From positions 1-43,582 of IMG/VR virus record IMGVR_UViG_3300020421_002096: DNA of 43,582 nt; one strand, 5' to 3'. Position numbers and translations under genes: made by a program. The stretch's first letter is position 1; every line of letters begins with the position of its first letter. The DNA is from a virus. The notes beneath the pieces are model-generated. The model saw only the letters and a list, made by a program, of their open reading frames with translations. It had not been told where the DNA came from and ran no database searches. Positions 1-43,582 of the stretch are shown here, one piece after another.

Positions 1-1
1 C

Positions 2-100
2 TGGATGACTCATAAGACTCAAGCAAGTAAAAGTAATGGCGACCGAATAACATTTACCATTAACGCCGATGGTAGAAATAGAAATAATATAATATTATGA
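2..100 (+). CDS. C-terminal end of an upstream gene (partial)
   Basis: An open frame runs from the left edge to a TGA at 98-100 and encodes about 32 residues with no recognisable motif. The stop overlaps the ATG of the next gene as ATGA, the coupling used across this phage. That overlap is the main reason to believe this is a real gene end. Function unknown. Confidence 0.5.
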   Translation, partial: WMTHKTQASKSNGDRITFTINADGRNRNNIIL

Positions 101-426
101 CAGTAGCACAAGACAGAACCAAAGAAGAAATTATAAAAGAGATTGAAAGTATCGTAGAGAAGAACATTCAACCTAGTGTGGAAATGCACGGAGGTGTTGT
201 TAAGCTACAAGACTTTGATATGGACACAGGCGTTGCCCTTATGTTAATGAGTGGTGCCTGCTCAGGTTGTGCAAGTAGTTCCATAACACTCAAGATGGGT
301 GTGGAGAATATGCTTAAACATTATGTACCTGAAGTCAATGCGGTAGAGGGTATGGACGATCCTAACTTTAATGATCCTTATTATACAAGTTGGGAAAACC
401 CAGGTGGCTGGGGAAAGGAAGAGTAA
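97..426 (+). CDS. NifU C-terminal-domain (Nfu-type) Fe-S cluster protein
   Basis: This 109-residue protein has the size and layout of a free-standing Nfu domain: an N-terminal helix, then IQPSVEMHGGVVKL (matching the family pattern RPxLxxDGGxVxL), then the paired cysteines in GACSGCAS (C55-x2-C58). In Nfu proteins such a CxxC pair, contributed by two subunits, holds a 4Fe-4S cluster for delivery to target proteins. The last 25 residues are acidic and Trp/Gly-rich and lie outside the domain. The start overlaps the upstream stop (ATGA) and the stop overlaps the next ATG (TAATG), so it is translated as part of a chain with two iron-dependent oxygenases. Supplying Fe-S clusters to phage or host enzymes during infection is an inference. 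Confidence 0.85.
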   Translation: MTVAQDRTKEEIIKEIESIVEKNIQPSVEMHGGVVKLQDFDMDTGVALMLMSGACSGCASSSITLKMGVENMLKHYVPEVNAVEGMDDPNFNDPYYTSWENPGGWGKEE

Positions 427-1262
427 TGGCAACAGAAAAGACTGAACACATAGCACCGTACTTCGAAAGACAAAATCCTAACATGAGTACTGAATTCCAT
501 AGTGCAAGTAACCAATGGATCATCGATGTTAAGTGTCCGTTCTACGAAGAGTTCTTAACACTATTTGAGAATGAAGAATTTAGAGGTGAAGACGAAAGTA
601 AAATTAAAACTACATTTAGAGGATATCAATATGATGTTACTCCTAAGAACTTACCTGAATGGGGAGGTAGTGTAGTACGTTCGGATAAGATGAATCCAGA
701 CACACCAGAACAAAAAGGTTTTCCTAGTTCAGAAACATTAAATGAAACAGAGTTTGATGTTAACAAAGCAAATCCAGGATCTAACTTTCCACCAATAGAT
801 CAAAGCAAGTTTGATAAACTTAATTGGGACAAGCTATTGAACTGGGTAATGAAACAACTAAGACGCAACATGGTACCTATTAAAAGTATTAAGGTTAGCA
901 AGTGTTGGTGTGTAGATTATAATGATGGTGGTTATCAAGCAATACACAATCACGGACCATTATGTATTAGTATGGTAATGGCTATGGACTCACAACCTAC
1001 TACAGGAACTAACGAACAGTCTGCTGACAATGGAATGTTATATACTCTAATGCCTAACCCAGACGGCACACAACTTATGACACAGTTTGGACCTTACCCA
1101 GGTAGAACTGTTATCCTAGACGGTAGGGTGTGGCACGGAGTTTATCCTGCAAAGGCACCACGTAGAACATTTGTTGTAGACTTTGACTTTGAATATTTTG
1201 ATCCGGAAGAAGAAATACCTGGACTAACACATATTGTACCTCCAGGAATGAATCATGGATAA
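426..1262 (+). CDS. 2OG-Fe(II) oxygenase-like protein
   Basis: The protein has 278 residues from the ATG that overlaps the nfu stop codon; a longer frame exists but would run far into nfu. The C-terminal half carries a double-stranded beta-helix pattern: a histidine pair in IHNHGP (H174, H176), a distal histidine in VWHGVYP (H237) and following arginines (about 246-247) suited to binding the 2-oxoglutarate carboxylate. This resembles the 2OG-FeII_Oxy_5 type common in marine T4-like phages. The substrate is unknown. The first 150 residues have no recognised domain. The next gene overlaps its last 8 bases and has a similar C-terminal arrangement, so the two may be old duplicates. Confidence 0.75.
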   Translation: MATEKTEHIAPYFERQNPNMSTEFHSASNQWIIDVKCPFYEEFLTLFENEEFRGEDESKIKTTFRGYQYDVTPKNLPEWGGSVVRSDKMNPDTPEQKGFPSSETLNETEFDVNKANPGSNFPPIDQSKFDKLNWDKLLNWVMKQLRRNMVPIKSIKVSKCWCVDYNDGGYQAIHNHGPLCISMVMAMDSQPTTGTNEQSADNGMLYTLMPNPDGTQLMTQFGPYPGRTVILDGRVWHGVYPAKAPRRTFVVDFDFEYFDPEEEIPGLTHIVPPGMNHG

Positions 1263-1809
1263 TAATTACTTTGCTTCAGGACAATTTCTTATAGAAACAG
1301 AATACGATGACTGGGAGAATATGCTTCACGTCATGTTAAAAAGTTTTACTGAAACAGTTGAGTATCCTGATAGAACACAAAGTAATATTGATCTTAATAG
1401 TATATCGTTAGGTTATACCAATTGGGTATTAGAAAAAGTAAAAGCACAAAACATTCCAATTGAAAGCATTATACCAGACCAGTCTTGGTTTATTAGTTAC
1501 AACCCATACGGGTATCAAGGCGTACACAATCATACAAACGAGGAAGACTTAATTAGTACGGTTATGTATTTTGACAACAAAGAACAAGAAGATATGTTTA
1601 CACAGGACGGATGTCTTGTTACAATGATGGCACACCCTAATACACAGATAGAGTTTCATGAGTTTCCACCTAGTCCAGGCAAGACTATAATTATGAATGG
1701 AAACGTTAATCATGCAACTTATCCTTACAAACACAAACGTAGATGTTTAGTTATTAATTACAAAGCCAAATGGAGCGAGCCTAATGAGCCTAATCAAAAA
1801 GAAGTTTAA
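1255..1809 (+). CDS. 2OG-Fe(II) oxygenase-like protein, second of a tandem pair
   Basis: The 184-residue protein repeats the design of the preceding gene without its long N-terminal part: GYQGVHNHTN (H91, H93), SPGKTIIMNGNVNHATYP (distal H153), then an arginine pair in HKRRCLVIN. These are the iron and 2-oxoglutarate contacts expected of the superfamily. It starts inside the end of the upstream gene and is overlapped by the next start, so it is probably co-translated. Tandem duplication with divergence is inferred from the shared motif order. The target is unknown. Confidence 0.7.
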   Translation: MDNNYFASGQFLIETEYDDWENMLHVMLKSFTETVEYPDRTQSNIDLNSISLGYTNWVLEKVKAQNIPIESIIPDQSWFISYNPYGYQGVHNHTNEEDLISTVMYFDNKEQEDMFTQDGCLVTMMAHPNTQIEFHEFPPSPGKTIIMNGNVNHATYPYKHKRRCLVINYKAKWSEPNEPNQKEV

Positions 1810-2464
1810 CTACGAAGAAATAAAGAAAGAATCTAAAGAAGGCAAACGCCTGTATGCTTGTCCTGACGGTAATAGTGTTGCAAGTGTAACAACTATACTT
1901 GATAAGACCAAAGACAAAACTGGTCTTATAGAATGGCGTAAAAGAGTAGGAGAAAAGAAAGCACAGGAGATTGTTACAGAGGCCGCAAGTGTTGGTACTC
2001 GTATGCACAAATTCTTAGAAGATTATATTGATACAGGCGAATGGCCTAAAGCAGGTAGTAACCCATACAGCCAACAAGCTAATAACATGGCTACAAAGAT
2101 TAAAGACGAAGCATTAGCTAATATTAACGAAATATGGGGTTCTGAGGTAGCTTTATACCACCCGAAGATTTATGCCGGTACTACAGACCTCGTAGGCGTC
2201 TTTAAAGGCGAAGAATGTATCATGGACTTCAAGCAAACTAATAAGCCTAAAAAGGAAGAATGGGTAGATGATTATAAGCTACAATTAACTGCCTATGCAC
2301 TAGCCCACAACGAGATATACGGAACTAACATACAAGAAGGCCATGTTTTTATGTGTTCTCGTGACGGACAATATCAGCAATTTGACTTATGGCCAGACGA
2401 TTTTAAGGCTTGGGAGTCAAAATGGTGGGATCGTGTGTATATGTACTATGACCGTTTCGCATAA
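1784..2464 (+). CDS. PD-(D/E)XK superfamily nuclease (RecB/Cas4-like)
   Basis: The 226-residue protein contains the catalytic arrangement of the PD-(D/E)XK fold: an Asp in YAGTTDLVGVF, then IMDFKQTNKPKK (D-x-K), then a helix with KLQLTAYALA matching the Q-x3-Y motif of RecB/Cas4-type exonucleases. An upstream EAASVGTRMHKFLE segment fits the helix with a His ligand found in this group. Such genes recur in marine T4-like phages near tail genes. The role could be DNA processing or recombination. The start overlaps the preceding oxygenase gene by 26 bases. Confidence 0.75.
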   Translation: MSLIKKKFNYEEIKKESKEGKRLYACPDGNSVASVTTILDKTKDKTGLIEWRKRVGEKKAQEIVTEAASVGTRMHKFLEDYIDTGEWPKAGSNPYSQQANNMATKIKDEALANINEIWGSEVALYHPKIYAGTTDLVGVFKGEECIMDFKQTNKPKKEEWVDDYKLQLTAYALAHNEIYGTNIQEGHVFMCSRDGQYQQFDLWPDDFKAWESKWWDRVYMYYDRFA

Positions 2465-2467
2465 ATA
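2460..2467 (+). promoter_or_regulatory. T4-type late promoter upstream of tail fibre gene
   Basis: CATAAATA matches the T4 late consensus TATAAATA at 7 of 8 positions. Initiation about 6 bases downstream would give a short leader containing the AAGGAG ribosome site at 2476-2481 before the GTG start at 2489. Confidence 0.6.
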
Positions 2468-2488
2468 CAATGTATAAGGAGCAAGTAA

Positions 2489-4117
2489 GTGGCAATAGTA
2501 CAAATTTCAAGAATACAAGTACGTAGAGGTCAGAAGAACGTTGGATCAGGTGTACCACAATTAGCAGGTGGTGAGTTTGGTTGGGCAGTTGATACTCGTG
2601 AACTATTCATTGGTAATGGTTCAGTATCAGAAGGATCTCCGGCTGTAGGTAATACAAAGATTTTAACACAATACGATAACTTATTCAGTTTTGCAGACCA
2701 GTACACATATCAAAAAGATGTTGCTACAATGCAGACAGGTGCAACTGCTATGTTACCTACTGCTAGAACACTACAAGCGGTACTAGACGAACGTGTAAGT
2801 GTTAAGTCATACGGTGCAACTGGAGATGGTTCAGACCAAACAGTAGTATTACAAAGAGCTATTGACCAATTATATCTTAATAGTGCAACAAAAGGTTCAA
2901 CTGCAAGTAGAGTTACATTAACAATACCAGCAGGTGAATACTTATTGAGTGCAAGTTTAAAACTTCCGCCTTATGCAACTATCGTTGGTGAAGGAAGTGA
3001 CAAAGTAAAAATTACACAAGGTGCCAATGCTCCTGTATTTGAAACTGTAAACTCAGGATCAACACCAGGAAGTTATGCACAAGACAGTTCAAGCACAACA
3101 TTAAACCAAGCTAATAAGATTACACTTAAAGGCTTAACTTTAATACAAAATACTACAAACACAGGTGTATTGCTAACGTCTTGTAAAGAAAGTAGATTTG
3201 AAGATTTAAAAATTACAGGTACATGGACAAGTGGAGCAACTCCAGGATCCAATCAAGTTGCTATTAGAATGAATAGTTTATCAACAGCAGTATCTTGTAA
3301 CAGAAATAAATTTAATGACATCCATATGAAAGGATTTGCAACAGGAATATTTTCAGACTTTGATGTTGTTGGAAACACATTTGATGATTGTGAATTCGAT
3401 ACACTAAGATACGGAATTGTATACGGAGAGAATACAAGCATAGGTCAAGTTGGAATGGCAACAGGACCACAAAGAAACATAGTTCAAAATTCACAGTTCC
3501 ATGATATTGATAGACAAGCATTATGGGTAAACAAAGGACAATTTAATTCCTCACTTAATAACAAATTTATTAGTGTAGGTAACAACGGCGGTACTGAAGG
3601 TAATGCAATTCATAGTGTTATCAAGTTTACAGATGGTACTGCTCTTTCTAACTCATCTAGCAATGACTGGTTTGATAGAACTTCTAATTTAAGTTATGAT
3701 CAAAACTTTATGTCAGGGTATAGATACGTTCCAGAAGTTGAAGGACCAGGAGTATTTGATTTAGAGTTTAGTTATAGATTTCCTGTAACACAACAGAACT
3801 CCGCAGTTAGAGTATTAAAATTTCCAGGCTATGCTACTAGAAACATAGTTGTAGATTACATATACAAAAGCTCACAGGTAAATGCAGTAAGAGAAGGATC
3901 ATTAGATATACTTGTTAACCTTAACGACAACACATCTAAAGTAACAGATAACTTTACATACTTAGGTGCTAGTGCTTTTGAATACAATATAGAATTTAGT
4001 GTTTCACTTACGGATGAAAACACTGACGGAACAAATGATACACTGGTTGTAGCAATGAAGAACACGACAACGAGTGACACAGGTGACATATTATTCAAAG
4101 TACATTACAAAACGTAA
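2489..4117 (+). CDS. Tail fibre/tailspike-like protein with pectate-lyase-type beta helix
   Basis: This 542-residue protein starts at GTG, with AAGGAG eight bases upstream. The N-terminus (RIQVRRGQ, then GEFGWAVDTRELFIGNG) is the anchor seen on many marine T4-like tail fibres and resembles the N-terminal domain of the major tropism determinant. From about residue 100, VKSYGATGDGSDQTVVLQRAID is the typical entry to a Pectate_lyase_3 right-handed beta helix. Repeating short strands rich in N, T and G follow to about residue 400, then a beta-rich C-terminal domain. It probably binds or degrades host surface glycan. The late promoter just upstream fits a virion protein. Confidence 0.8.
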   Translation: MAIVQISRIQVRRGQKNVGSGVPQLAGGEFGWAVDTRELFIGNGSVSEGSPAVGNTKILTQYDNLFSFADQYTYQKDVATMQTGATAMLPTARTLQAVLDERVSVKSYGATGDGSDQTVVLQRAIDQLYLNSATKGSTASRVTLTIPAGEYLLSASLKLPPYATIVGEGSDKVKITQGANAPVFETVNSGSTPGSYAQDSSSTTLNQANKITLKGLTLIQNTTNTGVLLTSCKESRFEDLKITGTWTSGATPGSNQVAIRMNSLSTAVSCNRNKFNDIHMKGFATGIFSDFDVVGNTFDDCEFDTLRYGIVYGENTSIGQVGMATGPQRNIVQNSQFHDIDRQALWVNKGQFNSSLNNKFISVGNNGGTEGNAIHSVIKFTDGTALSNSSSNDWFDRTSNLSYDQNFMSGYRYVPEVEGPGVFDLEFSYRFPVTQQNSAVRVLKFPGYATRNIVVDYIYKSSQVNAVREGSLDILVNLNDNTSKVTDNFTYLGASAFEYNIEFSVSLTDENTDGTNDTLVVAMKNTTTSDTGDILFKVHYKT

Positions 4118-4118
4118 T

Positions 4119-4544
4119 ATGCCAAACAAAGAATACGAGATAAAGCTCGTTAACTGGACTAGGTTTAGAGAACAACTAGAGGTAAGTCTCAACCCTTTCC
4201 AAGATGTAATTGATTATTACAACAAGATTCCAAGAAGCAAATTAGGTATTGACCCATGGGACCAAAGCACTTGGCCTACTCCATGGGAGTTACTTGCTCA
4301 AAACAGCATTTGCGACTTGACAAATAGCCTCGGAGTATGTTACACTTTACAATTAACTAATAGGTTTTCTCGAAGTGAGTTCGAGATACATATTAGTACG
4401 GACTACAGTAATGAGGAATTATGTTATCCTGTTTGCATTAACAATAGTGTATTATGTTACAAATATAATGAGGTTGTTCAAAAGACTGAATTACCCACAC
4501 ATTTTGTTTCACAACGCATTTATAAGATGCCGACGTTACAATAA
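4119..4544 (+). CDS. Conserved phage protein of unknown function
   Basis: A 141-residue protein whose ATG lies one base after the tail-fibre stop; a longer in-frame start would run into that gene. It is rich in W, Y and N with a DPWDQSTWPTPWELL segment near residue 50 that looks well folded and surface aromatic. No signal peptide or membrane segment is seen. Its place between a late-promoted tail gene and nrdA suggests a virion or tail-assembly role, but nothing in the sequence proves it. Confidence 0.6.
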   Translation: MPNKEYEIKLVNWTRFREQLEVSLNPFQDVIDYYNKIPRSKLGIDPWDQSTWPTPWELLAQNSICDLTNSLGVCYTLQLTNRFSRSEFEIHISTDYSNEELCYPVCINNSVLCYKYNEVVQKTELPTHFVSQRIYKMPTLQ

Positions 4545-4547
4545 ATA
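4540..4547 (+). promoter_or_regulatory. Late-type promoter upstream of nrdA
   Basis: AATAAATA followed by CT resembles the T4 late box. It overlaps the stop codon of the upstream gene and lies 50 bases before the nrdA ATG. No convincing sigma70 promoter is visible in this gap. That is odd for a nucleotide-metabolism gene, which is early or middle in T4. Confidence 0.5.
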
Positions 4548-4596
4548 CTTTATCATTACGAATTAGTGAATTAAAAATTAACAGGAGCAATAGAGA

Positions 4597-6930
4597 ATGT
4601 CAAATGGCGTCGGTATACACATCAAAAAACGCGACGGCTCAGTAGAGCCCCTGGACATTAACAAGATCCACTTCGTTGTTGAAGAAGCCACCGAAGGCTT
4701 ATCAGGAACAAGTGCATCACAGATTGAGATGACAGCGAACATTCAATTCTATGATGGAATGTCCACAGAAGAAATACAAGAAATTTTAATTAAAAGTGCC
4801 AACGATTTGATCTCGTTGGAGAATCCCAACTACCAGTATGCGGCGGCAAGGTTGTTATTGTATCCTATTTACAAAGAAACATTTGGACAATACAATGCTG
4901 TGCCGTTAATGAAGGTTATTGATAGAAACATAGAACGTGGTGTATATGATGCGTCGATAAAAGACAAGTACACAGAAACAGAATTAAAACAATTAAACAA
5001 ATATATCAAACATAACCGAGATGAGAATTTTACTTACGCAGGGCTAAGACAGATTGTAGACAAGTATCTTGTACAGGATAGAAGCACAGGAGAGATATAC
5101 GAATCTCCACAAGTTATGTACATGATGATCGCGGCAACACTATTTGCTGACTATCCGGAAAAAACACGTATGTCATACGTAAGGAGATATTACGATGCGA
5201 CCTCACTTTTTAAAATCAATATCCCAACACCAATCATGGCAGGTGTTCGTACTCCTCTTCGTCAGTTTGCTAGTTGCGTCCTCGTTGATAGTGATGATAC
5301 CCTTGATAGTATTTTCAGCAGTGATATGGCTATTGGACGTTATACGGCTCAACGTGCAGGCATTGGTATCAATGCTGGTAGGATTCGTGCAATCAATTCT
5401 AAGATAAGAGGTGGCGAAGTAGCACACACTGGATTGATTCCGTTTCTTAAAAAATTCGAATCAACTGTAAGATGTTGCACACAGAATGGTGTACGTGGAG
5501 GTAATGCAACTACGCACTTCCCTATTTGGCACTATGAAATTGATGACATCCTAGTACTTAAAAATAACAAAGGTACTGAGGATAATAGAGTACGTAGATT
5601 AGATTACTCTATTCAGCTTAATAAATTAATGTACGAAAGGCTCTTGCAGGACGGCGACATAACTCTTTTCTCGCCACACGATGTACCAGATTTATACGAA
5701 GCATTTTATTCAGATCAAAAACTATTTGAAGAATTGTATGTGAAGTATGAACGTAAAACTTCTCTAAGGAAACGTAAGATTAAAGCAATGGAATTGTTTT
5801 CTGCTCTAATCAAAGAGAGAGCTGAAACAGGACGTATTTACATTATGAACGTTGACCATGCTAATACACACAGTTCGTTCAAAGACACAGTTTACATGAG
5901 TAACCTATGTCAAGAGATTACACTTCCTACAAAACCTTTACAACACATTGATGATCCAGAAGGTGAAATTGCATTATGTATTTTAAGTGCAATCAATGTA
6001 GGTACACTAAAAGATTTAGATGAGTTACAGGACTTATGTAACTTGGCCGTAAGAGCTTTAGATGAAGTTATTGATTATCAAAAGTATCCAGTACAGGCCG
6101 CTGAAGTAAGTACAAAAGCTAGACGTTCATTAGGCGTTGGCTATATTGGACTTGCACACTACCTAGCAAAACAAGGTTGTAAGTATTCAGATAAGAAAGC
6201 ACTTACTAAGGTGCATGAGTTATCAGAAGCATTCCAATACTATTTGTTAGTAGCAAGTAATGAATTAGCAAAAGAAAAAGGTCAATGTGAATATTTTGAC
6301 CGTACTAAATACAGTGATGGTATATTACCTATTGACACATATAAAAAGGAATTGGACGAAATATGTTCAATTACATTAAAGTATGATTGGTCTGCTTTAC
6401 GCAATGACATACGAGAGCACGGTCTACGGCACAGCACATTGTCCGCACAGATGCCTTCGGAGAGCAGTTCCATTGTGTCGAACGCCACAAACGGAATCGA
6501 ACCACCTAGAGGATTCTTGTCCGTTAAGAAAAGCAAAAAAGGGCCTCTTAAGCAGATTGTTCCGCAGTATACTACGTTAAAGAATAACTATACGTTGTTG
6601 TGGGATATGCCAAGCAACGAAGGATACATAAATATCGTTGCAGTAATGCAAAAGTTTTTTGATCAAGCCATTAGTGGTAATTGGTCATACAATCCAACTC
6701 ATTTTGAGAACAATGAAGTTCCAATGAGTGTTATGTTACAAGATATGTTAACAACATATAAGTATGGTTGGAAAACATCATACTATCAAAACACTTATGA
6801 CTTCAAGAGTGATCCAAGTGAGGAGGAAATTAAGACAGAGACAACAAATACTTTTGAACCTCAAGTGGGACTACCAGATGGTAAGCCATTAGAAGATGAA
6901 GAAGAAGTTTGTGATAGTTGTGCTATATAG
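4597..6930 (+). CDS. nrdA: Class Ia ribonucleotide reductase, large (alpha) subunit
   Basis: Reduces ribonucleoside diphosphates to deoxyribonucleotides for phage DNA synthesis. The 777-residue protein has an N-terminal ATP-cone (VKKRDGS-type start, here IKKRDGSVEPLDINKIH). The catalytic cysteines are visible: C227 in FASCVLVDS and C461 in ALCILSAIN (the redox pair), and C438 in SNLCQE (thiyl radical site), with E440 two residues on. These numbers nearly match E. coli NrdA (225, 439, 462). The C-terminus ends in CDSC-AI, the mobile cysteine pair that is re-reduced by glutaredoxin or thioredoxin. The ATG has AGGAG 10 bases upstream. nrdB and a glutaredoxin follow directly, forming a complete unit. 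Confidence 0.97.
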   Translation: MSNGVGIHIKKRDGSVEPLDINKIHFVVEEATEGLSGTSASQIEMTANIQFYDGMSTEEIQEILIKSANDLISLENPNYQYAAARLLLYPIYKETFGQYNAVPLMKVIDRNIERGVYDASIKDKYTETELKQLNKYIKHNRDENFTYAGLRQIVDKYLVQDRSTGEIYESPQVMYMMIAATLFADYPEKTRMSYVRRYYDATSLFKINIPTPIMAGVRTPLRQFASCVLVDSDDTLDSIFSSDMAIGRYTAQRAGIGINAGRIRAINSKIRGGEVAHTGLIPFLKKFESTVRCCTQNGVRGGNATTHFPIWHYEIDDILVLKNNKGTEDNRVRRLDYSIQLNKLMYERLLQDGDITLFSPHDVPDLYEAFYSDQKLFEELYVKYERKTSLRKRKIKAMELFSALIKERAETGRIYIMNVDHANTHSSFKDTVYMSNLCQEITLPTKPLQHIDDPEGEIALCILSAINVGTLKDLDELQDLCNLAVRALDEVIDYQKYPVQAAEVSTKARRSLGVGYIGLAHYLAKQGCKYSDKKALTKVHELSEAFQYYLLVASNELAKEKGQCEYFDRTKYSDGILPIDTYKKELDEICSITLKYDWSALRNDIREHGLRHSTLSAQMPSESSSIVSNATNGIEPPRGFLSVKKSKKGPLKQIVPQYTTLKNNYTLLWDMPSNEGYINIVAVMQKFFDQAISGNWSYNPTHFENNEVPMSVMLQDMLTTYKYGWKTSYYQNTYDFKSDPSEEEIKTETTNTFEPQVGLPDGKPLEDEEEVCDSCAI

Positions 6931-6944
6931 AAAGGTAAGAAGCA

Positions 6945-8048
6945 GTGGCGAAGACAGTATTTAATAGAGAGAAAGTAGACTTTACAAAGTCAACAATGTT
7001 CTTTGGACCGGATCAAAACACACAGAGATATGATGTGTTTAAGTTCCCTGTGTTTGATAAATTAAATCAAACAATGTTAGGTTATTTTTGGAGACCAGAA
7101 GAGGTTAGTTTACAAAAAGACAGAAGTGATTATGCAAACTTCCGTCCGGAACAGAAACATATCTTTACTGCTAACTTAAAATATCAAACACTACTTGATA
7201 GTGTACAAGGTAGAGGACCATGTTTAGCTTTCTTACCACACGTAAGCATTCCTGAACTAGAAGGTTGTATTGTTACTTGGGACTTCTTTGAAACTATTCA
7301 TAGTCGTTCATATACACACATCATGAAGAACGTGTATGCTGATCCATCAGAAGTATTAGATACTATCTTAGAAGATGATAAAATTATTGAACGTGCCGTT
7401 AGTGTAACTAAAAACTACGATGCGTTTACAGAAGCCGCAGATAAGTTTATACACTTAAAGAAAGGCACAATGAGAGATGTTAAGAAGAAACTATTCTTAG
7501 CAATGATGAACGTAAACATCTTAGAAGGATTACGTTTTTATGTTTCCTTTGCGTGTACGTTTGCTTTTGGTGAACTAAAACTTATGGAAGGTTCAGCAAA
7601 GATTATTAGTTTAATTGCTAGAGATGAATCACAACATCTAGCATTAAGTTTACACATTCTAAAGAATTGGATGCGTGGTGAAGACGATAAAGAATTTGCC
7701 TCTATTGCAAAAGAGTGTGAAGCTGAAGTTTATGAAATGTGGAAGACTTGCGTTAACGAAGAAAAGGCGTGGGCACATCATTTAATGAAAGACGGATCAA
7801 TCATTGGACTTAATGAAAAACTGTTAGGTAGTTACGTAGAGTTTATTGCTAACAAGAGATTAAAAGCATTAGGATACAAACCAATCTTTGATACTCCAAC
7901 AACACAAAATCCCCTACCATGGACACAGCATTGGTTGAGTTCATCAGGGTTACAGGTAGCACCACAAGAAACAGAAGTAGAGTCTTACATTGTTGGTGGT
8001 ATCAAACAAGATGTTAGTACAGACTCGCTAAAAGGATTTAAATTATAA
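6945..8048 (+). CDS. nrdB: Class Ia ribonucleotide reductase, small (beta) subunit
   Basis: Provides the di-iron/tyrosyl radical cofactor to NrdA. The 367-residue protein contains ETIHSRSYTHI with the radical tyrosine Y123 (E. coli Y122), and LEGLRFYVSFACTFAF plus IARDESQHL carrying the C-terminal carboxylate and histidine iron ligands. The radical tyrosine is therefore kept; this is not one of the tyrosine-less variants. The start is GTG, 14 bases after nrdA. The stop overlaps the ATG of the glutaredoxin gene (TAATG). Confidence 0.97.
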   Translation: MAKTVFNREKVDFTKSTMFFGPDQNTQRYDVFKFPVFDKLNQTMLGYFWRPEEVSLQKDRSDYANFRPEQKHIFTANLKYQTLLDSVQGRGPCLAFLPHVSIPELEGCIVTWDFFETIHSRSYTHIMKNVYADPSEVLDTILEDDKIIERAVSVTKNYDAFTEAADKFIHLKKGTMRDVKKKLFLAMMNVNILEGLRFYVSFACTFAFGELKLMEGSAKIISLIARDESQHLALSLHILKNWMRGEDDKEFASIAKECEAEVYEMWKTCVNEEKAWAHHLMKDGSIIGLNEKLLGSYVEFIANKRLKALGYKPIFDTPTTQNPLPWTQHWLSSSGLQVAPQETEVESYIVGGIKQDVSTDSLKGFKL

Positions 8049-8332
8049 TGGAAACTAAAGAAGCTACTCCTAGCACTACCGTTGTCTATTCTAAACCTAA
8101 TTGTCCTTCTTGTGTAAAAGCAAAAGCACTTTTAACAAACAAGAAGATCCCTTATACTGAAAGCATCATTGGTAAGGATATCCAAGTAGAAACTCTTATG
8201 AAAGAGTTTGAAGTAAACGGATTGCCTATGCCAAGAACTGCTCCGCAAATTATATTGCACGGTAAGTATGTAGGAGGGTATGAACAATTAGTTCAGCACA
8301 TGGACGACCATGGTATGAACCACGAACACTAG
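8048..8332 (+). CDS. nrdC: Glutaredoxin
   Basis: A 94-residue single-domain glutaredoxin with the active site C19-P-S-C22 in KPNCPSCVKAKALL, the cis-proline region TAPQIIL and the glutathione-binding GGYEQL. CPSC differs from the classic CPYC but keeps both cysteines. Coupled by overlap to nrdB, it probably re-reduces the C-terminal cysteine pair of NrdA. The symbol is by analogy to T4 nrdC. Confidence 0.9.
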   Translation: METKEATPSTTVVYSKPNCPSCVKAKALLTNKKIPYTESIIGKDIQVETLMKEFEVNGLPMPRTAPQIILHGKYVGGYEQLVQHMDDHGMNHEH

Positions 8333-8340
8333 GAGACATT

Positions 8341-8661
8341 ATGTTAATTGAACCAGCATACAAAGTAGGCGATGTCGTAACTATAAAACTTACATCAGGT
8401 GAAGAACTTGTAGGTAAGTTTGAAGCAGATGACGACAAAGCAATTAAAATTAATAAACCTTTAACACTAGTTGCTAGTGAAAAAGGTATAGGCTTACAAC
8501 AGTTTTTGTTTACTGCTGATATGGGTAAATCATATACTATTAAGCATCAAGCAATTACATTAGTACACAAGACAAGAACAGAATTTGCAGACGCATATAC
8601 CAAGCAGACAAGTAACATTGTACAAGCACCAGCTGGTATGGCAGACCTAGTTCGCAAATAA
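8341..8661 (+). CDS. Small beta-barrel phage protein, possibly Sm/SH3-like
   Basis: A 106-residue protein with GGAG six bases before the ATG. Residues about 8-45 (DVVTIKLTSGEELVGKFEADDDKAIKINKPLTLV) read as strongly bent beta strands in the order seen in Sm-like or SH3 barrels, with the Gly-Lys-Phe turn typical of Sm motif 1. The C-terminal third is helical. An RNA-binding role is only a structural guess. It sits between glutaredoxin and structural genes. Confidence 0.55.
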   Translation: MLIEPAYKVGDVVTIKLTSGEELVGKFEADDDKAIKINKPLTLVASEKGIGLQQFLFTADMGKSYTIKHQAITLVHKTRTEFADAYTKQTSNIVQAPAGMADLVRK

Positions 8662-8666
8662 TCTTA

Positions 8667-8674
8667 CATAAATA
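8667..8674 (+). promoter_or_regulatory. T4-type late promoter giving a leaderless transcript
   Basis: CATAAATA is followed by exactly five bases and then the ATG at 8680. With T4 late spacing the first transcribed base would be the A of ATG. No Shine-Dalgarno sequence precedes this start. Confidence 0.6.
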
Positions 8675-8679
8675 TTAGT

Positions 8680-8889
8680 ATGCACGAATTTGTTATAAAG
8701 GACAAAGGTAAATTAGTCACATACACAGACTTTGATGCCATACCAAATGAGTTTGATCATATAATTAAGTTCGTACCTGAAGTTCCACCAGAACCTCATA
8801 CTGAAGAACAGCATGAAGAAATAGAACAGTGGAATGACAAGCTAAAAGAGTTAGTAAAAAGGGAGAGATCATATGCCAGCAGTAACTAG
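8680..8889 (+). CDS. Small acidic phage protein, unknown function
   Basis: A 69-residue acidic protein, Glu/Pro/His-rich in the middle (VPPEPHTEEQHEEIEQW), ending in a basic helix. It begins exactly at the predicted late transcription start and overlaps the PAAR gene by 17 bases. The coupling to the spike-tip gene suggests a baseplate-related role; no domain is recognised. Confidence 0.6.
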   Translation: MHEFVIKDKGKLVTYTDFDAIPNEFDHIIKFVPEVPPEPHTEEQHEEIEQWNDKLKELVKRERSYASSN

Positions 8890-9160
8890 AGTAGGTGATG
8901 CCGACGTTGCTCATTGTAGTGGAATGACAAGAGCAGTAGGCTCTCCAAATGTATTTGCTAATAGCATTCCTGTTTCAAGACAGGGTGATGTTAACACAGG
9001 ACATAAACTTCCACCAGTACCATGTCCATCACACTCGGCACCAATAGCAGTAGGATCAACAACAGTATTCACCAATAACGTAGGAACGGGCAGGGTTGGA
9101 GACGCAATAGCAGGATGTACTTCGGTTGCGGCAGGCTCATCAAACGTTTTTGCAGGATAA
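8873..9160 (+). CDS. PAAR-repeat spike-tip protein (T4 gp5.4-like)
   Basis: PAAR proteins form a sharp metal-bound cone that caps the central tail spike and helps it pierce the host envelope. This 95-residue protein is essentially only the PAAR domain: repeated G-D turns (RVGDADVAHC, RQGDVNTGHKLPP, RVGDAIAGC), regular Gly/Ser-Pro/Ser-Asn-Val-Phe units (GSPNVFAN, GSTTVFTN, GSSNVFAG) and His/Cys residues suited to tip metal binding (H14, C15, H44, C51, H54). The start ATG overlaps the upstream gene and has GGGAGA upstream. It is the same length as T4 gp5.4. Confidence 0.88.
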   Translation: MPAVTRVGDADVAHCSGMTRAVGSPNVFANSIPVSRQGDVNTGHKLPPVPCPSHSAPIAVGSTTVFTNNVGTGRVGDAIAGCTSVAAGSSNVFAG

Positions 9161-9247
9161 TTTCGCCAAATAAGGTATCTAAAAGCCATATTTACTTACT
9201 AATAACACAAAATACAATAATTAATTAAGAATATAGGAGATAATATT

Positions 9248-9427
9248 ATGTCAACAATTCATGAACAGATCGTAGCTGAGTACGAAAACTATATGAAAGA
9301 GTCAGAATCTTTCGAATCAAAAAACGTAAAAGCGGCGGCGGCAAGAGCAAGAAAAGCCTTAGGTAATATGGGTAAACTTGCAAAGTCAAGAAGAGCAGAA
9401 ATCCAAGAAAAGAAAAACTCTTTATAA
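9248..9427 (+). CDS. Histone H1-like (Hc1-type) small basic protein
   Basis: This 59-residue protein starts at an ATG preceded by AGGAGA at 9235. After an acidic helix (EQIVAEYENYMKESESFE) comes KAAAARARKALGNMGKLAKS, matching the lysine/alanine-rich helical repeat of Hc1-family histone H1-like proteins, and a basic C-terminus. It probably binds DNA or RNA without sequence specificity. It is transcribed alone between the PAAR and cold-shock genes. The family call is a motif reading. Confidence 0.65.
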   Translation: MSTIHEQIVAEYENYMKESESFESKNVKAAAARARKALGNMGKLAKSRRAEIQEKKNSL

Positions 9428-9499
9428 TTTCTAGAAATACATTTATAGCATGACTAACCTCATGCTATATTTGTATGTACATAATTATATTATACAAAT

Positions 9500-9507
9500 C
9501 ATAAATA
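9500..9507 (+). promoter_or_regulatory. Late-type promoter upstream of cold-shock gene
   Basis: CATAAATA followed by CTC, 58 bases before the cold-shock ATG, in an otherwise AT-rich gap (9428-9564) with no other gene. Matches the late box used elsewhere in the window. Confidence 0.5.
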
Positions 9508-9564
9508 CTCTAGTACAAATTGTTAACTTTAGTAACATAATCACGAAGGATAATAAAGAAAAAT

Positions 9565-9792
9565 ATGAGTGAGAGAATCGTTGGCAAACTGAAATGGTTT
9601 GACGCAAAAAAAGGTTACGGGTTTATAACTCCCGATGATGGTGGACAAGATGTGTTCGTTCACATTAGTGCCTTTGAGTCAGCACAGATATCAAACATTT
9701 CTAATAAGATGCTACTAGAATTTGAGCTTGTTGATAATAGGGGCAGAATGATTGCCGGTAACCTGTTACGTCCTGATAACTTCAACAGATAA
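9565..9792 (+). CDS. Cold-shock-domain protein (CspA-like)
   Basis: Csp proteins bind single-stranded RNA and melt structures that block translation. The 75-residue protein has the full five-strand OB fold: GKLKWFDAKKGYGFI includes RNP1 (residues 16-21) and DVFVHISAF includes RNP2 (about 30-35). Length equals bacterial CspA, so it is probably an intact nucleic-acid chaperone. It adds to the translation-related set in this phage (bS21, tmRNA, tRNAs). It ends back-to-back with a minus-strand gene, the two stop codons being adjacent. Confidence 0.92.
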   Translation: MSERIVGKLKWFDAKKGYGFITPDDGGQDVFVHISAFESAQISNISNKMLLEFELVDNRGRMIAGNLLRPDNFNR

Positions 9793-9990
9793 TTAAATTG
9801 ATTTAAATGCTTTAGGCGTTCCGTCTGAAGATAGAATCATTTCACCTGTATCAGCATAAGCCCCACACATTCTACCATTGGATCCAGGTCCATAATATCT
9901 AACAGGTTTTACTTCTATATCTTCCCCATCTCTATTGTGCGTTCTTTTGTGTTGCACAGAGATAGGCCCTCGTTGCTTTATCCCAGCCAT
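9793..9990 (-). CDS. Small basic phage protein, unknown
   Basis: A 65-residue basic protein beginning MAGIKQRGP with an AGGA ribosome site eight bases before its ATG. It is downstream of, and separated by one base from, the next minus-strand gene, so the two form a short operon. The segment RYYGPGSNGRMCGAYADTGE is Gly/Tyr-rich and looks like a compact beta fold. No family recognised. Confidence 0.55.
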   Translation of the reverse strand: MAGIKQRGPISVQHKRTHNRDGEDIEVKPVRYYGPGSNGRMCGAYADTGEMILSSDGTPKAFKSI

Positions 9991-9991
9991 T

Positions 9992-10195
9992 TTAGTTTCC
10001 TATCTTTTTACTTCTACCTAGTGGTAGTCGTTGTGTCATTTCGTATGTTCCGCCTTTTTTGGCTTCCCATTCTACTCTGACAGTTTTGCTTTTAGTCCCG
10101 CCTTGAAAGGATTTTATAGCCTTCTTTAGACTTGTTGACTCTTTGGTTTCTACGTTCTCACCGTCGTAGAAAGTAAACGTTCTCATTTTTGGCAT
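9992..10195 (-). CDS. Small basic phage protein, unknown
   Basis: A 67-residue protein (MPKMRTFTFYDGE...). I chose the ATG at 10195 because AAAGGAAAA lies just upstream; a longer start at 10231 lacks a ribosome site and would run into the tmRNA promoter. It is Lys-rich with alternating hydrophobics in TKSKTVRVEWEAKKGGTYEM, suggesting a beta-rich nucleic-acid-binding or structural protein. First gene of a two-gene minus-strand operon beside the tmRNA. Confidence 0.55.
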   Translation of the reverse strand: MPKMRTFTFYDGENVETKESTSLKKAIKSFQGGTKSKTVRVEWEAKKGGTYEMTQRLPLGRSKKIGN

Positions 10196-10205
10196 AGTTT
10201 TTCCT

Positions 10206-10234
10206 TTGACATTAGTTATCTCTTTTATCATAAT
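10206..10234 (+). promoter_or_regulatory. Sigma70-type promoter for the tmRNA
   Basis: TTGACA (10206-10211), 17-base spacer, CATAAT (10229-10234). Transcription should begin near 10241, just before the tmRNA acceptor piece. A late-type box (GCTAAATA, 10249-10256) follows and could add late expression. Confidence 0.6.
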
Positions 10235-10240
10235 AGTAGC

Positions 10241-10563
10241 AGTTTACGGCTAAATATTACTGCAATTGATGACAGCAACGTATGTCACAAGAGCAAGACC
10301 CGGGTGCAATTCCCGGCCACTCCACCAATTCAATATACCCCCGACGGGGTGGAATTAGGATCGATTGGCTTGTTAAGGTTGAACGAGATTGTCCGGATGT
10401 AAGCACGGTTATCGCGAACAAACGTTATAGATGCAAACGATAATGCACTAGCCAACGTTACTTTTGTAGATTTTTCTGCACCAGTAACTGCGGTGAATGA
10501 GGATTTTGCCCTAGCGGCATAATCGCTCGGGGTTGGCAACTTACCTAGCAACAGAAAAGTTGC
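10241..10563 (+). ncRNA. ssrA: Circularly permuted (two-piece) tmRNA
   Basis: tmRNA rescues stalled ribosomes and adds a degradation tag. Here the 3' part comes first: a T-arm (stem 10300-10304/10312-10316, loop 10305-10311), acceptor strand CCACTCC (10317-10323), A and CCA (10324-10327). After an 18-base spacer the 5' part begins GGGGTGG (10346-10352) then AATTAGGATCGA, the usual tmRNA start. The two strands form a 7-bp acceptor stem with G3-U70, the alanine identity pair. The tag frame follows TATAGAT at 10433. After its stop, GTTG/CAAC (10532-10535/10549-10552) and GCAACTT/AAGTTGC (10536-10542/10557-10563) cross to form an H-type pseudoknot. The T-loop has G at position 55 instead of U. 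The outer ends are estimates. Permuted genes are known from Alphaproteobacteria and cyanobacteria. Confidence 0.9.
10433..10522 (+). other. tmRNA tag-peptide reading frame
   Basis: From the GCA resume codon the frame reads 29 residues, beginning ANDNALAN and ending NEDFALAA, then TAA. AND at the start and ALAA at the end match known tags (E. coli ANDENYALAA), and ALAA is the ClpX/ClpA recognition end. At 29 residues it is much longer than most tags. The preceding TATAGAT fits the element that sets the resume codon. Confidence 0.88.
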
Positions 10564-10607
10564 GTCTATTACTACATAGACAATACCTATTAGACTTTTT
10601 CTTTTTT
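10564..10607 (+). terminator. Possible terminator after tmRNA
   Basis: GTCTA (10564) can pair with TAGAC (10591-10595), directly followed by TTTTTCTTTTTT. A competing hairpin GTCTAT/ATAGAC (10564-10569/10576-10581) also exists. The stem is short, so confidence is moderate. Confidence 0.45.
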
Positions 10608-10619
10608 ACGTGTTATAAT
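10591..10619 (+). promoter_or_regulatory. Sigma70-type promoter for the Rieske-like gene
   Basis: TAGACT (10591-10596), 17 bases, TATAAT (10614-10619) with an extended TG. The -35 element overlaps the 3' arm of the inverted repeat that follows the tmRNA. Confidence 0.6.
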
Positions 10620-10646
10620 ACTTTAAATATAATGAAGGAGACTGTC

Positions 10647-11735
10647 ATGCCACCACGCAATCATAAGAGCTGGAAAGCCCAACCAAAAGTAGAATACATC
10701 AGTAGCGAGTGTTACAACAATCAAAGCATATTTGAACAAGAACAAAAACAAATCTTTAGCAAGGTTTGGATACCTATGTGTCATACTAGTGAAATGTATA
10801 ACATAGGTGACTTTAGAACAACACAGATAGCAGGAGTAAATGTTATTGCATACAACACAGGCGATGGTGTTACAGCATTTTTAAATAACAATCCTAATAT
10901 TAATCAACCTAGCGGAACATTAAGTTGTCCGTATGAAGGAACACAGTTACATTGTGAAGTAAAGCACGGAGGCATGGTATGGGTAACACTTGATCCTAAT
11001 CCTACGCAAAGTGTTGAACAATGGACAGCAGGTGCATTTGATTGTATAGCAGATGCTATTGACACAGAAGAATTAGAAGTATTTCATTATCACAAAGCAA
11101 TCATAGATACAAACTACAAACTATGGCACGATACCAATAGTGAATTCTATCATGACTTCATGCACTACTTTAATCGTGTAAGTGGATTTAATGATGAATA
11201 CTTTGCAAGGAAGAACATTCCTTTTGATAATGGTCATGTGAACGTAAGTTCGTTTACAGTAAACTACGAGGAGTACGAAGGCTTTGAAGATAGAGGAGAA
11301 CTGTCCTTTCCTAATCTACCGCCCAACCAATGGTATATGGTAGACTTGTTTCCAGGCTTTAACTTTAACCTACGTGGTAGTGCATACCGCAGTGATGCAG
11401 TTACTCCATTAGGACCTAACAAAGTTCTTATTGAGTTTAGAGGATATGGACTACGCAAGGACACACCTGAAGAAAGACTTACACGTATCAATCATCACAA
11501 TAGTATATGGGGACCTTTTGGTCGTAACTTGCATGAAGACCTTATAGGTGTAGCTGGACAAGGTACAACCATGCGTGAAGGTACTGAAGCAAGAAACATA
11601 CTACATGGTAGACACGAAAATGGTACTATCCATGATGAAGTAGGTATGCGTCATTACTATAGTGAATGGGGTAAGTTCTTGGAAGTTGATCCTGCCAATC
11701 CATTACAAATGTCATTGGGTTACCCTCGTTGGTAG
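10647..11735 (+). CDS. Rieske-dioxygenase-like alpha subunit lacking a Rieske cluster
   Basis: The 362-residue protein starts at the ATG after AAGGAG (10635-10640). Residues 20-120 follow the Rieske domain of ring-hydroxylating oxygenases (FSKVWIPMCHTSEMYNIGDF, then AFLN, then CPYEG, then VWVTLDP). However, the CxH pair is replaced by N82 and N84, and CPYHG has become C94-PYE97-G, so three of four 2Fe-2S ligands are gone. The catalytic domain keeps its mononuclear iron motif NSEFYHDFMH (E166, H169, H173) and a later HEDLIGVAGQG supplying the Asp ligand region. Without the cluster, electrons cannot arrive by the normal route, so it may be a repurposed iron oxygenase or binding protein. Substrate unknown. 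Confidence 0.75.
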   Translation: MPPRNHKSWKAQPKVEYISSECYNNQSIFEQEQKQIFSKVWIPMCHTSEMYNIGDFRTTQIAGVNVIAYNTGDGVTAFLNNNPNINQPSGTLSCPYEGTQLHCEVKHGGMVWVTLDPNPTQSVEQWTAGAFDCIADAIDTEELEVFHYHKAIIDTNYKLWHDTNSEFYHDFMHYFNRVSGFNDEYFARKNIPFDNGHVNVSSFTVNYEEYEGFEDRGELSFPNLPPNQWYMVDLFPGFNFNLRGSAYRSDAVTPLGPNKVLIEFRGYGLRKDTPEERLTRINHHNSIWGPFGRNLHEDLIGVAGQGTTMREGTEARNILHGRHENGTIHDEVGMRHYYSEWGKFLEVDPANPLQMSLGYPRW

Positions 11736-11742
11736 TATATGG

Positions 11743-11771
11743 TTGACATAACCAAATATATCTGTTATACT
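11743..11771 (+). promoter_or_regulatory. Sigma70-type promoter before the tRNA pair
   Basis: TTGACA, 17 bases, TATACT with an extended TG (TGT). The -35 is embedded in an inverted repeat TGGTT-N5-AACCA (11740-11754), a possible operator. It drives a small ORF and probably tRNA-Ala and tRNA-Asp. Confidence 0.75.
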
Positions 11772-11810
11772 CTATGTAGATATAATTATAATTGTTAAAG
11801 GATAAAGAAA

Positions 11811-11915
11811 ATGACTACATACCTTGCTTATCTAGGAGCGGCAGTATTACTTAATACTATCCATGTAGCAGTAACAGGTCATCAATTTATGATCTGCGTT
11901 TCCGGTTGTAATTAA
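11811..11915 (+). CDS. Very small membrane peptide (34 residues)
   Basis: An ATG 40 bases after a strong promoter, with AAAGGA upstream, opens a 34-codon frame that is mostly hydrophobic (YLAYLGAAVLLNTIHVAV) and ends in a Cys-containing tail. It would span the membrane once. It ends three bases before tRNA-Ala. The promoter and ribosome site support it; function unknown. Confidence 0.5.
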   Translation: MTTYLAYLGAAVLLNTIHVAVTGHQFMICVSGCN

Positions 11916-11918
11916 CAC

Positions 11919-11994
11919 GGGGCATTAGCTCAGTTGGGAGAGCGCCTGATTTGCATTCAGGAGGTCGTGGGTTCGACTCCCTCATGCTCCACCA
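11919..11994 (+). tRNA. tRNA-Ala(TGC)
   Basis: Full cloverleaf with GGGGCAT/ATGCTCC acceptor stem including the G3-U70 alanine identity pair, anticodon loop TTTGCAT (anticodon TGC), discriminator A and encoded CCA. The T-stem has one T-T mismatch (GTGGG/CCCTC). Reads GCA codons. Confidence 0.95.
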
Positions 11995-12001
11995 CTCTTA
12001 C

Positions 12002-12078
12002 GGGGGTGTAGCTCAGTTGGTTAGAGCGTCCGCCTGTCACGCGGAAGGCCGAGGGTTCGAGTCCCTTCACTCCCGCCA
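12002..12078 (+). tRNA. tRNA-Asp(GTC)
   Basis: Cloverleaf with GGGGGTG/CACTCCC acceptor stem, anticodon loop CTGTCAC (anticodon GTC), T-loop TTCGAGT, discriminator G as expected for Asp, and encoded CCA. Seven bases after tRNA-Ala, so probably one transcript. Confidence 0.95.
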
Positions 12079-12109
12079 TAAGTTAAACTTATACCCTGGC
12101 ATAACACTC

Positions 12110-12129
12110 AGTTATTTTGGTAAATAACT
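12110..12129 (+). other. Perfect 8-bp hairpin with TGGT loop
   Basis: AGTTATTT-TGGT-AAATAACT lies between tRNA-Asp and the next gene without a T-run. It could be an RNA-processing or stabilising element. A hairpin with the same loop occurs at 13682-13699. Confidence 0.5.
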
Positions 12130-12171
12130 ACATACTTAATATGTGTAACTTACACAATAGGAGTAGTTATT

Positions 12172-12318
12172 ATGGCAAAGCTATACGGGACAACATCGAT
12201 ACACGTTTCTACACCAAAGAAAACATCACAGTCATCTAAAAAGAGATCTTGCAAACTTGCTTCTATGAACAAAAGTAAAAAACGTTCACTTAAATTCTAC
12301 AGGGGGCAAGGAAAGTAA
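12172..12318 (+). CDS. Small very basic protein
   Basis: A 48-residue Lys/Ser/Arg-rich protein (with SSKKRSCKLASMNKSKKRS) from an ATG with AGGAG eight bases upstream. Its stop overlaps the ATG of the thermonuclease gene (TAATG). Charge and size suggest nucleic-acid binding. No homologue recognised. Confidence 0.6.
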   Translation: MAKLYGTTSIHVSTPKKTSQSSKKRSCKLASMNKSKKRSLKFYRGQGK

Positions 12319-12749
12319 TGTACGAATATAAATGCAAAATCTTAAGAGTAGTAGATGGAGATACAGTAGATATCGATATAGATCTAGGCTTTGGTATATG
12401 GATGGCCAAAGAACGAGTTAGAATGATGGGCATTGATACACCAGAGTCTAGAACAAGAGATAAAGTTGAAAAGAAATTTGGACTCGCATCAAAGGCCAGA
12501 CTCAAAGAGATGTTACCAACAGGATCAATACAACATCTTAAAACACAGATTGATAGAAGCGGAGAAGACAAAAGAGGTAAGTTCGGAAGAGTTCTTGGAG
12601 ACTTTTTAATTGACGGCAAGCCTGCAACTGCTATATTAATTGAAGAAGGATATGCCGTTGCTTATCACGGCCAGAATAAAGACGAAGTTGAGAAAGCTCA
12701 CTTATATAATAGGGAACGACTACTTAAAGAAGGAAAGGTCACCCTATAA
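12318..12749 (+). CDS. Thermonuclease (staphylococcal nuclease-like)
   Basis: Ca2+-dependent phosphodiesterase of the SNase OB fold. In 143 residues the active-site pieces are clear: VVDGDTVDIDI (metal-binding Asp), then R35, D40 and E43 in VRMMGIDTPES, and a second arginine (R91) in GKFGRVLG. These match R35, D40, E43 and R87 of staphylococcal nuclease. There is no signal peptide, so it acts in the cell. Degradation of host DNA for nucleotide recycling, feeding the RNR in this window, is a reasonable inference. Confidence 0.92.
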   Translation: MYEYKCKILRVVDGDTVDIDIDLGFGIWMAKERVRMMGIDTPESRTRDKVEKKFGLASKARLKEMLPTGSIQHLKTQIDRSGEDKRGKFGRVLGDFLIDGKPATAILIEEGYAVAYHGQNKDEVEKAHLYNRERLLKEGKVTL

Positions 12750-13006
12750 TGTTAAAAATACTTGTTGTTGTTTTGATGGCAGGTATGACACCTACGGGCT
12801 CACAAGATTTATATATCTTTACAGATCCAAAATTTGAAACTATTCAAGAATGTCAGAAATGGAGTCAAGGTAACGTACCAGCCATTGTTTTCAACGTTCA
12901 AAGAGAATATGGAAACAGACCAATAAAAGAAATTTATTGTATGCGAGAAGAAATGCTCGAAAAATATCTGGTTAATCCAGACCCACCAAATACCAAAAGT
13001 ATATAA
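12749..13006 (+). CDS. Small exported protein, unknown
   Basis: An 85-residue protein starting in overlap with the thermonuclease stop. The first 18 residues (MLKILVVVLMAGMTPTGS) form a short signal sequence; the mature part has two cysteines (in IQECQKW and IYCMREE) that could form a disulphide in the periplasm. No family recognised. An envelope role during infection or lysis is only a guess. Confidence 0.6.
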   Translation: MLKILVVVLMAGMTPTGSQDLYIFTDPKFETIQECQKWSQGNVPAIVFNVQREYGNRPIKEIYCMREEMLEKYLVNPDPPNTKSI

Positions 13007-13015
13007 CCAAAACAC

Positions 13016-13044
13016 TTGACACAATACTAATATTATGTTACATT
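13016..13044 (+). promoter_or_regulatory. Sigma70-type promoter (weak -10, extended TG)
   Basis: TTGACA, 17 bases, TACATT, preceded by TGT. The start would fall about at the ATG at 13051, giving a leaderless message. Confidence 0.45.
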
Positions 13045-13050
13045 TAATAC

Positions 13051-13206
13051 ATGAACTTGATATTAGTATTAGTGTCTTTTTTCATCGGATTAATCGGACT
13101 AGGTTATTCCATGCACCTACCTTACGATAGTGAGCTAGGCGAAAACATTCTTACCATATCAGCAGTTCTTGTAGCAGGCCCTATAATAATTTTTTGGCGA
13201 GGATAA
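13051..13206 (+). CDS. Small two-helix membrane protein
   Basis: A 51-residue protein with two hydrophobic helices (LILVLVSFFIGLIGLGYS and ILTISAVLVAGPIIIFW) joined by a short acidic loop. The ATG coincides with the expected transcription start; no ribosome site is visible. Function unknown; holin-like architecture is possible but not supported by context. Confidence 0.5.
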   Translation: MNLILVLVSFFIGLIGLGYSMHLPYDSELGENILTISAVLVAGPIIIFWRG

Positions 13207-13210
13207 CGAT

Positions 13211-13681
13211 ATGACTATGCACTTACAAAGAGGACTCACAACTCTTAACACTTCAACAAAGAAACCAAAACGTAAGATAACCAAAGCTAAACTAGAACGT
13301 TGGACAGTTGACTTACGGAAGTATAACAAGCAGATGAAGAGTCTTGGTATGCACAGCCATATGATGACCATGGACCAATATATTGATTATGTACACGGAC
13401 AGTTCGTTCCTGCTCAATCCAAAAAAGTATCTATGGTAACGACACCATGGCACCAATCGGGCAACAACTTTGAAAGAACAACCAAACACATTCCTTCACA
13501 TACTAGTTCGGCTAGTTTCGCCCCAGCACTCAAAAAAGAATCTATGCAGTACACAGGAGAACGTAGATTGGTTGGTATTGCAACAATGCACAAATCAAAT
13601 ATGGTTCCAATCTTTGCAGATGATGAAGATAAAACGGGCAAAAAGGCCGCTACCGAAATTGCAACCATGCGTAGAAACTAG
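13211..13681 (+). CDS. Basic phage protein of unknown function
   Basis: A 156-residue protein with a strongly basic N-terminal third (STKKPKRKITKAKLERW), a helical stretch with a run of Met and His (MHSHMMTMDQYIDYVHGQF) and a disordered C-terminal half with conserved-looking GERRLVGIATMHKSNMVPIF. Located five bases after the small membrane gene. Similar proteins occur in marine T4-like phages as far as I recall, without known function. Confidence 0.6.
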   Translation: MTMHLQRGLTTLNTSTKKPKRKITKAKLERWTVDLRKYNKQMKSLGMHSHMMTMDQYIDYVHGQFVPAQSKKVSMVTTPWHQSGNNFERTTKHIPSHTSSASFAPALKKESMQYTGERRLVGIATMHKSNMVPIFADDEDKTGKKAATEIATMRRN

Positions 13682-13699
13682 GTTTTTTTGGTAAAAAAC
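13682..13699 (+). other. Hairpin with TGGT loop before lipoprotein promoter
   Basis: GTTTTTT-TGGT-AAAAAAC, a 7-bp stem, directly after a stop codon and four bases before the next -35 element. It may end transcription of the upstream unit, although the T-run is within the stem. Confidence 0.45.
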
Positions 13700-13702
13700 T
13701 TC

Positions 13703-13731
13703 TTGACTCTTTTGACATTCGGTGTTATAGT
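13703..13731 (+). promoter_or_regulatory. Sigma70-type promoter of the lipoprotein operon
   Basis: TTGACT, 17 bases, TATAGT with an extended TG (TGT). A second TTGACA at 13712 is also present. The start lies about 30 bases before the first lipoprotein ATG. Confidence 0.7.
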
Positions 13732-13766
13732 ATATACATAATGAAGATAAACTTACGGAGGCTTTA

Positions 13767-14324
13767 ATGAAAGGCACAATTAAAAATCTGACTTTAGTCG
13801 CTACAATGGCGGTACTTATGTCAGCTTGTTCTACTATGACCACAGTGGTCGAGAAGCAACAAGACGTGGTACCTAATTGGTACATGAAATGTAAAGATAC
13901 TGGAACAGAAGGTTGGTTCTGGTGGAGCACAGACTACTACTATGCTTGTGGTAGCGGAGTAAGTGGCTTTAAAGAAGCGGCTTATGACAAAGCAATTCAA
14001 ATAGCAAAAGTAAAAATCGCTGATAGAATCAACGGTGCAGTAAACAAAAGAACTACAATTGAGTACAATGATGCTGGTTCTGAGGACAGTCTAAACTCGA
14101 CTCAACAGTCACAGGTATTGATTGTTAACAAGATTACTGACACAGTGGTAAGACACTATTCTTCGACTGAAGGTTACTTGTATAAAAGAAATGGCAAGTA
14201 CTTCCATTTTGTTATGTTGAAACTTGATAAGGAAATTGTTGATCAACTTGTAGCAGAATCTCTTGCTAAGACTGTAAAAGTTGACACTAAAAGTATCAAC
14301 AAATCCGCTAGTCAACTTAACTAG
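13767..14324 (+). CDS. Lipoprotein, LPP20-like
   Basis: A 185-residue protein with GGAGG seven bases before its ATG. The N-terminus is a lipoprotein signal ending in the lipobox LMSAC (Cys21). The mature part, with PNWYMKCK, ACGSGVSGFKEAAYDKAIQIAKVKIADRI and an EYND region, matches the layout of LPP20-type lipoproteins (a W/Y-rich entry followed by a helix of alternating Ala/Ile). First of three lipoprotein genes in a row. Phage lipoproteins often alter the host envelope or block superinfection; here the role is inferred only. Confidence 0.75.
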   Translation: MKGTIKNLTLVATMAVLMSACSTMTTVVEKQQDVVPNWYMKCKDTGTEGWFWWSTDYYYACGSGVSGFKEAAYDKAIQIAKVKIADRINGAVNKRTTIEYNDAGSEDSLNSTQQSQVLIVNKITDTVVRHYSSTEGYLYKRNGKYFHFVMLKLDKEIVDQLVAESLAKTVKVDTKSINKSASQLN

Positions 14325-14333
14325 GAGAAGAAT

Positions 14334-14675
14334 ATGAAACATCTTCTATACATTATAGGTCTCATGATTTTATGTACGGCCTGTAGTGCAACTAATAAGT
14401 TGACCTTAGAGGAAAGCGGACATCAATATTGTGAAACTGATAAGACCATTATCGACAAGAATGGTTCTACAGATAGCACACAAATAACCAAGTGTAGCGA
14501 TGACCCGGTAAAGAAACTATTACCACCTAAGATGGGTATGGGGACACAATGCCAAGAACATTGGTACACTATTCTAATTAACGGTAAGCAGGTCCAACGT
14601 AAAGGATATGCTTGTCTTTTCAAAGGTAAGGATTATGAGAGTAGTAAATGGTATATTGTTACTAGCCCTTTTTAG
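14334..14675 (+). CDS. Lipoprotein, unknown
   Basis: A 113-residue protein with TAGGAGAAG before its ATG. Signal peptide MKHLLYIIGLMILCTAC ends in lipobox LCTAC (Cys17). The mature part has five further cysteines (in QYCETD, TKCSDD, TQCQEHW and YACLFKG), probably disulphide-bonded in the periplasm. Ends inside the start of the next lipoprotein gene. Confidence 0.7.
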   Translation: MKHLLYIIGLMILCTACSATNKLTLEESGHQYCETDKTIIDKNGSTDSTQITKCSDDPVKKLLPPKMGMGTQCQEHWYTILINGKQVQRKGYACLFKGKDYESSKWYIVTSPF

Positions 14676-15078
14676 TATATTAGGTGCTTGTAGCTCAACA
14701 ACTGGTGTGCAAACTTACAACACCACAGACACAACTACATCAAGTGTACAATCAACTTACCAACCATCAAACGGTTATGTAGGAGTTGTAGTCAATCTAA
14801 CTAAATGGCATTGGTATAGACTACCTGCAGAAGATAGGCTTAAACAAGAACAGGCTGTTTACTTTGCATTAGACAATGTAGAGAATGGAGATGGTACTAG
14901 TTGGTACAACAATAACACAGGTTCTAATGGTGAAGTTATTATTGTTAGCACTTATCCAATGGGAAGTGGTTATTGTAGAGTAATGTTATCCAAGTTAAAT
15001 TACAAGGGTAAATTAAGACACTTTAAGGAAACGGCTTGTCGTGAAACAGGCCACGAAGGATGGAGATTTTTAAGGTAA
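14635..15078 (+). CDS. Lipoprotein with 17-kDa surface-antigen-like domain
   Basis: Starting at the ATG at 14635, which overlaps the previous gene by 41 bases, the 147-residue protein has signal MRVVNGILLLALFSILGAC with lipobox LGAC. The C-terminal part (VYFALDNVENGDGTSWYNN, then GYCRVMLSKLNYKGK, then ETACRETGHEGWRF) follows the pattern of alphaproteobacterial 17-kDa surface antigens, which end in a W-x-N, YCRE, TACR-x-W series. A longer upstream start would disturb the signal peptide. Possible capture of a host outer-membrane lipoprotein domain. Confidence 0.65.
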   Translation: MRVVNGILLLALFSILGACSSTTGVQTYNTTDTTTSSVQSTYQPSNGYVGVVVNLTKWHWYRLPAEDRLKQEQAVYFALDNVENGDGTSWYNNNTGSNGEVIIVSTYPMGSGYCRVMLSKLNYKGKLRHFKETACRETGHEGWRFLR

Positions 15079-15094
15079 AATACTTAAAAATTAA

Positions 15095-15102
15095 GATAAA
15101 TA
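15095..15102 (+). promoter_or_regulatory. Late-type promoter upstream of membrane/coiled-coil gene
   Basis: GATAAATA, 7 of 8 matches to the late consensus; the expected start near 15108 leaves a leader carrying GAGGGAG before the ATG at 15132. Confidence 0.5.
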
Positions 15103-15131
15103 TGTTATACAAAGAATACAGAGGGAGCAGT

Positions 15132-16820
15132 ATGTTATTAGGAATACTAACATTTCTATCTGCACTGACGATTAGTGCGGTAGCTATATACTATTCGGTT
15201 GCAGGATTGGCGGCTATATTTGCCGCGGCTGTTATCCCGATCATCATAATGGGAGTTTCTTTAGAAGTAGGGAAACTTGTTACGGCAGTATGGTTGCATA
15301 GACATTGGAGTCGTGCTACCTGGTGGTTAAAGACTTATCTGTCCGTTGCAGTATTTGTATTGATGTTTATAACGTCAATGGGTATCTTTGGTTTCTTATC
15401 CAAAGCCCACATAGAACAAACAAGTATGTCACAGGAGCAGGTTGCTCTTATACAAACTATCGACGATAAGATAGTACGATCAGAAGGTAAAATAAACCGT
15501 TGGACAACAGAAATGGATCGCTTGTTAGCAGGCGAAGACATCCGTGTTGATAGTCTTATTGATCGTGAACAAGTAGAATTAGATAAAATTAATGTACTCA
15601 TTAAAGCTGAGAAAGATGACGTAAGAAAAGACTTTGATAAGCAAATAGAATTACAGAACAACCGTATTGATCAAGCAAGAGAACGTAAAGAAGCAGATAT
15701 TAAAGCGGCCAAGGATAGATTCGAAGGTAGTTTAGGTGGTGGTTCTAAGTATGACAAAGCAGTAGAGAAAGCAAAAGCAAACGAATTAAGTGTTGCCAGT
15801 TCAGCACAGAAAGAAATACGAGCCATCAATGCTAAACTTAATGACGCACTTGCGGCCGTAGATGCCAAGTATGCAGATGATATCAAAGCAATACAGGATA
15901 GAATACAAGATTTACGTGGACAAGCAAATGCTAAGACAGAAGACTTAGATGCTAGAATAACAGAACTAGAAGGATTCATTGACAAGGAACAACTTGTTAT
16001 TGATGGTGTAAGGGAAGAAAAGTTTAACTACGAAAAAACATACAGACAGCTAGAAGCTGAAGTAGGTCCTATTAAGTATATCGCAGAATTCATATATGGT
16101 GAAAATGCAAATGAGGACTTGCTAGAGTCAGCAGTACGTTGGGTTATTATAATTATTATATTTGTATTTGATCCACTAGCAGTATTATTGTTGATTGCTT
16201 CGCAGTACACATTTAATTTTGTAAGAGAAGACAAGGGAGGTAATTTGCCCCCAAAGTCCGACCCAGATCCCGAAGATCCTGACGATCCAGAGCCCGAGGG
16301 TAAGTTTGAAGATGTTAGTCCAGAAGAACTAGCAGAAGAAGAACGCCGTGAGCTCGAACAACTTCGTGCAGAAAAGATAGCAAAGAACGTCCCACCTGAC
16401 TTTGAGAATCCTGAGCCTAAGACAATAAAAGATGTAGTAGATGGTTATGACCCTGCTGAGGTTGAAGGATACGAAGAGTTCAATACAAAAGTATTTGAAA
16501 AGCCTGAGCCAGAAGAGTTCAAAGAAGAACTTGAAGAAAAGCTAAAGGAAGTAGACGTTACTGAAGAAGCACAAGACTTAGACAAATGGAATAAATGGGT
16601 AGAAGCCGCAGAGCAAGAAGTTGCCAAAGAAGAAGTTGCCAAAGAAGAAGATAAAGATAAAGAATATCCAGATACTGCAAACAGAATCTTTTATGGCGAA
16701 GAAGTAAAACAATTAGACGAAGCTCAAAAAAAAACGGTGAAGGGATCCAATTACATAACAAAGGTAAGCAACAAACAGATCCGTCAGCAAACCAATCCGG
16801 AAGACTCCGACCAGACCTAA
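15132..16820 (+). CDS. Membrane protein with long coiled coil and acidic tail
   Basis: I start at the ATG at 15132 because GAGGGAG lies at 15121-15127; an ATG at 15102 has no such site. The 562-residue protein has three hydrophobic segments in the first 100 residues (MLLGILTFLSALTISAVAIYY; two more near 35-55 and 75-95), a 200-residue charged coiled coil (EKAKANELSVASSAQK...), another membrane helix (VRWVIIIIIFVFDPLAVLLL) and a Pro/Glu/Asp-rich tail. Proteins of this shape occur in marine T4-like phages, with unknown role. The stop may be bypassed by a -1 frameshift at a run of nine A (see the separate entry). Confidence 0.7.
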   Translation: MLLGILTFLSALTISAVAIYYSVAGLAAIFAAAVIPIIIMGVSLEVGKLVTAVWLHRHWSRATWWLKTYLSVAVFVLMFITSMGIFGFLSKAHIEQTSMSQEQVALIQTIDDKIVRSEGKINRWTTEMDRLLAGEDIRVDSLIDREQVELDKINVLIKAEKDDVRKDFDKQIELQNNRIDQARERKEADIKAAKDRFEGSLGGGSKYDKAVEKAKANELSVASSAQKEIRAINAKLNDALAAVDAKYADDIKAIQDRIQDLRGQANAKTEDLDARITELEGFIDKEQLVIDGVREEKFNYEKTYRQLEAEVGPIKYIAEFIYGENANEDLLESAVRWVIIIIIFVFDPLAVLLLIASQYTFNFVREDKGGNLPPKSDPDPEDPDDPEPEGKFEDVSPEELAEEERRELEQLRAEKIAKNVPPDFENPEPKTIKDVVDGYDPAEVEGYEEFNTKVFEKPEPEEFKEELEEKLKEVDVTEEAQDLDKWNKWVEAAEQEVAKEEVAKEEDKDKEYPDTANRIFYGEEVKQLDEAQKKTVKGSNYITKVSNKQIRQQTNPEDSDQT

Positions 16821-16891
16821 CAGAAGTATACGTTCAAAATTCAGAACAGGATCAGAACTCCGTTTGGAACAAGATCCGCGAAAATAAGTAA
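16733..16891 (+). other. Possible -1 frameshift extension of the preceding gene
   Basis: At 16726-16734 there are nine A residues, reading A-AAA-AAA in frame, a classic -1 slippery site. Moving to the -1 frame gives 52 further residues that avoid the TAA at 16818 and end at 16891, four bases before the next gene. The last part (RLRPDLTEVYVQNSEQDQNS, then VWNKIRENK) looks like genuine protein. Either programmed frameshifting or a one-base indel (real or sequencing) would explain it. Confidence 0.5.
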
Positions 16892-16895
16892 CAAT

Positions 16896-17300
16896 ATGGA
16901 ACCTGTAATTAATTTAATCACTCCACCTGACAAACTGTATAACGGTGAATTAAGTTTCCTTTTGGTTAGTCCTAGTGACGATAAAAAGGAACAGTTCAAT
17001 CAGATGGCCAAAAAGATTGGTAAAGATCTAAATGTTTACTTGTTTGAGAAATCCGAGTCACCTGATGTGCCTTGGTTATTAGACGTCAGCCAACAAGTTG
17101 ACTATGTTATATTGGATATTGATAATATTGCACAAGAGTATCAATGGCTTATTGGATACTTTTTATCCTTTAGTAAAACTTTTTACTTGACAAGTGCCGA
17201 ACAAATGTCGTATAATGTAATTAACACTAGACGGATTTATGACGTTGGACAAATAGCAGAGGAGAACAACTATTTTGTCAACTTTCAAAGACAAACCTAA
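16896..17300 (+). CDS. Conserved phage protein, unknown
   Basis: A 134-residue protein with alternating strands and helices (FLLVSPSDDKKEQFNQMAKK, WLLDVSQQVDYVILDIDN, YQWLIGYFLSFSKTFYL), suggesting an alpha/beta nucleotide-binding-like fold without a clear motif. Its 3' end contains a promoter for the bS21 gene, which it overlaps by 26 bases. Function unknown. Confidence 0.6.
   Translation: MEPVINLITPPDKLYNGELSFLLVSPSDDKKEQFNQMAKKIGKDLNVYLFEKSESPDVPWLLDVSQQVDYVILDIDNIAQEYQWLIGYFLSFSKTFYLTSAEQMSYNVINTRRIYDVGQIAEENNYFVNFQRQT
17187..17216 (+). promoter_or_regulatory. Internal sigma70-type promoter for bS21 copy 1
   Basis: TTGACA, 18 bases, TATAAT, both consensus hexamers, inside the end of the upstream coding sequence. 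The start falls about 50 bases before the bS21 TTG. Confidence 0.65.
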
Positions 17301-17511
17301 AAGTGGGTTAACCGTTCAAGTTCGTAATAACGACTTTTTCGGTGCATTAAGAAGATTTAAAAAACGAGTATCGCAAGATGGTATTTTGATGGAGTACAAA
17401 GAAAAACGTTATTATCAAAAACCTAGCGAAAAACGAGCAAAGGCCAAGGCGGCAGGTATTGCTCGACAGAAGAAAGAAGATCGTCGTCGAAGGTTAGAGG
17501 AAGGTTATTAA
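17275..17511 (+). CDS. rpsU: Ribosomal protein bS21, copy 1
   Basis: bS21 sits near the 30S platform beside the anti-Shine-Dalgarno region and affects initiation. This 78-residue protein has the family core VQVRNNDFFGALRRFKKRVS, then MEYKEKRYYQKPSEKRAKAK and a basic C-terminal helix rich in Arg and Lys. The start is TTG, with AGGAG at 17260-17264; no other start precedes the core. It has its own consensus promoter. Phage bS21 has been described, including in SAR11 phages; a second, different copy lies at 30112. It may displace host bS21 to favour phage mRNA. Confidence 0.92.
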   Translation: MSTFKDKPKSGLTVQVRNNDFFGALRRFKKRVSQDGILMEYKEKRYYQKPSEKRAKAKAAGIARQKKEDRRRRLEEGY

Positions 17512-18113
17512 TGGACTTAAAAGCGGATCTATGGTTTCCAAGTATTGTGTTTGCAGGAATCAACGATGTAATCAATCGTACTGCAATTAAGAATATTGCA
17601 CTAGCTTGGAGAAACAAAGAACCTGAACTTGCTGGCAACAGTAACGAAGGTGGGTGGCATAGTCGATCAATTGAAAACGTTGACTTACTTCCGCCAGACA
17701 TCCGTGATGTGTTTACACAAATGGTCGTTGAGTTTGACAAGGCAGTAGAATATTGTAGAACTTCAGCAGGCCTACCACCATTAGAAATACAAAATTTTTG
17801 GATCAATGTAAACGGTCCAGGATCATACCATACACTACATAATCATCAAGATGCTATGTTAAGTGGTGTGTTCTATATTGACATCCCAACAGACAATATG
17901 GGTGACTTACAATTTTATCGTGGAGATGAAGCACAATATTACATTCCAGATAACCTTAGCTCATACAATACAATCACAAGTACGATGGCTACATATCCAC
18001 CTAAGCCAGGTATGATGGTAATTTTCCCAGCTTGGGTAAAACACGCCGTAAAACAAAATAGGTCGGATAGCGAACGTATAGCAATATCATTTAACTATGG
18101 AGTGAAACAGTGA
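17511..18113 (+). CDS. 2OG-Fe(II) oxygenase (2OG-FeII_Oxy_5 type)
   Basis: The 200-residue protein shows the clearest family pattern of the set: FWINVNGPGSYHTLHNHQDA with H110-N-H112, then LSGVFYIDIP, then GMMVIFPAWVKHAVKQNRSD with the distal His and SERIAISFNYG carrying the 2-oxoglutarate arginine. ATG overlaps the bS21 stop (TAATG) and its own stop overlaps the guaC GTG, so it is coupled on both sides. The residue or small molecule hydroxylated is unknown; translation to bS21 coupling makes a ribosomal target worth considering. Confidence 0.88.
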   Translation: MDLKADLWFPSIVFAGINDVINRTAIKNIALAWRNKEPELAGNSNEGGWHSRSIENVDLLPPDIRDVFTQMVVEFDKAVEYCRTSAGLPPLEIQNFWINVNGPGSYHTLHNHQDAMLSGVFYIDIPTDNMGDLQFYRGDEAQYYIPDNLSSYNTITSTMATYPPKPGMMVIFPAWVKHAVKQNRSDSERIAISFNYGVKQ

Positions 18114-19162
18114 GAATCGAACACGATGTAAAACTAGACTACAAAGACGTATTATTCAAGCCCAAGAGATCAAAATTAGAAAGTCGCAGAGATGTAGACT
18201 TAATGAGAACATTTAAGTTCCACAGTAGTGGTAACGAATGGACTGGTGTTCCTATCATGTCAAGTAACATGGACGGAGTTGGAACATTTAGTATGGCTAA
18301 AGTTTTACAAGATCATAAAATGCTAACTGTCATTGGTAAGCACAATAGCTTTGATGACTGGAAAGAAGCAATAGGTTCCGGTATCAAGATGAAATACATC
18401 AGTGTTTGTACAGGTACAGGTTACATCTGGGACGAGAATGCAAAAGACTATAACACAATGAAACAAGTGTTAGAAGCATTTCCAGATATTAAATTTATTA
18501 CAGTGGATGTTGCAAATGCTTATCACGAAAACTTCGGTGAGTTCATTGGCAGAATGAGAGACGCATACCCAGACAAAACTATTATTGCTGGTAACGTTGT
18601 TACAGGAGAGATGACTGAAGAACTTATCATTCGTGGTGCTGACATAGTTAAGGTAGGTATTGGACCAGGTTCAGTATGTACAACTAGATTGCAAACAGGA
18701 GTAGGAGTTCCGCAACTATCAGGAGTAATTGAATGTGTTGATGCCGCGAACGGTATCGGTGGACACGTTATTGCAGATGGTGGCTGTGTATATCCAGGAG
18801 ATGTTGCAAAGGCCTTTGGAGCAGGTGCTCACTTTGTTATGCTAGGAGGTATGTTAGCAGGACACACAGAATCAGAAGGTGAGATTGTAGATGGCAAGGT
18901 TACTTTCTATGGTATGAGTTCAGATGAAGCTATGTCAAGACACGGTCGTAGAAAAGATGGATATCGTGGTGCAGAAGGTAAAGTGGTACACTTACCACAT
19001 AAAGGTCCTGTAGAAGCAACAATAACTGAAATACTTGGCGGTGTTAGATCTGCTTGTACTTACATTGGTGCAAGACGTCTAAAGGATATGCCTAAGTGTA
19101 CAACATTCGTAAGATGTACACAACAAGTAAACCAAGTGTTCAATCAGTTCAATGCAAGTTAA
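18110..19162 (+). CDS. guaC: GMP reductase (IMPDH/GMPR family)
   Basis: Converts GMP to IMP with NADPH and releases ammonia. The 350-residue barrel begins KLDYKDVLFKPKRSKLESR, a hallmark of GMP reductase rather than IMP dehydrogenase. The catalytic loop is KVGIGPGSVCTTRLQTG (C190; E. coli GuaC C186). IADGGCVYPGDVAKAFGAGA, FYGMSSDEAM and GYRGAEGKVV are the phosphate and purine-binding segments. No CBS domains are present, as expected for GuaC. The start is GTG (GTGA overlap). The enzyme could rebalance purine pools from degraded host RNA toward dATP in this AT-rich phage; that is an inference. Confidence 0.93.
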   Translation: MRIEHDVKLDYKDVLFKPKRSKLESRRDVDLMRTFKFHSSGNEWTGVPIMSSNMDGVGTFSMAKVLQDHKMLTVIGKHNSFDDWKEAIGSGIKMKYISVCTGTGYIWDENAKDYNTMKQVLEAFPDIKFITVDVANAYHENFGEFIGRMRDAYPDKTIIAGNVVTGEMTEELIIRGADIVKVGIGPGSVCTTRLQTGVGVPQLSGVIECVDAANGIGGHVIADGGCVYPGDVAKAFGAGAHFVMLGGMLAGHTESEGEIVDGKVTFYGMSSDEAMSRHGRRKDGYRGAEGKVVHLPHKGPVEATITEILGGVRSACTYIGARRLKDMPKCTTFVRCTQQVNQVFNQFNAS

Positions 19163-19706
19163 TACATACAAGGTTCCGTTTGTACATACAATCATAAACA
19201 ATTACTTTGATGAAGCAGAACTTCCAAGTGTATTTTCTGAAATAAACTATCTTAACAAGTTTAGTCAGGACACACAAGACAATGGTGATCCTAAAAGCAG
19301 TAATATGACTGCCGTGCATTTAGATAAGCACTACAAAGAAGATAGACACGTAAGCAGTATCCTTAGATATAACAGAAAGATATTCGACATAGACTTGTCG
19401 GACAATATCTTTTCTAACTATATTAATATGTGTAACTTTGATGTTATGCAACTAAACTGTTATAACGGAGATGGTAGCTATGCAACCCACCCTGACCATG
19501 CAGTTATGTCAGCAGTAACATTATTGTATGAAGAACCTAAGCAGTTTACTGGTGGTGAGCTATGCTTTAGTGACCATGGATATACTCCTATGATGGAGAA
19601 CAATACAACTATACTGTTTCCTAGCTTTGAACAACACGAAGTAAAACCAATAAAAGGAAAAGGTCGTTATAGCTTAAATCATTTCTTTTTTGTCCATATA
19701 AGATGA
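19152..19706 (+). CDS. 2OG-Fe(II) oxygenase (prolyl-hydroxylase-like)
   Basis: The 184-residue protein has YATHPDHAVMSAVTLLYEEP with HxD, FTGGELCFSDHGY, and the distal His and Arg in LFPSFEQHEVKPIKGKGRYS. This is the PKHD/prolyl-4-hydroxylase layout, different from the HNH type of the other genes. It starts inside the end of guaC and ends the operon before a new promoter. Substrate unknown. Confidence 0.82.
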   Translation: MQVNTYKVPFVHTIINNYFDEAELPSVFSEINYLNKFSQDTQDNGDPKSSNMTAVHLDKHYKEDRHVSSILRYNRKIFDIDLSDNIFSNYINMCNFDVMQLNCYNGDGSYATHPDHAVMSAVTLLYEEPKQFTGGELCFSDHGYTPMMENNTTILFPSFEQHEVKPIKGKGRYSLNHFFFVHIR

Positions 19707-19724
19707 TTTTGGTTAGATTTATAC

Positions 19725-19753
19725 TTGAAAAAAGACCTATTTTAGCATATAAT
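19725..19753 (+). promoter_or_regulatory. Sigma70-type promoter for hsp20-dnaK operon
   Basis: TTGAAA, 17 bases, TATAAT. No heat-shock sigma-32 element (CTTGAAA with CCCCAT) is evident: the -35 resembles one but the -10 does not. Confidence 0.65.
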
Positions 19754-19764
19754 TTGTATAGTAG

Positions 19765-19772
19765 TATAAATA
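19765..19772 (+). promoter_or_regulatory. T4-type late promoter for hsp20-dnaK operon
   Basis: TATAAATA, a perfect match to the T4 late box, 12 bases after the sigma70 -10. Chaperones would then be made both early and late. Confidence 0.75.
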
Positions 19773-19840
19773 CTAATATGTTAAAGAATGCCTGATAGGG
19801 TTCTTTGACTTTAACTTGCTTAATAAAGGAGGACAAGACA

Positions 19841-20287
19841 ATGACAAATAAATCACACCTATCAATTTTTAATCAACTAAGACCCGTAACAGTAGGTTTC
19901 GACCCTATCTTTGATAGATTCGAATCAATGTTTAATGATGACTTTTTTGCTCATCAGGGAACTAACTACCCACCATACAACATTATGAAAACTGGTGACT
20001 ACACTTACAACATTGAAATCGCACTAGCTGGTTTCAGTAAGAAAGACATCGACGTAATGTACAATGATGGTGTAATTACTGTTAAGTCAATTCAAGAAGC
20101 TAAGACCGACGACGATCAGTCTGGCGTATTGCACAAAGGTATCAGTAAGCGAATGTTTACTAAATCTTTTAGCATCGCTGATGACGTTGAAGTCAAGGGT
20201 GCTGAGTTGAAAGATGGATTATTGACAATCGCTTTGGAAAGAATTATTCCAGAGTCTAAGAAACCAAGATCTATCGAAATCAAATAA
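19841..20287 (+). CDS. Small heat shock protein Hsp20 (IbpA-like)
   Basis: Holds unfolding proteins for refolding by DnaK. The 148-residue protein has an N-terminal region (FDPIFDRFESMFNDDFF) typical of IbpA, the alpha-crystallin domain with NIEIALAGFSKKDIDVMYND and LKDGLLTIALE, and the C-terminal IEI anchor in RSIEIK. ATG follows GGAGG. Hsp20 genes are common in marine T4-like phages, often linked to virion assembly. Here it is followed directly by dnaK, its usual downstream partner in refolding. Confidence 0.95.
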   Translation: MTNKSHLSIFNQLRPVTVGFDPIFDRFESMFNDDFFAHQGTNYPPYNIMKTGDYTYNIEIALAGFSKKDIDVMYNDGVITVKSIQEAKTDDDQSGVLHKGISKRMFTKSFSIADDVEVKGAELKDGLLTIALERIIPESKKPRSIEIK

Positions 20288-20295
20288 CAAAATGA

Positions 20296-20319
20296 TAGGG
20301 TGGGGGAAACCTCACCCTA
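20296..20319 (+). other. Strong hairpin with GAAA loop between hsp20 and dnaK
   Basis: TAGGGTGGGG-GAAA-CCTCACCCTA forms a 10-bp stem with one G-U pair and a GNRA loop. No T-run follows at once (CTCTTTG), so it could be a processing site, a partial terminator or a message stabiliser setting the Hsp20:DnaK ratio. Confidence 0.65.
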
Positions 20320-20347
20320 CTCTTTGCTTAATAAGGAGGAGAAAACT

Positions 20348-22243
20348 ATGAGCAAAATAATCGGTATTGACTTAGGTACTACCAATTCTTGCGTATCCGT
20401 TATGGAAGGATCTGGAGCCAGAGTTATAGAAAATGCAGAAGGTACAAGAACAACACCTTCAATCGTTTCATTTGGAGATGAAACATTAGTCGGGACACCT
20501 GCTAAAAGACAAGCAGTAACTAATCCTGAAAACACAGTCTTTGCAGTAAAAAGACTTATAGGTAAAAAGTTTAAAGATGCTTCAGTACAAAAAGATCTTA
20601 AGACTTCACCATTTAAAATAACAGAATCTAAAAACGGAGATGCTTGGGTAACGGCGAAAGACAAAGACTATTCGCCTGCACAGATATCTGCTTTTACTTT
20701 ACAGAAGATGAAAAAGACTGCTGAGGAATACTTAGGCAGTGAAGTAAAGAAAGCAGTTATTACAGTACCAGCATACTTTAATGATTCACAAAGACAAGCA
20801 ACTAAAGACGCAGGTAAGATTGCAGGACTTGAAGTTGAACGTATTGTAAACGAGCCAACCGCGGCCGCACTTGCATATGGCTTAGATAAAAAGAAGTCAG
20901 GCACAGTAGCAGTATATGACTTAGGTGGTGGTACGTTTGACGTATCTATCCTAGAGCTAGGCGATGGCGTGTTTGAAGTTAAGTCAACTAATGGTGATAC
21001 ATCATTAGGTGGTGAAGACTTTGACCATACACTTGTTAACTATATCTGTGATGAGTTTAAGAAAGACTCAGGCGTAGATCTAAGAGGCGATAAACTTGCT
21101 ATGCAACGTGTTAAGGAAGCCGCTGAAAAAACTAAGATTGAGTTGTCAAGCACAACACAAACTGATATCAGCTTACCTTTCGTAACCGCAGATGCAAGTG
21201 GACCTAAACACCTTAACGTTAAAATTACCAGAGCAAAGTTTGAAGCTCTTGTAGGAGACTTGATTGAAAGAACACTAGTACCTTGTAAGACTGCTCTTAA
21301 AGATGCAGACATTAGTGCAAGTGATATTGATGAAGTTATCCTTGTAGGTGGTATGACACGTATGCCTAAGGTTGAAGAAACAGTAAAAGGTTTCTTTAAC
21401 AAGGATCCGCACAAAGGAGTTAATCCAGATGAGGTTGTGGCAATAGGTGCCGCGATCCAAGGTGGAGTATTACAAGGTGATGTTAAAGATGTATTGTTAC
21501 TAGACGTTACACCTTTATCACTTGGTATTGAAACACTAGGTGGTGTTGCAACTAAACTGATTGAAAAGAACACAACTATTCCTACAAAGAAAAGTCAAGT
21601 ATTTTCAACTGCTGAAGACAACCAACCAGGAGTTAACATCGTAGTTACCCAAGGTGAAAGAGAACTTGCAAAAGACAATAAAGCATTAGGAAACTTTATG
21701 CTTGACGGTATTGCACCTGCACCTAGAGGTATGCCACAGATTGAAGTAACATTTGATATTGATGCAAATGGTATTGTAAATGTTAGTGCAAAAGACAAAG
21801 GCACAGGCAAAGAACAAAAGATTACAATACAAGCTGACGGTGGTTTGAGTGAAGCTGAAATTGACTCTATGGTCAAAGAAGCTGAGGCTAACAAAGAAGC
21901 TGATAAACAAAAACGTGAAGAAATTGACGTTCGTAACAATGCAGACGGCATGGTAAACAATGTTGAAAAACAAATGTCAGAGCATGGTGACAAACTATCA
22001 GCTGAAGATAAGACTAAGATTGAAGCTAGTCTTACAGCCGTAAAAGATGCACTCAAAGAATCCAATACAGATGATATTAAATCTAAAACGGAAACATTGA
22101 CGCAAGATGCTATGAAACTTGGCGAAGCAATATATAAAGCAACACAAGAAGCAGAAACATCTAAACAAGCAGATTCAGAGCCTGCAAACAATGATAAGGA
22201 AGATATCGTTGATGCAGAATTTGAAGAAGTTGATAAAAAATAA
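20348..22243 (+). CDS. dnaK: Hsp70 chaperone DnaK, full length
   Basis: ATP-driven folding chaperone. The 631-residue protein is complete: [18 protein letters not shown] (phosphate loop 1), [31 protein letters not shown], interdomain linker [16 protein letters not shown], then a substrate-binding domain and lid, ending [12 protein letters not shown] as in bacterial DnaK. All nucleotide-site motifs are intact. I start at the ATG at 20348 after AAGGAGGA; an upstream in-frame start at 20300 lies in the hairpin. No dnaJ or grpE is in this window, so it would use host partners or others outside the window. Codon use and AT content look like the neighbouring phage genes, so acquisition is not recent. 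Confidence 0.98.
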
Positions 22244-22276
22244 TACATTCAGTAAGTAACGATCAGGAGAGCTATA

Positions 22277-22585
22277 GTGATAAGTAATATTATGGACGTA
22301 CAAATAGACGAAAAAATTAAGCAAAAGATCTTAGAACCAGGTTTGTTCAAAGTTGTTTTCTTAAATGATGACTTAACCCCTATGGATTTCGTGATTGAGT
22401 GCCTTGTCGGAATATTCAAACATACGGATACAACGGCAAGGGACCTTACTGTAAAGATACACGAAGAAGGGTCAGCAATAGTTGGCGTATACACTTTTGA
22501 GATTGCAGAACAAAAAGGTGTAGAGACTACGCAGTTGGCTCGCTCAAACGGCTTTCCATTACAAGTGAAAGTAGAGAAAGAATGA
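22277..22585 (+). CDS. clpS: ClpS, N-end-rule adaptor for ClpAP
   Basis: Delivers N-degron proteins to ClpAP and blocks ClpA degradation of ssrA-tagged proteins. The 102-residue protein has FKVVFLNDDLTPMDFVIECL (the N-degron-binding ND and hydrophobic pocket), VKIHEEGSAIVGVYTFEIAEQK and the usual C-terminal strand. The start is GTG at 22277 with CAGGAGA upstream; an ATG at 22292 is an alternative. The stop overlaps the heme oxygenase ATG (ATGA). Together with the phage ClpP and tmRNA it suggests redirecting Clp proteolysis. Confidence 0.93.
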   Translation: MISNIMDVQIDEKIKQKILEPGLFKVVFLNDDLTPMDFVIECLVGIFKHTDTTARDLTVKIHEEGSAIVGVYTFEIAEQKGVETTQLARSNGFPLQVKVEKE

Positions 22586-23124
22586 GTTTAAAAGAATTAA
22601 CCTATGAGCATCATAGAAACGCAGAGAGACAAAAATTTGTAAAAGTGCTAATGAGTGGATCAATAGATCCTAAGATGTATGCAACTTTTATGTACAATCA
22701 ACATCATCAGTATGATATTTTAGAAGTATGTGCTATGTCACATGGGTTGATGAACGGCCTAATGGATATCAGAAGAGCTCCAAACATCTGGGCAGACTAC
22801 GAAGAGCTATGGGAAGATAAAGAAAATCCACCAGAGCTTTTACCCGTCACTAAAGAATATATAGATCATATCATGAGCATTAAAGATGATGAAAAGAAAT
22901 TGTTCGCACACGTTTATACTAGGCACATGGGTGACCTAAGTGGTGGACAAATGATCCGTAAAAAAATTCCTGGAAGTGGCAAACTATATGACTTCGAAAA
23001 CGGTCCAGCTCTAAAAGAATTAATTAGAGAACGTTTAGATGATAGTATGGCTGATGAGGCAAAGATCTGTTTTGATTTTGCTACAAAGACTTTTCAGGAA
23101 ATGATGGATGCAACAATCAGTTAA
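22582..23124 (+). CDS. ho: Heme oxygenase
   Basis: Cleaves heme to biliverdin, CO and Fe2+. The 180-residue all-helical protein has LTYEHHRNAERQKFVKVLMS with proximal His (H11) and the signature AHVYTRHMGDLSGGQMIRKK on the distal helix, where the GDLSGG bend lies over heme. It is shorter than plant or cyanobacterial HO but complete. Coupled to clpS upstream and to the halogenase by a 17-base overlap. A bilin reductase two genes on would use its product. Confidence 0.93.
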   Translation: MSLKELTYEHHRNAERQKFVKVLMSGSIDPKMYATFMYNQHHQYDILEVCAMSHGLMNGLMDIRRAPNIWADYEELWEDKENPPELLPVTKEYIDHIMSIKDDEKKLFAHVYTRHMGDLSGGQMIRKKIPGSGKLYDFENGPALKELIRERLDDSMADEAKICFDFATKTFQEMMDATIS

Positions 23125-24601
23125 AAAAGTTGTTATAGTTGGAGGAGGAAGTGCAGGTTGGCTTACGGCCGCTTATGCTCTATACAATTTACCCAACGTA
23201 CAAATCACACTAATAGAAAGTCCTAAAGTACCTATAGTAGGAGTAGGTGAAGCTACTATACTTGGCTTTGACCATTACTTAAAAGACTGTGGTATACCTA
23301 CTGAACTATGGACCAAAGAGTGTGATGCTACAATTAAGCTAGGCACTTACTTTCCTAACTGGAGAGGAGATGGCAAAAACATTTGGCAACCTTTTTACTT
23401 TCCAATTGAAAGAGCAAGTTCAGGCAACTGGCTTGATGTAATAGACCTATGTCGAGATGCTAATATTAAAACTGAAGATTATGAAAAGTGGACTGCTTGG
23501 TATGACATAAGTGTTAAGGATGGAAAGATTGCAGGTAATACAACTGCCAATGGCAATGACGCTCATGTAGGTTATCATTTAGATGCAGTTAAATTAGCAA
23601 ACTTCTTAAGCGAATATCTTAATAAGAAGTATCCAAGATTAAATCATATTAAAGCACACGTAGACAAACCTGTTGTAAAAGATGGAAACATTGAACACAT
23701 TGTATTAGAGAACGGTGAAATGGTTAATGGTGACTTCTTTATTGACTGTACAGGATTTAAAAGATTACTTTCAAATGCACTAGGCAATAGCAACTGGGTT
23801 GATAGAAGCCATATGTTGTTTACAAATGCCGCAGTGGCATCACAGATTAGTTATGAAACAGAAGATGAAACGCAGGTACCTTATGTAACTGCACAGGCTT
23901 GTGACCACGGGTGGATATGGAAAACTCCTGTCAAAGATAGAATAGGTAGTGGACTTTGTTACAACAGTGATATAACAACTAAACAAGAAGCAGAAGATTA
24001 TTTTGTACAACATTGGGGAGAACATAGACTACGCACAGGTAATTTTAATCATGTACCTTTCAAACCAGAGTACAATGCAAACAACTGGCGTGGCAACTGT
24101 TTTAGTGTAGGACTAGCAAGTGGCTTTATTGAACCCTTAGAAAGCACAGGACTTGCACTATTAGTAATAGGGTGTTCAGCACTACACTATATGAAAAAAG
24201 GTTACTATGAACAAGAGGACATAGATAGATTTAACCAAGACATGAGTGAAGTGTACGAAGATAGTATGGGCTTTGTTGCACTACATTATTTTAACAATCC
24301 AAGACAAAGTAAGTTCTGGAGGCACGTTGAAGAAAACTTTAAAGAAACTGAAAAGATGGAAGAAATATGTACTAACTATGCAAGGAACTCTACTCCTACT
24401 GTAGACGAACAGTTCTTTCCACGTAACACAGAGATATTCCAAGATATAAATTGGAAGCTATGGTTAAACATCGTAGGTATCAAAACTGCTACTGCCAATT
24501 TAGGTGAGCAGGAGAGCAAAGAAATTTTAAATAGAATGAGAGAAGATAATAAGAAAGCTTCTTACCCAGGCTTAACAAATAGACAATGGAGTAACAGGTG
24601 A
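23108..24601 (+). CDS. Flavin-dependent (tryptophan-type) halogenase
   Basis: Uses FADH2, O2 and chloride or bromide to halogenate an electron-rich substrate. The 497-residue protein has the FAD motif VVIVGGGSAGWLTAA, the catalytic lysine K77 in ATIKLG (PrnA K79), the family WxWxxP in GWIWKTPVKDRIG (about 269-281), and FIEPLESTG with E345-S346 (PrnA E346-S347). All catalytic residues are therefore kept. It lies between heme oxygenase and bilin reductase with overlapping ends. The substrate could be tryptophan, an indole, or possibly a bilin; the last is my conjecture. No flavin reductase is seen in the window. Confidence 0.9.
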   Translation: MQQSVKKVVIVGGGSAGWLTAAYALYNLPNVQITLIESPKVPIVGVGEATILGFDHYLKDCGIPTELWTKECDATIKLGTYFPNWRGDGKNIWQPFYFPIERASSGNWLDVIDLCRDANIKTEDYEKWTAWYDISVKDGKIAGNTTANGNDAHVGYHLDAVKLANFLSEYLNKKYPRLNHIKAHVDKPVVKDGNIEHIVLENGEMVNGDFFIDCTGFKRLLSNALGNSNWVDRSHMLFTNAAVASQISYETEDETQVPYVTAQACDHGWIWKTPVKDRIGSGLCYNSDITTKQEAEDYFVQHWGEHRLRTGNFNHVPFKPEYNANNWRGNCFSVGLASGFIEPLESTGLALLVIGCSALHYMKKGYYEQEDIDRFNQDMSEVYEDSMGFVALHYFNNPRQSKFWRHVEENFKETEKMEEICTNYARNSTPTVDEQFFPRNTEIFQDINWKLWLNIVGIKTATANLGEQESKEILNRMREDNKKASYPGLTNRQWSNR

Positions 24602-25299
24602 GCGAATCAATTATATGGGACACATTAATTAAGACCCAAGACGAAATTCTTGATATATTCAACGAGTTCGGAAGTGAAATAGAAGAAAAAGGACTTAACA
24701 AATTTAATCAACCAGAGAACGGTTGGTTGAACAGAGTATGGGCAAACGATCATGTAAGAAGAGCTCACATAGACGTTGTTGATGTACGTGAACAAAAAGG
24801 TCTTTGGATGATGCACGTTTGTTGTTTTCCAACACTAGACAATGGTGCACCTATATACGGCTTTGATGTTATTGCAGGCAAACGTAAGATGACAGGAGCC
24901 TTCCATGACTTTTCAGCATCAAGTGGCGGAGAAGAACATCCGTTATGCGAATGGTACCAAGATGCAGTTAAGGATTTTATTCCTAGCAAAAAACGTGAAT
25001 TACCTGAATGGGCACAAAATATTTTTAGTCCAGGTATGATCGCGGCTGGTAATGTTGCTACAGAAGAAGAAGCACAGGCAATATGTAAACTAGCAGTTGA
25101 TAATTTAAGAGTATGGTTTCAAAGTGTACCTGAATATGCAGGTGAACAAACAGTAGAGTTTACTGCTGGTGCACAGAACTATTACTGTCATAATCAGCAA
25201 CAAAACCCACATACACCACGTGTTATGAAGTCTTTAGGGCTTAACGAAGCAGATGTCGATGAATTTTGTACTAATGCCTTGTTTCCTAAACTAGCATAA
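24598..25299 (+). CDS. pcyX: Ferredoxin-dependent bilin reductase (PcyX/PebS-like)
   Basis: Reduces biliverdin with electrons from ferredoxin. The 233-residue protein follows the family: RRAHIDVVDVREQ, WMMHVCCFPTL, APIYGFDVIAGKR, GAFHDFS and, at the end, NYYCHNQQQNPHTPRVM and LFPKLA. Aligned by eye to PcyA, H73 and D90 match His88 and Asp105, while Glu76 is replaced by D59. PcyX is the phage-specific group related to PcyA described from ocean metagenomes and makes phycoerythrobilin; the assignment to PcyX rather than PebS is tentative. GTG start in GTGA overlap with the halogenase. Ends just before a late promoter. Confidence 0.88.
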   Translation: MSESIIWDTLIKTQDEILDIFNEFGSEIEEKGLNKFNQPENGWLNRVWANDHVRRAHIDVVDVREQKGLWMMHVCCFPTLDNGAPIYGFDVIAGKRKMTGAFHDFSASSGGEEHPLCEWYQDAVKDFIPSKKRELPEWAQNIFSPGMIAAGNVATEEEAQAICKLAVDNLRVWFQSVPEYAGEQTVEFTAGAQNYYCHNQQQNPHTPRVMKSLGLNEADVDEFCTNALFPKLA

Positions 25300-25302
25300 A
25301 TA
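25295..25302 (+). promoter_or_regulatory. T4-type late promoter with nearly leaderless start
   Basis: CATAAATA, 7 of 8 matches, overlapping the bilin reductase stop. The ATG at 25311 lies nine bases after the box, so the leader would be about three bases; no ribosome site. Confidence 0.6.
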
Positions 25303-25310
25303 CTTGTGTT

Positions 25311-26891
25311 ATGCGATTCTTTGAATTCAAAAATGTATCCAAACCTATATTAGAAAGCACCAGAGGTATCAAAGGTGCCGTAGACGACATCAATCTGAAG
25401 GGCATGGAAAGTCCTTTTAGTACTGAAGATGGCGGCAAGTTTATTCCTAGCAACTGTTGGTTCTTTCCATTAGATGAGCAAACTGAAAAATACGTTGCAA
25501 TAGAAAAAGACGATGATACAACTGATCCAGATGCTAAAAACGGATCAGCAGTAGGACCTTCAAGCATATCAGCAGATGTGCAATTCCAAACAGATTTAAA
25601 AACAGCAGGTATCACAGGTAAGCTAATTGAAGCAAACAAAAAGCCTTTGACTTCGTATGCGGCCATTGTTGTTGAAATAACATCAGACGCAGGTACGTTA
25701 CACTTTGTAAGATACTACAAAAGCAAGACTGCAAACTATATCAAATGGGAACTAACTGACTTTATGAGAAACATAGAGCCATTAGGATACAACATTAAGA
25801 AGACACTATCAGCAACTGCAAACAAGGCACACCCTAACGTAAGGTTCTTTCCAAACAGATTAGGTGTTACAGATGGTCCTATGGACATATCAGCAGTAGC
25901 AGAAAGAATTAGAAACTCAGACGCATTTCCTAAAGATGTTCCACCAGAAGAAAGACCAATCATTGCAGACATATTAGAAAACTTAGATACTGCCATGCCT
26001 GCAACAAAGGACTACAAAGGTAACTACGAAATTCAGATAGGTGAGATTGCAGGACCTATTGCACTATCACAAGGATCAAGCATGGTTGGAGGTGCAGTAG
26101 CAGAAGCACAGGAACAACTGTTACAGGTTATTGAACCAGGACTTACTTGGCAGGCAATGAAAACTGTAGAGTATCCAGCAGATGAATCACAAAAACTTAT
26201 TGACAGTTTTATTATATCTCCTAAGGGAGCAAAGATAGGTATTAGTGCTAAAGATGGTAAGGGCGGTGCGAAGGCAAGTGCCGTTAGTATTGCAGAAACT
26301 ATTGATAACAAACCAGACGTAATTAAATTAAAGAACAAAAACTTCTTTGAAGAATTTAAAGAGTACTTAGGTTGGATGGAAACCATTAAGGAAAAAGATA
26401 AGAAGTATCAAGTTTACAAACTAGCAACTAGATTAGGTATGATTAATGAAGCTGAACTAGATGCAATTAAAAAACTAGTTGACGATCCATCAAGTTGGAA
26501 TGATGAAGGAAGAATCAAAGAAGCAGTACCAAGACACTATGATGAATACATGAACTCAAATGTATATCGTCCTAAAGATGCAACTTTACAAAATGCCAAG
26601 TATAGAAAGCTATGGCACTTCACAACAACACTTGCCAAAAACGTTGCGGCACAGATGAATAACGATCCTGACAACTTAAACAGATTCTTTAAAACTGTGT
26701 TAGAAAGCTCTAACATGATTCAAATTAAAAGCACGTTCCAAATGCAAGGTGAAGACAAAGGCAAGTTTACAAAAATGCTTGTGATTTATCCACCAGTGTT
26801 TGACGGCAGAATTAAGTTTGATGCAGGTAAAGAGTTCTATGCTAATATGAACTTACCAGGTTCTATGGGATTTGGTTTTGCTAGGAAATAG
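25311..26891 (+). CDS. Large phage protein of unknown function
   Basis: A 526-residue protein starting MRFFEFKN, an opening shared by several marine T4-like phage structural or packaging proteins. Mostly alpha/beta with a segment DSFIISPKGAKIGISAKDGK then GGAKAS at about 298-323 that recalls a PD-(D/E)XK pattern (D298, S312-x-K314) but with Ser for the acidic residue. No other motif. The late promoter points to a late role. Overlaps the convergent minus-strand gene by 11 bases. Confidence 0.6.
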   Translation: MRFFEFKNVSKPILESTRGIKGAVDDINLKGMESPFSTEDGGKFIPSNCWFFPLDEQTEKYVAIEKDDDTTDPDAKNGSAVGPSSISADVQFQTDLKTAGITGKLIEANKKPLTSYAAIVVEITSDAGTLHFVRYYKSKTANYIKWELTDFMRNIEPLGYNIKKTLSATANKAHPNVRFFPNRLGVTDGPMDISAVAERIRNSDAFPKDVPPEERPIIADILENLDTAMPATKDYKGNYEIQIGEIAGPIALSQGSSMVGGAVAEAQEQLLQVIEPGLTWQAMKTVEYPADESQKLIDSFIISPKGAKIGISAKDGKGGAKASAVSIAETIDNKPDVIKLKNKNFFEEFKEYLGWMETIKEKDKKYQVYKLATRLGMINEAELDAIKKLVDDPSSWNDEGRIKEAVPRHYDEYMNSNVYRPKDATLQNAKYRKLWHFTTTLAKNVAAQMNNDPDNLNRFFKTVLESSNMIQIKSTFQMQGEDKGKFTKMLVIYPPVFDGRIKFDAGKEFYANMNLPGSMGFGFARK

Positions 26892-27237
26892 CAATCATTA
26901 TAATTAAGTAATATCCTAAGAAGTGTAGTATTTGATCAAACATATTAAGTACCCAAAACTGTCTTTGATTACTCTTCCAACCAAAGTATTCACGTATATT
27001 CGTCTTAAAATAGTCGGTATGCCAGTGTAGTACGTAATCAAGTAAACCAAGCAACACAGAGACCTCTACGTCGGTATAAAGCGCCATTACAAGCATGGTT
27101 AAGACCCCATGTGGTATGTAATGTTGTTTATGAGCCGGCCAACCAAAGTAATGTAATTTGGTTGCACCCAATCCAAAAGGTTGAAATCCCAAATCCACTA
27201 TTGCGTGTTTGACCATTAATAATAGGAAAATTTCCAC
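26881..27237 (-). CDS. DUF3307-like integral membrane protein
   Basis: A 118-residue protein with about three hydrophobic helices and a His/Asp/Gln pattern typical of DUF3307: VKHAIVDLGFQ, WPAHKQHYIPHGVL, LLDYVLHWHTDYFK and MFDQILHFLGYYL. These polar residues inside helices suggest an enzyme or metal site in the membrane. Antisense to its neighbours; its start is beside a promoter for the plus-strand gene at 27300. Function of the family is unknown to me. Confidence 0.65.
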   Translation of the reverse strand: MEIFLLLMVKHAIVDLGFQPFGLGATKLHYFGWPAHKQHYIPHGVLTMLVMALYTDVEVSVLLGLLDYVLHWHTDYFKTNIREYFGWKSNQRQFWVLNMFDQILHFLGYYLIIMIAIS

Positions 27238-27266
27238 TTGACTGAACCTTCTTTGTTTGCTATATT
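27238..27266 (+). promoter_or_regulatory. Sigma70-type promoter
   Basis: TTGACT, 17 bases, TATATT with an extended TG (TGC). Starts immediately beyond the ATG of the minus-strand gene and drives the gene at 27300. Confidence 0.65.
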
Positions 27267-27299
27267 TAGTATATAGAATAATTACTAATAGAGGTACAG

Positions 27300-27494
27300 A
27301 TGATACATAAAATATCAGAACTATGCGACAAGATAGACTCTATTAAACTTATGGCTGATAACCTGCGTGAGATGAAGTATGGATCACCAAAAGCGCCTGA
27401 AGTTGAAATAGATAATATGATACAGGCTATCCAAGCTGATTGTTTGTTAGTGGCTAGCGATAAACAGAGCTATCATAAGAAGTCGTCAAGTTAA
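27300..27494 (+). CDS. Small helical protein, unknown
   Basis: A 64-residue, mostly helical protein (KISELCDKIDSIKLMADNLREM) with GAGG before its ATG and a good promoter upstream. The 3' end overlaps the convergent minus-strand gene by 41 bases. Early expression from its own promoter suggests a host-takeover role; no homologue recognised. Confidence 0.55.
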   Translation: MIHKISELCDKIDSIKLMADNLREMKYGSPKAPEVEIDNMIQAIQADCLLVASDKQSYHKKSSS

Positions 27495-27858
27495 TAAATT
27501 TACGCAGAAAGCGGAAGTGGATAGATAGAGAATCAAATAACTCTTTGTTCATACCGTATGAAATGCGATTGTAACTGCTTTGACCTATACCAATATAGTA
27601 GTCGATATCAATACCGTATGTGGGAAACACTCCCGTAACAAACAAACAATTATCTCCTAGGCTTTTAGCATCTCTGCTATTCCGTAATTCTAAATAACTT
27701 TCTGCAAAACTAGTTTCTGGTAGGAAGTTTGGTTTATCAACTTTATCCGCAAGAAGCATCACTACATAAGATTCAAGCTCTACAGGTAAAGTATAACCGC
27801 TTGTTTCTTGAGTCTCTTTTACAAGCCCATAAAAGGCGCTTTGATAAAAGTCCTTCAT
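27454..27858 (-). CDS. Uncharacterised protein resembling a bacterial family
   Basis: A 134-residue protein with conserved-looking blocks YVVMLLADKVDKPNFLPE, FAESYLELRNSRDAKSLGD and CLFVTGVFPTYGIDIDYYIG. I recall similar small proteins in bacterial genomes without a named function. The ATG is exactly five bases after a late-type box on the minus strand, giving a leaderless message. Possibly host-derived. Confidence 0.6.
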   Translation of the reverse strand: MKDFYQSAFYGLVKETQETSGYTLPVELESYVVMLLADKVDKPNFLPETSFAESYLELRNSRDAKSLGDNCLFVTGVFPTYGIDIDYYIGIGQSSYNRISYGMNKELFDSLSIHFRFLRKFINLTTSYDSSVYR

Positions 27859-27863
27859 AATAG

Positions 27864-27871
27864 TATTTAAG
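27864..27871 (-). promoter_or_regulatory. Late-type promoter (minus strand), leaderless
   Basis: On the minus strand CTTAAATA is followed by CTATT and then ATG at 27858. The spacing equals that at 8667 and 37568. Confidence 0.45.
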
Positions 27872-27933
27872 TTATTTTGGCAACATAGTTTTTAAACCGT
27901 TGAAAAACCTACTTTTTTCTTGAACCTAATAGG

Positions 27934-27962
27934 TTGACTTTGTGGACAACTTTGTATATAAT
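27934..27962 (+). promoter_or_regulatory. Sigma70-type promoter for sprT-like gene
   Basis: TTGACT, 17 bases, TATAAT. An inverted repeat AACCT-AAT-AGGTT (27923-27935) overlaps the -35 and could be an operator. Confidence 0.75.
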
Positions 27963-27991
27963 ATATATTACAATCAACAAAGGGTGACATA

Positions 27992-28462
27992 ATGGAAGTT
28001 AGTATTAAAGGCGGCACAAAATCACAAAAAGCATACGCAAGATCTATCATAGATTTTTGTGCGAAAAAGCTAATGAGTGAACGCCTAGCAAAAACCCTTG
28101 TTATTAAATTACATTTTACACCACTGTACGAAAAGCACAGACAAATGGGTAACTGTATGTGGGAAGATGAAAGCTACAGACCCAAGGAATTTTTGATAGA
28201 AATTGATCCAAGTGCTAGGCTCAGAAGAGTGCTAGAAAGCATCTGCCACGAAATGGTACACGTGAAGCAGTTCGCTAGAGGTGAGATGCGAGATCTAGCT
28301 GGTGCTGAAAAAGTCAGCTTTCTTGGGCAAAAATACGACCTGGGTGCAGATGAGTACTTTGAAAGACCCTGGGAAATAGAAGCACATGGGCGAGAATTAG
28401 GGCTCTTTGTACGTTGGGCTGAAAAACACAATTTGGGACACCTTAAATGGACACACGACTAA
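27992..28462 (+). CDS. SprT-like zinc metalloprotease
   Basis: The 156-residue protein carries HEMVH (86-90) in ICHEMVHVKQFARGE and a downstream E-x-E-A-H segment (PWEIEAHGRE) that can give the third zinc ligand, as in SprT/Spartan-like domains. It starts at an ATG with GGGTGA upstream after a consensus promoter. SprT-like enzymes cut DNA-bound proteins; clearing host proteins from DNA is a possible role. A late-type box separates it from clpP. Confidence 0.8.
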   Translation: MEVSIKGGTKSQKAYARSIIDFCAKKLMSERLAKTLVIKLHFTPLYEKHRQMGNCMWEDESYRPKEFLIEIDPSARLRRVLESICHEMVHVKQFARGEMRDLAGAEKVSFLGQKYDLGADEYFERPWEIEAHGRELGLFVRWAEKHNLGHLKWTHD

Positions 28463-28484
28463 ATACAACTAGAATTAGGATTTC

Positions 28485-29048
28485 ATGAAAAAAGCATACG
28501 AACAATATTCTGTGGACGAGAGGATCGAAGCAACGTTGCACGACAACGATATCCATTATCTGAATGGAGAGCTAGATAATGAGAATATTGCCAAGTGTAT
28601 CAAATGGATCCTTTCAGCTAATCTTGTAAAAAGACCCAAAAGAAGACTTACACTTTACGTGAATACAGTTGGTGGAGATCTGTATGAAACTTTTGGATTG
28701 ATTGATGTTATGAGAGATAGCTACCATACTATTTCAACCGTTGGAGTTGGAGCGGTTATGAGTGCAGGATTCTTGATCTTTGCTAGTGGTAAAACTGGAG
28801 AAAGATATATTGGTAAGAATACAGGTATCATGAACCACCAACATTCAGATACAATGGAATCTAAGATGCACGACATGAAAGCACAGATGAAAGAGAACAA
28901 TAACTGTGAACAAAGATGTATGCAAATTCTAAGAGACGCCACAGGATATAGTCTAGCTGATGTACGTAAGAAATTCAACAACCCATCAGACCAATATTTT
29001 ACAGCCAAACAATTGGTTGAACTTAAAGTAGCAGATCACATTTTATAA
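28485..29048 (+). CDS. clpP: ClpP-type serine protease
   Basis: Proteolytic chamber subunit of Clp. The 187-residue protein has a full catalytic triad: S93 in GAVMSAGF, H118 in GIMNHQH and D169 in PSDQYFTA. The usual LYVNTVGGDLYETF oxyanion-side loop is present. The N-terminus is short, with no obvious propeptide, and the hydrophobic pocket region that binds ClpX/ClpA is not easy to judge. It could be a capsid-maturation type protease; in T4 this role is gp21, which is unrelated. The window also has ClpS and a tmRNA, favouring Clp. Confidence 0.85.
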   Translation: MKKAYEQYSVDERIEATLHDNDIHYLNGELDNENIAKCIKWILSANLVKRPKRRLTLYVNTVGGDLYETFGLIDVMRDSYHTISTVGVGAVMSAGFLIFASGKTGERYIGKNTGIMNHQHSDTMESKMHDMKAQMKENNNCEQRCMQILRDATGYSLADVRKKFNNPSDQYFTAKQLVELKVADHIL

Positions 29049-29055
29049 TTTCTGG

Positions 29056-29084
29056 TTGACAAACCAAAACATTGATGTTATAGT
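29056..29084 (+). promoter_or_regulatory. Sigma70-type promoter
   Basis: TTGACA, 17 bases, TATAGT with an extended TG (TGT). The -35 lies in the inverted repeat TGGTT-GACA-AACCA (29053-29066), like that at 11740. Confidence 0.75.
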
Positions 29085-29114
29085 ATATACTATAATTAGG
29101 CAAGTGAGGCACAA

Positions 29115-29816
29115 ATGAATAAAGAAATTAAAAAATTTCCGCTAGTAGATATACTATCGGCAAGTTTCGCCGCATACAGAATCAATGGCGACTACTACAA
29201 AGAAACAAGACGTTTCAGCGAAGACAATCCTACACAATTTTCTAACAAAGACTGTTTACTTCTTCAGTTTGATACTGACACAGAGATGTTACCTAAGGAC
29301 TGGCAACAGATGACTATCAAAGACGAAGACTTACAAAATGCAGTTGCCTCAGTTGAATGGATTAACAAAGAAAATACTTTAGCCATTATGGCTGACACGT
29401 TGTCTGATTATATGAAAACTCTTATTACTTGTCTAAACACACAACAACTAACAAAAGATATGTTTGGTATTGTTGCAGTTACTCCAAAGATATATTTCGA
29501 AGGTAAGAAGAAGAAAGACGTTAAGAAATCTCTTAAAACTAACTTCTCTGAGTCGAAACACATAAGTACTATTGGAAGTGTTTTTCAAGGTGATTTTACT
29601 TTGCACGAAATTAAGTTTGTAGATAAGTTTGGGTGTCATGTATTAAATGGATCAAGTGAAGGCAACCTAATTAGCTTTTTCAAAAGTTTCGATCAAACAA
29701 AAGATTTACCAAAAGAAGATACTACCTTTAAGATTAAGGCAAAAGTTAAAAGGCACGGGGAAAATTTTATTACCAAATTCCCTGAAACGATTTTAAATTA
29801 CGTAAAGATAGGTTGA
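29115..29816 (+). CDS. Unknown protein
   Basis: A 233-residue protein with GTGAGG before the ATG and an early-type promoter. Segments KDMFGIVAVTPKIYFEGKKK, HEIKFVDKFGCHVLNGSSEG and TTFKIKAKVKRHGENFITKF suggest beta barrels, possibly OB-like and nucleic-acid binding. No named family. Its last bases contain the next promoter. Confidence 0.55.
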   Translation: MNKEIKKFPLVDILSASFAAYRINGDYYKETRRFSEDNPTQFSNKDCLLLQFDTDTEMLPKDWQQMTIKDEDLQNAVASVEWINKENTLAIMADTLSDYMKTLITCLNTQQLTKDMFGIVAVTPKIYFEGKKKKDVKKSLKTNFSESKHISTIGSVFQGDFTLHEIKFVDKFGCHVLNGSSEGNLISFFKSFDQTKDLPKEDTTFKIKAKVKRHGENFITKFPETILNYVKIG

Positions 29817-29841
29817 CAAAACTGAAGACTTATAGTAATAT
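29813..29841 (+). promoter_or_regulatory. Sigma70-type promoter (moderate)
   Basis: TTGACA overlaps the upstream stop codon; 17 bases on is TAATAT, with TATAGT at shorter spacing. It serves the gene at 29885 and the second bS21. Confidence 0.5.
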
Positions 29842-29884
29842 TAAAACTATGTCAATCTATTGTAAACTTATTGGAGATAGTACG

Positions 29885-30103
29885 ATGGCGAATCACAAGT
29901 TTGTTGCAATAGAAGAAGTCCTTGATACAGATGATTGGGGATTGATTATTAATAAGAACGGTGATCTGAAAGGTCTTTACGTTCCTAAAGGTCAAGAAGA
30001 TGATGAGGTACCAGAAGCAATAGCAAGTCTATGCGAAACGTACTTTGGAGTTGATTGGACTGAAGAAGACGTATTTATGGATCGACAGAACACATTACAT
30101 TAA
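29885..30103 (+). CDS. Small acidic protein, unknown
   Basis: A 72-residue acidic protein starting at the ATG preceded by GGAG (29873-29876). The frame extends upstream but those starts have no ribosome site. IEEVLDTDDWGLIINKNGDLKG and FGVDWTEEDVF suggest a small alpha/beta domain. It is eight bases upstream of bS21 copy 2 and likely co-transcribed. Confidence 0.6.
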   Translation: MANHKFVAIEEVLDTDDWGLIINKNGDLKGLYVPKGQEDDEVPEAIASLCETYFGVDWTEEDVFMDRQNTLH

Positions 30104-30111
30104 GGAGAAAT

Positions 30112-30309
30112 ATGGAAGTCATAGTTAGAAATAACAATGTTGAAAAAGCCCTTAGAGTTATGAAAAGAAAACTTAAGAAAGAAGGTTTGCTTTTAGAACT
30201 TAAGGAAAGAGCATACTACCAAAAGCCAAGTGAGAAAAAACGTTTGGCTAAAAAACGTGGTATCAAGAGAGCATTAAAGGCACAGAGAGACCGAAACAGA
30301 AATTCATAA
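30112..30309 (+). CDS. rpsU: Ribosomal protein bS21, copy 2
   Basis: A 65-residue bS21 with VIVRNNNVEKALRVMKRKLK, then ELKERAYYQKPSEKKRLAKK and a basic tail. It shares the YYQKPSEK block with copy 1 at 17275 but differs elsewhere and lacks its N-terminal 10 residues. AAGGAGA precedes the ATG. Two diverged bS21 genes in one phage are unusual; different timing or different ribosome pools could explain it. Confidence 0.9.
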   Translation: MEVIVRNNNVEKALRVMKRKLKKEGLLLELKERAYYQKPSEKKRLAKKRGIKRALKAQRDRNRNS

Positions 30310-30328
30310 CTTTAAGAAAGGGTAACCT

Positions 30329-30811
30329 TTGAAATTTTTTAAAAATAAAACTGATGATTTCTTTAGATGGGTAAAAGGTACGGAACTAGTTGAACTAGAT
30401 GATATTGACGTATCTGAGGATCCAGTAAGACCTGAACTAACATTGGGATGGCGTATCACACATGGTCGTCAAATATTTGGACTTAAATACGAAGACAACA
30501 TAGAAGGCATCATTTGTATTGCATATACAAGTGACATACCACATAGTGTAAAGGAACTAGATATGATGAGTGAACTTGCACATATGAAAGAAGAAAAGAA
30601 GATTGCCATTGCATACACAGTATGGTCACGTAAACGTGGAGCAGGTAGAGAACTTATACAAAAGGTTCTGGAGTATGCAAAAACACAAGGCATTGAAAGA
30701 GTAGTTACACTATCTCCGCTTACACCTATGGCAACACATTTCCACATACGTAACGGTGCGAAACAAATAAGCATCAACGACAAATCACAGAATTTTGAAT
30801 ATGCAATATGA
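30329..30811 (+). CDS. GNAT-like acetyltransferase
   Basis: A 160-residue protein starting at TTG with AAAGGG upstream. GWRITHGRQIFGLKYED and IAYTVWSRKRGAGRELIQKV, the latter like the acetyl-CoA loop (R-x-x-G-x-G) and its helix, followed by GIERVVTLSPL and ATHFHIRNGAKQI as in GNAT motif B. The canonical QxxGxG/A loop reads SRKRGAGREL. The acetylated target is unknown. Confidence 0.65.
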   Translation: MKFFKNKTDDFFRWVKGTELVELDDIDVSEDPVRPELTLGWRITHGRQIFGLKYEDNIEGIICIAYTSDIPHSVKELDMMSELAHMKEEKKIAIAYTVWSRKRGAGRELIQKVLEYAKTQGIERVVTLSPLTPMATHFHIRNGAKQISINDKSQNFEYAI

Positions 30812-31055
30812 GTTCGAAGACTTTAGGAAGAAACCACCTAAGCCTATGCTAGGTAGTTGGCCAACTTGGATAGTTCCACAGATGTTTGTAATGGACTATC
30901 TTGTAAAAGTACTCTTGTTCTTATTCTTATTACCATACTTGTTCGGAATGGTCCTAACAGTAATGGGACTACTTTTGAACTTCTTACTGGTTGACTTTAT
31001 ACTGTATATGTCATATAAAAGTAGAATTAATAACTTATGGGGTAACGATGAATAA
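30801..31055 (+). CDS. Small membrane protein
   Basis: An 84-residue protein starting in overlap with the GNAT gene. Two or three hydrophobic segments (MDYLVKVLLFLFLLPYLF, MVLTVMGLLLNFLLVDFIL) and charged ends. No ribosome site seen; translational coupling is likely. Function unknown. Confidence 0.6.
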   Translation: MQYEFEDFRKKPPKPMLGSWPTWIVPQMFVMDYLVKVLLFLFLLPYLFGMVLTVMGLLLNFLLVDFILYMSYKSRINNLWGNDE

Positions 31056-31278
31056 GCAATACGATAGTAAGTGTAAAATAACTTGCACTGATAACGATGT
31101 TGTCAACGAAGCAGACGTTGATAGATTTGAAGAAAAGAAATATGTTGATGTGTTTATAGCACGTAACAAATTAAAACTTCTATGGAATGGACGAATGTAT
31201 GTTGGCAACAAATTAGGACTAGAATTTACAACTCCTGGACCAGCTATATTTGAAGTAAAGACTGGACGTGGAATATGA
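31048..31278 (+). CDS. Small protein, unknown
   Basis: A 76-residue protein from the ATG at 31048 overlapping the upstream stop. DVDRFEEKKYVDVFIARNK and LLWNGRMYVGNKLGLEFTTP suggest a beta-hairpin domain. Part of a chain of small overlapping genes up to tRNA-Thr; co-translated with the next gene (ATGA). Confidence 0.55.
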   Translation: MNKQYDSKCKITCTDNDVVNEADVDRFEEKKYVDVFIARNKLKLLWNGRMYVGNKLGLEFTTPGPAIFEVKTGRGI

Positions 31279-31553
31279 GTGTAGATGAAATAGCAAAATT
31301 AAAAGGCATACCAACCAAAGACGAGTTACTTAAAATGTTATCCGAAAAGACAGCCGTAGTAACTTTTAATAAACTAAACGGAGACGAACGTGTAATGACT
31401 TGCACGAAAGACTTAAATGTGATACCAAAAGAAAATCACCCAAAAGCAACCAAAGAAGCTCACGATAAAAACATAACAGTATGGGACACCAATGCAAAAG
31501 GTTGGCGTTCGTTTGTTTATGATAGAGTTAGAAAGGTTGAAGCAAATGGGTAG
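31275..31553 (+). CDS. WYL_2/DUF2693-like SH3-fold protein
   Basis: A 92-residue protein with the family order VVTFNKLNGDERVMTCTKDL, then an ITVWDTNAKGWRSFVYDRVR end. This SH3-like fold is common in T4-like phages and of unknown role. Starts in ATGA overlap; its own end overlaps the next ATG. Confidence 0.75.
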   Translation: MSVDEIAKLKGIPTKDELLKMLSEKTAVVTFNKLNGDERVMTCTKDLNVIPKENHPKATKEAHDKNITVWDTNAKGWRSFVYDRVRKVEANG

Positions 31554-31848
31554 AATTTTTAGTCAAGAGTTATATGGTCCAGATGGAAAGTATTTAAATT
31601 TATCAAAATATAATATCATTTATGTAGTTAGGCAAATGGTTAAGGAGAAATTGTGTAAGACTCCTGTTGATGCTCTCCAAATGTTAGAGCATCACGACAT
31701 AGATGTTGACGGCTTACTCGAAAGAGCGGTCAATGGAACTATGCCAGAGGTAAGTACTACTGATGACGAAACAGAAGACCAAACAAGAGGCAGTGAAGAA
31801 GAAGTTCAAAGACTTTCCGGGCAACCTGATCAAAGTAAAGGTTCTTGA
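31546..31848 (+). CDS. Small phage protein, unknown
   Basis: A 100-residue protein; first 65 residues are a compact helical part (YNIIYVVRQMVKEKLCKTPV) and the last 30 an acidic, low-complexity tail (TTDDETEDQTRGSEEEVQRL). The tail is in the region shared with the next gene in another frame, so its sequence may be constrained by that overlap. Confidence 0.55.
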   Translation: MGRIFSQELYGPDGKYLNLSKYNIIYVVRQMVKEKLCKTPVDALQMLEHHDIDVDGLLERAVNGTMPEVSTTDDETEDQTRGSEEEVQRLSGQPDQSKGS

Positions 31849-31966
31849 AGACGAAATTGATTACGCCAAAAGTCAACTTCAACCGCACGATACTGGACAC
31901 ATACATACTGCAATAAGTTGGATGGAAGATCGTCTAAATGAACTAAAGGGGATTTATGACAGATGA
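31763..31966 (+). CDS. Small helical protein, unknown
   Basis: A 67-residue protein overlapping the previous gene by 86 bases. Start ATG has no clear ribosome site. The C-terminal part KVLEDEIDYAKSQLQPHD, then TGHIHTAISWMEDRLNELKG, is like a small conserved T4-like phage protein as far as I recall, which supports the frame despite the overlap. Confidence 0.55.
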   Translation: MTKQKTKQEAVKKKFKDFPGNLIKVKVLEDEIDYAKSQLQPHDTGHIHTAISWMEDRLNELKGIYDR

Positions 31967-32150
31967 TAGATCAGAAGATGCAACATACGAAAACGAAGGT
32001 AGCACAGTAACTATACCTTTGAAAGATTATGACAAGCTACGTGAACGTCAAAGTTATATTACAGACAAACAGTTAATTTCTGTAATTGACAAGATAGAAG
32101 AACTTGTTAGAGCATTGAGAAAGCATATTGTTAGAACAGACTTTGATTGA
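31956..32150 (+). CDS. Small acidic helical protein, unknown
   Basis: A 64-residue protein, ATG after GGGGAT, with an N-terminal acidic part and a helical end (ISVIDKIEELVRALRKHIV). It ends eight bases before tRNA-Thr. No family recognised. Confidence 0.55.
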   Translation: MTDDRSEDATYENEGSTVTIPLKDYDKLRERQSYITDKQLISVIDKIEELVRALRKHIVRTDFD

Positions 32151-32158
32151 TCTTATAA

Positions 32159-32234
32159 GCCGCTTTAGCTCAGTTGGTAGAGCAACTGATTTGTAATCAG
32201 TAGGTCCGCGGTTCGAATCCGTGAAGCGGCACCA
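32159..32234 (+). tRNA. tRNA-Thr(TGT)
   Basis: Cloverleaf with GCCGCTT/AAGCGGC acceptor stem, anticodon loop TTTGTAA (anticodon TGT), T-loop TTCGAAT, discriminator A, encoded CCA. Reads ACA codons, which are common in this AT-rich genome. Transcribed with flanking genes. Confidence 0.95.
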
Positions 32235-32248
32235 CTATTGGAAAGATT

Positions 32249-33001
32249 ATGGATAACGAAACAAAAGAATTTTACGAAGCACACAAAGACAAAGGTTTTA
32301 GGTACGAGCCTATCTCTTCTGATGTAAACGCAAAGGTTGGGCATGAAGTAGGTAAGTGGGTAGTACAACAATTATTAAGCAACAAGATAGGTTGGATTGA
32401 ATTAGATTTAAAAAGTGTTAATCCACCAGACTACGAAGACTTTGGTTTCAATTTTAAAATTAGATTAGAAACAGATAGAGTTGTTACCCATACAAAGCCA
32501 TTACCATTAGGTGACGTTAAGGGTGTTACAGTTTACAACAATCAATGGCATAAACTTGAAGGTGCTGATATGACACAGACAGCACAATGGTGGTTTGATA
32601 ATAGTGCTTGTGATTCACTTGTTAAGATTAACTATTGGCGTATAGAGCCGGGCGGGTATGTACAACCACATAACTTTAACATAGTAGAACCAACTGACAA
32701 TGTTGATACACTAGATCTAATTGCTTGGCCAATACCATTAATGATATGTATGGAAGAGCCAGGACTAGATTGCCATACTGTTGTTGAAGACTTTGGTATA
32801 GTACCAACACAGTTAGGTAAGGTATATCTTATTAATCCGAACAAGAAACGTTGCATAGTAAACACAGGTACTTCACCAAGTACAAGACAGTTGGCACACG
32901 TTAGAGCAGGAATACAATACCAAAGGGTTATGGACTTGCTTACTAGAAGCTATCACAGAGCTTTGATGATACAGGAAAAAAATGATAACAATCAAGGATA
33001 A
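32249..33001 (+). CDS. Beta-hydroxylase/cupin-like protein (divergent oxygenase)
   Basis: A 250-residue protein with KINYWRIEPGGYVQPHNFN (the PHN is where an aspartyl/asparaginyl beta-hydroxylase has its first His), and LGKVYLINPNKKRCIVNTG then a SPSTRQLAHVRAGI end. The second His and Arg are less clear than in the other oxygenases, so activity is doubtful. It has no ribosome site except GGAAAG. Overlaps the next oxygenase gene by 20 bases. Confidence 0.55.
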   Translation: MDNETKEFYEAHKDKGFRYEPISSDVNAKVGHEVGKWVVQQLLSNKIGWIELDLKSVNPPDYEDFGFNFKIRLETDRVVTHTKPLPLGDVKGVTVYNNQWHKLEGADMTQTAQWWFDNSACDSLVKINYWRIEPGGYVQPHNFNIVEPTDNVDTLDLIAWPIPLMICMEEPGLDCHTVVEDFGIVPTQLGKVYLINPNKKRCIVNTGTSPSTRQLAHVRAGIQYQRVMDLLTRSYHRALMIQEKNDNNQG

Positions 33002-33491
33002 CTTTTTAGCACAGGATACAATAGATACTATTGCAACTGAAATAAAAGAAAAGATACAGTCGACAGAGGCTTGTTGGTCAACTAGCCACAGTTGGGAAGG
33101 TATCGTAGTAGAAGGTTCTAATAGTGCTAACATGAGTACACTACGCAATGGTGTTATTGATGTTAAGAAAGCATTTGTAAACCTTAATCCATTTTATAGT
33201 GATCTAAAGTTTGAAGCATACATTTATCTATGGAATAGAAACAGTATGTTAGATTGGCATGATGACTCAGGTTATATTGCTAGTGGCACAATATATCTCA
33301 ATCAACATTGGGACTCAAGTGATGGTGGATTGTTTTTATGGAAGGACGGTGATACCATTCGAGCAGAAGAACCTGCCTTTAACAGATTGATCTTAAATGA
33401 TAATAGACAAAGTCCTACATTACATAGTGTAACTGCAATCACTCCTTGGGCAAAACAAACAAGAGTCACAGTACAGGTAAGGTTAAAATAA
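32982..33491 (+). CDS. 2OG-Fe(II) oxygenase
   Basis: A 169-residue protein with SMLDWHDDSGYIASGTIYLN (HxD), GGLFLWKDG and the distal part LNDNRQSPTLHSVTAITPWA then TRVTVQV with the Arg. A minimal double-stranded beta helix. Overlaps both neighbours and is clearly translated with them. Substrate unknown. Confidence 0.82.
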   Translation: MITIKDNFLAQDTIDTIATEIKEKIQSTEACWSTSHSWEGIVVEGSNSANMSTLRNGVIDVKKAFVNLNPFYSDLKFEAYIYLWNRNSMLDWHDDSGYIASGTIYLNQHWDSSDGGLFLWKDGDTIRAEEPAFNRLILNDNRQSPTLHSVTAITPWAKQTRVTVQVRLK

Positions 33492-34090
33492 TGTACATAC
33501 TAACACCCCCACAACACAGAAACAATCCATTACCAGAGTATCGTGTAGAGAACTGGGGATTAACTGACGAGATAGTAAACGATTTACATAAATGGGTAGA
33601 GGAACAGAATCCCTTACAAAAGGCCGGGTATGTACAAGAAGGCGCAAACGAACACGATGATGAGCTACGTTCAACAGATATAAGTTGGATTGATACAAAT
33701 ACCAATCCTCAACTTTATAACTTATTGGGCGGAGTTATACACCATGCAAACGATTTTCATTTTAAATATTCTATTACATATTTGGAAACACTTCAATATA
33801 GTGTTTACGATGCAAACAAGAAAGGTCATTACTCCATGCACTCAGACGCAGGGTTCAAAGGAGTTAACAATGACAGTAGAAAGATTTCATTTAGTTGTTT
33901 ACTAAATGACCCAAGTGAGTTTGAAGGAGGCGAATTGACACTTATGCCAGACTCAATTGGTTACCCAATCCAATTAAAGAAATATGAGATATGTTTCTTT
34001 CCTAGTTGGATGCCTCACAAGGTTGTCCCTGTAACAAAAGGTACTCGTATAAGTTTAGTTGGGTGGGTGCATGGCCCCGATTTTGTGTAA
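33491..34090 (+). CDS. 2OG-Fe(II) oxygenase (PKHD-type hydroxylase-like)
   Basis: The 199-residue protein has GHYSMHSDAGF (HxD), RKISFSCLLNDPSEFEGGEL, CFFPSWMPHKVVPVTKGTRI with distal His and Arg, as in PKHD-type prolyl hydroxylases. I use the ATG at 33491, overlapping the previous TAA. Third in this oxygenase cluster. Same type as the gene at 19152. Confidence 0.85.
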   Translation: MYILTPPQHRNNPLPEYRVENWGLTDEIVNDLHKWVEEQNPLQKAGYVQEGANEHDDELRSTDISWIDTNTNPQLYNLLGGVIHHANDFHFKYSITYLETLQYSVYDANKKGHYSMHSDAGFKGVNNDSRKISFSCLLNDPSEFEGGELTLMPDSIGYPIQLKKYEICFFPSWMPHKVVPVTKGTRISLVGWVHGPDFV

Positions 34091-34105
34091 TTGGCAAACA
34101 AACAC

Positions 34106-34134
34106 TTGACTTTATTATATATTTTTGTTATAAT
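34106..34134 (+). promoter_or_regulatory. Sigma70-type promoter
   Basis: TTGACT, 17 bases, TATAAT with an extended TG. Drives the small winged-helix gene; start near 34141. Confidence 0.8.
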
Positions 34135-34169
34135 ACATACTGTATTTGAAACTTAATTAAGGAGATGTT

Positions 34170-34421
34170 ATGAAAAATACAATTCAAGATAGTGTATTGA
34201 CTGCACTTAAAAACGGTCAGGAACTAACTTCAGCTCAAATTTCAAGCAAATTTAAAGCTGGTAATCCACAAGCGGTTATTCAAAGTTTAAGATTCGCAGG
34301 TTACCCTGTATACTTAAACACAACAAAAACTGGTGCTAGAAAGTACAGATTAGGTTCTGCCTCTAGAGCAGTTGTTGCCGCTGGTTACAAAGCTATGGCA
34401 AAAGGTTTAGTATCTAACTAA
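34170..34421 (+). CDS. Winged-helix-like DNA-binding protein
   Basis: An 83-residue protein with AAGGAG before the ATG. SVLTALKNGQELTSAQISSK, then FKAGNPQAVIQSLRFAGYPV and YLNTTKTGARKYRLG give helix-helix-recognition helix-wing. Similar proteins occur in marine T4-like phages. It has a strong promoter in front and a strong terminator behind, so it is made alone and probably early, as expected for a regulator. Confidence 0.75.
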   Translation: MKNTIQDSVLTALKNGQELTSAQISSKFKAGNPQAVIQSLRFAGYPVYLNTTKTGARKYRLGSASRAVVAAGYKAMAKGLVSN

Positions 34422-34444
34422 GACCTGAGCAACGGTTTACACTA

Positions 34445-34474
34445 AAAGGCGAGCTTTCGAGCTTGCCTTTTTTT
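34445..34474 (+). terminator. Rho-independent terminator
   Basis: AAAGGCGAGCT-TTCG-AGCTTGCCTTT, an 11-bp stem with one G-U pair and a UUCG loop, followed by TTTT. Ends the winged-helix gene transcript. Confidence 0.9.
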
Positions 34475-34477
34475 GTG

Positions 34478-34485
34478 ACTAAATA
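34478..34485 (+). promoter_or_regulatory. Late-type promoter, nearly leaderless
   Basis: ACTAAATA right after the terminator, six bases before the ATG at 34492. A weaker match (6 of 8). Confidence 0.4.
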
Positions 34486-34491
34486 TTCGTG

Positions 34492-34662
34492 ATGAAATTG
34501 GCACTGGTCATATTAACCTGTTTGGTTCTAGTGGTCGCCTGTGCTAAAAGAATAGACTGTGATGTTCAACCTGACGTAGAAATCAAAACCATACACGATC
34601 CTACCCTCAAAGAGTTAAGAGAAAAAGTTATACCAAAAGCCGAAGTTGCCTGCAGATTCTAA
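34492..34662 (+). CDS. Small lipoprotein
   Basis: A 56-residue protein with signal MKLALVILTCLVLVVAC and lipobox VVAC (Cys17). The short mature part has two more cysteines (DCDVQ and VACRF) and a helical middle (TLKELREKVIPKAE). Size and lipobox resemble an outer-membrane spanin subunit, but no inner partner is visible, so this is only a suggestion. Its TAA is adjacent to the tRNA-Arg promoter. Confidence 0.6.
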   Translation: MKLALVILTCLVLVVACAKRIDCDVQPDVEIKTIHDPTLKELREKVIPKAEVACRF

Positions 34663-34691
34663 TTGACAAAACCAAAATAATAAACTATAAT
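34663..34691 (+). promoter_or_regulatory. Consensus sigma70 promoter for tRNA-Arg
   Basis: TTGACA, 17 bases, TATAAT; the start falls one or two bases before the tRNA at 34700. Confidence 0.85.
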
Positions 34692-34699
34692 AGTAGAAC

Positions 34700-34776
34700 G
34701 GACCCATAGCTCAGCTGGATAGAGCGCCAGTTTGCGGAACTGGAGGCCAGGAGTTCGAATCTCTTTGGGTCCGCCA
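34700..34776 (+). tRNA. tRNA-Arg(GCG)
   Basis: GGACCCA/TGGGTCC acceptor stem, D-loop with A20 (an arginine identity base), anticodon stem CCAGT/ACTGG around TTGCGGA (anticodon GCG, codons CGC and CGT), discriminator G, encoded CCA. Most bacteria read these codons with ACG modified to ICG, so GCG is unusual. Confidence 0.92.
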
Positions 34777-34785
34777 AAAAAAGAC

Positions 34786-34814
34786 TTGACAAATGAAAAT
34801 ATTGATTATATAAT
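34786..34814 (+). promoter_or_regulatory. Consensus sigma70 promoter for DNA ligase
   Basis: TTGACA, 17 bases, TATAAT, ten bases after the tRNA-Arg CCA. Among the best promoters in the window. Confidence 0.85.
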
Positions 34815-34841
34815 GTATATAATAATTAAAGAGAGGCACAA

Positions 34842-36170
34842 ATGAGAACACAACCACAGGCAATCATAGAAAAACTAGAAGCAGACAATTCACGTCTTGC
34901 TAAAGAATCAATACTTTTAGACGCAATGAACGAAGGACTAGATGAGTTCTTTGAAGGTGTTAAAATGGCACTTGATCCATTACACACATTTGGCGTAAAG
35001 CAAGTTCCAACAAAGGACACGGTAATTAGTGGACAAGGTTGTGAATGGAAGATATTCGTAGAACTTGCAGATAAACTTAACAAAAGAGAATTAACTGGTC
35101 ATGCGGCCAGAGATGCTATTGAACTTGTAATGAGTTCAGCGACAGCAGAACAATGGAATGGTTTTTACAGACGTATCCTTATTAAGGATTTACGTTGTGG
35201 TGTAAGTGAAAAGACAGTAAACAATGTTGCAAAGAAAAACGGCTTTGACAAATACATGATTCCTGTGTTCACTTGCCAACTTGCACACGATTCAGCTAAC
35301 CATGAAAAGAAGATGGTTGGTCCAAAACAAATAGAAATTAAACTTGATGGTGTTAGAGTATTAACAGTTATCAAAGATGGTAAGGTAGAAATGTTTAGCA
35401 GAAATGGTAAGCAGTTTCATAACTTTGGACACATCATTGCAGAGATAGAAGCAGTATTAAAAGAAAAGCCTGCTCCATATGATCTAGTATTAGATGGAGA
35501 AGTGATGAGTGCTAACTTCCAAGACCTTATGAAACAGGTACACAGAAAGAGTGGTGGTGTTGCCAAAGATGCAGTACTACACTTATTTGATATGATTCCT
35601 TTAGACAAGTTCTTAGAAGGAAAGTATGAAGTAGAACAATCCAAAAGAAGTCAATATGTATGGCATTGGGTAGAAGCTAATAAAGACGCCTTAGAGCACG
35701 TACAAGCACTGGACTGGGAAGATGTGGATCTAAGTAGCCCAGAAGGTCAAGATCGCTTTGTAGAGCTTAATAAAGCGGCTGTAGACGGTGGATATGAAGG
35801 GGTTATGATCAAAGATCAACAAGCAGTATATGAATGTAAGAGATCTCATGCTTGGTTAAAAGCCAAACCATTTATTGAAGTTACATTGAAAGTAGTCGCA
35901 GTTGAAGAAGGAACTGGACGAAATGAAGGCAGACTTGGCGCAATCATTGTAGAAGGAGAAGACGATGGATACAATTATCACCTTAACTGTGGAAGTGGTT
36001 TCACTGACAGTCAACGTGATCAGTTCTGGACTGACCGTGCTAACCTCATTGGTTCTTTAGTAGAAATAAGAGCTGACGCAAGAACTCAATCACAAGATTC
36101 AGACACATATAGTTTACGTTTTCCTAGATTTAAAACATTTAGATCAGACGAAAATGGCGAAAAAATATAA
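34842..36170 (+). CDS. ATP-dependent DNA ligase
   Basis: Seals nicks in replicating phage DNA (role of T4 gene 30). The 442-residue protein has an N-terminal DNA-binding domain; motif I KLDGVR with adenylated lysine K167; MFSRNGKQF (motif III area); VLDGEVMS (motif IIIa/IV); GVMIKD (motif IV) and WLKAKP (motif V, W-x-K-x-K). An OB domain follows. GAGAGG precedes the ATG and a consensus promoter drives it, indicating early expression. Confidence 0.95.
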   Translation: MRTQPQAIIEKLEADNSRLAKESILLDAMNEGLDEFFEGVKMALDPLHTFGVKQVPTKDTVISGQGCEWKIFVELADKLNKRELTGHAARDAIELVMSSATAEQWNGFYRRILIKDLRCGVSEKTVNNVAKKNGFDKYMIPVFTCQLAHDSANHEKKMVGPKQIEIKLDGVRVLTVIKDGKVEMFSRNGKQFHNFGHIIAEIEAVLKEKPAPYDLVLDGEVMSANFQDLMKQVHRKSGGVAKDAVLHLFDMIPLDKFLEGKYEVEQSKRSQYVWHWVEANKDALEHVQALDWEDVDLSSPEGQDRFVELNKAAVDGGYEGVMIKDQQAVYECKRSHAWLKAKPFIEVTLKVVAVEEGTGRNEGRLGAIIVEGEDDGYNYHLNCGSGFTDSQRDQFWTDRANLIGSLVEIRADARTQSQDSDTYSLRFPRFKTFRSDENGEKI

Positions 36171-36174
36171 TATT

Positions 36175-36207
36175 AAAAGTCATTTTTAGTAGACTTTTTA
36201 TTTTTTT
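36175..36207 (+). terminator. Terminator after DNA ligase, overlapping a promoter-like element
   Basis: AAAAGTC/GACTTTT (36175-36181/36192-36198) with a 10-base loop, followed by TATTTTTTT. Its 3' arm includes TAGACT (36190-36195), which with TATAGT 16 bases on could be a promoter for the next gene. Confidence 0.65.
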
Positions 36208-36253
36208 GCTATATAGTAACTGTGTTAGACATATTTTTGCAGGAGATTGAAGA

Positions 36254-37549
36254 TTGGCTATATCACTTTTAAAAGGTGCTCGTAAAAAGAGAAAGACTAC
36301 GAGACGGGTAAGTCAAAAGAACCATGAGCCAGATATTTCAAAGGCAAGTGAACTTGATGGACCGACCTTTGGACGACTAAAGGATAGTTGTTATAACTAC
36401 TATAGGTTAGAGTTTAAAGGTGCTGACTACAAAAGATGGATTCTTGAGTATTGTAAGGACAAGCCTGAATGGAAGAAACACATAAAGGCTATAGGAAAGA
36501 ATCCGGAATGGCGTTTTGGGTGTACACTTGGTACAAGTTGTAGACTATTGAACAAAGGCTTTCCGTCATATCACAAACCTTACGCAGACCACTGGTTAGA
36601 ACTTCCAGGTACAATGGGAGAAATCAAACCAATGGAACATTTTATAGATAAAAATTTAAACGAACTCGTTGAAACGGGAAGTAAAGTGATTGAAGAAGTA
36701 AAGATAAAGGAAGAAAAAGAAAAGCAACTTGAAGCTAGAAAACCAAGCATACAAGAACGCATCGCATCGCAGTCTTTGTTAATGATGGGTGGAGTTGATG
36801 ATTGGTTAGATACATGGAGTGAAAATCCAGATAAGTTTGATCCTAAGTCCTTTAGAATTAGCAAACATCTTAATGATGTAAAATGTACACAGGCTCATGC
36901 ACGTAGAATCAAAGATTGGTACACAGACGAGATAGCAGAATTTACAGAAGTATTACAACCACCAAGCAAAGCCCAACGTGATGCAATGAGTGAACGTGAT
37001 CGAGACTGGGCTGAACAGTTAATTGAAGCATACTCAGACTACGATAAGAAACACATTAAGAAATATCTAGAAGCACTAACATTGTTTATGGGTGCTTGTG
37101 ATATAATCATTGACACAGCCAAAGCAAACAGAAAGCCACGTAAACGTATTCGTAGCAAAGAGAAGATGGTTGCTAAATTAAGGTTCAAAGTTAATGATGA
37201 GAAGTTCCAGTTAGCTAGTATCAATCCACAAGAAATCATAGGTGCTGAAGAGCTTTGGGTATTCAACATTAAAACACGTAAGCTAGGTAGGTATATCGCT
37301 AGTAGCAAAGATCCACTACATCAACGTAGAGAAGGTACAGGACTGGGTGTTAAAGGTACTACAATTACAGGCTTTAGTGAGGACGAATCCATACAAAAAA
37401 CACTACGTAAACCAGAAGAAAAGCTAAAAGAGTTTAAAGATGCTGGCAAAATCAAGATCAAGAAATTCTTGGACGAGATCAATGCAGTAGACATCAAACT
37501 CAATGGTCGTATCAATCCTGATACAATTTTACTTAAAACAATAGATTAA
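36254..37549 (+). CDS. Large phage protein of unknown function
   Basis: A 431-residue protein starting at TTG with AGGAGA eight bases upstream. The N-terminus is very basic (KGARKKRKTTRR), a charged coiled coil lies at about 150-165 (EEVKIKEEKEKQLEARK), and the remainder is helical with basic patches (KANRKPRKRIRSKEK). It could bind nucleic acid. Such proteins occur in marine T4-like phages without assignment. It follows a terminator and precedes tail genes. Confidence 0.6.
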   Translation: MAISLLKGARKKRKTTRRVSQKNHEPDISKASELDGPTFGRLKDSCYNYYRLEFKGADYKRWILEYCKDKPEWKKHIKAIGKNPEWRFGCTLGTSCRLLNKGFPSYHKPYADHWLELPGTMGEIKPMEHFIDKNLNELVETGSKVIEEVKIKEEKEKQLEARKPSIQERIASQSLLMMGGVDDWLDTWSENPDKFDPKSFRISKHLNDVKCTQAHARRIKDWYTDEIAEFTEVLQPPSKAQRDAMSERDRDWAEQLIEAYSDYDKKHIKKYLEALTLFMGACDIIIDTAKANRKPRKRIRSKEKMVAKLRFKVNDEKFQLASINPQEIIGAEELWVFNIKTRKLGRYIASSKDPLHQRREGTGLGVKGTTITGFSEDESIQKTLRKPEEKLKEFKDAGKIKIKKFLDEINAVDIKLNGRINPDTILLKTID

Positions 37550-37567
37550 ATCAAACAATATAAGTTT

Positions 37568-37575
37568 GATAAATA
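37568..37575 (+). promoter_or_regulatory. Late promoter giving a leaderless tail-fibre message
   Basis: GATAAATA, five bases, then ATG at 37581. The predicted first base of the message is the A of ATG and no ribosome site is present. Confidence 0.6.
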
Positions 37576-37580
37576 CTTAC

Positions 37581-38693
37581 ATGAGCACACATGATATCCA
37601 AGATTCTGAACTTAAAGCAGTAAAAGACGGGCTAGAACAATTAGGACGGTCTATCGAAACTATTGCGAAACGTGAATTACCTAAGCCTGAATTCCTTAAT
37701 AATGAGATCAGTGGTGACAAGATCCACGGTGGCACTATTACTGAATTTAGTACAATGGGTATACAAGACAGAGCTACATCACTTCAACTAGTAGTTGAAA
37801 ATGATCTTGTAAGTACAGACAACTTAAAAGTTGGATTACTTAAGAATAGTGTTAAGGTTGAGGAAGACCTTACAGTAGCAGGAACTATCAAGGCCGCTAA
37901 ACTTGAAGTTAATGAAGTTAAAGCGGATATACGTAATGACAGAACAAGCCCATTAAACTTTGATTGTGAGAACGAATCACCGTATGGAAAAGGCTTGATG
38001 TGGACAGGTTCAGGGCATACTAAACAATTAGTCATGCAAGGGAACCCAGACAGACTTTGGTCAAGTGAGATCATAGATACTCATGGTGAGTATAGAATAG
38101 GAAACATAACAGTACTTTCTTCAAACGAACTAGGAGCAGATGTTACTAAATCTAGTTTGACTGAAGTGGGTACATTAAGAAACCTTAGAACAGAAGGTAA
38201 TTTTGTATTAGATCAGTTTATATTTTATGATGGTGATGGTATGCGTTTGGGCATTGGCTCAGAAGCACCTAACGGTCAGTTAAGTGTTGCTGGTAATGAA
38301 GTAGAATTTATTGTTGATCCAGGTTATGATACAGTAAAGGTTGGAGCATTCACAACAAGTGATGTAGAACTTATTACTGATGATCAAACTAGAATCAAAC
38401 TTAAAGCAAACAATCGCATTGAAGTTGGAACTGATGCTGATTCTATTACTACTGTTAAAGGTAAACTAGGAATAGGTGTTAACAATCCAGATGTTTGTTT
38501 TAGTACAAGCGGTCCAATTAAGTTTGAAAATAAGAAATTTGAAGTAGGATCAGACGTACCACAATCAGGCAATTACAAACGTGGAGACATAGTTTGGAAT
38601 GACACTCCGAGTCCAACAGGATTCGTAGGTTGGGTTTGCATACAGGATGGCACCCCAGGAGAGTGGAAACCGTTTGGCCAAATAGGGGCCTGA
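37581..38693 (+). CDS. Tail-fibre-like structural protein
   Basis: A 370-residue protein. The N-terminus is helical (KAVKDGLEQLGRSIETIAKR); then repeated beta blocks such as VEEDLTVAGTIKAAKLEV, GMRLGIGSEAPNGQLSVAGN and KGKLGIGVNNPDVCFSTSGP. LGIG-x-xP-x-x-L-S units are typical of tail fibres. The end RGDIVWNDTPSPTGFVGWVC, then PGEWKPFGQIGA, is a common fibre C-terminal domain in marine phages. Late promoter fits. It probably contacts host receptors or links to other fibres. Confidence 0.75.
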   Translation: MSTHDIQDSELKAVKDGLEQLGRSIETIAKRELPKPEFLNNEISGDKIHGGTITEFSTMGIQDRATSLQLVVENDLVSTDNLKVGLLKNSVKVEEDLTVAGTIKAAKLEVNEVKADIRNDRTSPLNFDCENESPYGKGLMWTGSGHTKQLVMQGNPDRLWSSEIIDTHGEYRIGNITVLSSNELGADVTKSSLTEVGTLRNLRTEGNFVLDQFIFYDGDGMRLGIGSEAPNGQLSVAGNEVEFIVDPGYDTVKVGAFTTSDVELITDDQTRIKLKANNRIEVGTDADSITTVKGKLGIGVNNPDVCFSTSGPIKFENKKFEVGSDVPQSGNYKRGDIVWNDTPSPTGFVGWVCIQDGTPGEWKPFGQIGA

Positions 38694-38695
38694 AA

Positions 38696-39034
38696 ATGCT
38701 AGGACACATTAAGTTTTGGCAATGGCTAGGAAGACTGGCTCCGATGGTTGCACTACTTGGATTATGTTTAACTCTTTGGTTAGGACCTGATACTTGGTCC
38801 GACATAGTAATCATAGCAATAGCAGTTTTATTTGGTATCATAGCATTCGCATGGTGGTGGTGGGTGATATTTGCTGTCAAAAATTTGACAGATATGTTAA
38901 GACAGAGTCAGGAAGATTTCATAAAAGTTATCAAAGAGATAGGCGAGTTGAAAACTGAGATATCAAAAGGCAGAAGAGCTAATCGCAGAGCAGACATTCC
39001 ACCCGAAAAAGACCTTAACAATCATATAGATTAA
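38696..39034 (+). CDS. Two-helix membrane protein with charged tail
   Basis: A 112-residue protein, ATG two bases after the fibre stop. Two hydrophobic helices (LAPMVALLGLCLTLWLG and IVIIAIAVLFGIIAFAWWWW) and a charged cytoplasmic helix (LRQSQEDFIKVIKEIGELKT). Position after tail genes would fit lysis or envelope functions (holin or i-spanin-like); neither is proven. Confidence 0.6.
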   Translation: MLGHIKFWQWLGRLAPMVALLGLCLTLWLGPDTWSDIVIIAIAVLFGIIAFAWWWWVIFAVKNLTDMLRQSQEDFIKVIKEIGELKTEISKGRRANRRADIPPEKDLNNHID

Positions 39035-39168
39035 TTTTTAGGTTCGTTATACTCAGCTGTTGGCTTAGGCAAAGGCGGAGTGTTATTGTGTTTTTGTTGC
39101 ATCTCACTATCATCTCCCTTTGGCATTGTACCGTCTGGTTGTCGAAGTTTTTCTTTATCCTGATCCAA
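39031..39168 (-). CDS. Small polar protein downstream of minus-strand fibre gene
   Basis: A 45-codon frame begins at TTG (39168) inside the end of the fibre gene, with GGAG seven bases upstream, and ends convergently with the plus-strand gene (shared TTAA). The peptide is polar and Pro-rich (LRQPDGTMPKGDDSE, PPLPKPTAEY). Overlap and ribosome site support it, but it is short. Confidence 0.45.
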   Translation of the reverse strand: MDQDKEKLRQPDGTMPKGDDSEMQQKHNNTPPLPKPTAEYNEPKN

Positions 39169-40825
39169 GTGTTAACTCCGCTCTAGCATTGTAGTATTGT
39201 GACAAGCTCATGTTGATAGTTTGTCGTTTTATGTTCTGGTTGCCATTAGCACCAGTGCTTAATTCATTTGATTTAAATGTTGCAAAATTGTAATTTGAAT
39301 GTCCTTGAATCGCACTAGCGGCCGTGTTTGTATGTGCAACACCGCCTGTACCACCTTGATTGTATCCGTATCTAAAATATTCTGGTTCTATTCTTAATAT
39401 TCCAGGTAGATAATAACGAAAGTCTATTGAGTCAGCATTAACGTCACAGTACAAATATGGATACTCTTCGCCTGTATCTAAGACGTCATGAAAGTATGCT
39501 TCTGTATCAGTCTTGATCTTGTTCAGTGCATCTGTTTGGCTTGACCCATCTTCAAAGATGTAGTTGTAGTTTCCTAAATTTACCTCAGTACCACTACCAA
39601 CAGGAGTGTAATGAAATGTTATTTTAAGCCATGTTGGAAATCCATAGTTCTGTCTATTGAATGTTTCAAAGCAACCTGTTGGATTTCCTCCACTTAAAGC
39701 CGTGTGTGAGTTTGTAAAATTGTTTGAACTATCTGCCCATAGCAGGCTTGGTAATCTGTTTTTTGATCCAGCTGGGAAACCAGTTGCATCTGACATTGTA
39801 TATTTGTAAAACAATATATAACCACCAGTGCTATTCGTTAATGTACCATTAAGTGTTGATCCACTGTTTGTCATTTGTAACGTTATGTTTTCTGTGGTAC
39901 CTAAATAATTAGGAGTACGTGCTACGTTATAACCTGCCGTGGTGGCTATGTAATTAGCTACGTTGGTTGCATTATTATTACTGCCGTTTAGGAATGTTCC
40001 TGATCCGTTTGTGTAACCAGTGTTGTTTGTCCATGCAACATTTCTAAAATTATCAAATGTAAATTGTTTTGTAGAACTGTTCCAAGTAGCGTCATATACA
40101 ATAAAATAAAGATAGTGCCAAGTACCTCCTGAGGCTATTGTTGGTAATGCAGTACACACATGGGTAAAGTCTATACTTCCCCCATTAGGAACAATAACTC
40201 CGTTGTCTGTATCTAAGATGTTGCTCATAGAAGTAATCTTTGTGTTAACGGATCCTCCTACAAATCCTCCTACATCTGAAAAGCTAAATCTTGCCTTACC
40301 ATAAAGGTAGTCAACTGCCGTTGCAGTATTTCCTGGGTCAGTAACAATCTGAATCTCTACTGCCGTTGAAGCAGTTGTGCTGTCTGATTTTAAATATCCA
40401 TTTGTTAAACCACCTGTTGATGATGTAAAGCTGGCATCTGAACCATCTATTATCATCATGCTATTGCCACCTGCACCGTTATTAGTGACACCATTGGTAA
40501 TTAGATTGTTGTTGCCTGGTGTTGTGGTTGAACTAAAATACAAGTTGCCATCATTCCAGCCATTTGCCCCTGTTGGATCCTTAAGAAGTAATACTAACTT
40601 CGAATCAGTGTTTATGTTAATAAAGTCTACGTCAACGCCACTGAGTTGTAATTTGTTATTGCTAGAATTATAAGTTACATAGGATATTTGGTAGCCAGGT
40701 CCGCCACTGGTTCTAGCAGAGTTGAATCTTGATGCTCTGAATTCTGATAATGATATAGGATTAGTTCCTCCAAATTCTGCTTGGAGGTCTGCAAAACTTA
40801 TCGGTCCACTGCTAGGTAGTGCCAT
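39155..40825 (-). CDS. Tail-fibre or virion surface protein
   Basis: A 556-residue protein beginning MALPSSGPISFADLQAEFGG then TNPISLSEFRA, an N-terminal signature of many phage tail or neck fibres. The body is N/T/G/S-rich beta structure (many GNNN and TNGSGT turns), with the C-terminus ending ELTLGSG. No enzyme motif. It is three bases from the upstream fibre gene, on the minus strand, making a fibre module that faces against the rest of the genome. Confidence 0.8.
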   Translation of the reverse strand: MALPSSGPISFADLQAEFGGTNPISLSEFRASRFNSARTSGGPGYQISYVTYNSSNNKLQLSGVDVDFININTDSKLVLLLKDPTGANGWNDGNLYFSSTTTPGNNNLITNGVTNNGAGGNSMMIIDGSDASFTSSTGGLTNGYLKSDSTTASTAVEIQIVTDPGNTATAVDYLYGKARFSFSDVGGFVGGSVNTKITSMSNILDTDNGVIVPNGGSIDFTHVCTALPTIASGGTWHYLYFIVYDATWNSSTKQFTFDNFRNVAWTNNTGYTNGSGTFLNGSNNNATNVANYIATTAGYNVARTPNYLGTTENITLQMTNSGSTLNGTLTNSTGGYILFYKYTMSDATGFPAGSKNRLPSLLWADSSNNFTNSHTALSGGNPTGCFETFNRQNYGFPTWLKITFHYTPVGSGTEVNLGNYNYIFEDGSSQTDALNKIKTDTEAYFHDVLDTGEEYPYLYCDVNADSIDFRYYLPGILRIEPEYFRYGYNQGGTGGVAHTNTAASAIQGHSNYNFATFKSNELSTGANGNQNIKRQTINMSLSQYYNARAELTLGSG

Positions 40826-40828
40826 CTT

Positions 40829-43189
40829 TTACCCCTTAGATTTCAATTCGTTTACTTCTTTTCTTAGTTCTTTGATTGCTTCTACCAATAGTCCTACTAA
40901 CTTATCGTATTGTACACCTAGGTATCCATCTTTTTTCTCACGCACTACTTCTGGTAATACCTGTAGTACGTCTTGAGCAATTAATCCTGTGTCGTGTTTC
41001 TTAATAAAGTATCCGTCTTCTCCACCACGTTCTTCAATGTAAGAGTCACACCAATCAAACCTTACACCTTTTAACTTGGCTACCCTGTCTAGTGCATTTG
41101 GAATATTAGTAATATTTTCTTTTAGTCTGCTATCCGATGAATAGTATCCTGTGATGTTATCAGTTGCTCTGATCTCTCCAGCAGTTCCTGAAGCGGCAGT
41201 TCCTATTCCTAAACTTCCCATTTGTACGTTGTCATCATTATCAACGCCTAGTAATTTACGTTGTGAACCTGCGGCATTACCAACGTTTGTAGCACCAAGG
41301 AATGTTCTTCCTATTGCTCCTAGTGTAAACGTACCAGCAGTACCTGAACCTGTAAAATATAATCCTGTGTCAGCCGCGGAAGTTAGTCCTGCTAGTGCGG
41401 CCAAGTCTGCGTCATAGGCCTGTACGTCTGTGCCAATGGCAAGTCCTAATGCTGTTCTGGCATCTGAAGCAGATGTTGATGCTGTTCCACCTTTTGCTAT
41501 AGGAACTGTGCCTAGATCGATGTCACCTGCCGCCGACAATGACAATGGTGATGAAGCACTCACGGCCACCGTACCACCTGCGTTTGGCAATGTTATTACT
41601 CTTGTATTATTACCGGTTACTGTAGAAGGAGTCAATCTAATAAAATTATCACTGCTTGATCTAAATTCTACGTATTGATTACTGTATAATTGAAACCCAT
41701 CGTGCTTCATTTGGTAAGAAAGAGTGTTATTGCCTGTTCCGTTTTGAACATAATACAATAATCTTCCTTCTTGTGATCCTTCAGTAACCACTGCTGTTCT
41801 AGATAATATCGTACTAAAATCTCTTGTAGTTCCATCACTAGTATTTGCACGGAAAACTATTGCACCATTGTAATCCCATTGTGCTGGACTTGAACTGTTT
41901 CTAACAAGTCTTAGTAAAGGGTCTGCAAATGATCCTGCATCGTTACTTTGCATTAATAAGTCACCAACTATAGATCCATCACCAGTGCCACTAAATCCAT
42001 TTATAGTTGGACTAGTTAATGTTTTATTTGTTAAGGTCTGTGTTGCGGCTATACCTGTCACAGTATCATCACTGATAGCAGTTGAAAGTTCTGCAAGTGT
42101 TCCTGTTAAAGTATTATCTGTTAGGTCTATGCTTTTGTTTGTAAGTGTTTGAGTTGCACTTTCAGTAACTGCCGTTATACCGTTTACAGTCAAGCCTGTT
42201 GTGATTGCTACGGTGCTTGGCAAGCCAATCGTAAACACACCTGAGCTTTCACCTACAGTTACTTCACTTGCTGTTCCTTGGAAACCAACCGTGTCACCTA
42301 AACTAGCAACAGTTGAATTACCGCCAACTCTTTCAAAAGTTATACCACTGTTTGTTAATGCACTATTTGGAATAGCTGAAAGTGTATTACCTGAACCACT
42401 TATGCTTTTATTTGTTAATGTCTGTGTATCGTTAAGTGTTACAACACTTGAATCTATTGCGTATGTAACTGTGTCAGTACCTGCTGTGGTTGTAATGTCA
42501 ATACCTGTGCCACCTACAAGTGTAAGTAGATCAGCAATGGTATCTGCTACGATATCAGTTTGTCCTGATACCCTAATTGTTTTAAATGCTTGTTTGGCTC
42601 CACCATAGTCAGCAGTAGCAACACCGCCTGAAACGTAAGCAGGAAATCCTGTGCTGTCTACAGTTGTACTTAAAAGATCATCTGCGTACAAGTCAAAGTT
42701 TGTACCGTCGATAACGTTCATGTAATATTCGTTACCGTTTAGGTTAGTCATTCCCACTATGTCAGTTAATGTTACTGGCGTACCTTCTGTAAAGTTGTGT
42801 GGGTTAGTAGTTGTTACCCTAGCAGGATTGGCCTGTGTAATTGCACTAATGCTTTTACTAACACCACCAATCAATGCCGCGATAGTAAGTTGCCCTGAAC
42901 TATCTCTAGTGATAGTCATGTTACCACCAGGTACTAATGCTATATCTTTGTTATTTCCGTTGACATCAGACAGTCTTATTGATGTAGTTGATACTGGTAC
43001 TGTTAAATCATAATCAACATCTATCTTAAATGAATCCGTAGATGCGTTAGCTCCCGTAAAAGCTACGCCATTACCTCTGCTAATATTCAAGCTATCAGTT
43101 ACACTATCACCTTCAAGTGTAGCTTCTAGTGTTGTACCGTCTGTAGAGTACAACTTAATATATCTAAAAAAATCGTAAAATGCTGTCAT
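40829..43189 (-). CDS. Tail fibre with C-terminal peptidase-S74 chaperone
   Basis: The 786-residue protein has beta-rich repeats, three copies of TQTLTNK (in NDTQTLTNKSISGSG, SATQTLTNKSIDLTD, AATQTLTNKTLTSPT), and a C-terminal intramolecular chaperone: SSDSRLKENITNIPNALD with Ser687 and Lys690 as the self-cleavage pair, then GLIAQDVLQVLPEVV and a coiled coil (LVEAIKELRKEVNELKS). S74 domains trimerise the fibre and are then cut off. It is first in the minus-strand unit with a late promoter. Probably the main adhesion fibre or part of it. Confidence 0.9.
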   Translation of the reverse strand: MTAFYDFFRYIKLYSTDGTTLEATLEGDSVTDSLNISRGNGVAFTGANASTDSFKIDVDYDLTVPVSTTSIRLSDVNGNNKDIALVPGGNMTITRDSSGQLTIAALIGGVSKSISAITQANPARVTTTNPHNFTEGTPVTLTDIVGMTNLNGNEYYMNVIDGTNFDLYADDLLSTTVDSTGFPAYVSGGVATADYGGAKQAFKTIRVSGQTDIVADTIADLLTLVGGTGIDITTTAGTDTVTYAIDSSVVTLNDTQTLTNKSISGSGNTLSAIPNSALTNSGITFERVGGNSTVASLGDTVGFQGTASEVTVGESSGVFTIGLPSTVAITTGLTVNGITAVTESATQTLTNKSIDLTDNTLTGTLAELSTAISDDTVTGIAATQTLTNKTLTSPTINGFSGTGDGSIVGDLLMQSNDAGSFADPLLRLVRNSSSPAQWDYNGAIVFRANTSDGTTRDFSTILSRTAVVTEGSQEGRLLYYVQNGTGNNTLSYQMKHDGFQLYSNQYVEFRSSSDNFIRLTPSTVTGNNTRVITLPNAGGTVAVSASSPLSLSAAGDIDLGTVPIAKGGTASTSASDARTALGLAIGTDVQAYDADLAALAGLTSAADTGLYFTGSGTAGTFTLGAIGRTFLGATNVGNAAGSQRKLLGVDNDDNVQMGSLGIGTAASGTAGEIRATDNITGYYSSDSRLKENITNIPNALDRVAKLKGVRFDWCDSYIEERGGEDGYFIKKHDTGLIAQDVLQVLPEVVREKKDGYLGVQYDKLVGLLVEAIKELRKEVNELKSKG

Positions 43190-43215
43190 TTCGTATCATG
43201 TCCTAACTTATACTG

Positions 43216-43223
43216 TATTTATT
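43216..43223 (-). promoter_or_regulatory. Late-type promoter for the minus-strand fibre unit
   Basis: Minus strand AATAAATA, followed by CAG. The start near 43210 leaves a leader with TTAGGA before the ATG at 43189. A plus-strand box (ATTAAATA, 43221-43228) overlaps it and would serve the divergent gene at 43236. Confidence 0.55.
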
Positions 43224-43235
43224 AAATAATGTATC

Positions 43236-43582
43236 ATGCTAGTAATAGGTAACGGAGAAAGTAGGCTAGGCCTAAATATAGACGGATACGAACGTACAAA
43301 AATAGGCTGTAATGCAATATATAGAGATCATTACGTACATCACTTGATATGCTGTGATAGACGCATGGTTATTGAAGCACAAGAGAACGAATACAAGGGT
43401 ACTTTATATACTAGATCAGATTGGGTAGATCAGTTTAAGGGAGTTGAAACAGTACCGCATTTACCTTATGAAGGTGATACCCGTCCTGACAATCCTTGGC
43501 ATTGGGGTAGTGGTCCTTATGCAGTATTATTAGCTTCAAGATTATGCTACGAATTTAAACAGCCTGTACACTTAATTGGATT
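43236..43582 (+). CDS. Phage protein of unknown function (partial, runs off the window)
   Basis: The first 115 codons are present. The start MLVIGNGESRLGLNIDGYER then KIGCNAIYRD, LICCDRRMVIEAQ and NPWHWGSGPYAVLLASRL resemble a nucleotide- or sugar-binding Rossmann-like protein family in marine phages that I know only as uncharacterised. The ATG is seven bases after a late-type box, so nearly leaderless. Confidence 0.6.
   Translation, partial: MLVIGNGESRLGLNIDGYERTKIGCNAIYRDHYVHHLICCDRRMVIEAQENEYKGTLYTRSDWVDQFKGVETVPHLPYEGDTRPDNPWHWGSGPYAVLLASRLCYEFKQPVHLIG

Follow-up and report, generated by a model that had tools for sequence, protein, structure and literature searches.

The locus examined here raises the question of whether a phage genome encodes a working tmRNA in the permuted, two-piece arrangement and, if so, what its unusually long tag contributes. 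The window, that is, the whole stretch of DNA analyzed (43,582 nt), comes from IMG/VR as a linear viral record of 43.6 kb and has a G+C content of 37%. ARAGORN placed one permuted tmRNA at 10231-10613 and gave its tag as the 29 amino acids ANDNALANVTFVDFSAPVTAVNEDFALAA. The Rfam covariance models alpha_tmRNA (RF01849) and tmRNA_permuted (RF04321) matched at 10202-10567 (102.2 bits, E 6e-27) and 10262-10522 (88.8 bits, E 7e-16), exceeding their gathering scores of 50 and 47 bits, respectively. The acceptor piece is encoded upstream of the mRNA-like piece, which is the alphaproteobacterial type of permutation according to the covariance-model match, and phage genes flank the locus on both sides. 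A first-pass annotation had read 10206-10607 as a circularly permuted tmRNA encoded by the phage and bearing an unusually long tag, and had suggested the Rfam comparison. Both programs bear out the gene itself. A small correction applies to the 3′ end of that span: the RNA ends near 10567 and the remainder is downstream sequence.

All features of the gene lie on the plus strand. The 3′ (acceptor) piece, with the T-arm and an encoded CCA, occupies 10265-10327 as delimited by ARAGORN and Rfam, its 5′ boundary being approximate. Reading of the sequence placed the T-arm at 10300-10316, the acceptor 3′ strand CCACTCC at 10317-10323, and ACCA at 10324-10327 (CCA at 10325-10327). An 18-nt intervening segment (10328-10345), presumed to be removed in maturation, separates it from the 5′ (mRNA-like) piece at 10346-10567, whose 3′ boundary is approximate (ARAGORN, Rfam) and which begins with the acceptor 5′ strand GGGGTGG (10346-10352). 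The acceptor stem, the G3-U70 pair, the T-arm and CCA are thus all present in a tRNA-like domain with alanine identity. The resume site TATAGAT|GCA, with GCA at 10433, opens the internal 29-codon tag frame (10433-10519; stop TAA at 10520-10522), which ends in a degron-like AA and is supported by ARAGORN, by conservation and by the synonymous bias of its insert. Comparison with the tag of another phage locus, L251, delimits a phage-specific insert at 10445-10495, corresponding to tag codons 5-21 between ANDN and NEDFALAA. Following the tag, a stem GCAACTT/AAGTTGC (10536-10542/10557-10563, within 10532-10563) was recognized by sequence reading and covariation. A sigma-70-like promoter, TTGACA-17-CATAAT, is located at 10206-10234 and matches the consensus at 11 of 12 positions; TTGACATTAGTTATC is also found upstream of the close relatives, several of which carry TATAAT as the −10 element. 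The acceptor stem with G3-U70, the 18-nt spacer, the resume site, the 29-codon tag and the post-tag stem had all been correctly placed by the first-pass annotation.

The paired regions were then compared among the long-tag relatives. The acceptor stem of the window forms seven of seven pairs, the third being G-U. Five different 5′ strands, GGGGTGG, GGGGGCG, GGGCCTG, GGGGTAG and GGGGGTG, were observed, and each is matched exactly by its 3′ strand; all 35 pairs are standard, and only one of 120 re-pairings of the strands is equally good, a count that is independent of any selection rule for perfect pairing. A broader tally over 166 loci was set aside as circular, perfect pairing having been the rule by which those loci were selected. 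G3-U70 is present in all the long-tag relatives compared. The T-stem likewise varies, CCGGG/CCCGG being replaced in relatives by CTGGG/CCCAG or by CCCGG/CCGGG. In the post-tag stem, T-A is replaced by G-C through changes on both sides in L124, L127 and L134, and the stem reads GGTCC/GGACC in L151 and L154. Thus, the acceptor and post-tag stems vary on both strands with pairing kept, and these are the compensatory changes on which the original proposal was to stand or fall. A second stem after the tag, GTTG/CAAC, would give a possible H-type pseudoknot geometry; the post-tag region alone folded no better than its shuffles (z −0.75) in a program that cannot model pseudoknots.

The permuted arrangement on a phage is not new. 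A 2022 survey of 133 unique phage tmRNA structures classed 53 as two-piece, 50 of these from marine or aquatic phages, and Methylophilales phage Melnitz is the described case (PMC9004378; MZ577097). The first-pass suggestion that a two-piece phage tmRNA had yet to be well described is therefore contradicted by published examples. Its observation is real and correctly described, with the permutation overclaimed and the tag underclaimed. For marine-phage tmRNA tags, our literature search yielded only that survey (PMC9004378). As in the window, the phage genome of Melnitz holds a permuted ssrA of the alphaproteobacterial type with both pieces, a resume site and a tag. However, the Melnitz tag has 14 aa (ANDNYVPVDYALAA), its intervening segment has 142 nt, and a glutamine riboswitch has been reported, compared with 29 aa and 18 nt in the window. 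A blastn search with the window tmRNA came back empty among 50,697 deposited phage records; one with a relative bearing a 22-aa tag was likewise negative, and L174, a related long-tag tmRNA, matched Melnitz weakly over 20% of the L174 length.

Intervening segments range from 18 to 481 nt in most other phage loci, and some contain open reading frames. In L126, L139, L146, L177 and L225, a segment of 202-214 nt holds a complete small gene of 62-64 aa, encoding MEVIWHILLTVCL...EYICKPVGSVSL, whose stop abuts the 5′ acceptor strand. Melnitz has a 57%-identical homologue immediately upstream of its tmRNA (L299 384-584). Conservation of the predicted protein, down to about 50% identity, supports a genuine gene nested within a tmRNA gene. 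The segments of L239, L251, L260, L275, L234 and L215 (156-481 nt) carry unrelated ORFs, that of L239 with a weak match to HNH endonucleases.

What looks new is the tag, which exceeds the usual length two- to threefold. In alphaproteobacterial tags, ANDN is the side bound by the adaptor SspB and LAA the side bound by ClpX, and the two ends of the window tag match these known ends. The alphaproteobacterial two-piece tmRNA (RF01849, Caulobacter type) shares with the window its gene order, the G3-U70 acceptor stem, the ANDN start and an LAA/VAA-type end. In contrast, the sampled chromosomal tags are mostly 10-15 aa and rarely 21-25 aa (the latter in 5 of 16 called among the 20 alphaproteobacterial genomes with the longest gene spans), and the phage insert occurs in none of them. 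In the tmRNA database of 2025, with its 79 unique phage tmRNAs, tags of 10 aa are more frequent than those of any other length (PMC11915505).

When viral contigs were scanned by pattern, most permuted phage tmRNAs proved to carry tags of 8-14 aa, and a separate group stood at 28-30 aa. The window belongs to the cluster ANDNALxNVTFVDFSAPVTAVNEDFALAA; further clusters of 28-30 aa are ANDNALNNVTFVNFGKQKSVVNEDFALAA, ANDNALDNVSFVNFGTQKDVRLNEDFALAA, ANDNALNNVTFVDFGRLNDYVVNEDFALAA, ANDNASNVFSFVDFSNARKYVNEDFALAA and ANDNAFDFTAMSFTGNTVANDSKFALAA, and shorter related phage tags are ANKKALGFADLTVGMSELRLAA (22 aa) and ANDNFAPEAFTSLDMSMDRELIAA (24 aa). The long tags follow one plan, namely ANDN, an aromatic-rich insert and an end of the NEDFALAA type, and the 14-aa phage tag of L251, ANDNFANEDFALAA, consists of both ends without the insert. 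One pattern for the 29-aa tag matched 29 viral contigs and had no match among the 84,980 species genomes of bacteria and archaea. A wider resume-site pattern occurred at six places in the species genomes, four of them in bacterial MAGs (three labelled alphaproteobacterial, one Pseudomonadota). Like the phage tags, the tags of these Micavibrio-like and other alphaproteobacterial MAGs are long, start with ANDNA and share the resume context; however, they reach 24-25 aa by repetition of the ANDN unit (e.g., ANDNAQTVAANDNSSVVAGDKIAA), end differently and are without the VTFVDF core. Long tags as such are therefore not unique to phages, whereas the 28-30-aa length combined with the phage insert was seen only in phages within the genomes and contigs scanned. 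Two side observations concern tag calling and related families. ARAGORN gave a 10-aa tag, AVNEDFALAA, for L127, L128, L137, L143 and L144 despite their intact 29-codon frames, so automated annotation may misreport long tags. Additionally, a separate two-piece family with the 22-aa tag ANKKALGFADLTVGMSELRLAA was found in L013, L037, L085 and L092, with ClpS on two of the four contigs.

The insert shows the signature of a translated sequence. Within three clusters, changes in codons 5-21 were 16 synonymous versus 5 nonsynonymous (P 4.4e-6 against a neutral synonymous share of 0.27, from a simple count over unique variants that is not tree-corrected), indicating that the insert is translated and constrained. 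The frame is intact in every member at 28, 29 or 30 codons, and all length differences are in frame. ANDN is invariant, partly owing to the search pattern, and the tag ends in LAA or IAA in every long-tag member. The aromatic core (VTFVDF/FSFVDF/FDFTAMSF) is kept across clusters, and codons 15-21 drift (pN/pS about 0.95).

Taken together, the locus probably encodes a functional two-piece phage tmRNA with a tag in which the usual degradation signal is retained and a further recognition element or spacer has been acquired. As the first-pass annotation suggested, such an RNA may rescue stalled ribosomes or replace the host tag. Beyond the gene, its conservation and the coding constraint on the insert, which are observed, we infer a course of processing, charging, use and degradation as follows. 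The alphaproteobacterial-type RNA would be transcribed from the phage's own promoter, the 18-nt spacer would be cut out by host enzymes, and host alanyl-tRNA synthetase would charge the product through G3-U70. Host SmpB would then load it on stalled ribosomes, where translation would restart at GCA 10433 and append 29 residues. ANDN at the start and the NEDFALAA end, of the kind recognized by ClpX, are retained in the tag; because both usual ends are kept, tagged fragments would be degraded. The insert of about 15 residues, in which a variable linker accompanies the conserved aromatic core (VTFVDF/FSFVDF), may act as an extra docking element or as a spacer between the adaptor and protease sites. 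As a result, a phage-tagged protein may be handled differently from a host-tagged one in the infected cell.

The window also encodes a set of protein-quality genes. Hsp20 (19805-20287, Pfam PF00011) adjoins a DnaK (Hsp70) homologue (20300-22243, plus strand; PF00012, E 1e-270). A ClpS adaptor homologue (22277-22585, plus strand; PF02617, E 3e-26) and a ClpP-like protease (28485-29048, plus strand; PF00574, E 3e-25) are possible functional partners of the tmRNA; the latter has Ser and His at the catalytic positions when aligned to a solved Clp subunit. All four thus occur together on one phage contig. ClpS diverts ClpAP from ssrA-tagged substrates (PMC9382460). Relatives of ClpS are rare, being found in only 18 of 50,697 deposited phage records. 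In a comparison of related contigs of differing length, representing few independent lineages and with a hand-picked control set, ClpS was present on 13 of 32 long-tag versus 5 of 36 short-tag contigs (Fisher P 0.013), or 13 of 23 versus 5 of 27 above 20 kb (P 0.006); the ClpP-like protease on 9 of 32 versus 4 of 36 (P 0.07), a weak difference overall (P 0.02-0.07); and DnaK on 7 of 13 versus 0 of 8 of the contigs tested. Given the kinship and unequal length of the contigs, which confound the ClpS and ClpP enrichment, and the choice of controls, these associations are leads and not tests.

Elsewhere, the window encodes ribonucleotide reductase, an exonuclease, tail-fibre and baseplate-type proteins, a DNA ligase, several oxygenases, a tryptophan-halogenase-like protein and a heme oxygenase, and ARAGORN found four tRNAs besides the tmRNA. 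The gene following the tmRNA (10647-11735) is similar to ring-hydroxylating oxygenase alpha subunits; a downstream gene start that encodes MPPRN also occurs in L016 and L110. A small exported-looking protein at 12749-13006 (MLKILVVVLMAGM...) is conserved on many long-tag contigs. It is plausible that the phage is T4-like, and it is presumably marine, judging from its nearest known kind. A search for the T4 gp23-type capsid gave nothing over the cut-off in 17 fragmentary long-tag contigs, with one weak match in G021, and a 526-aa window protein had no tblastn match among phages. Placement by the DNA ligase was dropped, its matches being too broad.

Could the long tag instead send fragments mainly to Lon or to a complex with the phage ClpP-like protease, rather than to ClpXP? 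The ssrA tag of Mesoplasma florum (Mollicutes) is likewise lengthened and provides a precedent for changed protease use, in that the longer tag is read by Lon (PMC9382460). The conserved aromatic-rich core would suit such a switch, as would the occurrence, on these phage genomes, of genes for ClpS and a ClpP-like protease. However, the Mesoplasma florum tag belongs to a bacterial chromosome and ends in NYAFA without LAA, whereas every phage member keeps a ClpX-type end, and we regard a switch of protease as unlikely.

Similarly doubtful is a near-neutral elongation, in which the insert is a spare linker and the tmRNA merely supplements that of the host. The 21-25-aa tags that occur, rarely, in alphaproteobacterial genomes are consistent with it, and the free variation of codons 15-21 between clusters suggests that part of the insert may be only linker. 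Nevertheless, purifying selection within clusters, the conserved aromatic core and a length that stays at 28-30 in diverse contigs argue against neutrality. It is very unlikely that the tag actually added is the ordinary AVNEDFALAA of 10 aa, read from a second resume site with the first 19 codons serving only as RNA spacer. ARAGORN reports this tag for the ANDNALTN subgroup, and its length is the commonest one; however, the synonymous bias in codons 5-21 and the frame-keeping length changes argue against it, the TATARAT|GCAAACGATAA context at ANDN fits the alphaproteobacterial consensus, and the would-be second resume codon is V or Y, not A, in other clusters. Finally, although tmRNA genes are common integration sites and the RNA is of alphaproteobacterial type, chance pick-up of a host tmRNA, a prophage scar or contig misassembly is largely refuted already, since both pieces are complete with their own promoter between phage genes, the tag recurs on many viral contigs and is absent from the species genomes, and no integrase was found in 17 long-tag contigs, leaving no sign of a scar at a host tmRNA.

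The reading of a functional phage tmRNA with a retained degradation signal and an added module bears on why phages carry this RNA. More tentatively, and on balance improbably, the constrained aromatic tag module together with phage ClpS, ClpP-like protease and DnaK could constitute a degradation code of marine phages' own, leading to phage-controlled recycling; if so, rescued proteins would be routed into a pathway distinct from that of the host. The co-occurrence of ClpS, ClpP-like protease and DnaK suggests a quality-control set in some marine phages, of which the tmRNA would be one member. A phage-only, conserved and lengthened tag makes the question of why phages carry tmRNA testable.
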